Of a DNA stretch of 36,150 nucleotides, positions 1 to 36,150 are shown in pieces. This DNA comes from a virus, in the IMG/VR virus record IMGVR_UViG_3300036466_000493, positions 1-36,150 of that record, one strand, 5' to 3'. The translations under genes and the position numbers were made by a program. Below the pieces are notes generated by a model. The model saw only the letters and a list, made by a program, of their open reading frames with translations, had not been told where the DNA came from and ran no database searches. Every line of letters begins with the position of its first letter. The stretch's first letter is position 1.

Positions 1-1
1 G

Positions 2-1933
2 CTTCCTGTTTACACCTCATCTGGCGGGGGCGGGTACATAGCTGCTAATAGCCCTTACCCTAAACCGTGGGCGGTCGAAGTAACTGATATACCCGGAGCT
101 GCCCTTAATCCCGGCAAGGAAAATATTAACTCCGGTTCTGCTAATGGTGCTCATATTATTTATGAAGCGTTAACGGATACCGAATGGGGGGCTGGCCAAC
201 TAGATAGCGATTTGGATATTCCATCTTTTATAGCCGCTTCAAATACCCTCTTTGACGAGGGTTTTGGTATGTCCCTCGGGTACATGGAGAAGAGTACCAT
301 AGAATCTTTTATTACGGAGATCCTTAAGGTAATCAATGCGGTACTCTACCCTGACCGCTCTACTGGAAAGTATAAATTAGTGCTTATCCGGGACGACTAC
401 GATGAACCAAGCCTACCACTTTTTGACGAGACTAATATAACATCCTTTGAATACTTCGAGCGCCCAGCTTTCGCCGAGTTAGTTAATGAATATACTATTA
501 CTTACCGCCGTCGAGGGGATCTCGAGGATTCCGCCATAACCGTTCAGGACTTGGCCTCTATACAGGCACAGGGTGGTGTTGTCTCTCAGACCTCGGATTT
601 CACAGGAGTCGACACGGCCGAGATGGCCGGGCGTATTGGCGTGCGGGAATTAAACCAAGTATCGACACCTCTATGCCGCGTACGCCTCGTGGTTAACCGA
701 GATGGTTGGAATATTAATCCCGGCGATGTTATCGCTGTTTCTTGGGCAGCCTTGGGTATTGAGCGGGTAGTTATTCGGGTTACTCAAGTAAACTACGGTA
801 CCTTTGAGGATAGCCTAGTCGGTATAGACGGGTTAGAGGACATCTTCGGACTTCCGAGCAATTCATACATAAAACCGGTTGAATCTGGTTGGGTGGATAC
901 TGTAACTAAACCGCTCCCTGCATTAAGTACCTCACTTGTTGAAAGGCCTTACTATGATCTTGCCACAAAGTTAAGTGCTGCTGATTTCACCCAAATAACT
1001 GATGATGATACTTTTGCCCAGCTTGTTACAGAAAAACCAGCTCAACCAGCTTTCAATGTTCAAATGTTTTCGCGCATTGGTACTTCCGAAACTTTCGTAT
1101 TCGCGGTTAATGGCCAGTTTGCTCCTGTCGCTAGACTAGCAGCGGATTTGGACGTATTTACTGAACTCAGTATTCCAATTAACGCGTTCTCCGGCAGTAT
1201 CGCGGAGGTTGTTATTGGCGGTTACGCTTACTTGAACGACGAGGTTCTACGTATTGATTCTATAGACCTTAGTACAAATCTAATTAGCGTTGGCCGAGGC
1301 GCCCTAGATTCCTACCCGATGGTACACAGTGTGAACGACATTATTTACTTTGCTGACGGTAACGACGCGGCTCCGATAACCGTTTACACCGCTAGTAATC
1401 TTGTTCAAGCCAAGGCGCTTACCCAAACGAGTCTAGGCGTTCTTCCTTTAGACGATGCACCAATCGCTACTAAAACATTTGTTGGAAGACAGGGCAAACC
1501 ATATCTTCCTTCTCAGATCATGATCAATGGGGCTTATTTCCCATCGAGTATCGGTACTAATACTTTTGCCATAAGTTGGGAGCACCAAGATCGTACCCAA
1601 CAGGTAGCCGGAATAGAGGATTGGTTTAATGTCGCTTTAGGTGCTCAAGAAGCCGGAACGACTTATACCGTAGGTATTTATAATGCGGATACATCAGCCC
1701 TGCTGGTGACACAGAGCGGGATTGTGGGTAAGACGTTTAACCATTTATTCACGTATCCATCTGGTACCCTTTTTAATATGCGTATTGAAGTAGAGTCCAA
1801 TCGAAATGGTACTATCAGTTTTAGTACATTTAAACATACGTTTATGTTTGAAATACCAATCACGCAACGTGTGACGGAAGACGGGAGTACCCGTTTGGCC
1901 GAAAATGACGACAGGCGTATAACAGAGGATTAA
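2..1933 (+). CDS. Tail tip / host-specificity protein J-like, 5' end missing
   Basis: The frame is open from the left edge, so 643 residues of the C-terminal part are visible. A TTG at 212 is only an internal codon. The segment just inside the edge (IIYEALTDTEWGAGQ, then a Leu-Asp rich helix and 'FDEGFGMSLGY') is the pattern of gpJ-type central tail hub/tip attachment proteins of siphoviruses. In these the hub domains are followed by fibronectin-like and beta-rich domains that contact the receptor. The C-terminal 350 residues are beta-rich without a named motif. It ends 2 bases before the next tail gene, as in a late operon. Family level is fairly secure from pattern and position; the receptor role is inferred. 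Confidence 0.75.
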   Translation, partial: LPVYTSSGGGGYIAANSPYPKPWAVEVTDIPGAALNPGKENINSGSANGAHIIYEALTDTEWGAGQLDSDLDIPSFIAASNTLFDEGFGMSLGYMEKSTIESFITEILKVINAVLYPDRSTGKYKLVLIRDDYDEPSLPLFDETNITSFEYFERPAFAELVNEYTITYRRRGDLEDSAITVQDLASIQAQGGVVSQTSDFTGVDTAEMAGRIGVRELNQVSTPLCRVRLVVNRDGWNINPGDVIAVSWAALGIERVVIRVTQVNYGTFEDSLVGIDGLEDIFGLPSNSYIKPVESGWVDTVTKPLPALSTSLVERPYYDLATKLSAADFTQITDDDTFAQLVTEKPAQPAFNVQMFSRIGTSETFVFAVNGQFAPVARLAADLDVFTELSIPINAFSGSIAEVVIGGYAYLNDEVLRIDSIDLSTNLISVGRGALDSYPMVHSVNDIIYFADGNDAAPITVYTASNLVQAKALTQTSLGVLPLDDAPIATKTFVGRQGKPYLPSQIMINGAYFPSSIGTNTFAISWEHQDRTQQVAGIEDWFNVALGAQEAGTTYTVGIYNADTSALLVTQSGIVGKTFNHLFTYPSGTLFNMRIEVESNRNGTISFSTFKHTFMFEIPITQRVTEDGSTRLAENDDRRITED

Positions 1934-1935
1934 GT

Positions 1936-2367
1936 ATGGCCGATTTAAAAATAAGCGATATGGTCTCAGGCGGTGTGGTTACTGGTGCCGAATTGTTCGA
2001 ATGCGTTCAAGGTGGGGCGACACGCAAGTTATCCCATTCGCAGCTAAGCGCAACGCCTATTGCGTCCTATGCTGGGGTTAACTATACTCTAGTATTAGGT
2101 GACCAAGGTAAGGTAGTGGAAAGTACTGGGGCTAACCCTAATACCCTCACAGTACCCCCAGAGAGCGCCGTAGCTTTTCCTGTAGGGGCTACTGTCCTAA
2201 TTAGGCAATATGGTACCGGAAAAACTACCGTGGCGGGTGGGGCTGGGGTAACCATTGTTAAAAAGGCGTCAAGAACAGCAAGCCTTATAGAACAATACAG
2301 TGAGGCTGTACTCCATAAGCGCGATGTAGATACTTGGTTGTTAACTGGGGAACTCGAATTACTATGA
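1936..2367 (+). CDS. Small tail/virion-associated protein
   Basis: 143 residues. The start (MADLKISDM) and the Gly/Thr/Val-rich remainder (for example 'LTVPPESAVAFPVGATVLIRQYGTGKTTVAGGAGVTI') resemble the short beta-strand proteins that sit next to tail tip and fibre genes in many siphoviruses. It lies 2 bases after the tail tip gene, and its stop TGA overlaps the ATG of the fibre gene (ATGA), so the three are translationally coupled. It is probably a virion decoration or fibre-attachment component. No enzymatic motif is visible. Confidence 0.6.
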   Translation: MADLKISDMVSGGVVTGAELFECVQGGATRKLSHSQLSATPIASYAGVNYTLVLGDQGKVVESTGANPNTLTVPPESAVAFPVGATVLIRQYGTGKTTVAGGAGVTIVKKASRTASLIEQYSEAVLHKRDVDTWLLTGELELL

Positions 2368-4013
2368 TCTCTATAAATCTAATTACCCAAGGTATTCTGG
2401 CAGCGGCGGGCAATCAATCCACAGGCTCTGTTAGTCAGCTAATACCGGCGCCATATTGGATAGCCGGGCAATGGTGGTCTTTTATGAATGACGATGACGG
2501 CAGTATAGGGGCTACAATTGATCCTATACGCAGTACCGTTTTTCCAAACAGCTCTCTTGATACTTTCAATGATGTAGGGGTGTCCACCGGGATAACCGCT
2601 ATCGGGGAAGCCCCGATAAACGAAGGTAATGGCGTGGTGCTTAGGGCTGGGGGCTCTTTCTTGGGCACTAAAAATCTTACGCCGACAACGGAGCCTTGGG
2701 TAACAACAAATATCAGCTCCGTTCCCGGAGGGCACATTGGCGGCGGGGCTAACTTTATCCACTACAGTTTTAATACTAACCAATTTATTCTACGAAAAGG
2801 GGTAAACAAAGATCTGTATACATCTCCTGATGCCCAAACGTGGACAGCTATCGATCCAGTCGACGATAATGATCTATCCCTTGTACATGATTTTATACCA
2901 AGCCGTATATGGCACAATGGTACCCTTTACGTAGCCCAAGGGTATTTCGTAGCACAACCTGATACACTTGCTTCAATGACTTCCCCTGATTTGTCTGTAT
3001 GGACGGACACTGGTGTTACCCTGTTACCCGGTACTTTTCCAAACGGTTTTGAGAAGATAGTTTATTTTAGCTCTAGATGGATTATGTTAGTGACTATAAA
3101 TGACCTGAAGACCTTCTACACGTCGACGGACTTAATAAATTGGGCTCTAGTTTTTACGTCGTCTAAAAGCGCGGATGATACATTAGATTCGATGCTAAAA
3201 ACAGCCACTAGATTGAGTTACCATGGCTCTATCGAGGTTTATACGGACGATGGGGTAACCTTTATTGAAAGGCTTCCTGTGGCCAATGTAACGACCATCC
3301 TCGGTATAATTAACGAAGGCAAAAACAATCAGTTACGCGGCATGCTTAATAACGCCGATAATGATACTGGACCGACCTTTTTAAGTTTGAGGACTGGGCG
3401 TAATACCTTGAATGGTAAAGCATTGTTTGAAGTGGATCCGATAACTTACACCGCTGTGGCTAAGTGGCCTATTGAACAGGTTGGGCAGGATATTATTGGC
3501 CTCCTCGGGGAAACTGTAGGTGACAGATATACGACAATTGCGAGCACCTTTCTCGAAACTTGGTACGCTAAAGACAAGAGCGGAATAGGTGGTACCTCTT
3601 TTATGTTTGAGGTAACGGTCGAACAAAGCAACTCGGCTGACGTTCGCATCGGGGTAACAACTGTCGGGTTTAACCCAGCCACTAGACCTTTAGATTCAGG
3701 GAAGAACGGAAGGTTCTGGATAACAGGGGATAATACTTCCGGCCAAGCCTTTAGAGAAGACGGTGGAGGTCAAGTACTCGTCGGGGATAGTGGACCTATC
3801 GATACTGGGGATACCTACCAGTTTGTATTTAGACCTGTAGCAGATGATAAGTTTCAGGTTTACCGCAATGGTGTTTTAGCCATCGACCTACTTGGGGTAA
3901 CCTCTAATCACAGCTGGGTTCCATTCTTAGAGGCCAATACTTCGAGGGTAAGAATTAACCTAGGCCAAGAACCGTTTTCTTTCCCTATAGCCGGTACTTT
4001 ACCTTGGGTTTAA
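2364..4013 (+). CDS. Receptor-binding tail fibre: propeller-like repeats plus SPRY-like C-terminus
   Basis: 549 residues from the ATG at 2364, which overlaps the preceding stop. An in-frame TTG at 2334 would extend into the upstream gene without a reason. Three Asp-box-like elements, SPDAQTW (about 154), SPDLSVW (about 207) and STDLINW (about 254), recur every 47-53 residues, the size of a beta-propeller blade as in sialidase/BNR folds. The last ~130 residues read like a B30.2/SPRY or lectin sandwich: 'VRIGVTTVGFNPATRPLD', 'GRFWITGDNTSGQAFRED', 'FQVYRNGVLAIDL'. Position at the end of the tail cluster suggests the adhesin that recognises a surface glycan or protein. Fold assignment is inferred by eye. 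Confidence 0.6.
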   Translation: MISINLITQGILAAAGNQSTGSVSQLIPAPYWIAGQWWSFMNDDDGSIGATIDPIRSTVFPNSSLDTFNDVGVSTGITAIGEAPINEGNGVVLRAGGSFLGTKNLTPTTEPWVTTNISSVPGGHIGGGANFIHYSFNTNQFILRKGVNKDLYTSPDAQTWTAIDPVDDNDLSLVHDFIPSRIWHNGTLYVAQGYFVAQPDTLASMTSPDLSVWTDTGVTLLPGTFPNGFEKIVYFSSRWIMLVTINDLKTFYTSTDLINWALVFTSSKSADDTLDSMLKTATRLSYHGSIEVYTDDGVTFIERLPVANVTTILGIINEGKNNQLRGMLNNADNDTGPTFLSLRTGRNTLNGKALFEVDPITYTAVAKWPIEQVGQDIIGLLGETVGDRYTTIASTFLETWYAKDKSGIGGTSFMFEVTVEQSNSADVRIGVTTVGFNPATRPLDSGKNGRFWITGDNTSGQAFREDGGGQVLVGDSGPIDTGDTYQFVFRPVADDKFQVYRNGVLAIDLLGVTSNHSWVPFLEANTSRVRINLGQEPFSFPIAGTLPWV

Positions 4014-4020
4014 AAATCTG

Positions 4021-4049
4021 TTGCTAAATAATACCTAGATCCTTAAAAT
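4021..4049 (+). promoter_or_regulatory. Sigma70-type promoter upstream of the lysis-like genes
   Basis: TTGCTA (4021-4026), a 17-bp spacer, then TAAAAT (4044-4049). It sits right after the fibre stop codon and about 40 bp before the 4090 gene, so the small genes to 5054 could be transcribed separately from the tail genes. Confidence 0.5.
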
Positions 4050-4086
4050 GGTAAACAAATGAACATGTTAATCCTTTAAGGATCTA
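4036..4086 (+). repeat. 12-bp perfect inverted repeat covering the ribosome-binding region of the 4090 gene
   Basis: TAGATCCTTAAA (4036-4047) is the exact reverse complement of TTTAAGGATCTA (4075-4086), with a 27-bp loop. The right arm contains the AAGGA ribosome-binding sequence of the gene starting at 4090, so folding would hide it. The left arm overlaps the -10 of the promoter at 4021-4049, so the alternative reading is a DNA-level operator. Confidence 0.6.
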
Positions 4087-4089
4087 TTT

Positions 4090-4317
4090 ATGTCTCCTGA
4101 ACAAAAGCTAGCGGATAACATAGCCAGCCACCTACGTAAGATCGAAGAACTCCAGAACATCTTAAAAAGCACTAGTCGCTTACTAGAGCACGAAACAGCT
4201 TGCTTACACCAATGTTTAGACCAAGCTGCTAGAATCGCGCAGGTAACCATTAATACAAAAACTACTACCCCAAATGGGCAGGTAACCCCGTTTGGTGGTG
4301 GTATTGATAAAAAGTAG
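4090..4317 (+). CDS. Small helical (coiled-coil-like) protein, function unknown
   Basis: 75 residues, ATG preceded by AAGGATCTATTT. Residues 1-50 are strongly helical with heptad-like Leu/Ile spacing (KLADNIASHLRKIEELQNILKS). The last 25 are a Thr/Gly-rich tail ending in two lysines. It is the first gene of the short membrane-protein group before the convergent junction. There is no transmembrane segment, so it is not itself a holin. Not recognised. Confidence 0.6.
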   Translation: MSPEQKLADNIASHLRKIEELQNILKSTSRLLEHETACLHQCLDQAARIAQVTINTKTTTPNGQVTPFGGGIDKK

Positions 4318-4325
4318 CCTCGTAG

Positions 4326-4787
4326 ATGATTTATTACTTTATCTACGGGTTATTAGCGATGGCCACACTTGCGATAGCTATTGCACCGGCGACTAGAACC
4401 CTTTGGAAACTAGGGTTACTGTTTTTTATGAATTGGGTTGTTTCCGTAGGGATTGATGTCCATCTTAATTACCCATTTAACGCAATTACAAGCGCAACTG
4501 TCGATTTAGCCTCCGCGGCGATTTGTTTTGCGGTTTACTTTAAATTTTGGTGCCCGGCTACAAAAGCGGTTATGTGGGTTTTTCTCGCCCAAGCAGGAAC
4601 AAGTTTGTGGTATTTTGATTCTGCCGATGGTTATATAGCCGCGGTGGCTCTTAATAGCCTATTCGTACTTAATGCTTTACTTATTATATTTGGGTCACTA
4701 TACAAGTTGCTTCGCGGGGAAGATTCCTCGCGTATTGTTACGCCTAAAGATCGCAGGGGTGGTGGTTTGCACTACATGGGCTTATAG
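4326..4787 (+). CDS. Four-helix membrane protein, possible holin/antiholin
   Basis: 153 residues with about four hydrophobic spans: residues 3-22, 28-46, 55-75 plus 82-96, and 104-128. A basic cytoplasmic-type tail follows (KLLRGEDSSRIVTPKDRRGG). It starts 8 bases after the previous stop and is followed by another membrane protein gene with a strong AGGAGG. The late position after the fibre gene is where siphoviruses often keep lysis genes. No holin family motif was recognised, and a superinfection-exclusion role is also possible. Confidence 0.55.
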   Translation: MIYYFIYGLLAMATLAIAIAPATRTLWKLGLLFFMNWVVSVGIDVHLNYPFNAITSATVDLASAAICFAVYFKFWCPATKAVMWVFLAQAGTSLWYFDSADGYIAAVALNSLFVLNALLIIFGSLYKLLRGEDSSRIVTPKDRRGGGLHYMGL

Positions 4788-4796
4788 GAGGCTCAA

Positions 4797-5054
4797 TTGG
4801 AGAATCAAAAGACTGTTCTAATGACGGACAAGGAGCTAAAGGAACTGGTGAGTCAGACAGTTCGCGATACCCTCCTAACCCTCGGTGTCCAGCATAGTGA
4901 GCCTATCGAGATGCAAAAAGACTTCCAACATCTTAGAGAGGTCCGGGTTTCGACGGAGGCAATTAAACGTAAAGGGATGCTTACCCTAGTCGGTATATTC
5001 ATGCTCTCCATCGTAAGCGCTGTTATGCTAGCCCTGAAAGAGTACTTCCGCTAA
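4797..5054 (+). CDS. Single-span membrane protein with TTG start, holin-like
   Basis: 85 residues. TTG is chosen as the start because a consensus AGGAGG lies 7 bases upstream and no ATG fits as well. The N-terminal 60 residues are charged and helical, residues 61-79 form one hydrophobic span (MLTLVGIFMLSIVSAVMLAL), and the end is KEYFR. Cytoplasmic helix plus C-terminal anchor is common among small phage membrane genes paired with holins. Its TAA overlaps the stop codon of the convergent minus-strand gene, so it is the last gene of this plus-strand unit. Confidence 0.55.
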   Translation: MENQKTVLMTDKELKELVSQTVRDTLLTLGVQHSEPIEMQKDFQHLREVRVSTEAIKRKGMLTLVGIFMLSIVSAVMLALKEYFR

Positions 5055-5539
5055 AGTGGTTTCTGTACCCGATCTGGACTTAGGCTTGGGCTCCAAAAAC
5101 CGTGCTCACACTTAAAGAGATAGAAAGGGTTCCCTCGTTCTTCTAAAAGTTCCTTTACTTTTGTCAAGGTCATTGCTGCACTGTAGGCGCTTTGGTTATG
5201 CGTCCTTGTTAAGGCAACATCCATGACCTCGATTGGTAGCCCTCTTGGGTTGCCCGACCAACTATCATTTGTCTTTATTTTGGTTCCGTTTTTAAGGGTG
5301 AAGGTAAAGGTTCGGCCTCCAAAGCCATGGCCAGGTTTTTTCTCGTTATAACCACCTAGTGTTTGATACAACACAAAACCGTCCACCTCACAATAAATAT
5401 AGGCTGGATCTGTTGCGTATGAGATTTCCCATACTGGATCAGTCGTTTTCGGTAAAGCGATTTTATCCACTTCAATTATTAAACGCGGGTTATTAGCGTA
5501 TGGGAGCATCCAATCGACCCGTAAATTAATTACTTTCAT
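5051..5539 (-). CDS. Conserved-looking phage protein of unknown function
   Basis: 162 residues. The sequence is mixed alpha/beta with a Gly/Phe-rich middle (GHGFGGRTFTFTLKNG) and a Trp-Ser-Gly-Asn loop, no membrane span and no Cys cluster. It is the last gene of the long leftward operon and overlaps the preceding gene by 14 bases. Its TAG shares bases with the TAA of the convergent gene at 4797-5054. Not recognised. Confidence 0.6.
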   Translation of the reverse strand: MKVINLRVDWMLPYANNPRLIIEVDKIALPKTTDPVWEISYATDPAYIYCEVDGFVLYQTLGGYNEKKPGHGFGGRTFTFTLKNGTKIKTNDSWSGNPRGLPIEVMDVALTRTHNQSAYSAAMTLTKVKELLEERGNPFYLFKCEHGFWSPSLSPDRVQKPL

Positions 5540-5777
5540 TTTGATCCACCTGTATCATTTTAACAAAGGATTTAATTTGTTCAACATTTCCCTTGACCCA
5601 CTTGCCGTGTAATTTAACTTCGTGGATCACAGAGGTTTTTGTTATACGGCGGCGGTGGAGAACCATACTCCCCCGTATACCCGCCTTCATGAGCATATGC
5701 CCGTCTTTAGTCATTTTCCAGCCGCGCATGGTATAGTATAGTCGAATCATACATGCAGCTTCGGATTTATTAGGCAT
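5526..5777 (-). CDS. Small basic protein, unknown
   Basis: 83 residues from the ATG at 5777 (MPNKSEAAC), chosen because GAGGGG lies about 11 bases upstream and the start overlaps the previous gene by only 8 bases. A GTG at 5795 is in frame but sits inside that Shine-Dalgarno. The protein is rich in Lys, Arg and Met (RGWKMTKDGHMLMKAGIRG, VLHRRRITK), which hints at nucleic-acid contact. The pattern 'gwkmtkdGhmlmk' may be a small wing-like fold. Function unknown. Confidence 0.55.
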   Translation of the reverse strand: MPNKSEAACMIRLYYTMRGWKMTKDGHMLMKAGIRGSMVLHRRRITKTSVIHEVKLHGKWVKGNVEQIKSFVKMIQVDQNESN

Positions 5778-6033
5778 CTTTGAAGGACCCCTCACCTAGC
5801 GCCCCATATAAGGCAGCGATAGCTTTAGCCATACCGTTATGGCATATATCCAAGCTTTCTTTATCTACGTATTGGTTAGCGCTGTTGGCGGCAGCCGAGG
5901 AAAAAACCAGAACTGACGGGGTACCCCCATCGGAGCCATTGGCAACCTCCTGCCGCAGAGCAAAAGTTATTTTGTTACTATTAGCCGCCATCTCTTCCCT
6001 GCAGCTATCACAGGTAATCTGTGTAATTCTCAT
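5770..6033 (-). CDS. Small protein with possible zinc-binding cysteines, unknown
   Basis: 87 residues. CDSC at residues 8-11 and a later DICHNG could form a minimal zinc site resembling the 'C-x2-C...DLC' ends of small phage proteins. The middle is Ser/Ala/Gly-rich. It lies 36 bases downstream of the DNA polymerase gene and overlaps the following gene, so it is in the same transcript. Not recognised. Confidence 0.55.
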   Translation of the reverse strand: MRITQITCDSCREEMAANSNKITFALRQEVANGSDGGTPSVLVFSSAAANSANQYVDKESLDICHNGMAKAIAALYGALGEGSFKDA

Positions 6034-6069
6034 GACCTTTTCTCCGTTACACTATTTATCATAAGTATA

Positions 6070-8112
6070 TTATGCCCGAAATAAGGAGTAATCTCCAGTC
6101 TCTTTCGCGTAAGCAATCGCTTTATCTAGATCAGTTACATGTCCCCAATCTGGGCCGATCTCCCCATCCGCCTTGACTGGGATACTTAAAGGTAGCGCGG
6201 TTTCCATAACATGCTGCATTTCTAGGAAAGCTTCGTCTCTCCCACCAGGATCAGAAAAATCCAATTCATCATGAACGGTAAGTCTTGGTACCCCTGTGGC
6301 ATCAAAGACCCCATCTTTCCAGCATTTATGCATTGCTTTTTTCATCTGGTCTGCCGCACTTCCTTGCAGCTTGCGGTTTAGAGCTTTATGTGTATACGCG
6401 CGACGAATCTTGGCATAAGTTACCAATGCTTTCTCTAAGGGTAACCCAACACTGTTACGATCCCAGTTAGCCGATTCCCATAAGTCGAATCTAGATTTAC
6501 GCCCCATAATAGTTTTAATGATACCTGAATCTTGCGCTTCGGCCATAGCCTGTTCCATTGTAGGCTTAGCGAAGTCTACTGCTTCAAAATAGGCCTCAAA
6601 TAACTCATTACCAGCCTTCTTAGTAAGCCCTAAATTCTTGCTTAGAGTCGCCTGTCCCATACCATAAATCAGGCCAAAGTTAATATTTTTAATCGGTTTA
6701 CGATCGATGTGGATACCAAGCTTATCCTTAATTAGTTGTTGGGCAAAATCGTGGTAATCTAGATCTGGGTTTGCATTAAACATCGCCCTAGCTCTATTCC
6801 CGGCTTGGCCAACAGCAAAGTGCACCATGAATCGGTATTCAATTTGGGAGTAATCGTACTTACGCCAAGCGCAATGCCCAACGTCGGGGATGAAAAGGCC
6901 ACGAATCATTGGTGCCAGTACTGGATCTCTAGAGGGGATATTCTGTAGGTTTGGGGTAGAGCTTGAATACCGCCCGCTTCGTGTACCCCCTCCTTCCCCC
7001 CTTAACGGATGAAACTGGCCATAGACTTTACCGTTAACATGAGAATCCAGTATATAGCTTTCTACAAACGTACCACGTAGCTTCTGTAATTGGCGTATTT
7101 CATTAATAACCACACCGGCTGGATTATCTAACCCTTCAAGAAACTGTTTAGTGAAGCTTGGGTTTCCCTTTGCGGTCGTTGGGTAACTCAATCCGAATGA
7201 ATCAAAAATCTTAACTAGGCTATCGGTGGCGTTTACGTTAATACCAAACCCTAGCTGCTTCTCGAAGTTCTTCTGCACCTCTAGTTCTTTCTTCTCTAGG
7301 GTATCCCGCAGCTCCTCAGCATATGGGATATTCACGGTAACCCCGGCAAAGCGCATCGCTAGGTATAATGGCATGAGTTCGCATTCCATTATAAACAGAT
7401 CCATTAATCCTTCTTCTACCAGCAATGGCCATTGTTTTTCAAGAATCTTTATGGGTAGGTAGGCATCCGACTCGGCATAATACCCCGTCAGACGAGCAGG
7501 GGTGCGGTATATGTTAGCCCTTTGTTTGCCGTTAGGGTTTCCACCGTAATAATCGGCACACCATTGGTACAGGGTATTAGATTCCTTACCCATACCTAAA
7601 TAGCGTTGACCAAGATCTTCAAGGGCTACCGTTCTGGCTTCGTGGAGCAATGCTTCAGCGTATTGGACATCATAAAGATCGCCGGCAACCTCTACCCCCT
7701 CGTGTTTAAGCCATCCGAGGTCGTACAGTAGGTTAGCCCCAACTTTGGGTTGAAGTGGGTTAGAGAGTTGTTTACGGAGCCAGTTCAACACCACTTCTGG
7801 GTCCCAGTTCTCCTCCGGAAATATTTCATGACGGATAGGGAAGTACCATGCTCCGCCTTTATCATCCCCTATAGAAATCCCAACGATATGCCCCTTTCCT
7901 CTAGCCCAACCCGGTCCTTTTTCTATCAGTTCAGGATCAAAGGTCTCAGTATCTATAGAAATGATCGAGGAGGCGGATAAATCTGGTAGATATTGTGGCA
8001 TTTGCCATCCAGTTTCTGGAATATCCGGCATTACCGCGGCTATACGTCCTTTCCCGCGGACGGCTGGAACATCTTCCCAGAACATACCTATTGCATCATC
8101 CCTCATAGACAT
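6070..8112 (-). CDS. Family A DNA polymerase with 3'-5' exonuclease domain
   Basis: 680 residues, a normal phage size because the Pol I 5'-nuclease domain is absent. Exonuclease motifs: IDTET with D54 and E56, ANLLYD with D131, and YAESD with Y212 and D216. Polymerase motifs: motif A KYDYSQIE (D420, E425), motif B R471...K475...F479...Y483-G (the O helix), motif C VHDE (H614-D615-E616). The template-contacting 'RYSSSTPNLQNIP' is at about 381. All catalytic residues are present, so it should be active. It copies the phage genome, presumably with the clamp and prim-pol/helicase encoded in the same operon. The start overlaps the SLOG gene by 17 bases. The O-helix Phe rather than Tyr predicts dideoxynucleotide discrimination as in E. 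coli Pol I. Confidence 0.95.
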   Translation of the reverse strand: MSMRDDAIGMFWEDVPAVRGKGRIAAVMPDIPETGWQMPQYLPDLSASSIISIDTETFDPELIEKGPGWARGKGHIVGISIGDDKGGAWYFPIRHEIFPEENWDPEVVLNWLRKQLSNPLQPKVGANLLYDLGWLKHEGVEVAGDLYDVQYAEALLHEARTVALEDLGQRYLGMGKESNTLYQWCADYYGGNPNGKQRANIYRTPARLTGYYAESDAYLPIKILEKQWPLLVEEGLMDLFIMECELMPLYLAMRFAGVTVNIPYAEELRDTLEKKELEVQKNFEKQLGFGINVNATDSLVKIFDSFGLSYPTTAKGNPSFTKQFLEGLDNPAGVVINEIRQLQKLRGTFVESYILDSHVNGKVYGQFHPLRGEGGGTRSGRYSSSTPNLQNIPSRDPVLAPMIRGLFIPDVGHCAWRKYDYSQIEYRFMVHFAVGQAGNRARAMFNANPDLDYHDFAQQLIKDKLGIHIDRKPIKNINFGLIYGMGQATLSKNLGLTKKAGNELFEAYFEAVDFAKPTMEQAMAEAQDSGIIKTIMGRKSRFDLWESANWDRNSVGLPLEKALVTYAKIRRAYTHKALNRKLQGSAADQMKKAMHKCWKDGVFDATGVPRLTVHDELDFSDPGGRDEAFLEMQHVMETALPLSIPVKADGEIGPDWGHVTDLDKAIAYAKETGDYSLFRA

Positions 8113-8452
8113 CCACTCCTGCTTGGCGTGCCTTGGTAATCATACTAGACGTACCTGTACCGCCAGGAAAAGCTACTACTAGATCCGGGGTACAGAATTC
8201 GAGCATCCAACCATTGCGAATACCTCCGGCCGGCTTTTTATAAAAGTCCCAATTAGCTTCAACACCAATTACTGGCCTCCCGTTGGCCTTGCCCCACTGT
8301 TTCCCAAGGTAGTCTGCACCAGCGGCCTCACCTTGAATAATAATGAAATTAGGATCAAACCATTTTTTAAGGTTATCCAATACTTCATAGGCATGCTTGG
8401 CGTCTCTATAGTCTCGCCCGCCGCAAACTAGGATACGCTTTTTCAGTGCCAT
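8096..8452 (-). CDS. SLOG-superfamily (DUF2493/YspA-like) nucleotide-binding protein
   Basis: 118 residues forming a compact Rossmann-like domain. It has RILVCGGRDYRD near the N-terminus, the glycine segment IIQGEAAGADYLG and PDLVVAFPGGTGTSSMI near the C-terminus. GG-R-D and PGGTGT are signatures of the SLOG/DprA-like fold, which binds nucleotides or their derivatives. Phages often carry a single-domain copy beside replication genes; its substrate is not known. It ends inside the polymerase start and lies 2 bases after the 65-residue gene upstream. Confidence 0.8.
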   Translation of the reverse strand: MALKKRILVCGGRDYRDAKHAYEVLDNLKKWFDPNFIIIQGEAAGADYLGKQWGKANGRPVIGVEANWDFYKKPAGGIRNGWMLEFCTPDLVVAFPGGTGTSSMITKARQAGVDVYEG

Positions 8453-8454
8453 TG

Positions 8455-8652
8455 TTATTTCCCCTGCAGGGTTTGGTACATAATAACCCTTACCATCTCT
8501 TGATTTATGCTATTCTCGATGGAAGCTTTTGCCGTCATGAGGATAGCCTGCTGAGTAGCTGGGTCTGAAGTCAATTCTTGAACACGTTTAATAATCGCGG
8601 CTGAAAGGTTGACAACCTTGACCGGGTCTATCGAATCATTTATATTCTTCAT
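8455..8652 (-). CDS. Small helical protein, unknown
   Basis: 65 residues, helical and without Cys or Trp (KVVNLSAAIIKRVQEL, QQAILMTAKASIENSINQEMVRVIMY). It is coupled to its neighbours: its ATG overlaps the TGA of the clamp gene (ATGA at 8649-8652) and it ends 2 bases before the SLOG gene. Possibly an accessory to replication proteins, by context only. Confidence 0.55.
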   Translation of the reverse strand: MKNINDSIDPVKVVNLSAAIIKRVQELTSDPATQQAILMTAKASIENSINQEMVRVIMYQTLQGK

Positions 8653-9602
8653 ATTTCTTTCATCCCTATAATAGCTCCGCGTAAGTTATCCCCGTAAAAA
8701 ATACACGGGGCTGGCCACATGGTCATATCGATGGATTCAACAATTTGTTCAATACGGGCTAGGTGTACGTTATTAAATATGGCAATCTCGGTTAGCATTG
8801 GGAATTCAACGGAAGCCCCAACACCTGGTTCTCTAGTCGTTGTAATTAACCCTTCCCCAATTATAACTCTACCTACCTCGTCGACAAACGGTTTTATGTC
8901 TTCGATTGCGGCGAAGAACCCTTCCGGGAGGGGTTCTGGATTCGCATCTCTATCGAGAACTTTATTAATGTCAGGCCATGGTAAATCAATAAGATTGGTG
9001 CGCAACCATCGCCCATCATCATAGTAAAATGAGGCAGAGTTTTCTGTCATACTAATATGGGTCGGGGATTCTTTAATACGAATAAGCTCCTTTACCGCTT
9101 TAGCTGGGACATTGATCCGCAACGGGAATGGTTGTTCCAACCAGCGTTGTACAATCACAATATTGTTTGTGGCCGTTACAGTCTGCCCATCTAATAGAGC
9201 CCCGCGTGCCCACGGCTTAGAGGCGTCTTCCGCCATGAAAGGGGCTACAACCTTTAAGGCTTCTAGGAAATCGCCAGTAATGGGGATTTTTTCCCCTTCA
9301 GGTTGGATGTCCGGGTAGATTTCTTCGATACATTCGATATAGGCCTTAAAACCGCCGGACTTAATACCTAAACGCCCGGCGCCGGTAATATGCATTGCGG
9401 TTGCATCCTTACACACAATAATGGCCTTAATAAACGGGATAGCCTTTGGGGTTACATTAAGGTCTAGGTTAATCGGACTTGCTAGGGCTAACGAGCCGTT
9501 AAACCCGCGTATAACCCCGTTCTCAATACGGAAATGTGTTAGTTCAGGGGCAAAGCCTTTTGAGGCGACAGCCCCTTGTACGAACTTAAGTGCTTTTAGC
9601 AT
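8649..9602 (-). CDS. DnaN-like DNA polymerase sliding clamp
   Basis: 317 residues from the ATG at 9602 (MLKALKFVQGAVASKG). A further upstream in-frame GTG/TTG extension would run 66 bases into the previous gene and breaks the family-like N-terminus. The order of elements matches bacterial beta clamps, slightly shorter than the 366 of E. coli: an N-terminal helix followed by 'HFRIENGVIRGFNGSLALASPI', alternating strands, the central 'YPDI', and a last domain with 'IFNNVHLARI'. It would tether the family A polymerase to DNA. No clamp-loader genes are visible, so the host loader may serve. The C-terminal hydrophobic-pocket residues could not be verified by eye. Confidence 0.6.
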   Translation of the reverse strand: MLKALKFVQGAVASKGFAPELTHFRIENGVIRGFNGSLALASPINLDLNVTPKAIPFIKAIIVCKDATAMHITGAGRLGIKSGGFKAYIECIEEIYPDIQPEGEKIPITGDFLEALKVVAPFMAEDASKPWARGALLDGQTVTATNNIVIVQRWLEQPFPLRINVPAKAVKELIRIKESPTHISMTENSASFYYDDGRWLRTNLIDLPWPDINKVLDRDANPEPLPEGFFAAIEDIKPFVDEVGRVIIGEGLITTTREPGVGASVEFPMLTEIAIFNNVHLARIEQIVESIDMTMWPAPCIFYGDNLRGAIIGMKEI

Positions 9603-9891
9603 TTTTCTTAGCCTCTTCGTACTTAGCCAGTGCAACGCGAAGTTTCTTCGTAGTGGATTTGAAGACACGTAAAGATGCCTTAACTTCTTTATTCCAATAA
9701 TCGGCTGTCTTTAATCCTTCCTTGCTCATCTCTTCCATGTACTTATTATTAGGGTCCCAAGTATCTGCGAGCCATGCAGCCTCGAGCATCATGTCACTAT
9801 GATAAGCATCTATAGCGCTCTTGAGAGCCCGCCTGTTCTTCTTGGTGAGGCTATTGAAAGTACGCTTATCAATCTTGTTCGGTATTTTCAT
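9586..9891 (-). CDS. Small charged protein, unknown
   Basis: 101 residues, very rich in Lys and Ala with helical repeats (KKNRRALKSAIDAYH, STTKKLRVALAKYEEAKKNAKST). It starts at the base where dpdA ends (one-base overlap) and overlaps the clamp start by 17 bases. The basic, extended character suggests nucleic-acid binding. No family recognised. Confidence 0.55.
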   Translation of the reverse strand: MKIPNKIDKRTFNSLTKKNRRALKSAIDAYHSDMMLEAAWLADTWDPNNKYMEEMSKEGLKTADYWNKEVKASLRVFKSTTKKLRVALAKYEEAKKNAKST

Positions 9892-10808
9892 TAGAATAAT
9901 CCCATTTGATCTTGTACCCAGCGGGCTTCCTCGAAAGGAGGATACTCATTATGCATTTCGACATAAGCATTAATATTATATATCCAACGCGACAAATATT
10001 CAGTACTCAGGCGCTCATAACTATAGCCTTGGTCAGCTAATTTTCTACGGATGGCTTCCTGCTGCATTGGGGTGAAGGTGAGGAAGTGCTGATTCTCAAC
10101 CTTGCGGTTAGGGCTTTGATCAGAAATCGCCATAGCCCGGCCTTCATAAAGAATACTTCCGTTTGCCGCTACTTGAACCCAAGACGAGGAGTCGACGCTA
10201 AACCAAGGGTAACGTTTCATAAGGATAGGTGTGGTAACACCAAAGGCGTGCACCTTAGTCTTAGGGCGACCGGCGCCGTCCGTTAAATATTTCTCCCACA
10301 TCTCATCTAGCCAAACTAAAAGGTTCTTAGTAGATTGTGCAACCATGCCGCCGAGGGTTATGTAAGAATAGTTGGCCACATAATACTCTAAATAGCGCGG
10401 GTCTTCCCCGTAGTGAAAACAAGGTAATGGGCGTACCCCAAGAGTTTCCATACGCATTTGATTTTCATAGGTGCCTTGGTCATCTCCGATACTATCCAGC
10501 ACTGAGGCCATTACGGTATCATCTTCCATCCGAATAATATCTGAGTTGTCTTTTATATAGCGACAATAACCGGGCAGGTCAATCTCGGCGCCTTTCGACC
10601 ATGCCGAGAAAGCTCCGGAGTCGAGGAATACCTTGACTCCATCGCGGCGCATCTTGTCAATGTAAGATTGGCGATTAACATAGTGATATGATTCAAGGAT
10701 ATGCGGAATGTTATCACGGGCTATCTTTTCTGCTGGCTCTAAACGGCGATACAGTTTACCGTTTAAGTCAAAGTTAGAGGTATAAATACCGGCCATAAAA
10801 ATGTTCAT
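9891..10808 (-). CDS. dpdA: DpdA-type DNA 7-deazaguanine base-exchange enzyme (TGT-like)
   Basis: 305 residues. Phage DpdA proteins are distant relatives of tRNA-guanine transglycosylase and replace guanine in DNA with a 7-deazaguanine. The family pattern is visible: 'KVFLDSGAFSAWSKG' (D63-S-G) near the start, 'CFHYGED' at about 130, 'YITLGGMVAQST' at about 149, 'HAFGVTTP' (H187) and 'YPWFSVDSSSW' (D206) before the C-terminal helices. D63 and D206 are the likely catalytic acidic residues by analogy with TGT. Full preQ0 synthesis is encoded 2-5 kb upstream in the same orientation, which fixes the substrate class. The ATG at 10808 follows the 61-residue membrane gene by 3 bases. It should act on phage DNA in the cytoplasm. 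Confidence 0.85.
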   Translation of the reverse strand: MNIFMAGIYTSNFDLNGKLYRRLEPAEKIARDNIPHILESYHYVNRQSYIDKMRRDGVKVFLDSGAFSAWSKGAEIDLPGYCRYIKDNSDIIRMEDDTVMASVLDSIGDDQGTYENQMRMETLGVRPLPCFHYGEDPRYLEYYVANYSYITLGGMVAQSTKNLLVWLDEMWEKYLTDGAGRPKTKVHAFGVTTPILMKRYPWFSVDSSSWVQVAANGSILYEGRAMAISDQSPNRKVENQHFLTFTPMQQEAIRRKLADQGYSYERLSTEYLSRWIYNINAYVEMHNEYPPFEEARWVQDQMGLF

Positions 10809-10811
10809 AGC

Positions 10812-10997
10812 TTACCTTTCCTCTGTGAATGTTTTATATTTCCAAAGCTCTTTATATCCAGCCCATGCCGATCTTTGTACTTGTTTACGTACCTGCGTAT
10901 CTTTACTAGTAAAATATGGAATAAGCAGGGAAAGCAAGAAAATCGGTGCGAAATATACTAGTATTACCCAAATTATAAAAAGCTGTAAATATTTCAT
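10812..10997 (-). CDS. Small membrane protein, unknown
   Basis: 61 residues. Residues 3-29 form one long hydrophobic span (LQLFIIWVILVYFAPIFLLSLLIPYF), followed by a basic cytoplasmic tail (KDTQVRKQVQRSAW). The stop of the upstream gene and this ATG overlap as TAATG, and dpdA begins 3 bases after its end. Membrane association is clear; function is not. Confidence 0.55.
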   Translation of the reverse strand: MKYLQLFIIWVILVYFAPIFLLSLLIPYFTSKDTQVRKQVQRSAWAGYKELWKYKTFTEER

Positions 10998-11206
10998 TAT
11001 AATTGTCCATTCGGTAGGGCTCTTACGTTACCCGCGCTAACCCAGTGGTGGTACCCACGCGCCGGATTAGCAATCCAGACCTTAGTTTTATCTTGCTTTT
11101 CGAGCTTAGGAGGATTTACAACGGTACAGATAGTATTGTCATAAATAACCCTTTGACCTATTAGATAATTTTGATCACAACTAAGATCGTTAATTGATTT
11201 ACTCAT
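10997..11206 (-). CDS. Small beta-rich protein, unknown
   Basis: 69 residues from the ATG at 11206, which has GGGAG 7 bases upstream. An ATG at 11230 would lie inside the preceding gene. Sequence 'YLIGQRVIYDNTICTVVNPPK' and 'GYHHWVSAGNVRAL' look like an SH3-like or KOW-like small barrel. Not recognised. Confidence 0.55.
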   Translation of the reverse strand: MSKSINDLSCDQNYLIGQRVIYDNTICTVVNPPKLEKQDKTKVWIANPARGYHHWVSAGNVRALPNGQL

Positions 11207-11207
11207 G

Positions 11208-11801
11208 TTAACTCCCACTATGTAGTACACCGTTTGCTAGGGCAATAACCAGATCGCACTGCCCACTATTAAACATCCCAATATGGCAAAGCTTCATCGG
11301 GATACCAAGTTTACTTGACAACCACATGTAGGCGTGATTTCTGCTCATGTGATGGTGCTTCCAAATTGGGTCGAAAGCTGCATGCGCCTCGCCACGCTTC
11401 TTACGTAATTCTTTGTTGGCTAAGCCCCCCAATGGTTTATGAGTTGGGCTGTTTTTGTGGCATCCGACGTGTGCTTCGCAAGGTAAACATTCCCAATACA
11501 TGTTCTGCGCAAGATCAGGTCTGTTAAAATAAATATCGGAACCCGGTACTAACTTAGCTTCCTTACCGCAGTAATCGCAGATAACTTTAAAGCTATTCTG
11601 CTTATCGCCATTGAACTGTATCATTGGTGGATGCTTCCTATTCCAAATTTCCCAAGCCTGCCCGATGCTAAGTCCATCACCGCGATGGCGAACACCGGCC
11701 TTTTTACATTCAGCCCTACTAAAAATTCTTTCCCGGCAATACCGACATAAGCCATCATAAGCACTAGCCGCGCCTTTACCGCAGGCACATGTTCTATTCA
11801 T
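11208..11801 (-). CDS. DUF3268-type zinc-finger protein
   Basis: 197 residues in two parts. Residues 1-60 carry a first zinc ribbon: CAC at 5-7, then CRYC. Residues 70-190 match the DUF3268 zinc-finger-containing domain: 'CDYCGKEAKLVPGSDIYFNRPDL', 'CLPCEAHVGCHKN', 'PLGGLANKELRKKRGEAHAAFDPIW', 'AYMWLSSKLGI', 'CHIGMF'. The biochemical role of this family is unknown; zinc-linked nucleic-acid binding is the usual guess. It overlaps the previous gene by ATGA and its stop is read 1 base before the next start, so it is part of the dpdA transcript. Confidence 0.75.
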   Translation of the reverse strand: MNRTCACGKGAASAYDGLCRYCRERIFSRAECKKAGVRHRGDGLSIGQAWEIWNRKHPPMIQFNGDKQNSFKVICDYCGKEAKLVPGSDIYFNRPDLAQNMYWECLPCEAHVGCHKNSPTHKPLGGLANKELRKKRGEAHAAFDPIWKHHHMSRNHAYMWLSSKLGIPMKLCHIGMFNSGQCDLVIALANGVLHSGS

Positions 11802-12145
11802 GCTTTGGCCTCTTTAATGGCGTCACTCAGGTACAGCGCTGACACGACACTGCCGCCAAGACGTTTTGACCACTTATCCGCATGGCGTTTTGCGGCCTGC
11901 CAAGAATAGCCTTCTTTGCCTCTAAGGGCCTGATCGTCATTATCGAAAGTGATCTTGTCCTCGTATGTACCATCTAGATAGACAATACCTACCGCACAAG
12001 TATAAAAAGTCATTGCTTCCCAGCTCTTTTGCTCTTCCGCATTCATAGTAAAACCGGCTGCGAGCTCTTCTTTAAGCTCTTCAAGAACGTCTTCTTTGTG
12101 CGCGGTGAAACCGAATACGCATGTTGGATTAGTTACGTTACTCAT
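11798..12145 (-). CDS. Hypothetical phage protein
   Basis: 115 residues. The N-terminal half is acidic and helical (EDVLEELKEELAAGFTMNAEEQ), followed by strands and a basic patch (WQAAKRHADKWSKRLGG). Start and stop both overlap neighbours by four bases (ATGA). Not recognised. Confidence 0.55.
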   Translation of the reverse strand: MSNVTNPTCVFGFTAHKEDVLEELKEELAAGFTMNAEEQKSWEAMTFYTCAVGIVYLDGTYEDKITFDNDDQALRGKEGYSWQAAKRHADKWSKRLGGSVVSALYLSDAIKEAKA

Positions 12146-12327
12146 AGCTGGAACTCCGGATTACAGTCAACAAAGTCTTCGATGGCTTCATCTTCGGTTA
12201 AACCATCTTCCCAAAGATCCCACCAATTATGATCCTGAACATCGCTGGTATGTAAACCAAAACGGTTTACAAATGAATTATTAACACTATTTAACCATTC
12301 TTCGAAGGTACAAGTCTCGCTGTTCAT
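12142..12327 (-). CDS. Small acidic protein, first gene after the yhhQ-like terminator
   Basis: 61 residues, strongly acidic and Trp-rich (WWDLWEDGLTEDEAIEDFVDCN). AGGA lies about 9 bases before the ATG. It is the first gene downstream of the combined terminator/promoter at 12346-12391, so the unit running from here to dpdA and the polymerase probably begins here. Short acidic proteins of this kind can be DNA mimics, but that is only a thought. Confidence 0.55.
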   Translation of the reverse strand: MNSETCTFEEWLNSVNNSFVNRFGLHTSDVQDHNWWDLWEDGLTEDEAIEDFVDCNPEFQL

Positions 12328-12345
12328 AATTTTTCCTATTCATTA

Positions 12346-12385
12346 AAAAACCCTATATCAATTATTATACTGATACAGGGTTTTT
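12346..12385. terminator. Bidirectional rho-independent terminator
   Basis: AAAAACCCTATATCA (12346-12360) pairs with TGATACAGGGTTTTT (12371-12385): 15 positions with one mismatch and a 10-base loop. A and T runs flank both sides, so it works in either direction. It ends the yhhQ-like unit on the minus strand. Its loop carries the -10 of the next promoter. Confidence 0.85.
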
Positions 12386-12391
12386 AATCAA
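12364..12391 (-). promoter_or_regulatory. Sigma70-type promoter embedded in the terminator
   Basis: On the minus strand TTGATT (12391-12386), 16-bp spacer, TATAAT (12369-12364), 37 bases before the ATG at 12327. The spacer is one terminator arm and the -10 is in the loop, so a transcript starting here carries only the second arm and escapes termination. Confidence 0.65.
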
Positions 12392-12397
12392 GAGTAA

Positions 12398-12859
12398 TTA
12401 ATTATTTTTATGAGTAAAGTAGATGTATAATGAGGCGGCCAATTTTGCACTTATCATTAAGAGTACCGTTCCCCAAGTATGGGCATCGATCATCCATAAA
12501 AAGACAAATGAATCAATAGGTATAGCAAATACTGATGATATTAGTACTCGCTCATGAAAAGGTTTTTTTGTAATGGTATAAACCAACCAGTCTATGGTCT
12601 CACTTAAAGCAAAAGCGGTCGCGGAAGCTATGGCCACAAACGGATTAGCTAGAAGATAAGAGATTATTACCCCCAATACCATCGCGAGGAGTACATAATG
12701 GCCAACAGCACGTTGGGCGTAATCTCTAAGTACAAAAACGAAACCCACGAGTACTGCTGCCATTGATACAAACCCGATAGGAGTTTCTAGCATTGGTAGA
12801 TAACTAAAACTAAGGTTTACCCCTAAGATTAACGCTATATAAGCAATTACATATTTCAT
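12398..12859 (-). CDS. VUT/YhhQ-like transporter, predicted 7-deazaguanine precursor importer
   Basis: 153 residues with about five membrane spans (residues 3-21, 28-45, 53-72, 74-92, 108-125, end 130-147). The signature of the VUT (COG1738/DUF165) family is present: 'FALSETIDWLVYTITKKPFHERVLISSVFAIPIDSFVFLWM', that is S-E-x-x-D-x-x-V-Y, then R-x-L-x-S, then D-S-x-x-F. E. coli YhhQ imports preQ0 and preQ1. Short ~150-residue relatives occur in phages. It sits directly downstream of folE, the first enzyme of preQ0 synthesis, supporting a salvage role in the inner membrane. A terminator precedes it and another follows, so it may be expressed by read-through. Confidence 0.8.
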   Translation of the reverse strand: MKYVIAYIALILGVNLSFSYLPMLETPIGFVSMAAVLVGFVFVLRDYAQRAVGHYVLLAMVLGVIISYLLANPFVAIASATAFALSETIDWLVYTITKKPFHERVLISSVFAIPIDSFVFLWMIDAHTWGTVLLMISAKLAASLYIYFTHKNN

Positions 12860-12871
12860 AATTCGTTATCT

Positions 12872-12894
12872 CAAAAGGCGGGGGAACCCCCGCC
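12872..12894 (-). terminator. Terminator after folE
   Basis: GGCGGGGG-aa-CCCCCGCC (12877-12894) is a very stable hairpin, followed on the minus strand by TTTTGAG. It lies between folE and the transporter gene and would end most transcripts of the queECD-folE operon. The U run is short, so partial read-through is likely. Confidence 0.75.
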
Positions 12895-12909
12895 CGGTGT
12901 AGGTTAATG

Positions 12910-13476
12910 TTAAGAGGCGGCTAGCATCATAAATTCTTGTCTAGCCGCTGGGTCATTCTTTAGTACCCCGCGCAGACCAGAAGTGATCGTATAATGCCCT
13001 TGTTGGCATATACCTCGTGACTCCATGCACATATGCCTAGCCTTGATGATTACCCCGACACCGATGGCGTCTAGGTGCTCATAAATAGCGTCCGCTATTT
13101 GGTTGGTTAAGCGTTCTTGTACTTGCAACCGGCGCGCGTATGCATCTGCGAGTCTGGATAGCTTTGACAAGCCAACAATCTTACCGTTAGGTATGTAGGC
13201 AATAGTGGCCGTACCAAAGATATCCGCCATGTGGTGTTCGCACTTACTGTAGATTGGGATGTCCTTGACGATAACCATTTCGTCGCAACCTTCGGCCCCA
13301 TCTTCAAACACCTTTAACAACGCCTTAATATCAACATCGTATCCGCTAAACCATTTGCTCATGGCCTTAGCGACCCGCTCAGGTGTTTCAACTAAGCCTT
13401 CGCGGAGACCCCCATCGACCCCTTCGATATTCATTAAGATTTCACTAACGCTATTAGCTACGCTTTTCGGATTCAT
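12910..13476 (-). CDS. folE: GTP cyclohydrolase I (FolE), first step of preQ0 synthesis
   Basis: 188 residues from the ATG at 13476 (MNPKSVANSV), with AAGGA upstream. Earlier in-frame codons lie inside queD. GTP to 7,8-dihydroneopterin triphosphate. Zinc ligands and active-site residues of the zinc-dependent type I enzyme are present: 'SKCEHHMADIFG' (C79, H81, H82) and 'ARHMCMESRG' (H148, C150). The 'GLSKLSRLADAYARRLQVQERLTNQIADAI' helix is typical. Length is near the bacterial core (about 190-220). It starts 14 bases after the queD stop and is the last gene of the operon before the terminator. Confidence 0.95.
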   Translation of the reverse strand: MNPKSVANSVSEILMNIEGVDGGLREGLVETPERVAKAMSKWFSGYDVDIKALLKVFEDGAEGCDEMVIVKDIPIYSKCEHHMADIFGTATIAYIPNGKIVGLSKLSRLADAYARRLQVQERLTNQIADAIYEHLDAIGVGVIIKARHMCMESRGICQQGHYTITSGLRGVLKNDPAARQEFMMLAAS

Positions 13477-13490
13477 GCTATGGTTCCTTA

Positions 13491-13931
13491 TTAAAGAGAG
13501 TAAGTGGCGGAGCATTTCGCCGTTTCGTCTATGGTACAGGTGGTAAGGGTGCACTGTATATCGGCTGTTTCAAATAGGGCAGGGGCGACTACCTCCACCA
13601 TATAACGAGCCATATTTTCTGCAGTCGGATTAAATGGAACCCGCACGGTAGAAGGATCAATATCCTTAACATATGCGTATAGTGGGTCTTCAGCCCATAG
13701 AAGCATTTTATGATCCCAGTTCTCTTCAAGCCATTCGCAAAGCACTTGCTTAATAACGGAAAAATCTAAAACACGACCAACATCGTCAATACCGCCTTTG
13801 GCATTAGGTGCTTCAATCGTAAAGTGAAAGCGATAGTTATGCCCATGTAGATGCTCACACTTACCCCCCTGACCATGTACACGGTGCCCACTACAGATGT
13901 CGTGATAACGGGTTGCTGTTACTTTACCCAT
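13491..13931 (-). CDS. queD: 6-carboxy-tetrahydropterin synthase (QueD)
   Basis: 146 residues. Converts dihydroneopterin triphosphate to 6-carboxy-5,6,7,8-tetrahydropterin. The zinc histidines H16 (SGHRVHG) and H29/H31 (HLHGHNY) and the catalytic Cys25 (GGKCEHLHGH) are all in place. 'VLDFSVIK' is the typical dimer segment and 'CTIDETAKCSATY' near the end supplies the conserved Glu. Only one QueD-family protein is present, so there is no sign of a second, modification-tailoring paralogue. It overlaps the small gene upstream by 8 bases. Confidence 0.95.
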   Translation of the reverse strand: MGKVTATRYHDICSGHRVHGQGGKCEHLHGHNYRFHFTIEAPNAKGGIDDVGRVLDFSVIKQVLCEWLEENWDHKMLLWAEDPLYAYVKDIDPSTVRVPFNPTAENMARYMVEVVAPALFETADIQCTLTTCTIDETAKCSATYSL

Positions 13932-14097
13932 GAGTTTTATCCCCCTGCTTAACGGTCACCGTAATCGTACTCGGCGAATCCGGGAAAGCATTCTTATCAA
14001 TATATAGCGATGGAATAAATGAGCTCTTGCTCCCGTAGACTAGTTTATTCTTAGTCTGTTTTTCTAAAGTCATTACAACTTCGATCATTGGTTCCAT
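13924..14097 (-). CDS. 57-residue protein inside the preQ0 operon, unknown
   Basis: Reading the minus strand from the ATG at 14097 gives a 57-residue frame. It starts MEPMIEVVMTLEKQTKNKLV, continues with Ser-Leu-Tyr-Ile-Asp-Lys around residues 30-35 and ends TVTVKQGDKTHG. Its ATG overlaps the queC stop (TAATG) and its stop lies 8 bases inside queD, so it is translationally coupled on both sides. The pattern (strand, then 'SLYI-K-A', then 'ITVTV') resembles small conserved phage proteins of unknown function found near replication genes. Without it the 165-base gap between queC and queD would be unexplained. No enzymatic residue is obvious. Confidence 0.75.
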   Translation of the reverse strand: MEPMIEVVMTLEKQTKNKLVYGSKSSFIPSLYIDKNAFPDSPSTITVTVKQGDKTHG

Positions 14098-14810
14098 TAG
14101 AAATGCTCCTCAAGTTGATCACCAGAAATCATTTTTAAGTACTTGGCGTACCCATTTGCACGAAGCTCACAAGCCGGGCACTTACCACAACCATAACCCC
14201 ATGCATGGCGTACGCTACGGTCACCATTATAACACGTATGGGATTTTTCGATAACTAATTCTAGAACCCCGTAATCATCCGCTAACTTGAAAGTTTCCGC
14301 TTTAGTTAGGTGCATTAATGGGGTATGGAATACGATGTCCGTTAAATAGCCAGTATTTAACGCGTTTTCCAATTTCTTGATAAAGATATCACGGCAGTCA
14401 GGGTAACCCGAGTAATCTGTCTGACATACCCCAGTATACACGTGCTTTGCCCCGATCTTCTGGGCGTATGCATGGGCTGCAGTTAAGAACATAGCGTTAC
14501 GATTTGGTACAAAGCTGGCCGGTAGATCTTTATTACTAGGATGGGCAGCACCGACATCATTATTCACGAAATTATTGGTATTAACTAAAGCACTATCTCC
14601 TAGCTCGGATAGAACATTAATCGTCATCCAAGTAAAGGGTACGTTAAGCTCAGTACAAATCATAGCGGCCTGACTAAGCTCTACCGCATGCTTCTGGTCA
14701 TAATGAAATCCTATTGCCACTACTGTGCTGTGCTTCTTTAAGGCTATACCTAGGCAGGTTACTGAGTCTTGCCCGCCAGACAAGACGACTACGGCGGTAT
14801 CATTATTCAT
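14097..14810 (-). CDS. queC: 7-cyano-7-deazaguanine (preQ0) synthase QueC
   Basis: 237 residues, the size of a stand-alone QueC. ATP-dependent conversion of 7-carboxy-7-deazaguanine to preQ0. The PP-loop SGGQDS is at 11-16; 'FHYDQKHAVEL' and 'FVPNRNAMFLTAAHAYA' are family segments. The zinc site is made by the cysteines in 'HTCYNGD' and 'GYGCGKCPACELRANGY'. There is no N-terminal or C-terminal glutamine amidotransferase domain, unlike the Gat-QueC fusion of archaeosine-DNA phages such as 9g. That favours preQ0 itself as the base put into DNA. It lies 4 bases after queE. Confidence 0.95.
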   Translation of the reverse strand: MNNDTAVVVLSGGQDSVTCLGIALKKHSTVVAIGFHYDQKHAVELSQAAMICTELNVPFTWMTINVLSELGDSALVNTNNFVNNDVGAAHPSNKDLPASFVPNRNAMFLTAAHAYAQKIGAKHVYTGVCQTDYSGYPDCRDIFIKKLENALNTGYLTDIVFHTPLMHLTKAETFKLADDYGVLELVIEKSHTCYNGDRSVRHAWGYGCGKCPACELRANGYAKYLKMISGDQLEEHF

Positions 14811-14814
14811 GGTG

Positions 14815-15558
14815 TTACTCCATATCGATGATTTTGTGCACTTGGAGCTGCAAAGTATAATTAAACTTCATAGCGCTTTCGATACACAGTTTGAGGTTTG
14901 CTTTATTGTGGTCATGCTGCTGACCGACATTAGAGCTGCAGTCTTTGTCCATAGCCTTATAGACAAAATCCATATCCATTGGCTGGATATAGATAGACCC
15001 AGTAAAGCCTTCGTGAGGCCGAGCAAGCTGCGGCGTAGCCCGGTGCCCTAGGGCTCTCGTAGGTAGACCGTCTTCAGGATTAAAATCCAAATGATCAACT
15101 ACATACTTATATGCATCAATCAATGGTAGGAGCTCAGGGTTAAGCTTGGATGTCTTTGGGCTACAGATAATTACAGGCTTAATACCAAATTCACCCTGCG
15201 GAGCGAGGCTCCCGTTAGTTTCTATCTGTACCCGTATGTTATTAAAATGGAGCTGATCTACTAGCATGGTTAGATTCTGGCGGAATGGTTCACCCCCAGT
15301 AATAACCACAAGGTCGGTTCTACTACCCGCGGATACTTTGGTAATTTCGTCGAAGATTTCCCGGATGGTTAATTGCCCGGAGCCTTGGGTATATTCTGTG
15401 TCACATCCCGGACACTGTAGGTTACAGCCCCCTAATCGCACGAATACTGCTGGTTGTCCAGTAAATGGACCTTCCCCTTGTATTGTGTGAAAAATTGAAT
15501 GGACAACGAGAGACGAGCCTACTGACTTAATGCGTTTTGTTGGGATTTGGGTATTCAT
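14815..15558 (-). CDS. queE: 7-carboxy-7-deazaguanine synthase QueE (radical SAM)
   Basis: 247 residues. Radical-SAM ring contraction of 6-carboxytetrahydropterin to 7-carboxy-7-deazaguanine. 'SIFHTIQGEGPFTGQPAVFVRLGGCNLQC' is the diagnostic QueE start. The iron-sulfur cysteines are C45, C49 and C52 (CX3CX2C), followed by DTEYT. 'VVITGGEP' binds SAM and 'QIETNGS' follows. The C-terminal 'YIQPMD' is also typical. It is the first enzyme gene of the operon; a strong hairpin lies in its 5' leader. The cell must supply the iron-sulfur cluster. Confidence 0.95.
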   Translation of the reverse strand: MNTQIPTKRIKSVGSSLVVHSIFHTIQGEGPFTGQPAVFVRLGGCNLQCPGCDTEYTQGSGQLTIREIFDEITKVSAGSRTDLVVITGGEPFRQNLTMLVDQLHFNNIRVQIETNGSLAPQGEFGIKPVIICSPKTSKLNPELLPLIDAYKYVVDHLDFNPEDGLPTRALGHRATPQLARPHEGFTGSIYIQPMDMDFVYKAMDKDCSSNVGQQHDHNKANLKLCIESAMKFNYTLQLQVHKIIDME

Positions 15559-15591
15559 ACTGAATCCTAAAGTTTGTAGAGAGGTTTTTGT

Positions 15592-15630
15592 GGGGCACCA
15601 GTTAGGTTGTTATTAACCTTCTGGTGCCCC
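15592..15630 (-). promoter_or_regulatory. Structured leader hairpin upstream of queE
   Basis: GGGGCACCAG (15592-15601) pairs exactly with CTGGTGCCCC (15621-15630), and inside it AGGTT pairs with AACCT. No U run follows on either strand, so it is not a canonical terminator. It lies in the 130-base gap between the 15689-15991 gene and queE, where it could limit transcript decay or attenuate. It does not match the preQ1 riboswitch classes by eye. Confidence 0.55.
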
Positions 15631-15688
15631 ATGCTTCGGCCACTAAAACTTTGGAGAAAGAGTGGCTTAATGCATTCGGTTGTACTGT

Positions 15689-15991
15689 TTACTTAGCTTC
15701 TTCGGCTGGAGCATCTTCCGCCGGAGCATCTTCTTCAGTACCACGACCTTCAAGGCCGTTGTATTTACGCCAGCGACCATACTGAGTGGCTGCTGTTGCG
15801 GCATTAATGTCTTCGCCAGTAGCAGCTTCTAAGACTGCCTTACGACCAACTGGCTTACCCAATTCGGCTGACATACCATCTGCGATTTCCCAGATGCGGC
15901 CTGTTTTAGTTCCCGCTCCTGGTCGAGTCACGCCATTAGCCTGATCTTTAGCAACTACTTCTTTTTTTACTGCTTCGTCTTTCTTAGCCAT
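15689..15991 (-). CDS. Small protein with the ATxxTQY module and an acidic tail
   Basis: 100 residues. A Lys-rich N-terminus (1-23) is followed by a module at about 24-78: 'RPGAGTKTGRIWEIADGM', then a Pro-Val-Gly-Arg-Lys helix, then 'INAATAATQYGRWRKY'. The tail is Ala/Glu/Pro-rich and acidic (EEDAPAEDAPAEEAK). The same module ends the protein encoded just upstream (16078-16671), the one at 33280-33804 and, more weakly, the SprT-like protein. Pattern and length are compatible with a small helix-turn-helix or nucleoid-like DNA-binding unit, which is inference. It has its own strong promoter at 16053-16081, so high expression is likely. Function not known. Confidence 0.65.
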   Translation of the reverse strand: MAKKDEAVKKEVVAKDQANGVTRPGAGTKTGRIWEIADGMSAELGKPVGRKAVLEAATGEDINAATAATQYGRWRKYNGLEGRGTEEDAPAEDAPAEEAK

Positions 15992-16052
15992 GATGTGGCT
16001 CCTTTTGCTGGTTTAAATAAATACTAATCTGTATTCGTTCTGGTGAGATTGA

Positions 16053-16081
16053 ATTATGTCATATCTAAGTGACCGGGTCAA
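16053..16081 (-). promoter_or_regulatory. Strong sigma70-type promoter before the 15689-15991 gene
   Basis: Minus strand TTGACC (16081-16076), 17-bp spacer, CATAAT (16058-16053). It is the closest to consensus in this block and lies about 60 bases before the ATG at 15991, which has AAAGGAG. It could also feed queE-queC-queD-folE downstream. Confidence 0.7.
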
Positions 16082-16671
16082 GCATTAAGTTGATGCTTTT
16101 TCCACTTGCCAAACTGGGTCGAAGCAGTTGCCTCATTTATCCCATTTTCAATGCATACTTTTATAAGACCTGTTCTAAATTCTTTGTCATTTATAGACAT
16201 TGCTGGGTTCTCCGATAACCACCAATCGCAGGCATCCCAAACATTACCAGTTGTTGTACCAGCCTTTGGTCGACTAACTGGTTTGGCTGCTCCACTTTGG
16301 GTGCTTTTCTTACCGGGTTTTTCTGGTTGGGGTAATGGATCTATAGCCCCTAATGCGCGCCCAAGTGTGGTCATTAAACCTTCAAGGTCTCTTGTATCAG
16401 GGGTAGCCCTCTGGATCGTATATCCAACAGTTTGCAGGATTTGCTCCCGGTTATTAGTTTTTAATTCATCGCCGGTCGTATTAAGGTAGATCAACTTTAG
16501 CTCGTAATCGGTAAAGCGTTGGCGTTCGGCTAGGGAATCACCACAAATATAGAACTCGTTCTTTGGGAGTTCAATTTCTGCGATGTATTCTAGGCGGCGC
16601 ACGCTATTTTTACCTTCGGCTACGGCTACTAACTTGAGATTGTCTAGATCTAGTAGGATATCACGACTCAT
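16078..16671 (-). CDS. Protein with a C-terminal ATxxTQF module, unknown
   Basis: 197 residues from the ATG at 16671 (MSRDILLDLDNLKLVAVAEG), preceded by GGAG at 11 bases; longer in-frame starts lie inside the previous gene. Residues 1-75 are alternating strands ('RLEYIAEIELPKNEFYICGDSL', 'YTDYELKLIYLNT'-like). Residues 75-110 are helical. A Pro/Lys-rich linker (about 110-140) leads to the module 'TTTGNVWDACDWWLSENP...GLIKVCIENGINEATASTQFGKWKKHQ'. N-terminal fold not recognised. It overlaps the preceding gene by 11 bases and is the end of the denV transcript; the next gene restarts from its own promoter. Confidence 0.65.
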   Translation of the reverse strand: MSRDILLDLDNLKLVAVAEGKNSVRRLEYIAEIELPKNEFYICGDSLAERQRFTDYELKLIYLNTTGDELKTNNREQILQTVGYTIQRATPDTRDLEGLMTTLGRALGAIDPLPQPEKPGKKSTQSGAAKPVSRPKAGTTTGNVWDACDWWLSENPAMSINDKEFRTGLIKVCIENGINEATASTQFGKWKKHQLNA

Positions 16672-16948
16672 CTTCTTGCTCCATAATAATTGGATACAGT
16701 TCTCGGGCCATTGTAACGCGCCCGTGGAACTCCCCTTGCTCGTATTCCCGCCGTTCTGAACCTTGATCACCGCAGAAACCAACCTCTTCGTCTGAATGGA
16801 ATTCAATATACTCCATCACTATAGACGAAACCTTGGTAAGAACCTTTAACATACGCTCGTTAGTACGTTTAGCCGAAGCTAGTTGCTTCCTAAGCTCCTT
16901 TATTTCAGCCATATCATACAGAGCTTGCTCTTCTTGTGCAGCACTCAT
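16661..16948 (-). CDS. Small coiled-coil protein, unknown
   Basis: 95 residues from the ATG at 16948, which overlaps the TGA of denV (ATGA). Residues 1-45 form a heptad-like helix (EEQALYDMAEIKELRKQLASAKRTNERMLKVL). The rest has Cys-Gly-Asp-Gln and a Glu-rich tail. Not recognised. Confidence 0.55.
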   Translation of the reverse strand: MSAAQEEQALYDMAEIKELRKQLASAKRTNERMLKVLTKVSSIVMEYIEFHSDEEVGFCGDQGSERREYEQGEFHGRVTMARELYPIIMEQEDES

Positions 16949-17373
16949 ACGTCGCTCCATAATTCATCAAGAACATTATCTAATTTAGACCGGCGGGCTA
17001 CCCGAGCCATATTAAGGTACACATCTTCAGGACGAGGGGTATAGTCTCCCCACCATTCCGTACCACGGAGATCGATTGCACTACCACAGATAGCGGCGTA
17101 TTTACCTAAATCGATTTTGTAACCGCGGTTAACAAGCTCTACGTAAATGGTCTGATAACGATTATATAACCATCGAAGCTTATCATTAAAGAAAGTTTCA
17201 TGACCAGTATTAAGAGTATAATGTTCACTTATCTTATGCTGGATATCGGCTAGCGACTGGCCTTTATTTATACGCCACTTAACACGCGTAAACAACCTAG
17301 GGAGCTCACGATACTCCGCCATTAGATGGATATTCGTGAGCATAGTTGGTGGAAGAAGATTAATACGGGTCAT
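16945..17373 (-). CDS. denV: T4 endonuclease V-like pyrimidine-dimer DNA glycosylase/AP lyase
   Basis: 142 residues (T4 DenV has 138). Recognises cyclobutane pyrimidine dimers in DNA, cleaves the N-glycosyl bond and then the backbone. The catalytic Thr2 amino group (MTRINLL) and Glu23 are present, and the surrounding 'HLMAEYRELPRLF' keeps Arg22 and Arg26. Later 'GHETFFNDKLRWLYNRY' matches the T4 'GHVTFFYDKLEFL' region. The C-terminus diverges. It heads a three-gene unit with its own promoter at 17404-17432, so it is expressed independently of the helicase block. It would repair UV damage in phage DNA in the cytoplasm. Confidence 0.9.
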   Translation of the reverse strand: MTRINLLPPTMLTNIHLMAEYRELPRLFTRVKWRINKGQSLADIQHKISEHYTLNTGHETFFNDKLRWLYNRYQTIYVELVNRGYKIDLGKYAAICGSAIDLRGTEWWGDYTPRPEDVYLNMARVARRSKLDNVLDELWSDV

Positions 17374-17403
17374 GTCAATTACTCCAATAAATTACTTAAC
17401 TTA

Positions 17404-17432
17404 ATTATCCTATGATTAGAGTAATTGTACAA
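17404..17432 (-). promoter_or_regulatory. Promoter for denV (conserved phage promoter type)
   Basis: Minus strand TTGTAC (17432-17427), 17-bp spacer containing AATTACTCTA, GATAAT (17409-17404), 31 bases before the denV ATG. The same hexamers and 17-bp spacing occur at 25371-25399, and the spacer word recurs in the 29039-29067 promoter. Confidence 0.75.
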
Positions 17433-17434
17433 GA

Positions 17435-17650
17435 TTAAAATGGAATATCTAAAGAAAATTCATCGCATCCGTAGACTAACGTTTTAGCAGGTGGCCGCGC
17501 ATTAAACAATTTACATGTTTCATTAAGATCGTTAAAATGCTCGCAGTCTAGACATGTTCTTCGAGCTTTTATGTTAGGGATTTTCGCGACGTAATCCCTC
17601 AGCTGCTCCATCGCTCCCAATAGTTCCAAACGCTGTTCCGGTGAAATCAT
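17435..17650 (-). CDS. Small zinc-finger protein ending in an SSB-like DIPF tail
   Basis: 71 residues. The start at 17650 is supported by CGGAGG about 10 bases upstream even though it lies 77 bases inside the helicase frame. Residues 33-62 carry 'CLDCEHF..LNETCKLFNARPPAKTLVYGC', a four-Cys zinc site common in small phage proteins. The C-terminus 'CDEFSLDIPF' copies the acidic DIPF tip by which bacterial SSB recruits partners. The stop codon lies directly at the denV promoter. It might bind SSB-interacting host proteins, by analogy only. Confidence 0.65.
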   Translation of the reverse strand: MISPEQRLELLGAMEQLRDYVAKIPNIKARRTCLDCEHFNDLNETCKLFNARPPAKTLVYGCDEFSLDIPF

Positions 17651-19298
17651 AACCTTTTACCTCCGGGTATTTTTTGTTGATCCAAACTCCTATATGAGTT
17701 GGGACTTTAAGGTTAGAGGCATAATCTAAAGCCTCCTGTACTGTTTCTGGCGCTTCCCATTCACACCGTTCAGCCCACCAAGCTCGTGCCATTCGTCCTG
17801 CGCCACCACCATGTTCAAGGCATACATAGGTTGTAAATTTACGTAGCCCTGCAAAAATAGTTACTTTAATGGAGTCCGGCCTGTCCATTTTAGTGTGCCG
17901 GCTGTAAGTAACCCGGCTTACTTTAAAGATCTCCATTTGCGGCATACTGCTGGCCATTAAGGCTTCACTCGCTGCGGTCTCCCCTATCCTCACCGTCTTA
18001 GGGAACTCGAATCCACATACTGGGCAGATACGGATGCTAGCATGGCAGATTGTATTACAGACTTTATCTCCTGGCATCTTATTAACACATAAGCGCACTG
18101 GGGCAATACCGTTACCTTTCTCCCCTTTTTTCTTTGGGATAAGTGGGTCATTGATAGGTCCTAAGCGCCTTGTATTGCCGGCAAAATCCAATACCAAACA
18201 ATTCTGTTTTGGTCCGGCGGCTATCGAAGCTAAACGTTGTTCTATATCCTGCAGGTCATAGCCATCGGTATAGACCGGGCGTGTACCGCGACCGAGCATT
18301 TGAACCCATAAACCCGGAGACTTAGTTGGTCGCAGAGCTACGATCATATCAATACCGGGAAAGTCAAATCCTGTTGTAAGTTTATTATTGTTAACTAGAG
18401 CTGTTATCTTACCCGCCTTAAAATTACGAATGGCGGTTGCATTTAGTTCCTCAGACTGGCCGGAATGGCAAACTGCTGCTGGTATCCCATACTCCTCAAG
18501 TATATCGACTATATGGTTGCAATGCTCAATTCCTGTACCAAATATTAGCCAGTGATTGCGTTCCTCCCCGAGCACGCTACATTCGGCAAGGGCTGCCCGC
18601 GTAATACTATCTTGATCTACGGCGCGCTGCAGATCACTGTCGACGAACTCCCCGCCTTGTGTACGAACTTCGGATAGGTCGATTTCAAGATCAGTTTTCT
18701 TCGGTATTAAAGGCATTAGGTAGCCCTCGTCTACCAAACGCATAAAGCCGTCCATCGTGGTATTATCATAGCATATATCGGTGAATAACCCTCCGTCCGT
18801 AATTAAACCAACCCCCAACCTATAAGGGGTCGCCGAAAGGCCAATTACCTTTATATAAGGGTTAACGAGCTTTAACTCCTCTATAAATTTACGGTAGTTT
18901 GTATTATCCTTTTGAGACACGAGGTGGCATTCATCGATGACAATTAAATCTATATGCCCAAACTCATGCGACCTTTTAGCGACCGATTGGATTCCAGCGA
19001 ACGTAATAGGTTTACTAGTATCCCTACGGTTTAGCCCTGCAGAATAGATCCCAGCAGGTGCGGTTGGCCACAATCCTATCAATTTCTCGAAATTCTGTTC
19101 TATCAGCTCCTTAACATGGGTTAGCATCATAATACGTTGGCCGGGAAAATCATCGTATATGCGGTGCAATAGTCCGGCAATTACAACAGATTTTCCAGTA
19201 CCTGTTGGTTGGGCTATGACTGGGTTACCGTTACCGTTTTCAAAGTAGGTATAAATGGCGTCAATAGCCCCCTGCTGATAGTATCTAAGCTTAAACAT
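17574..19298 (-). CDS. SF2 DEAD/DEAH-box helicase with C-terminal zinc finger
   Basis: 574 residues. Motif I QPTGTGKS (30-37), Ia 'MMLTHVKELI', II DECH (123-126), III LSAT (155-158), a C-terminal helicase lobe with 'AAVCHSGQ' and 'NNNKLTTGFDFPGIDMIVAL', and motif VI 'QMLGRGTRP'. A Cys site follows: 'CNTICHASIRICPVCGFEFP'. This resembles the phage DEAD-box/Type III-res-like helicases next to Cas4-like nucleases. It would unwind or remodel DNA in replication/recombination. It overlaps the nuclease gene by 8 bases at its start. The last ~25 residues overlap the next gene in another frame and look like a read-on extension. Confidence 0.9.
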   Translation of the reverse strand: MFKLRYYQQGAIDAIYTYFENGNGNPVIAQPTGTGKSVVIAGLLHRIYDDFPGQRIMMLTHVKELIEQNFEKLIGLWPTAPAGIYSAGLNRRDTSKPITFAGIQSVAKRSHEFGHIDLIVIDECHLVSQKDNTNYRKFIEELKLVNPYIKVIGLSATPYRLGVGLITDGGLFTDICYDNTTMDGFMRLVDEGYLMPLIPKKTDLEIDLSEVRTQGGEFVDSDLQRAVDQDSITRAALAECSVLGEERNHWLIFGTGIEHCNHIVDILEEYGIPAAVCHSGQSEELNATAIRNFKAGKITALVNNNKLTTGFDFPGIDMIVALRPTKSPGLWVQMLGRGTRPVYTDGYDLQDIEQRLASIAAGPKQNCLVLDFAGNTRRLGPINDPLIPKKKGEKGNGIAPVRLCVNKMPGDKVCNTICHASIRICPVCGFEFPKTVRIGETAASEALMASSMPQMEIFKVSRVTYSRHTKMDRPDSIKVTIFAGLRKFTTYVCLEHGGGAGRMARAWWAERCEWEAPETVQEALDYASNLKVPTHIGVWINKKYPEVKGYDFTGTAFGTIGSDGAAEGLRRENP

Positions 19299-20346
19299 TA
19301 CGGTCTAATAGCTCCTTACTGGTAATACCTTTCCGTCCGTCGATAGTTTGGTCAGCTAGGAATACTTCTTGCCCGTGCCACTGGATACGGACATAACCTT
19401 CATCGTCAGCTCTATCCTTTGTTAGTACTGCACCATTCAGTAAGCTAGGGAGATAGATATGCCCATCACACCCGGATAGTTGACGCTCCTTAGGTAGGAG
19501 AACATTGTACCGGCTGCAGTGCCATTCTTTATTACCAACAGGGCTAGAACTAATACATGTGCGGCAATTTATCTCCGGCACATTAGTACCATGGCAGTTT
19601 TTGTGGTAATCGCAATATTTACATTCATACCAGCCGGGGCTATTATTTACACGGGCTGGTGCTTCATCTGTATAAATAAGAACTCCAACTCGGTCTAATA
19701 CCCGATCAGCGATGGCCATATCCAGTTCAATTATCTCACCCCAAAGTTCATCAGTGTCTTTATTCACCGCCATATACAACGCCCAATGCAGATCGTTTTT
19801 GCGCATATAGACTTGCATTTGGGTGAAATGCTTCCACTGGCAATTTCGTACCCCTTCCTTCTTTAGTTTGGTGAAGCTCTTATTGTTGTGAGTCTTCATC
19901 TCAACTAAGGCTGGTAACCCGGCTGGTAGATCTGGTATCCCAATGACTACCCCATCTAGAGCACTGCCTGCGTGTCCATTGAAATCTTCAATCTTAAACT
20001 GGCCACCTTCAGGTGTTTCGAAATATACGTCAAAACCAGCAGCCATGAGCATAGCTAAGAAGCGAGCTTCTTCGATATGACCCCTATTAAAAAGGCGTAA
20101 TATTCTTGCCGGGAACAGTTTGGCAACTGTCCAGCGCCAGCTGTACCAAAGTTTACGTCCACAATCTTCTCCGGCGTTTGAAAGGCCAAAATGGGAACGA
20201 TGCCTATCGCCGGTCGCCCGGTAAGCGTCTTCCATTTTAGGTAATAGGTCTTTAAGTATTTGGCGGTAGCGCGTACCTTGATCTGCGTACATGGAGGCTT
20301 CAATAGCTTCCAAAGTTTTTGTAGCAATACGTGGTTTTATAGACAT
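19291..20346 (-). CDS. PD-(D/E)XK nuclease with Cas4/AddB-type cysteine pattern
   Basis: 351 residues from the ATG at 20346 (MSIKPRIATK), preceded by AGAGG; the longer frame upstream would start inside the terminator. The core has 'GHAGSALDG' (D131) and 'LVEMKT' (E149, K151), the D...ExK metal site. One Cys near the N-terminus (EDCGRKLWY, C62) and a CxxCx5C group later (YECKYCDYHKNC) have the arrangement of the iron-sulfur cluster in Cas4/AddB nucleases. It is placed between the SF2 helicase and the DUF669/Sak4 genes, suggesting DNA-end resection for phage recombination. Cluster binding is inferred. Confidence 0.8.
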   Translation of the reverse strand: MSIKPRIATKTLEAIEASMYADQGTRYRQILKDLLPKMEDAYRATGDRHRSHFGLSNAGEDCGRKLWYSWRWTVAKLFPARILRLFNRGHIEEARFLAMLMAAGFDVYFETPEGGQFKIEDFNGHAGSALDGVVIGIPDLPAGLPALVEMKTHNNKSFTKLKKEGVRNCQWKHFTQMQVYMRKNDLHWALYMAVNKDTDELWGEIIELDMAIADRVLDRVGVLIYTDEAPARVNNSPGWYECKYCDYHKNCHGTNVPEINCRTCISSSPVGNKEWHCSRYNVLLPKERQLSGCDGHIYLPSLLNGAVLTKDRADDEGYVRIQWHGQEVFLADQTIDGRKGITSKELLDRNV

Positions 20347-20355
20347 GATAACCTC

Positions 20356-20389
20356 TAGAGAAAAATAAAGGGGCATAAGCCCCTTTATT
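20356..20389 (-). terminator. Terminator after the DUF669 gene
   Basis: AATAAAGGGGC (20364-20374) pairs exactly with GCCCCTTTATT (20379-20389) with a 4-base loop; on the minus strand ATTTTT follows. It separates the recombination genes upstream from the nuclease/helicase genes. The nuclease ATG lies 10 bases beyond the T run, so its ribosome-binding site is just outside the hairpin. Confidence 0.8.
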
Positions 20390-20417
20390 ATGCTAAGTAA
20401 TAGCCTTTAAGATTTTG

Positions 20418-21101
20418 TTACTTAACCCAAGGTGGTTTCTTAGCAGCCGCTTCAGTTTGTCCCGAAGTTGCACTATTTTCCTGAGGATTCTGCTCAACAA
20501 CCGCTTGCTGGGTTTGTTCCTCAACAACAGCCTGCTGAGTTTGTTGTACCTGCTGTTCAGGCGCAGGTTGCTGGGCTTGTTGCTGCCATGGTTGTTGTGT
20601 TTGTACAGGTTGTTGTGCTGCAGCCGGTTGTTGGTTACCAGTTGCCCAAGCTGGAGCCCCGCCTGATCCACCTGTGCTAGAACCTGCTTGGCCACCTGCC
20701 GCAGAACCGTCACAAGCCTTAAAGCCTTTTAGTTCATTACTGGCTTCGTAACCATCACGCGGAGGGCGAACACTAACTTTAACCATGAAAGGTTTGCCGT
20801 GCAAGAGCTGGGTATCATCAACCTGCATAACACCAACAGCGCGACAGATAGCGGATAACTGCGCGTAGGCAATCTCGACAGCCGTGGCATTAGGGTTATC
20901 AATATTGAAACGTCCGTACAACTTACGGTTAGCGTAAGCACCATCAATAACGTTTAGGCGCATTTCAAGATAGTGACCATTTTGATTATTGGTTGGTTTG
21001 ATCTCAGATTCGTCAATTAAGACATTGTACCAATCTGCTGGGATAGGCTCAAAAGCCTGTTGGGGTTCTACAGCTGCGGCATTGAAATTAATAATAGCCA
21101 T
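20418..21101 (-). CDS. DUF669 single-stranded DNA-binding-like protein with Gln-rich tail
   Basis: 227 residues. Residues 1-130 match DUF669 phage proteins: 'FEPIPADWYNVLIDESEIKPTNN', 'GHYLEMRLNVIDGAYANRKLYGRFNIDNPNATAVEIAYAQLSAICRAVG', 'LLHGKPFMVKVSVRP'. Proteins of this family occur beside Sak4-type recombinases and are considered an SSB-like OB fold. Residues 135-227 are a disordered Gln/Ala/Gly tail rich in QQ and ending KKPPWVK, comparable to the flexible linker and tip of SSB. The stop is followed by a terminator. Three 13-bp direct repeats lie in its leader. Confidence 0.75.
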   Translation of the reverse strand: MAIINFNAAAVEPQQAFEPIPADWYNVLIDESEIKPTNNQNGHYLEMRLNVIDGAYANRKLYGRFNIDNPNATAVEIAYAQLSAICRAVGVMQVDDTQLLHGKPFMVKVSVRPPRDGYEASNELKGFKACDGSAAGGQAGSSTGGSGGAPAWATGNQQPAAAQQPVQTQQPWQQQAQQPAPEQQVQQTQQAVVEEQTQQAVVEQNPQENSATSGQTEAAAKKPPWVK

Positions 21102-21119
21102 TGATATTTCTCCAGTTAT

Positions 21120-21172
21120 GTTATGCTTTATTGCGTTTAGGTATGTTATGCTTTATTGTGTTATGCTTTATT
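21120..21172 (-). repeat. Three direct repeats GTTATGCTTTATT in the leader of the DUF669 gene
   Basis: Copies start at 21120, 21145 and 21160 (spacing 25 and 15). On the mRNA strand they read AATAAAGCATAAC and end 18 bases before the DUF669 start at 21101. The repeats lie in the gap between this gene and the one at 21185-21511. Sites for autoregulation by the ssDNA/RNA-binding product are a natural possibility. Confidence 0.75.
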
Positions 21173-21184
21173 AAGCTATCTATA

Positions 21185-21511
21185 TTACTCGGTTATTAAC
21201 CCGAAATACACGGATTCTTTATATGGCATAGGGCGTTTTTTAGAAGCCATGGATGGATTGCTGATGCGCATTTCATGCTCTTCCATGGTTGTACGGTCAA
21301 TAAATATGCCGTAACCTGGCGATGTGCGGCGCACAAAGCTATATTTAGGCTCCTTCTTACGGGTAGCGCCTTCACGGTAATGATTAAACTTGCTCGGGCG
21401 TCCGAATCCTTTATCCTTACCGTTGCTTTCCTGAGTGTATTTGCGCTGGTTACCCATATTAAAGAAGCCACCAAATCCAAGAGCCGCAAGCGAAAGTAAT
21501 ATTTTATTCAT
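21185..21511 (-). CDS. Hypothetical protein with hydrophobic N-terminus
   Basis: 108 residues. Residues 1-18 are hydrophobic with one Lys (MNKILLSLAALGFGGFFN). The rest is basic and polar (QRKYTQESNGKDKGFGRPSKF, TRKKEPKYSFVRR). An internal ATG at residue 19 would give a soluble form. It lies 3 bases after the Sak4-like gene. Not recognised. Confidence 0.5.
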   Translation of the reverse strand: MNKILLSLAALGFGGFFNMGNQRKYTQESNGKDKGFGRPSKFNHYREGATRKKEPKYSFVRRTSPGYGIFIDRTTMEEHEMRISNPSMASKKRPMPYKESVYFGLITE

Positions 21512-21514
21512 AAT

Positions 21515-22243
21515 CTATCCTGCCATTATCTTATTAAACACGTGGGTTAAGTTCGGCATCTCTAGTACTTCGAGGCAGCCTGAACGGTCTTTTGCCTGAT
21601 ACTGCATATCAGGGCTTGTACGGAGGTAACGGTATTCAGTTCCATCCGTTGTCTTACCTATATTTAGGTTGAACATTTCATCGAACCAGTAAGGGATCTG
21701 CTGGCTTAATTTAGAGCCCGGTAAAGATGGTTGAAATGATTTCGTACCATTATCCCCGTCTTTCGAAAACTCCTCTTTACTCGTTATGTAAATATGTTTA
21801 CCGGAGATATCCCTAAACGCACGTATAGTCATAGCCATCTTATCGATAAGCTCGCCATAGGCTTGTCTCGGGTCCTTAACTTGAAGTTTGGCGTTCGATA
21901 GTACCACCTCAGCTATTTCAGAAATTGAATCAATGGCTATGGTATCGAATCCGGCTGCTTCACTAGATTTTAATGCCCAGCTATGGGCTTCAGTAAGCTC
22001 TTCCACGGTGGTTACCTGTATCACAGGTAGATGGTATGAAATGGACGGGTTATCCGCGCCATAAAGACGGATTAGGTTTTCCTTACGTAAGGAAAGGAGC
22101 CCGCTCTCAGCACTGATCAATACTGGTCTTGGAGCAGTAGCAGTAAGTGCGGTCTTACCCATACCTGCCCGACCATATACAAGCGCCTTAACACCGTGGT
22201 TTTGGGCTAGTTCATGCGAATCAATTAATTTAATAGCCATCAT
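21515..22243 (-). CDS. Sak4-like RecA-fold ATPase (AAA_24), recombination
   Basis: 242 residues. Walker A GRAGMGKT (24-31), Walker B-like 'FDTIAIDSISEIAE' with the Asp after hydrophobic residues at about 100, and sensor segment 'GKHIYITSKEEF'. These match the phage single-strand annealing ATPases of the Sak4/AAA_24 group, which act with a DUF669 SSB-like partner encoded here two genes downstream. It is expected to anneal or exchange single strands in the cytoplasm. It begins 83 bases after the preceding gene, a gap with no clear promoter. Confidence 0.85.
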   Translation of the reverse strand: MMAIKLIDSHELAQNHGVKALVYGRAGMGKTALTATAPRPVLISAESGLLSLRKENLIRLYGADNPSISYHLPVIQVTTVEELTEAHSWALKSSEAAGFDTIAIDSISEIAEVVLSNAKLQVKDPRQAYGELIDKMAMTIRAFRDISGKHIYITSKEEFSKDGDNGTKSFQPSLPGSKLSQQIPYWFDEMFNLNIGKTTDGTEYRYLRTSPDMQYQAKDRSGCLEVLEMPNLTHVFNKIMAG

Positions 22244-22326
22244 GGTTCCTTATAACCTTTTGTGGTTACCTAATATAACCCTTTTAAAATCACTTCACAC
22301 TCACTGCTTAGAGCAGACTGTCATAG

Positions 22327-22821
22327 TTAACTTGGGTTTTCAATAAGCTCTAATTGGCCCGTATTAAAGCAGAACATATTTTCGGTCATGACGTTCACGC
22401 AGGCTACCTGATTACCATGGATATACTTAATGATATAAGCTTTATCCGCTAGGTTTTTATGGCGCACAGGATCATCAAGCTTAAAAGGTCTTGAGGCCGG
22501 TTTTTCCTTATCAATAGTTAGTTGGCTAAATAAGGCGTGGACTGCTTCACCAGCTGTGTCCCCAAAACCGGCTACTGATTCTTGTAAGTTTACGAAGCCG
22601 GGTAATACCGCGCACCAAGCGGAACCGTCTTTGAATACCCGAATTTTTCCCTGATTGTTATTGGTCTCATTAGACTTATTAATGACCACACAATTCTGGT
22701 TCTTTTTCATGGACTCAAATGCCTCGTCTTCGTAAATTTGATCTTCTTTGAGCTGATCGCGGTGGAGCGCGTCGGCCAACTGGTGCAACTGCTTTAGTAC
22801 AACTGAAGTAGGTCTAAACAT
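22327..22821 (-). CDS. Hypothetical protein downstream of the ClpX-like ATPase
   Basis: 164 residues from the ATG at 22821 (MFRPTSVVLKQ), 1 base after the ATPase stop with GGAGG upstream; longer frames begin inside the ATPase gene. Residues 1-40 are helical. The middle (GKIRVFKDGSAWCAVLPGFVNLQESVAGFGDTAGEAVHALF) looks like the HicB/dsRBD-like 'G-x-A-x-x-P...G-x-T..EA' domain. The C-terminal half has strand-rich 'DDPVRHKNLADKAYIIKYIHGNQVACVNV'. Possibly an accessory of the ATPase or an RNA-binding protein, unproven. Confidence 0.6.
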   Translation of the reverse strand: MFRPTSVVLKQLHQLADALHRDQLKEDQIYEDEAFESMKKNQNCVVINKSNETNNNQGKIRVFKDGSAWCAVLPGFVNLQESVAGFGDTAGEAVHALFSQLTIDKEKPASRPFKLDDPVRHKNLADKAYIIKYIHGNQVACVNVMTENMFCFNTGQLELIENPS

Positions 22822-22822
22822 T

Positions 22823-23659
22823 TTATGCCTCCGGCGTATTTGGGTTAGCTTTAAAACTAAGGGTTGATTGAAAAGTTGTGTGGGAAACCTGCTCTGTTTC
22901 AAGGCACCCATCATTAATGAAATACTGATTCAGCAAGGTGTTCAATAGGCGGATACCTAATGTATTCTTAGCATGAACTTTTACAACAACGTTCATGATG
23001 GTCTCTTCCACGGTTGCCCGGTCGGTGTCCGGAAATAGACGCAAATAATGGGCTAATAGGGCTGAACGCTGTAATGCCACGTACATGGACTCAACAGACA
23101 ACTTTTCTAACCCAAAGGTTAATCCGACGCGTCCTAAGAATTCCGTCTTCAAACCAAATTCACGGAGGCGGTCAATGGTAATATTCTGCTCCCCGTTAAA
23201 CGCTCCGGCAAAGATGAATAGGACGTTATCCACTGGCGCCTGAATGAATTTACCGTAATCACCGAATACCGACGTAGTAGAGGACTCTAAGATGGTCAAG
23301 AACTCATTCTGCACACCGTTTGTGGTCTCATGGGCTAATTCACTATTGGTGTTACCGGAGATAAACAGCTTGTCGAACTCGTCAACAAAGCATAGGGTAA
23401 GGGTAGCTTGGGATTGGGCTAATGGTGCCAATGCCTTACTAACACTGTTACCACTTGTCCCTTCTTTGGTTAACTGGGCGGCGTTAACCTCCAGATATGC
23501 AAGGCTAAACTGCTCAGCTAGAGCCTTAATAATGTGGGACTTACCAGAACCGCTAGGCCCAGTAAGAATAAAGTGTGGACGAATCTCGCCTTGAGACGCC
23601 TGAAAGATCTCAATGATGCGTGTTACATCATTTTTAACGGCTTCTTGTTCTTTAATCAT
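22823..23659 (-). CDS. ClpX-like AAA+ ATPase
   Basis: 278 residues. Walker A GPSGSGKS (34-41), 'AYLEVNAAQLTKEGTSGNSV' (pore-loop like), Walker B LCFVDEFDKLF (D93-E94), 'TTNGVQNEFLTILES' helix, and sensor 1 'NVLFIFAGAFNG'. 'FLGRVGLTFGLEKLS' is the ClpX/HslU-type 'R-F' segment. There is no zinc-binding N-domain, so it is a stripped-down unfoldase or a DNA/protein remodelling ATPase. ClpX-like genes in phages often sit near replication genes; substrate unknown. It starts 106 bases after the preceding gene. Confidence 0.85.
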   Translation of the reverse strand: MIKEQEAVKNDVTRIIEIFQASQGEIRPHFILTGPSGSGKSHIIKALAEQFSLAYLEVNAAQLTKEGTSGNSVSKALAPLAQSQATLTLCFVDEFDKLFISGNTNSELAHETTNGVQNEFLTILESSTTSVFGDYGKFIQAPVDNVLFIFAGAFNGEQNITIDRLREFGLKTEFLGRVGLTFGLEKLSVESMYVALQRSALLAHYLRLFPDTDRATVEETIMNVVVKVHAKNTLGIRLLNTLLNQYFINDGCLETEQVSHTTFQSTLSFKANPNTPEA

Positions 23660-23765
23660 GATAGTTATCTCATTCCAAAGTTTGATAAGTTAAGGCAGTG
23701 GGATCACACCACCAGCTCACATATTAATCTTAGAGTGCGCATGCTGGCACTTTAGTTTATAACGG

Positions 23766-24494
23766 TTACTTTTCTTTAGGTGGCACCAGTTCTAGCTCCG
23801 GACTGCCCGGCTTAATAATAAGACATTCTTCGAAGATCTTACGGTTAGTTTCGCTAAGTGAACGATAGGCCTTAATACTAACTTCCGGCTTAAACTTAAT
23901 CAAGCTATCTTTAGAACCTTCCGGTAGGCGTGAGAATACGGCTTCAAATGCAGCTTCATCTGGCTTGCGATCAAGCTTATGTTTATACTTTAGCTTCCAA
24001 CCATTACCGAGGTCGGAGGTATTGGTTCCTTCTTTCGCATTTGCAATATCAAAAAATGCTCCAGTAAGCTCTTTACGGAGCTCCATTTCAGCCTTTTTCA
24101 ACTGCTTCTGCAGGCCATGAAGCTCCTGCCAAGCTAGCAACCGTAAGTGCTTGTCTTGCGGTAAATCTTTCTCTAGAAAGGTGCTAATAGCCTCGCCAAT
24201 ATCTTTGGACATAATGTCCTCCTTTTTTGGTGTGTTGCTATCACTGGGTTCTTTTGCTTTAAAGCGAGCCGAAGTGGTAGCCGGATGGGTATTCTTTGGC
24301 ATAAACGGCTTTTGTGGTTTATCCGGGTCCGGTAACCCAAGCACCGCCCTAGCTTTACGTAGGTTAGTGGCGCCGTGCTTCTTTTCTAGCGACGCACCAA
24401 AAGCACTGTCATTCCAACAAATGTTTGATGGCTCATTATAAGGCTCTAAACCATGTAACTTACGTAGATCTTTTACGGCTGCTGCAACTGTCAT
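23766..24494 (-). CDS. Two-part protein: unknown N-terminus plus DUF7173-like domain with its own internal start
   Basis: 242 residues. The N-terminal 94 residues are basic, low in motif, with 'LRKLHGLEPYNEPSNICWND' and a Pro/Lys-rich linker. The C-terminal 148 residues (MSKDIGEAISTFLEKDLPQDKHLRLLAWQEL..., 'LGNGWKLKYKHKLDRK', 'LIIKPGSPELELVPP') look like a phage DUF7173-type protein, in relatives usually a stand-alone gene. The ATG of that part, at 24212, is preceded at 6 bases by AAAGGAGG, a near-perfect Shine-Dalgarno, so a short product is likely made as well. Both forms probably exist. Function unknown; it lies between the protease and the ATPase. Confidence 0.65.
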   Translation of the reverse strand: MTVAAAVKDLRKLHGLEPYNEPSNICWNDSAFGASLEKKHGATNLRKARAVLGLPDPDKPQKPFMPKNTHPATTSARFKAKEPSDSNTPKKEDIMSKDIGEAISTFLEKDLPQDKHLRLLAWQELHGLQKQLKKAEMELRKELTGAFFDIANAKEGTNTSDLGNGWKLKYKHKLDRKPDEAAFEAVFSRLPEGSKDSLIKFKPEVSIKAYRSLSETNRKIFEECLIIKPGSPELELVPPKEK

Positions 24495-24544
24495 AATAAT
24501 TCCCTCTTATTCAACATACCTATAGTATAACATGTTTAGAGTAA

Positions 24545-25330
24545 TTAACCTAGCTCTTTTACTACCCTATAATATTGGGTTTTAACCGTTGCCGGCGATG
24601 CCGTTGGTTTAGCCCCTAAATAAGCTCCTTGAAAGGTACTAAAGTCCATTCCAGTCTTATAAATACTTTTGGTAAATGCGCTAAAAGTTGATTTAGACTG
24701 CGTAGGCTGATTACCCGTCCCTTTCACCTTTGACGCCGCTTGATGGATTACTGGAGCCCGGCCTCTAGGATAAGTTGCTTCTATTAATTCTTGATTTGTG
24801 ATTTCGCCATTTTTAAATTTTTCAAAGATTTCCAGTGGTACTTGATATAACTTCCCCATTGTGGCTGCCTTATTCCCTTTAATGTACCGGCGTTCCAAAG
24901 CCGATAGTGGGCGACTTGAGGCACCGTGGGAGCTGACGAAGCATCCGCTATCCATATAGATGGTCACATGAGCCTTAACAGCACCTCGCGATTGAGGCAA
25001 GGTTATACCAAGCTCCGCTAAATTTTTCGTGGAGCGAGGGTTCACTAAGCCTAGCTCCGTAGCAACTGCGCGCCATTCAGCTCCATGACCTGAACCTGGT
25101 GTTAAAGCATGGGCTACTTCATGCACCACTGTGTCCCAGCAAATGGCATAAGGTGCGGCATCTAGGTAGAACTGTGAAACGGCAATTTCCTTCAGGCGGT
25201 AACGGCATTGCCCTAAGCGTTTACTTAAATTGCTCGACGTATCTACAACACATTTCCAACCTACAAGGCCATGCTTATTAAGGAGCTCGTTTGCAGCTAC
25301 TACTAAATCTTCCTGTTGCTGGGTATCCAT
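24545..25330 (-). CDS. SprT-like zinc metalloprotease with C-terminal TQY segment
   Basis: 261 residues. The HEVAH zinc motif is at 70-74 (VVHEVAHALTPGSGHGAEWR) with a third histidine near 82, as in SprT/Spartan proteases that degrade DNA-crosslinked proteins. 'AVSQFYLDAAP' is the usual strand before the active helix. After residue 160 the sequence changes to a Ser/Thr-rich linker and ends 'SPATVKTQYYRVVKELG', reminiscent of the ATxxTQY module of three other proteins here. It starts downstream of a phage-type promoter at 25371-25399, so it heads a new unit. Protease family clear, role in the phage inferred. Confidence 0.8.
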   Translation of the reverse strand: MDTQQQEDLVVAANELLNKHGLVGWKCVVDTSSNLSKRLGQCRYRLKEIAVSQFYLDAAPYAICWDTVVHEVAHALTPGSGHGAEWRAVATELGLVNPRSTKNLAELGITLPQSRGAVKAHVTIYMDSGCFVSSHGASSRPLSALERRYIKGNKAATMGKLYQVPLEIFEKFKNGEITNQELIEATYPRGRAPVIHQAASKVKGTGNQPTQSKSTFSAFTKSIYKTGMDFSTFQGAYLGAKPTASPATVKTQYYRVVKELG

Positions 25331-25370
25331 GTTCTGTTCCTTTGATTACTTAACTCTTTAACATAGATCT

Positions 25371-25399
25371 ATTATCATATAGTCTAGCTTTTAGTACAA
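25371..25399 (-). promoter_or_regulatory. Conserved phage-type promoter before the SprT-like gene
   Basis: Minus strand TTGTAC (25399-25394), 17-bp spacer, GATAAT (25376-25371), 41 bases before the start. Hexamers and spacing equal those at 17404-17432. The 16 bases upstream, containing GATATTCCATTTTA, are also nearly identical, although they are coding at one site and past a stop codon at the other. Confidence 0.75.
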
Positions 25400-25414
25400 G
25401 ACTAAAATGGAATA

Positions 25415-25744
25415 TCAGACTACCTTTCGAGTTGGCTTTGTTCCAACCTGATACATACGTACTTCAATTTGATCGGCATCGCGTTCTGGTTTTACAAAGC
25501 GCCACGTACTAAATACCCAACCTTTTGCTACCTCTGGAAACCCGCACAGCTCCATAAGATCAACTAACTCATTAGCTGTATAGTAGTAATAATTTTGCAT
25601 CTTTTCCGCTGCTTCTAAGAGCCCATGAATATTATTGTGGCTAGAGGCATAAAGAATAACTAAGCGCTGCAACCTTACAGAAAGAGTCCAAAGTTTCGCC
25701 TCTTCCCCGACAATCTTTGAGATACGTACACTTCTAGTTTTCAT
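25415..25744 (-). CDS. Hypothetical helical protein
   Basis: 109 residues from the ATG at 25744 (MKTRSVRISKIVG), 1 base after the stop of the upstream gene, with AAGGTG before it; an earlier in-frame start lies inside that gene. Helices dominate: 'LQRLVILYASSHNNIHGLLEAAEKMQNYYYYTANELVDLME'. It has Trp/Arg near the end and no cysteine motif. Not recognised. Confidence 0.55.
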   Translation of the reverse strand: MKTRSVRISKIVGEEAKLWTLSVRLQRLVILYASSHNNIHGLLEAAEKMQNYYYYTANELVDLMELCGFPEVAKGWVFSTWRFVKPERDADQIEVRMYQVGTKPTRKVV

Positions 25745-25745
25745 G

Positions 25746-26015
25746 CTATTTATCACCTTTAACAAATTCGATCAAACGGGTTACCTTAATAGGGAGGATT
25801 GCCACAATAGCCTTTTCAGCTCGAGCTCGATCCTCGCTGTCACGTATACGCAGGCGCCAAGCGTTCTTTTCCGTAAACACGGTTGCACAGTGTATTGGTC
25901 CGAAACGCAATACCTCTTTTGTGCTGGCGTGGGTCATCTTAAGCGCGATGGAACCAAACTGCCCTTCGGCATTCATAAGGATGTACCCGCTTTCCGCTAT
26001 TACGTTATTGTTCAT
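25746..26015 (-). CDS. Small beta-rich protein, unknown
   Basis: 89 residues: several short strands (GYILMNAEGQFGSIALKM, EVLRFGPIHCATVF), then a basic helix (RLRIRDSEDRARAEKAIVAILPIKV). Its ATG overlaps the preceding stop (ATGA-type). No family recognised. Confidence 0.55.
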   Translation of the reverse strand: MNNNVIAESGYILMNAEGQFGSIALKMTHASTKEVLRFGPIHCATVFTEKNAWRLRIRDSEDRARAEKAIVAILPIKVTRLIEFVKGDK

Positions 26016-26341
26016 AGCGCTTCACCCATGTAAGCTAGGTAAGCTTTCTGTAGCTGCAGCTCAATTTTATCGCATTCTACAAGCTCTAGCATTCCGTTGG
26101 CCAGGCGCTTATACCACTGTAACCCGTTGGTAAATGTAAGATAGGTCATATCGTCAGTACTGATAATGACGTGCCTTGCTTGGTGTTCCTTGACACAGTT
26201 GATACCTAGGTCTGGTTCCCCATAGGCATCTTCTTGCTCTTCTAGTGACTTCATAAAACTTTTATGAAAACTCACTATAACGACAAACATAAAGATCACT
26301 GGGACTGCACAGGCTAGTGCTATGGTTAAATAATGTGACAT
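26012..26341 (-). CDS. Membrane-anchored small protein, unknown
   Basis: 109 residues. One N-terminal hydrophobic span (residues 5-25, LTIALACAVPVIFMFVVIVSF), then a basic/acidic helix (HKSFMKSLEEQEDAYGEPD) and a strand-rich C-terminal domain (HVIISTDDMTYLTFTNGLQWYKRLANGMLELV). Probably inner-membrane with a cytoplasmic domain. Not recognised. Confidence 0.55.
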   Translation of the reverse strand: MSHYLTIALACAVPVIFMFVVIVSFHKSFMKSLEEQEDAYGEPDLGINCVKEHQARHVIISTDDMTYLTFTNGLQWYKRLANGMLELVECDKIELQLQKAYLAYMGEAL

Positions 26342-26383
26342 GCTTAATTTCCTTTTGTTGAGTTAATTTATACCACTAAGTAG

Positions 26384-26411
26384 ATTATAGGGCATAGTTA
26401 GATTAAATCCA
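26384..26411 (-). promoter_or_regulatory. Weak candidate promoter after the prim-pol gene
   Basis: Minus strand TATAAT (26389-26384) preceded at 16 bases by TGGATT (26411-26406), which matches only half of a -35. It lies in the 73-base gap before the 26341 gene, where a new start would be useful. Confidence 0.35.
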
Positions 26412-26414
26412 CTA

Positions 26415-28709
26415 TTACTCTAGAGGCCATTGATCCCCGAGAGCATAGACCTTACCGGATGTTTGAAATTCCTTCTGGGCTTGGGGTTTCGGCATTTCGT
26501 TTAACATACCGCTATCTACCATGGCTTCTATCAGCCCGGTTAGCGCCCGACTTTGGCCTCGGCTATCATTTTTAAAGGATGATAACTGTTTAACGTGATC
26601 CCGCATCCAGCTAGCCGGGATTACCTTACGGTCATGGAACTTTTTAAAGAGACTTTTTGGCTTCTTAGTAAAGTACTCATTAACCTTACGGATAAAATCA
26701 GCTTCCTGTTTCGATTCCCCGTTACCGACCTCACCTTTTTCGAAGCGGTTAAGTAATGTGGCAATATCCTGTTTAACAAAGGCCATAGCCCAATTAAAAT
26801 GCCTTTCAGTAATTACGGGAGCATTATAATTACACCCTACAGCAATCAAAGCAGCTAGCTTCAGTACCTTTAGATGGGCTCGGTTCCATAACTGAGTTAG
26901 GAGCTGATTGCTACTATTATTGATTAGGTCAGTGGTTTCTTTTTCGAAAGCATCGGATAGAACCTTTGACTTGGCATCTAAGACGACATCGACATGTGCT
27001 TCATTGGCTTGCATCGTTAGTACAATGGTAACTAAGTCAGTTAAGCTACGTATTAACGATTCAGCCGGTGGAAACCCATTATTCTCGTTAAGGTACGGGC
27101 GGTTGCCTGTATACTCCCGAATGGTGAAACGCGGTATTAAGCCATCGGCAATATGGTGTTCGCTAAGCCCTTCTAGGAATGTTTCAGGGGTACTTTCCCC
27201 AAGAACACTAAGAGCTGGGCTACGTACTAGATCTGTATTCTTTTCCTTATCCGAATACACAGACGCCTTAAGGGTAGAATGCCAACCGGATTTCTGATAG
27301 AGATCCAGAAGCGCATGGCGTAGGGATACATGAGCCCCCATAGCCTTAGGATCACAAATCTGCTGCAGGGTTAAACCGAACTCACCTAACACAGATAGGA
27401 AGCATGGGCTCTCAGACATGTACTTGACGAGCGCCGGTCCGGAAGCAAAGGCACTTGGCCCCGAGAAGTTATCCACCATAGGTACAGACTTTCTCACAGC
27501 GTTAGTAAGCCTATCTATGCCCCCTACAATACCTTCTTTACCAGTACCCGTCTTAGCCAATAGAATTAGGTAATGATTTAAACCTACCCCTGACACGTTG
27601 TACTGGCGCCCGACCAAACCGGCCATTAAACCAATAGCCCCCATTAACCCAAATTCTCGAACAGGTCTTGCCGCAGAGGCGTAAATGTATTCAGCTAATT
27701 CACCTATTAATCCCGGTGGGAAAAGGTCAGGGTCATCAGGCTGGCTTACCGCTGTATGGGTAGGTTCATTATTAACAATGGCCAGTACTTTTTCTTCGTT
27801 CGTTGAAGTGGCAGCTTGAGCTTCCGGTTTATTGATTAAAGCCTGTACCCTTTTCTCAAGTTCCCCAAAGTCTACCTTAACCGGGGCATTGGCTCGAATC
27901 TTACTTAGGGCGAAGTTAAGATAGGTATCGTTCTTAACCGCTTTTTCTCGTTTCCCTAATTGGGTCATTCTAAAGATGCGTCTTACTTGCTCATTCGAGT
28001 CAGTGTAAAAAGCGATAATAGACAGTAAGGCTAGATCCGCTTCAGATTGACTAGGGTATTCCGAAAAATGGCCATTGCAGAGATCCGTAAATTTTTCCCC
28101 ATTCATGGCGCTCATAGCCATCTCGACAATTTCGGTATCTTCTAGGGTATCAGCTGTCTCAACAAGCTCAACACCTTTAGCCGCACTATCCATCTCGGCA
28201 AATAAAGTATCTAGCATTGGTTGGCAATCTATGATCGGAAGATCTTTTAGAACATTACCAGTACAGACCATATAACGTTGAGTGCTATACATCTCGACGG
28301 TATCACGGTTAACCCCGTGCGGGACACTACCTCTGACCACAATATGAACGCCTCTACCGGATTGGCTGATCTCGGTATAACTTTCGAAGCTGTCCATAAT
28401 CTTTTGGTTGAGCTTTGCATGGGTTTCCCGTTGGTCCTCACTCCATTGTTTATCTGGATTATAAGGATCGTCGAGATCGATAATGCAATAAGGATCTTCA
28501 CTTGATAGTACGAAACCTACGTGTGGCCACTGTTCCGTTCTGCGCTCTAATGCCGCATTGAATGTCGTCCAAGTACGGCTATCAGTCGGTGAAGCCTTGG
28601 TACCGTTCAAAGGGTTAATAGGTATCTTGTCTTGAGACTTAATTACGGCTTTGGTGCCGCAGACCCATTGGTTAAGAGCTTTGAGCTCTGCTGGGATATT
28701 CTCTAGCAT
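26415..28709 (-). CDS. Primase-polymerase fused to a helicase-type ATPase domain
   Basis: 764 residues. The N-terminal AEP (archaeo-eukaryotic primase) domain is about 1-170, with 'YCIIDLDD' (D78, D80), 'ISQSGRGVHIVV' (S117...H122) and 'RYMVCTGN'. A helix-rich linker (about 210-275, 'SEADLALLSIIAFYTDSNEQVRRIFR') corresponds to the segment between primase and helicase in NrS-1-like and other phage prim-pols. The C-terminal ATPase (about 330-650) has Walker A AKTGTGKE (385-392) and resembles DUF3987. It would prime and unwind at the replication fork. It is the largest protein of the operon and lies right after the HTH gene, 9 bases after its stop. Confidence 0.85.
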   Translation of the reverse strand: MLENIPAELKALNQWVCGTKAVIKSQDKIPINPLNGTKASPTDSRTWTTFNAALERRTEQWPHVGFVLSSEDPYCIIDLDDPYNPDKQWSEDQRETHAKLNQKIMDSFESYTEISQSGRGVHIVVRGSVPHGVNRDTVEMYSTQRYMVCTGNVLKDLPIIDCQPMLDTLFAEMDSAAKGVELVETADTLEDTEIVEMAMSAMNGEKFTDLCNGHFSEYPSQSEADLALLSIIAFYTDSNEQVRRIFRMTQLGKREKAVKNDTYLNFALSKIRANAPVKVDFGELEKRVQALINKPEAQAATSTNEEKVLAIVNNEPTHTAVSQPDDPDLFPPGLIGELAEYIYASAARPVREFGLMGAIGLMAGLVGRQYNVSGVGLNHYLILLAKTGTGKEGIVGGIDRLTNAVRKSVPMVDNFSGPSAFASGPALVKYMSESPCFLSVLGEFGLTLQQICDPKAMGAHVSLRHALLDLYQKSGWHSTLKASVYSDKEKNTDLVRSPALSVLGESTPETFLEGLSEHHIADGLIPRFTIREYTGNRPYLNENNGFPPAESLIRSLTDLVTIVLTMQANEAHVDVVLDAKSKVLSDAFEKETTDLINNSSNQLLTQLWNRAHLKVLKLAALIAVGCNYNAPVITERHFNWAMAFVKQDIATLLNRFEKGEVGNGESKQEADFIRKVNEYFTKKPKSLFKKFHDRKVIPASWMRDHVKQLSSFKNDSRGQSRALTGLIEAMVDSGMLNEMPKPQAQKEFQTSGKVYALGDQWPLE

Positions 28710-28718
28710 CGCGAGCTC

Positions 28719-28940
28719 CTAGCTAAATAGTTTCTTACCAGAAAGGTATTCGTATAAGTACTGTGTGCGGTTTACTGCCGGGTTAGGGATCTCACCAGCA
28801 CTAAACTTTTTCAGCCAATAGAAAGGGACCCCGCTTTCCTTATGTATATCTAGTAGGCTACGAGGATCCTTGCGCAATAGGGCAATAGTCTCCGCCATTA
28901 GGGTTTGGGGGTTATCGTAACCATCCGTACTCTGTTCCAT
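28719..28940 (-). CDS. Small Cro/HTH-like DNA-binding regulator
   Basis: 73 residues, first gene of the leftward operon. Residues 17-52 have the helix-turn-helix pattern 'ALLRKDPRSLLDIHKESGVPFYWLKKFSAGEIPNP' ('D-I-h-x-x-S-G-V-p-x-x-h-L-K-K-F-x-x-G'). The rest is short helices. Placed directly at the divergent control region, it is a good candidate for a repressor or Cro-type switch acting on its own promoter and on the plus-strand operon. No binding site is proven; paired TTAGGTTT/AAACCTAA words nearby are candidates. Confidence 0.7.
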   Translation of the reverse strand: MEQSTDGYDNPQTLMAETIALLRKDPRSLLDIHKESGVPFYWLKKFSAGEIPNPAVNRTQYLYEYLSGKKLFS

Positions 28941-28949
28941 TATTTTACC

Positions 28950-29033
28950 TTAGGTTTCATACACAGGTCCCAATTATAATAAATAGGGAAAATTTTACAA
29001 CCCCTTATTTTGTACCTACAATTTTAAACCTAA
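28950..29033. promoter_or_regulatory. Candidate operator words flanking the divergent promoters
   Basis: TTAGGTTT (28950-28957) and its exact reverse complement AAACCTAA (29026-29033) lie 76 bases apart, on either side of the leftward promoter, with a third AAACCTA at 29082-29088 just downstream of the rightward promoter. This is the arrangement expected for a regulator that bridges or co-represses divergent promoters. Confidence 0.35.
28973..29000 (-). promoter_or_regulatory. Leftward early promoter
   Basis: Minus strand TTGTAA (29000-28995), 16-bp spacer, TATAAT (28978-28973), 33 bases before the HTH gene. It is the likely origin of the leftward operon. Confidence 0.65.
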
Positions 29034-29038
29034 TATAG

Positions 29039-29067
29039 TTGATTAATTACTCTACTAGTAGGATAAT
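29039..29067 (+). promoter_or_regulatory. Rightward early promoter
   Basis: TTGATT (29039-29044), 17-bp spacer AATTACTCTACTAGTAG, GATAAT (29062-29067), 37 bases before the ATG at 29104. The spacer begins with the same AATTACTCTA as the denV promoter. It is the likely start of the plus-strand small-gene operon. Confidence 0.75.
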
Positions 29068-29103
29068 AAAGGGGTAGAAACAAACCTATATAAGGAAGGT
29101 AAG

Positions 29104-29295
29104 ATGAGTAACGTAATAATTGGTGATAAAGAATACAGAGCTGTTCCTGTAGTAAAAGGCACTGGCCATAGATGCAGTAAATGCGTGGCGCTTATGGATG
29201 ATGACCTTTGTGATAGCCTACCGGAATGCGCTAGTACCAGCTCCAGAGCATCCTCCATCACTGTGGATCATGTTTATTTCGTTGAGGAGTTTTAG
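29104..29295 (+). CDS. Small cysteine-containing protein, unknown
   Basis: 63 residues, AAGGAAGGTAAG upstream. 'GHRCSKCVALMDDDLCDSLPEC' has four cysteines spaced like a small zinc finger, followed by 'VDHVYFVEEF'. Small Cys-rich proteins of this type are common at the start of phage early operons. First gene of the plus-strand operon. Function unknown. Confidence 0.6.
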   Translation: MSNVIIGDKEYRAVPVVKGTGHRCSKCVALMDDDLCDSLPECASTSSRASSITVDHVYFVEEF

Positions 29296-29296
29296 G

Positions 29297-29770
29297 ATGA
29301 CTTATAATCGTATCATGTGGCGCGGCATTAATGCTAAAAGTCACAAACTAACCCTAATTGTAGACTATCCTGATAAGGTATGGTCTTTTACTGGGGATGG
29401 AGATCGCGCCGTTGCTAACGGCTGGAAAGTCATTCAGGTATATGCTGATGGTACTCCAGTTAAAATGGTAGGGTGTACCGGAGGGTGTGGCTGCACTAAG
29501 CCATCCCATCAATTCGCGAGCAAATTTTCTGATTCAGATAACGGTCTTTTGGTTACCTTATATATCTGTCGCCAATGTGGTGGCCGAGGCGAACCAGAAG
29601 CTTATGTCTTTGATCCTAATCTTATTACTGAACTCCAAAATGCTACGGATAGTTATGCAGCTGCCCTTAAGCAAATGAAACTTGCTCGCGGGATTATTAA
29701 TGAACACCTAGATCGCCTTAATAATGACTGGAACACCTTTCAGACATTTGATGATGTTATGGAGCTATGA
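29297..29770 (+). CDS. Early protein with cysteine clusters, unknown
   Basis: 157 residues from the ATG at 29297, 1 base after the previous stop, with AGGAG upstream; a longer frame begins inside the upstream gene. Residues 1-50 are strand-rich (KLTLIVDYPDKVWSFTGDGDRA). Then 'CTGGCGC' and 'ICRQCGGRGEPEA' make a DnaJ-like zinc site, and a long helix ends the protein (TDSYAAALKQMKLARGIINEHLDRLNNDW). Possibly nucleic-acid or chaperone related; not assigned. Confidence 0.6.
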   Translation: MTYNRIMWRGINAKSHKLTLIVDYPDKVWSFTGDGDRAVANGWKVIQVYADGTPVKMVGCTGGCGCTKPSHQFASKFSDSDNGLLVTLYICRQCGGRGEPEAYVFDPNLITELQNATDSYAAALKQMKLARGIINEHLDRLNNDWNTFQTFDDVMEL

Positions 29771-29772
29771 AT

Positions 29773-29976
29773 ATGAGTAACTACCGGTTAATTGTTGTAG
29801 ATAACCAATTTATCCTTGAAACGATTATTGGTGCCTTGGGTATTCACGTTTGGTACCCAACACCCCCAACGAGAACCCAAATTCGAGACCAGCAAAAGGC
29901 GTTACGTAAAGCGAGACTTAACCCTTTCATGTTCTCTTACACTTATTGTACCAAGCAACGGAGATTCATAAAATGA
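29773..29976 (+). CDS. Small early protein, unknown
   Basis: 67 residues from the ATG at 29773 (MSNYRLIVVDNQF), which has GGAG 8 bases upstream; the ATG at 29767 is only 2 bases from it. Hydrophobic N-terminal half (LIVVDNQFILETIIGALGIHVW), basic C-terminal half (RDQQKALRKARLNP, CTKQRRFIK). Overlaps the next gene by four bases. Not recognised. Confidence 0.5.
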   Translation: MSNYRLIVVDNQFILETIIGALGIHVWYPTPPTRTQIRDQQKALRKARLNPFMFSYTYCTKQRRFIK

Positions 29977-30419
29977 TTACATTCTTATATCGCAGCTATA
30001 TCTCGTACCCTGATGAACTGGCCGACCAGGCTACTATGCGCATCCAGAACATCCCGTATAAGGTCATCAGTGAGACTAAGTGTGGTTGGTGGATTGAGTA
30101 TCCAAATGCCAAGGGTAAGAAATTTGTTCTCGACGGTCCCGGCAAACGTTTCGCTCACCCAACTGTTGAAGAATCTGTTCACGCGCTTATTAAACGCAAG
30201 CAAGCTCATATGCGCCATGTAATCCGCCAGTATGAAGAACTTTCCCATTTTCTTAATCGTACTCATATGGCTACTTTCCTATTCGATGAAGATGCCCCTA
30301 TTGGTATCTTCAACGGCTGGACTAAGACCATTATTGTGGATAATCCTGATGCGCCTAAACTCTTCCGAACCAGCGCACTACGTTACCCGCTCCACCTACT
30401 CAAAGGAAAAGAGCAATGA
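29973..30419 (+). CDS. Early hypothetical protein
   Basis: 148 residues from the ATG at 29973 (MITFLYRSYISYP), with CGGAG upstream. Beta segments (YKVISETKCGWWIEYPNAKGKKFVLDGPG) are followed by a long basic helix (VEESVHALIKRKQAHMRHVIRQYEELSHFLN) and further strands. The first part resembles short phage proteins with a 'C-G-W-W-I' core. Coupled on both sides by ATGA overlaps. Function unknown. Confidence 0.6.
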   Translation: MITFLYRSYISYPDELADQATMRIQNIPYKVISETKCGWWIEYPNAKGKKFVLDGPGKRFAHPTVEESVHALIKRKQAHMRHVIRQYEELSHFLNRTHMATFLFDEDAPIGIFNGWTKTIIVDNPDAPKLFRTSALRYPLHLLKGKEQ

Positions 30420-30637
30420 AATTTGGAATCGATATAGAAGTGCAGCGCGAGCGCAATAAAGAAATGGATGGAACCTATGAACGTAAGTTTGCTTGGTTTC
30501 CAACTGAGCTGCGTAATGGGCAGTGGATATGGTTAGATTATTATTACCGTAATTATGTAGCCGGGATCGAGCATTATAACCTTGGTAAGTATGATGACCT
30601 AAACCCTCACAAGGGATTTAAGGAGAGAACAAAATGA
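30416..30637 (+). CDS. Small aromatic-rich protein, unknown
   Basis: 73 residues. Very rich in Trp and Tyr in 'KFAWFPTELRNGQWIWLDYYYRNYVAG'. ATGA overlap with the gene before and the gene after, so co-translated. No motif recognised. Confidence 0.55.
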   Translation: MKFGIDIEVQRERNKEMDGTYERKFAWFPTELRNGQWIWLDYYYRNYVAGIEHYNLGKYDDLNPHKGFKERTK

Positions 30638-30870
30638 ACAAGGTTAAACCAATAGCAGTAATCTGCCAGAGCCGCCGTCAATTTGATGATTGGTTAAATT
30701 GGTGGTTGAATCCAGAAGAGCGCGCTAAGTTCGTTTGCATTACCCGCGATCAGGACTTCCGCGGACAGACCTTCAGTCAAATGATAAAGCTCGGTAACTG
30801 GTATCATAACCCAAATGCAACCGAGCTAATCACCCAAGCACAACTACGAATCGAACCGAGAGGGAAGTAA
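30634..30870 (+). CDS. Small early protein, unknown
   Basis: 78 residues: 'IAVICQSRRQFDDWLNWWLNPEERAKFVCITRDQDFRGQTFSQMIKLGNWY'. This pattern ('I-C-x-S-x-x-Q-F-D-x-W', 'F-V-x-I-T-x-x-D-x-x-x-G...') suggests a small Rossmann-like or ATPase-like strand-helix unit as in 'P-loop-lacking' phage proteins. Not identified. Overlaps the previous gene by four bases. Confidence 0.5.
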   Translation: MNKVKPIAVICQSRRQFDDWLNWWLNPEERAKFVCITRDQDFRGQTFSQMIKLGNWYHNPNATELITQAQLRIEPRGK

Positions 30871-30872
30871 CC

Positions 30873-31274
30873 ATGATTAAAGCTACTACTTATTTACCTA
30901 GTGAGCCCAGCGTACTGCTTAAGTATAGCCATCCGGCAATGTGGGTATTCAAGTGTAAGATAGAATACACTACTGTGGTTAAGTATTCGCCAACCAAACC
31001 GACAGCCCGCCAAATTAGGAAATGGGTAAAGGATACGCAGGCACTGCATAAGTCCCCGTGGGCAGGGGGTAAGTTATTTACCAATGGTGTTTGGCCTAAT
31101 AAGGGTAAGCCATTAACTACTGAACAACTTGTAGCTCTAGATTATGCCGCGCTCGAACGTCGTGTGATGGCCACATGTGATGACACCAATCATCCGGGTC
31201 ACGCGGCAGGTTCAGACCAATTACTCCGGTTGCGGTCTATGTTGGATTATATCAAGTACCCAGTTAAAAATTAG
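30873..31274 (+). CDS. Early protein with a segment resembling polymerase A motif A
   Basis: 133 residues, last gene of this operon before a terminator. The N-terminal half is basic ('TKPTARQIRKWVKDTQALHKSPWAGGKLF'). Residues about 90-105, 'LVALDYAALERRVMA', have the D-Y-x-x-L-E-x-R-x-x-A spacing of family A DNA polymerase motif A, but motifs B and C are absent and the total length excludes a polymerase. Resemblance may be chance. Function unknown. Confidence 0.55.
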   Translation: MIKATTYLPSEPSVLLKYSHPAMWVFKCKIEYTTVVKYSPTKPTARQIRKWVKDTQALHKSPWAGGKLFTNGVWPNKGKPLTTEQLVALDYAALERRVMATCDDTNHPGHAAGSDQLLRLRSMLDYIKYPVKN

Positions 31275-31324
31275 GGGGTAGGATACCCTCCCCTATGAAA
31301 AATGTAATGGTTTCAATAAGATAC

Positions 31325-31353
31325 AAAAGGGTAGGGATATAACCTACCCTTTT
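31325..31353 (+). terminator. Terminator of the first plus-strand operon
   Basis: AAAAGGGTAGG (31325-31335) pairs exactly with CCTACCCTTTT (31343-31353) around a 7-base loop; the T run is the end of the right arm. It lies 51 bases after the 31274 stop and is symmetrical enough to act on both strands. Confidence 0.7.
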
Positions 31354-31589
31354 AGGGAAGGGGGGTTACCCAAGTAAAAAGGTAATGTTTTCAACGAGGT
31401 ATCTCAGAAAAAGGAAGAAAAGGTAGGGTTTAAATTTTTAATAATAAATATATGAATAGACCAATAGATTATATGATTAGATTAATATTATTATATTATA
31501 TTATTATATTATTATTATATCCTTCCCTTTCTTCCCTTTTTAAAGTAACTATATTGTTTTTATTAATAAAATAGGTGGGAATGATGAAT

Positions 31590-31605
31590 GGGTAGGTACC
31601 TACCC
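31590..31605. repeat. Perfect 16-bp palindrome GGGTAGGTACCTACCC
   Basis: Exact two-fold symmetry with no spacer, placed 52 bases before the 31657 gene, next to a C-rich run. Shape and position fit an operator for a dimeric regulator; no partner is identified. Confidence 0.55.
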
Positions 31606-31656
31606 CCCTTCCCCCTTAGTTTTTACTCTTTAATCTAATAATAGGAGATTAGATAG

Positions 31657-31842
31657 ATGTTAGTTGATTTGATGGGTGGTATAGTTGATCTAGTTTTATT
31701 AATGTTACTATATGAGCTAGTTCAATGGGTGTTGGTTGGGTTAGTAGTCTTTATAATAGTGGAGATAGCCCTTATGTTCGATGGCTTTGGATTAGAAGAT
31801 ATTTACTATGAAGATAGAGAGGATTCAAAATGGCAGGATTAG
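31657..31842 (+). CDS. Small hydrophobic membrane protein, unknown
   Basis: 61 residues. Residues 1-41 are almost entirely hydrophobic (LVDLVLLMLLYELVQWVLVGLVVFIIVEIALMF), enough for two short or one long membrane helix, followed by an acidic tail (EDIYYEDREDSKWQD). AATAGGAG lies 9 bases before the ATG. It overlaps the nuclease gene by 13 bases. A toxin-like or exclusion role is possible but unproven. Confidence 0.55.
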   Translation: MLVDLMGGIVDLVLLMLLYELVQWVLVGLVVFIIVEIALMFDGFGLEDIYYEDREDSKWQD

Positions 31843-32255
31843 CTAGTCGTAATAAAGGTAAGAGAGGCGAGAGAGAAGTGGTGAAGTTACTCCAACCAGT
31901 TGTTGATCGTGTATTTAGTGCAAGGGGATTGGAAGTTCCAGTACTTTATAGAAACCAGAATCAATCGTTTCAGGGGGGTTATGATATTGATGGAATTGAT
32001 TGGTTAGCCTTAGAAGTTAAACGACAAGAGCAATTGAATATTAATACTTGGTGGAAGCAAACCATTTCCCAAGCTAGCCCATCTGAGGTACCAGTCTTAA
32101 TTTATAAACAGAACCATAAACCATGGAAAGTGATTATGATAGGGTATCTAGATGCGGGAACCCAAAGGGTAAAAACAAGGGTAGAAATTGATCTAGAAAC
32201 CTTCTTAATTTACTTCGAAACCAAGATGGCAAATGTGCTGGATAATGGCCGGTAA
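31830..32255 (+). CDS. Holliday-junction-resolvase-like PD-(D/E)XK nuclease
   Basis: 141 residues. 'RNKGKRGEREVVKLLQ' supplies the N-terminal Glu, 'GGYDIDGIDWLALEVKRQEQLNINTWWKQ' the D...ExK metal site, and 'VPVLIYKQNHKPWKVI' the third strand. This is the pattern of archaeal Hjc-like/phage resolvases of about 140 residues. It would resolve branched DNA before packaging. Overlap with the previous gene keeps them in one unit. Not linked to the minus-strand recombination genes by position. Confidence 0.8.
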   Translation: MAGLASRNKGKRGEREVVKLLQPVVDRVFSARGLEVPVLYRNQNQSFQGGYDIDGIDWLALEVKRQEQLNINTWWKQTISQASPSEVPVLIYKQNHKPWKVIMIGYLDAGTQRVKTRVEIDLETFLIYFETKMANVLDNGR

Positions 32256-32460
32256 CATGGTGACGGTTTAATGTGTTTTCGGTATATGAATGGTGGGGGG
32301 TTAATCATCTAGTGGGTGTATAGTGGGTGGGGGGCCAGCGCGCCCTCCATTTTTTGGCAGAAAAATCTCTTCCCGGATTTATAATAATTAGATGACTCTT
32401 TTGGCATCTAATGATCAAATGAGAAGCTCTTCTCAAAATGTCATCAAATGATCAAAAATG

Positions 32461-32596
32461 AAGCAGCGATTGTCGTGTGGTTAGGAATGATCATAAGGCA
32501 GCGATGTTTTTGTGCACTTATGAGCTTAAGGCAGCGATTGTTTTGAGCATAAGGACGCGATTGTTTTACAAATGATGCAAAGGCAGCGATGTTTTT
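32461..32596 (+). repeat. Five iteron-like direct repeats, AAGGCAGCGATTGTTTT
   Basis: The core GCAGCGAT or GACGCGAT starts at 32463, 32498, 32531, 32554 and 32583, each followed by GTTTT or TGTTTT except the first, which has TGTCG. Spacing is 35, 33, 23 and 29 bases, unlike a CRISPR array. They lie on one strand in the same orientation. Confidence 0.8.
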
Positions 32597-32648
32597 ATAA
32601 ATGCTCACATACCAAAATGATCATATTAGTGAAACATTGATTAGATAA

Positions 32649-32745
32649 GGCTAATGGATCATTAGCCATCGATTCAACCACAGAATTCGCTCAAACGACC
32701 AATGATCAATTGGTTCATAGAACGACCACAGCATTCGCTCAAACG
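32649..32745 (+). repeat. Hairpin plus two 21-bp direct repeats
   Basis: GGCTAATG (32649-32656) pairs with CATTAGCC (32660-32667). The word ACCACAG-[A/C]-ATTCGCTCAAAC occurs at 32677 and 32725, 48 bases apart, 20 of 21 bases identical, separated by CCAAT-GATCA-ATTGG. Confidence 0.75.
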
Positions 32746-32900
32746 GAAATGCGCATTAGGCCGGGATTGGTTCAAAAACCGACCAATTGAATATAGCCCG
32801 GCGACCACAATTGTACTACCCAAGTTTAGCGCCTATTTGATACCTTTATATAGGGGGGTTGCTTAGACCAAAATAAATGGCTCTTAGTCCTAAGTGGTAT

Positions 32901-32929
32901 TTGATCTAATTGTTGGGATCACTTATTAT
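32901..32929 (+). promoter_or_regulatory. Sigma70-type promoter for the 32962 gene
   Basis: TTGATC (32901-32906), 17-bp spacer, TATTAT (32924-32929), 33 bases before the ATG, which has AAGGA upstream. It starts the second group of plus-strand small genes. Confidence 0.75.
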
Positions 32930-32961
32930 TAATCATCGCAATTAAGAAAGGGGTTAAGGAA

Positions 32962-33168
32962 ATGAGTGTAGTTATAATTAGTAGAAATGAAGGGTTCGCG
33001 ATTCATGGGCAGGTCGCCGAAGGGGTTATTATAGGGGAAATAGATCACCCTCGCCATGACGGGGTTATGTTAGTTAAGGTCACCAAAATTCTTAACCCGG
33101 CCTTTAAGGATTATATTAAGGGCGATGAAATCACCGTCAATATCGACTATCTAGAAACCATAGGTTAG
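32962..33168 (+). CDS. Small beta-rich protein, unknown
   Basis: 68 residues: short strands and turns ('VVIISRNEGFAIHGQVAEGVIIGEIDHPRHDGVMLVKVTKIL', then 'KGDEITVNIDYLETIG'), with no Cys. The compact beta character resembles an OB- or SH3-like barrel. First gene downstream of the candidate origin. Not recognised. Confidence 0.55.
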   Translation: MSVVIISRNEGFAIHGQVAEGVIIGEIDHPRHDGVMLVKVTKILNPAFKDYIKGDEITVNIDYLETIG

Positions 33169-33193
33169 GAATAACCTTAGTCCAAACTAGAAC

Positions 33194-33222
33194 TTACCAA
33201 ATGAACATGTGTGTTCTATAAT
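33194..33222 (+). promoter_or_regulatory. Promoter for the 33280 gene
   Basis: TTACCA (33194-33199), 17-bp spacer, TATAAT (33217-33222). Transcription would begin near 33229, directly at a hairpin (AGTTGGGG / CCCCTAACT, 33231-33252), a 5'-end structure that usually stabilises mRNA. Confidence 0.6.
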
Positions 33223-33279
33223 TAATCATCAGTTGGGGGATAGCCCCTAACTTAAATCAAAACTTTGGAGATCTACATT

Positions 33280-33804
33280 ATGAAAACTTACGCATCTAAA
33301 GCTTCTGCAGTTCGCCAGGCCAAAAAAGATCATGGCGCCAACTATTTAGAAATCGGCTCAATCGGGCAGAACCCTGAAGGCAAATGGCAGTTTGTGGTTA
33401 TTGAAATGCCTTTGGCCGGTGGCTTTGTTAACTGCCCACATTGCAAGGCTCACCTTTCAAACGGCCTAAGCGATTTCGCTACCCAAGCCGAAATCGCCGG
33501 GCAAAATGCCCCTGAGGCGGCCATAACCCACGAATTCCTTTGCCTTACTTGCGGGGAAGAATTTGGTGATTTGGTTAAGGTCGCCCCTAAAAAAGAAGCC
33601 AAGCCAAAACAGGATCGCTCGGCCATGAGCGGGGCATGCGCCTTGGTTTGGGATATCGCGGGCAGCATGTTAGCCGCCGACCCAACCACGCGCCGTAAGG
33701 ATATTTTACAGGCCTGTGTTGATCGCGGAATCGCTTTTTATACGGCGCGCACCCAATACCAAAAGTATCGCGAAGCTTGTAAAAACGATGCTTCTAATAA
33801 CTAA
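33280..33804 (+). CDS. Zinc-ribbon protein with C-terminal ATxxTQY module
   Basis: 174 residues from the ATG at 33280 (MKTYASKASAVRQAKKDHGANYLE), with TTTGGAG upstream; a TTG at 33265 is in frame but overlaps it. Residues 51-92 contain a split zinc ribbon, CPHC (52-55) and CLTC (88-91). A Lys/Pro linker (102-115) leads to the module 'SGACALVWDIAGSMLAADPTTRRKDILQACVDRGIAFYTARTQYQKYREACK' (about 117-167), also found in two minus-strand proteins. The combination suggests nucleic-acid binding, by inference. Its own promoter and leader hairpin suggest high expression. Unknown function. Confidence 0.65.
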   Translation: MKTYASKASAVRQAKKDHGANYLEIGSIGQNPEGKWQFVVIEMPLAGGFVNCPHCKAHLSNGLSDFATQAEIAGQNAPEAAITHEFLCLTCGEEFGDLVKVAPKKEAKPKQDRSAMSGACALVWDIAGSMLAADPTTRRKDILQACVDRGIAFYTARTQYQKYREACKNDASNN

Positions 33805-33852
33805 ATAGACTATGGGGGCGGAAGCCCACTTATAACCAAAAGGAATACTATT

Positions 33853-34068
33853 ATGTCAAAAGATACCTGTGCAATCATAGAAGCCGTTGCCGAAGGCTTA
33901 TTGGACCAAGCCCTTGAGCTCCGTTATGAGATGATCGAGGAATGTAGCCAGTCCAAAGAGGAACAAGTGGAATGGCTTAAGGATGTTCTTGATGGGGCCA
34001 TTAGCAAAGGCGAATATAGTGAAGCCGCCGCCATTGCTGCCCTACTCCATGAAATTAATCTAAATTAG
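33853..34068 (+). CDS. Small acidic helical protein, unknown
   Basis: 71 residues, AAAGGAA upstream. Almost entirely helical and acidic (AEGLLDQALELRYEMIEECSQSKEEQVEWLKDVLDGAISKGEYSEAAAIAALLHEIN). The pattern suggests a small helical-bundle or tetratricopeptide-like pair. Not recognised. Confidence 0.55.
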   Translation: MSKDTCAIIEAVAEGLLDQALELRYEMIEECSQSKEEQVEWLKDVLDGAISKGEYSEAAAIAALLHEINLN

Positions 34069-34079
34069 AGGATACTAAT

Positions 34080-34244
34080 ATGAACGACTACATTCGCATT
34101 ACTTCAAAGAACAACCGCCGCGGGATCGTTTGCATGCTAGAGGAAAAAGAAGAAATGCTTGAGCATTATTTTCAGGGCCACCGCTTAGTAAGGGTTACCA
34201 AGATTAGTGAAGCCGAATATAACCATATGATCTATGGGAGCTAG
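34080..34244 (+). CDS. 54-residue small protein, unknown
   Basis: ATG at 34080 with AGAGGA 8 bases upstream; the frame runs to the TAG at 34242-34244. The protein begins MNDYIRITSKNNRRGIVCM, continues with a Glu-rich helix (EEKEEMLEHYF) and ends SEAEYNHMIYGS. It lies 11 bases after the preceding gene in the same strand and orientation. Basic N-terminus, acidic middle. No family recognised. Confidence 0.6.
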   Translation: MNDYIRITSKNNRRGIVCMLEEKEEMLEHYFQGHRLVRVTKISEAEYNHMIYGS

Positions 34245-34529
34245 GCTCAATCTGCTCACATCGATTTAAAGCCCTCAAACACGCGCCCTACGGGGCGTTC
34301 GCCTTTCCCCTACCCCTACTATGACCAAGAAGAGATCTCGATTTTAACCTTTTTGCCCACTACCCGGACTACTATGTAGTCTTTTTCACCAAGTCCATAA
34401 GGCTAGGCGACTAGTCCAAATCGGTCCTAAAAGAAGTGTTCATAAGCGCCCAAAAGAGCCGTAAGTGTACTATAATTAAGGGGAAGACAAGGGAAATACA
34501 CGGTTTACTTGGAAATAGGAATCATTACC
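34245..34529 (+). other. Noncoding stretch with a terminator and 7-bp-phased TAGTCC words
   Basis: About 285 bases without a gene: a short GC hairpin (CGCCC-tacg-GGGCG, near 34285), a terminator at 34366-34386, and TAGTCT, AAGTCC and TAGTCC starting at 34377, 34391 and 34412, that is 14 and 21 bases apart, the same 7-bp phase as the array at 35315. A TATAAT at 34471-34476 has no good -35. Confidence 0.55.
34366..34386 (+). terminator. Short rho-independent terminator
   Basis: GACTAC (34367-34372) pairs with GTAGTC (34376-34381) around TAT, followed by TTTTT. It would end transcripts of the 33280-34244 genes. Short stem, so only moderately strong. Confidence 0.55.
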
Positions 34530-34892
34530 ATGGGCACTAAAAAATCGCACGAATACATCACTGTTACCGCTACGGCCACTACCCCAAGCTGGACCAACAA
34601 GCAGGTGGCTATGTTCAACTACTTCAACCCAAATGGCGCCTATGCTAAATGGAGTGCAATGTGTGACACCATTCGTGACTACGTTGATTGCGGCGCTATC
34701 CCATCTGGCTGGCATGTAGCGTACGGTAGCCTTAGTTGCACTTATGCGGATAACCTAATGGCTATAGCTATGGGGTCTCGCGTAAATGCTATAAGCCTTT
34801 ACGTAACGCTTAAGTTGCTCGCTGAGACAACTGAGCGCGGCTATAACGTGCTAGCTACCGAATTAGCAGGGGGCTTAATATGGGCGCCATAA
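34530..34892 (+). CDS. Early protein with antirestriction-like flavour, unassigned
   Basis: 120 residues from the ATG at 34530 (MGTKKSHEYITVTATATTP), preceded by AGGA at 9 bases; an upstream TTG is less likely. Sequence 'WTNKQVAMFNYFNPNGAYAKWSAMCDTIRDYVDCGAIPSGWHVAYGSLSCTYADNLMAIAMGSRVNAISLYVTLKLLAET' is rich in Trp, Tyr and Ala, mixed alpha/beta, with no catalytic motif. An anti-host role is only suggested by its place among small early genes. Not recognised. Confidence 0.55.
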   Translation: MGTKKSHEYITVTATATTPSWTNKQVAMFNYFNPNGAYAKWSAMCDTIRDYVDCGAIPSGWHVAYGSLSCTYADNLMAIAMGSRVNAISLYVTLKLLAETTERGYNVLATELAGGLIWAP

Positions 34893-34987
34893 TCGATTGG
34901 ATCAATACAGACCTGAATGGAGTGATCACCCTGCTAGCCGTGATCATTCTTATGTTATCCACCATGCTTTACGATTTCTTAAATTAG
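34880..34987 (+). CDS. 35-residue membrane microprotein
   Basis: ATG at 34880, with GGGGG about 6 bases upstream, overlaps the end of the previous gene by 13 bases in another frame and ends at TAG 34985-34987. Residues 14-32 form one hydrophobic span (GVITLLAVIILMLSTMLYDFL). A clear ribosome-binding site, tight packing, and a second microprotein of the same kind two genes on support it as real. Confidence 0.5.
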   Translation: MGAIIDWINTDLNGVITLLAVIILMLSTMLYDFLN

Positions 34988-34996
34988 GAGAACCTT

Positions 34997-35173
34997 ATGA
35001 ACACCACCCTACAGCAAGACCTAGACCGCCTGATCAAAATGCGCAATGCCTATATAGCCGACCGCTGTAAGGCCGATGACGTGAACACCCGCCTGGCCAA
35101 GATGGACTCATTCCAGAACCAGATAGAGGACATTTGGAACCAATTAGATCAACTTGAGGAGGAGGCCAAATGA
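34997..35173 (+). CDS. 58-residue coiled-coil protein
   Basis: ATG at 34997 with AGGAG 6 bases upstream, 9 bases after the previous stop. The whole product is one amphipathic helix with heptad spacing (LQQDLDRLIKMRNAYIADR, ending QIEDIWNQLDQLEEEAK). Its TGA overlaps the next ATG. No family recognised. Confidence 0.6.
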   Translation: MNTTLQQDLDRLIKMRNAYIADRCKADDVNTRLAKMDSFQNQIEDIWNQLDQLEEEAK

Positions 35174-35256
35174 TCACCCTAGCCATAGCCATAGTCATTA
35201 CTGGACTAGTCATAGCACGCTCTGTTATCAACTTTAAACGAGCCCATTGGGGCTAG
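35170..35256 (+). CDS. 28-residue membrane microprotein
   Basis: ATG at 35170 overlaps the TGA of the coiled-coil gene (ATGA) and lies just after GAGGAGG, a very strong ribosome-binding site. The product is MITLAIAIVITGLVIARS followed by VINFKRAHWG: one membrane span with a basic tail. A terminator follows 25 bases later. Confidence 0.55.
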   Translation: MITLAIAIVITGLVIARSVINFKRAHWG

Positions 35257-35280
35257 GCGCTCAGAGCCCTGAATGATCAC

Positions 35281-35305
35281 AGCCCCCATGCGGGGCTTTC
35301 ATTTT
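35281..35305 (+). terminator. Strong terminator after the microprotein operon
   Basis: AGCCCC (35281-35286) pairs with GGGGCT (35292-35297), with extra G:C possibilities in the loop, followed by TTCATTTT. It closes the second group of plus-strand early genes. Confidence 0.8.
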
Positions 35306-35314
35306 GCCAATCGT

Positions 35315-35481
35315 TAGTCCATCCAAGTCTATCCTTATACAATGATCATTAGTCCTATTAGGTAGGGCCATAGTCCCTAGCCCATAGTCCACTCTGGACC
35401 ATCCTTAGTCCATGGCCTATAGTCCATACGAGTCGGCCATTAGTCCGGGAGCCTTGGTCCTCAATGGACTTAGCTTAGACC
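35315..35481 (+). repeat. Degenerate heptamer array, consensus TAGTCC(A/T)
   Basis: Exact TAGTCC starts at 35315, 35350, 35371, 35385, 35406, 35420 and 35441. The distances are 35, 21, 14, 21, 14 and 21, all multiples of 7. Intervening heptamers in the same phase include TAGCCCA (35378), TGGCCTA (35413), TGGTCCT (35455) and TAGACCT (35476). This is a decayed tandem repeat of a 7-base unit. No gene overlaps it on either strand. Confidence 0.85.
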
Positions 35482-35516
35482 TGAAAAGACTATGCTCCTC
35501 GCGTTCATGAGGATAA

Positions 35517-35611
35517 TCTAATCAATTAAAATCTAATCAAGCATTACATTGATTAGAATTCTCTAATCAAGCATTATCTAATGTAGCTTTTAAGTGATTA
35601 GAATTCTCTAA
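35517..35611 (+). repeat. TCTAATCAA direct repeats with 15-bp phasing and an inverted repeat
   Basis: TCTAATCAA starts at 35517, 35532 and 35562 and TCTAATGTA at 35577: distances 15, 30 and 15. TTGATTAGA-attc-TCTAATCAA (35549-35570) is an inverted pair with a 4-base loop. TGATTAGAATTCTCTAA occurs at 35550 and again at 35595. Placed between the heptamer array and the promoter at 35722. Confidence 0.8.
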
Positions 35612-35721
35612 AGTAGTTTTTTCTAATACGCTCCCTCAGCGCCCCGAAAAAATTTTTACAAAAAATTTCATTTCTACCCTATGGCGGCATCTACTCAAAT
35701 CCAGTGTCATCTAATCTTCTA

Positions 35722-35749
35722 TTGCATTACCCATCAACACTACTATAAT
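35722..35749 (+). promoter_or_regulatory. Promoter for the right-edge gene
   Basis: TTGCAT (35722-35727), 16-bp spacer, TATAAT (35744-35749), 32 bases before the ATG at 35781, which has AAGGA upstream. It begins the next transcription unit, probably the late structural region of which the left end of the window is the tail. Confidence 0.65.
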
Positions 35750-35780
35750 AGTATCAATCAAATCACAATAAGGATTAATC

Positions 35781-36150
35781 ATGCCAGACCGTAAGCTACC
35801 GACCATAGATTTTAGTAAGCCATCTAATCGGGACATTCTAGTATTGCAGCGGAAGCTCTCTGTTATTATAGCTGAAGATGCAGAGTTTCAAGAGTACGTA
35901 AAAAATCGCGGTTTGTATTTTGACCGTTGCGCGGTGCCGGATGACCAAGGTATTGCAGAAACTATCTTTAGTGATACTATAAAGGCCGAGCACGAAAAGG
36001 GTGCCGGGATGACCCTTAATCTAGTAAATAAGTTAGGTCCCGCGGCTCTAACAGGGGCTTTAACCATGTTCCAATGGTTAGCTACTAATAATGGAAGAGC
36101 CGTATTGGATGTAGCCTTACGCCAGATCGGCTACATGATTGTTCAACGCC
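35781..36150 (+). CDS. Hypothetical protein, 3' end missing
   Basis: 123 codons are visible from the ATG at 35781 (MPDRKLPTIDFSKPSNRDILVL), with AAGGATTAATC upstream. The product is mostly helical with a first amphipathic segment (LQRKLSVIIAEDAEFQEYV) and a Leu/Ala-rich later part (LVNKLGPAALTGALTMFQWLATNNG). The frame is open at the right edge. By place it could be the first gene of the packaging region, but no terminase motif is visible in this part. Confidence 0.6.
   Translation, partial: MPDRKLPTIDFSKPSNRDILVLQRKLSVIIAEDAEFQEYVKNRGLYFDRCAVPDDQGIAETIFSDTIKAEHEKGAGMTLNLVNKLGPAALTGALTMFQWLATNNGRAVLDVALRQIGYMIVQR

Follow-up and report, generated by a model that had tools for sequence, protein, structure and literature searches.

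A TAGTCC array of five diverged 35-bp units in the noncoding control region of a siphophage-like genome, a candidate operator cluster

IMG/VR record IMGVR_UViG_3300036466_000493, analysed here in full (36,150 bases, the window), carries a siphophage-like genome in which the noncoding DNA separating the early operon from the next transcription unit contains five diverged copies of a 35-bp unit, with TAGTCC or a derivative of it at offsets 0 and 21. The words are better conserved than the spacers, and further copies stand upstream of three early promoters predicted from the sequence. The array is probable, if only just, as a cluster of operators for one sequence-specific and probably phage-encoded DNA-binding protein, with pairs of the same word also placed at early promoters.

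Genome context and nearest relatives

Tail genes on the + strand occupy the left end of the window, replication genes and a queuine tRNA-ribosyltransferase-like gene on the - strand occupy the middle, and small early genes on the + strand extend from about 29.1 to 35.26 kb. The queuine tRNA-ribosyltransferase-like gene (9891-10808, phrog_887) adjoins the clamp and polymerase genes, as in deazaguanine-DNA phages, and this placement suggests that the DNA of the phage may be 7-deazaguanine-modified.

The nearest named relative is Shewanella phage S0112 (contig L009), which is described in the literature as lytic and shares 53% identity in the primase and 57% in the helicase. Next come deazaguanine-cluster phages of Stenotrophomonas, Pseudomonas, Microcystis and Vibrio. 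Among IMG/VR contigs the closest is L007 (67% primase identity), which extends only about 4 kb beyond the primase and has no array there.

Words, spacing and repeat unit

Exact copies of TAGTCC start at 35315, 35350, 35371, 35385, 35406, 35420 and 35441, and the spacings of 35, 21, 14, 21, 14 and 21 bp are precisely those given in an earlier, sequence-only reading of this DNA. The one-mismatch words TGGTCC (35455) and TAGACC (35476) extend the pattern. In dinucleotide-preserving shuffles of the 168-bp array, seven in-phase copies were reached in none of 20,000, the maximum for any hexamer being four. Mean autocorrelation of the array region at multiples of 7, a check that the same reading had proposed, is 0.415 vs 0.251 (z = 13; 0 of 2,000 shuffles), and the 7-base periodicity that might have appeared by chance in shuffled sequence arose in neither series.

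What repeats is a unit of 35 bp, present five times. Autocorrelation by lag is 0.60 at 70, 0.54 at 35, 0.44 at 21 and 0.36 at 7; masking of the TAGTCC words leaves lags 35 and 70 in place (0.34 and 0.45) whereas lag 7, at 0.30, is near chance. The second heptad ends in AG or GG, not CC, in 5 of 5 units. A decayed tandem heptamer, the origin first proposed, is accordingly rejected on the masked autocorrelation. That the spacings are always a multiple of 7 is true of the distances themselves, but it follows from 35 and 21 both happening to be multiples of 7 and does not define the period. In-phase heptads outside the words are closer to TAGTCC than most other frames; since they are copies of only three ancestral heptads, the likeness is weak support for a heptamer origin.

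The array and its units are as follows.

35315..35489, + strand: array of five diverged 35-bp units with TAGTCC at offsets 0 and 21, from word positions, autocorrelation and unit alignment
35315..35349, + strand: unit 1, TAGTCC / TATACA (second word lost)
35350..35384, + strand: unit 2, TAGTCC / TAGTCC
35385..35419, + strand: unit 3, TAGTCC / TAGTCC
35420..35454, + strand: unit 4, TAGTCC / TAGTCC
35455..35489, + strand: unit 5, degenerate, TGGTCC / TAGACC
35458-35492, - strand: inverted partial unit overlapping unit 5

The noncoding location given earlier is borne out, as only short ORFs without support cross the array, and a coding origin is rejected on the same ground. RNA structure or membership of a known RNA family was also rejected, an Rfam search of the array region having returned no match and single-stranded DNA folding of the array being little better than that of shuffles (z -1.35).

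Conservation of the words

Pairwise identity between units is 85% in the words and 37% in the spacers. Simulated uniform decay, which let five copies of a random 35-mer diverge evenly until their mean identity matched that of the array, produced two blocks as conserved in 6 of 4,000 simulations; the words had been picked because they are conspicuous, and the block search in the simulation allows for such a choice. Column permutation of words against spacers gives P = 0.0015. The non-word columns also agree above chance (P = 0.00025), which is expected if the units arose by duplication. Selection on the TAGTCC words is likely in view of the two identities, and this half of the earlier suggestion of selection or recent amplification stands, but the units are too diverged for the other half.

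The same figures bear on whether the array is a neutral or decaying minisatellite, that is, a 35-bp tandem duplication drifting without function. Words so much better conserved than their spacers argue against this reading, as do the divergence of the units, among which Tandem Repeats Finder reports no 35-bp array, and the presence of TAGTCC upstream of three promoters at recurring distances (see below). Short tandem repeats are common, however, four unrelated contigs carry heptamer tandems of this sort (CCCTAGT, TAGTCCA), and S0112 has no array. Drift of this kind is considered quite unlikely.

Copies at early promoters

Only four exact + strand copies of TAGTCC are found outside the array, at 19170, 32885, 33178 and 34412. 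The first is gene-internal, within the replication genes of the - strand. The remaining three are all in intergenic DNA of the early operon, where they lie 39 bp (32885), 39 bp (33178) and 59 bp (34412) upstream of -10 boxes. One-mismatch words are located further upstream at 32864 (-60), 34391 (-80) and 34377 (-94), and two of the three promoters thus have a second word about 21 bp beyond the first. All + strand pairs outside the array that lie within 60 bp and include an exact TAGTCC are spaced 21 or 35 bp. The promoter-linked features are listed below; words are from the word scan and promoters are predicted from the sequence.

32864..32890, + strand: putative operator pair TAGACC - 21 bp - TAGTCC, at -60/-39 from the -10 box at 32924
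32924..32932, + strand: predicted -10 box TATTATTAA of the ORF 32962 promoter
33178..33183, + strand: putative single operator word TAGTCC, at -39 from the -10 box at 33217
33194..33222, + strand: predicted promoter TTACCA-17-TATAAT of ORF 33265, with -10 box TATAATTAA at 33217; layout alike in S0112
34377..34417, + strand: putative operator cluster TAGTCT -14- AAGTCC -21- TAGTCC, at -94/-80/-59 from the -10 box at 34471
34471..34479, + strand: predicted -10 box TATAATTAA of the ORF 34530 promoter

A promoter of like layout, TTACCA-17-TATAATTAA, is present at 21873 in S0112, and GTGTACTATAATTAAGGGG, found at the ORF 34530 promoter, recurs in Vibrio phage 1.117.O; these two matches make the promoter assignments credible. 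Vibrio phage 1.117.O also carries TAGTCT at -60 of two paralogous early promoters. No hexamer other than TAGTCC is common to the regions ahead of all three early promoters. The probability that any hexamer would be common to all three is 0.015, and that it would be the array's own word about 1e-6, for three promoters that are predicted from sequence only and were chosen after the words had been seen.

Binding on one face of the helix had been set aside earlier as not the obvious explanation. The recurring element is however a pair 21 bp apart, which is two helical turns, and two of the promoters have such a pair in front of them. Activator and repressor sites include a general class of direct-repeat operators that lie ahead of promoters with two-turn spacing. 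The TAGTCC pairs resemble them in that their words share one face of the helix at an interval of about 21 bp and keep recurring distances to the -10 boxes downstream, and differ in that the array is a five-fold multiplication in a distant noncoding cluster. The 35-bp pitch turns the pairs by 120 degrees per unit, and there is no common face for all pairs, which tells against the operator reading for the cluster as a whole.

A second directional word, GGCAGCGATnGTTTT, occurs in or near early intergenic regions on the + strand only, at 32463, 32498, 32531 and 32583 in the window and at 19466, 19511, 20368, 20407, 20458, 20485, 21379, 21396, 21431 and 21454 in S0112. It is better conserved between the two phages than TAGTCC, and may be an iteron or a regulatory word.

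The noncoding region and its counterpart in S0112

The noncoding region that holds the array spans 524 bp (35257-35780), from the end of the early operon to the next transcription unit. Other features of this region, and the ORF that follows it, are as follows.

35281..35297, + strand: terminator-like hairpin that would close the upstream early operon, from a weak scan (1 found vs 1.5 expected in shuffles)
35517..35611, + strand: second repeat family, TCTAATC(A) words on a 15-bp grid with two ATTAGAATTCTCTAA boxes (35552, 35597) 45 bp apart
35633..35649, + strand: conserved noncoding core CCCTCAGCGCCCCGAAA, then A+T-rich DNA, common to S0112
35722..35749, + strand: predicted promoter TTGCAT-16-TATAAT of the next ORF
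35781..36149, + strand: first ORF of the next transcription unit, which runs off the contig

The last ORF has no family match and one weak Vibrio phage homologue. The array had been described as adjacent to a promoter, which is inexact, as about 270 bp separate it from the nearest credible promoter, on its downstream side. The distance, in place of one like the -39 seen at early promoters, also counts against the operator reading.

The counterpart in S0112 is a 485-bp noncoding region (22240-22724) that follows early genes including a relative of ORF 33265. The hairpin has a counterpart at the matching position in a GC hairpin with a run of T, the ATTAGAATTCTCTAA boxes (22478 and 22523; family span 22478-22537) are also exactly 45 bp apart, and the core is present in the form CCCTCAGCGCCTCGAAA at 22560. 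The left part contains irregular repeats (e.g. GCCTAAT) and no phased array. Judged from this comparison, the array is a lineage-specific element within a conserved control region, since S0112 keeps the other elements of the region but not the array.

The core CCCTCAGCGCCYCGAAA (35633-35649 in the window, 22560-22576 in S0112) is followed by A+T-rich DNA and kept in both phages. Its matches in other contigs are mostly chance matches inside GC-rich sequence and were rejected. Contig L054 has a similar inverted pair but otherwise no resemblance. A pattern of core plus box gave a match in L061 that was rejected as chance, being inside coding sequence, and one in a Persicobacter genome contig.

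The composition of the region brings in replication-origin iterons, in which case an initiator would bind the TAGTCC pairs and open the A+T-rich DNA to the right (35500-35680). Iterons of theta origins, of the plasmid Rep and phage lambda O type, are protein-binding direct repeats beside A+T-rich DNA, and the array likewise consists of direct repeats that adjoin such a stretch (A+T content 0.72-0.80 at 35501-35600) in a large noncoding region at the right end, of which S0112 keeps the A+T-rich half and the core motif. Initiators often regulate promoters too via the same words, and this would fit the copies at early promoters. In a classical iteron series each unit measures about 17-22 bp and holds a single site, unlike the array with its two 6-bp words per 35 bp and its word also at promoters. 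No clear DnaA boxes were found, and cumulative GC skew turns near the primase (28.5 kb in the window, about 9 kb in S0112) and not at the array, a comparison confounded by gene direction. S0112 is without the array although the primase/helicase genes and the HTH neighbour are conserved, and as candidate iterons the conserved words of the GGCAGCGAT family are just as good. An origin function as the main explanation is therefore unlikely.

A cos or pac site, to which the terminase small subunit would bind for packaging, is much less probable again. The pac site of phage P1 contains clusters of a hexanucleotide, about seven in about 160 bp, and the array also has about seven hexanucleotides in about 160 bp, though of another word. 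Clustered short words, noncoding DNA in front of a block of later genes and the GC-rich conserved core CCCTCAGCGCCYCGAAA about 145 bp downstream of the array would all suit packaging. S0112 has been reported with T5-like termini and packaging (PMC6893657), which also counts in its favour. The counterpart region of S0112 is however about 6 kb upstream of, and thus far from, the terminase genes (28393-30800), and packaging would leave the TAGTCC words at early promoters unexplained, a further difference from P1 pac.

Searches for the array in other genomes

No relative carrying the array was found in viral contig searches or among related phages, in collections that may omit near-identical records, and a search by primase found no relatives in bacterial genomes. 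A search with the pattern of promoter plus word gave no match. Two array patterns returned five viral contigs. Four of the five (L003, L004, L005 and L006) are unrelated contigs with contiguous 7-bp tandems of the CCCTAGT or TAGTCCA type, and were rejected as carriers of the same array, which has a unit of 35 bp even though the tandems also contain TAGTCC. In the related contig L018, a perfect 7-bp tandem repeat (TGAGTAA unit) is present at 6170-6210, just 3' of the primase gene.

Candidate DNA-binding proteins

Two predicted products were considered as regulators. A Cro/XRE-like HTH protein encoded at 28719-28940 is predicted with a mean pLDDT of 87.5 and matches XRE-type proteins with a Foldseek probability of 0.99 but an E of 0.28. 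The product of ORF 33265 (33265-33804), the promoter of which itself carries a TAGTCC word, is a possible DNA-binding protein; its predicted structure is of low confidence except for a helical C-terminal domain, and a fold search gave no convincing match. This product is zinc-ribbon-like, and its conserved C-terminal domain (VWxIADEM...GIAFYTARTQYQ) is found in many related phages. Because both proteins are kept in many relatives without the array, they are only weak candidates, and their occurrence in many relatives without the word tells against the operator reading.

The proteins encoded also bear on a centromere-like partition site bound by a ribbon-helix-helix protein, as with the omega heptads of plasmid pSM19035. 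Arrays for omega (ParB; WATCACW) contain 7-10 sites, short non-palindromic words in a 7-bp register in promoter regions, with low affinity for a single word (PMC9499535). The TAGTCC words share the register and the presence in promoter regions, in an array of about ten sites. Omega heptads are however contiguous and in either orientation, at least four being needed without a gap (PMC9499535), whereas the words here differ in sequence, are in one orientation and are 14 or 21 bp apart within a 35-bp unit. No two exact words in the array are contiguous (spacings 14, 21 and 35), and it nowhere has four contiguous heptads. The genes scanned of this incomplete contig include none recognisable as encoding a ribbon-helix-helix or ParA protein, and the nearest named relative is described as lytic. 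Partition is the least probable of the explanations considered and can be given hardly any credence.

Proposed function of the array

The operator reading is preferred because the words are more conserved than the spacers and TAGTCC alone is common to the three promoter upstream regions. It is also favoured by the neighbouring noncoding region being kept in place in S0112, and by the restriction of exact + strand copies, except that at 19170, to early intergenic DNA. From these features we infer that a protein binds the words; the candidates for its identity, the direction of control and the role of the whole cluster are put forward on the same footing.

The recognition word would be TAGTCC, with a fuller consensus of ccWTAGTCCAnannrGW, always in the direction of early transcription, and the working element would consist of two same-orientation copies of it, offset by two helical turns (21 bp). 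At three or more early promoters, single words or pairs lie 39 to 80 bp ahead of the -10 box, where they could serve activation or repression. In the main noncoding control region, where the early operon ends and the next unit begins, five pairs appear to have been multiplied as 35-bp units. The multimer may form a cooperative cluster of high occupancy that either switches the next unit, by repression or activation, or titrates the regulator, and it may double as an origin.

A bolder proposal is that this is a new phage control system, with 21-bp word pairs at early promoters and a 35-bp multimer that would act as a distant enhancer, silencer or titration sink timing the early-to-later switch; this is possible but doubtful. 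The array is known in kind, iterons and multi-site operators being the broader kind, and new in detail. No literature on a TAGTCC array element was found, nor any description of transcription control in deazaguanine-modifying siphophages (S0112 relatives, Queuovirinae). In these phages, the search for the regulator can start from a word that stands at three early promoters and has been multiplied in the control region, and the array suggests how fast operator words may turn over between related phages while the control region stays put.
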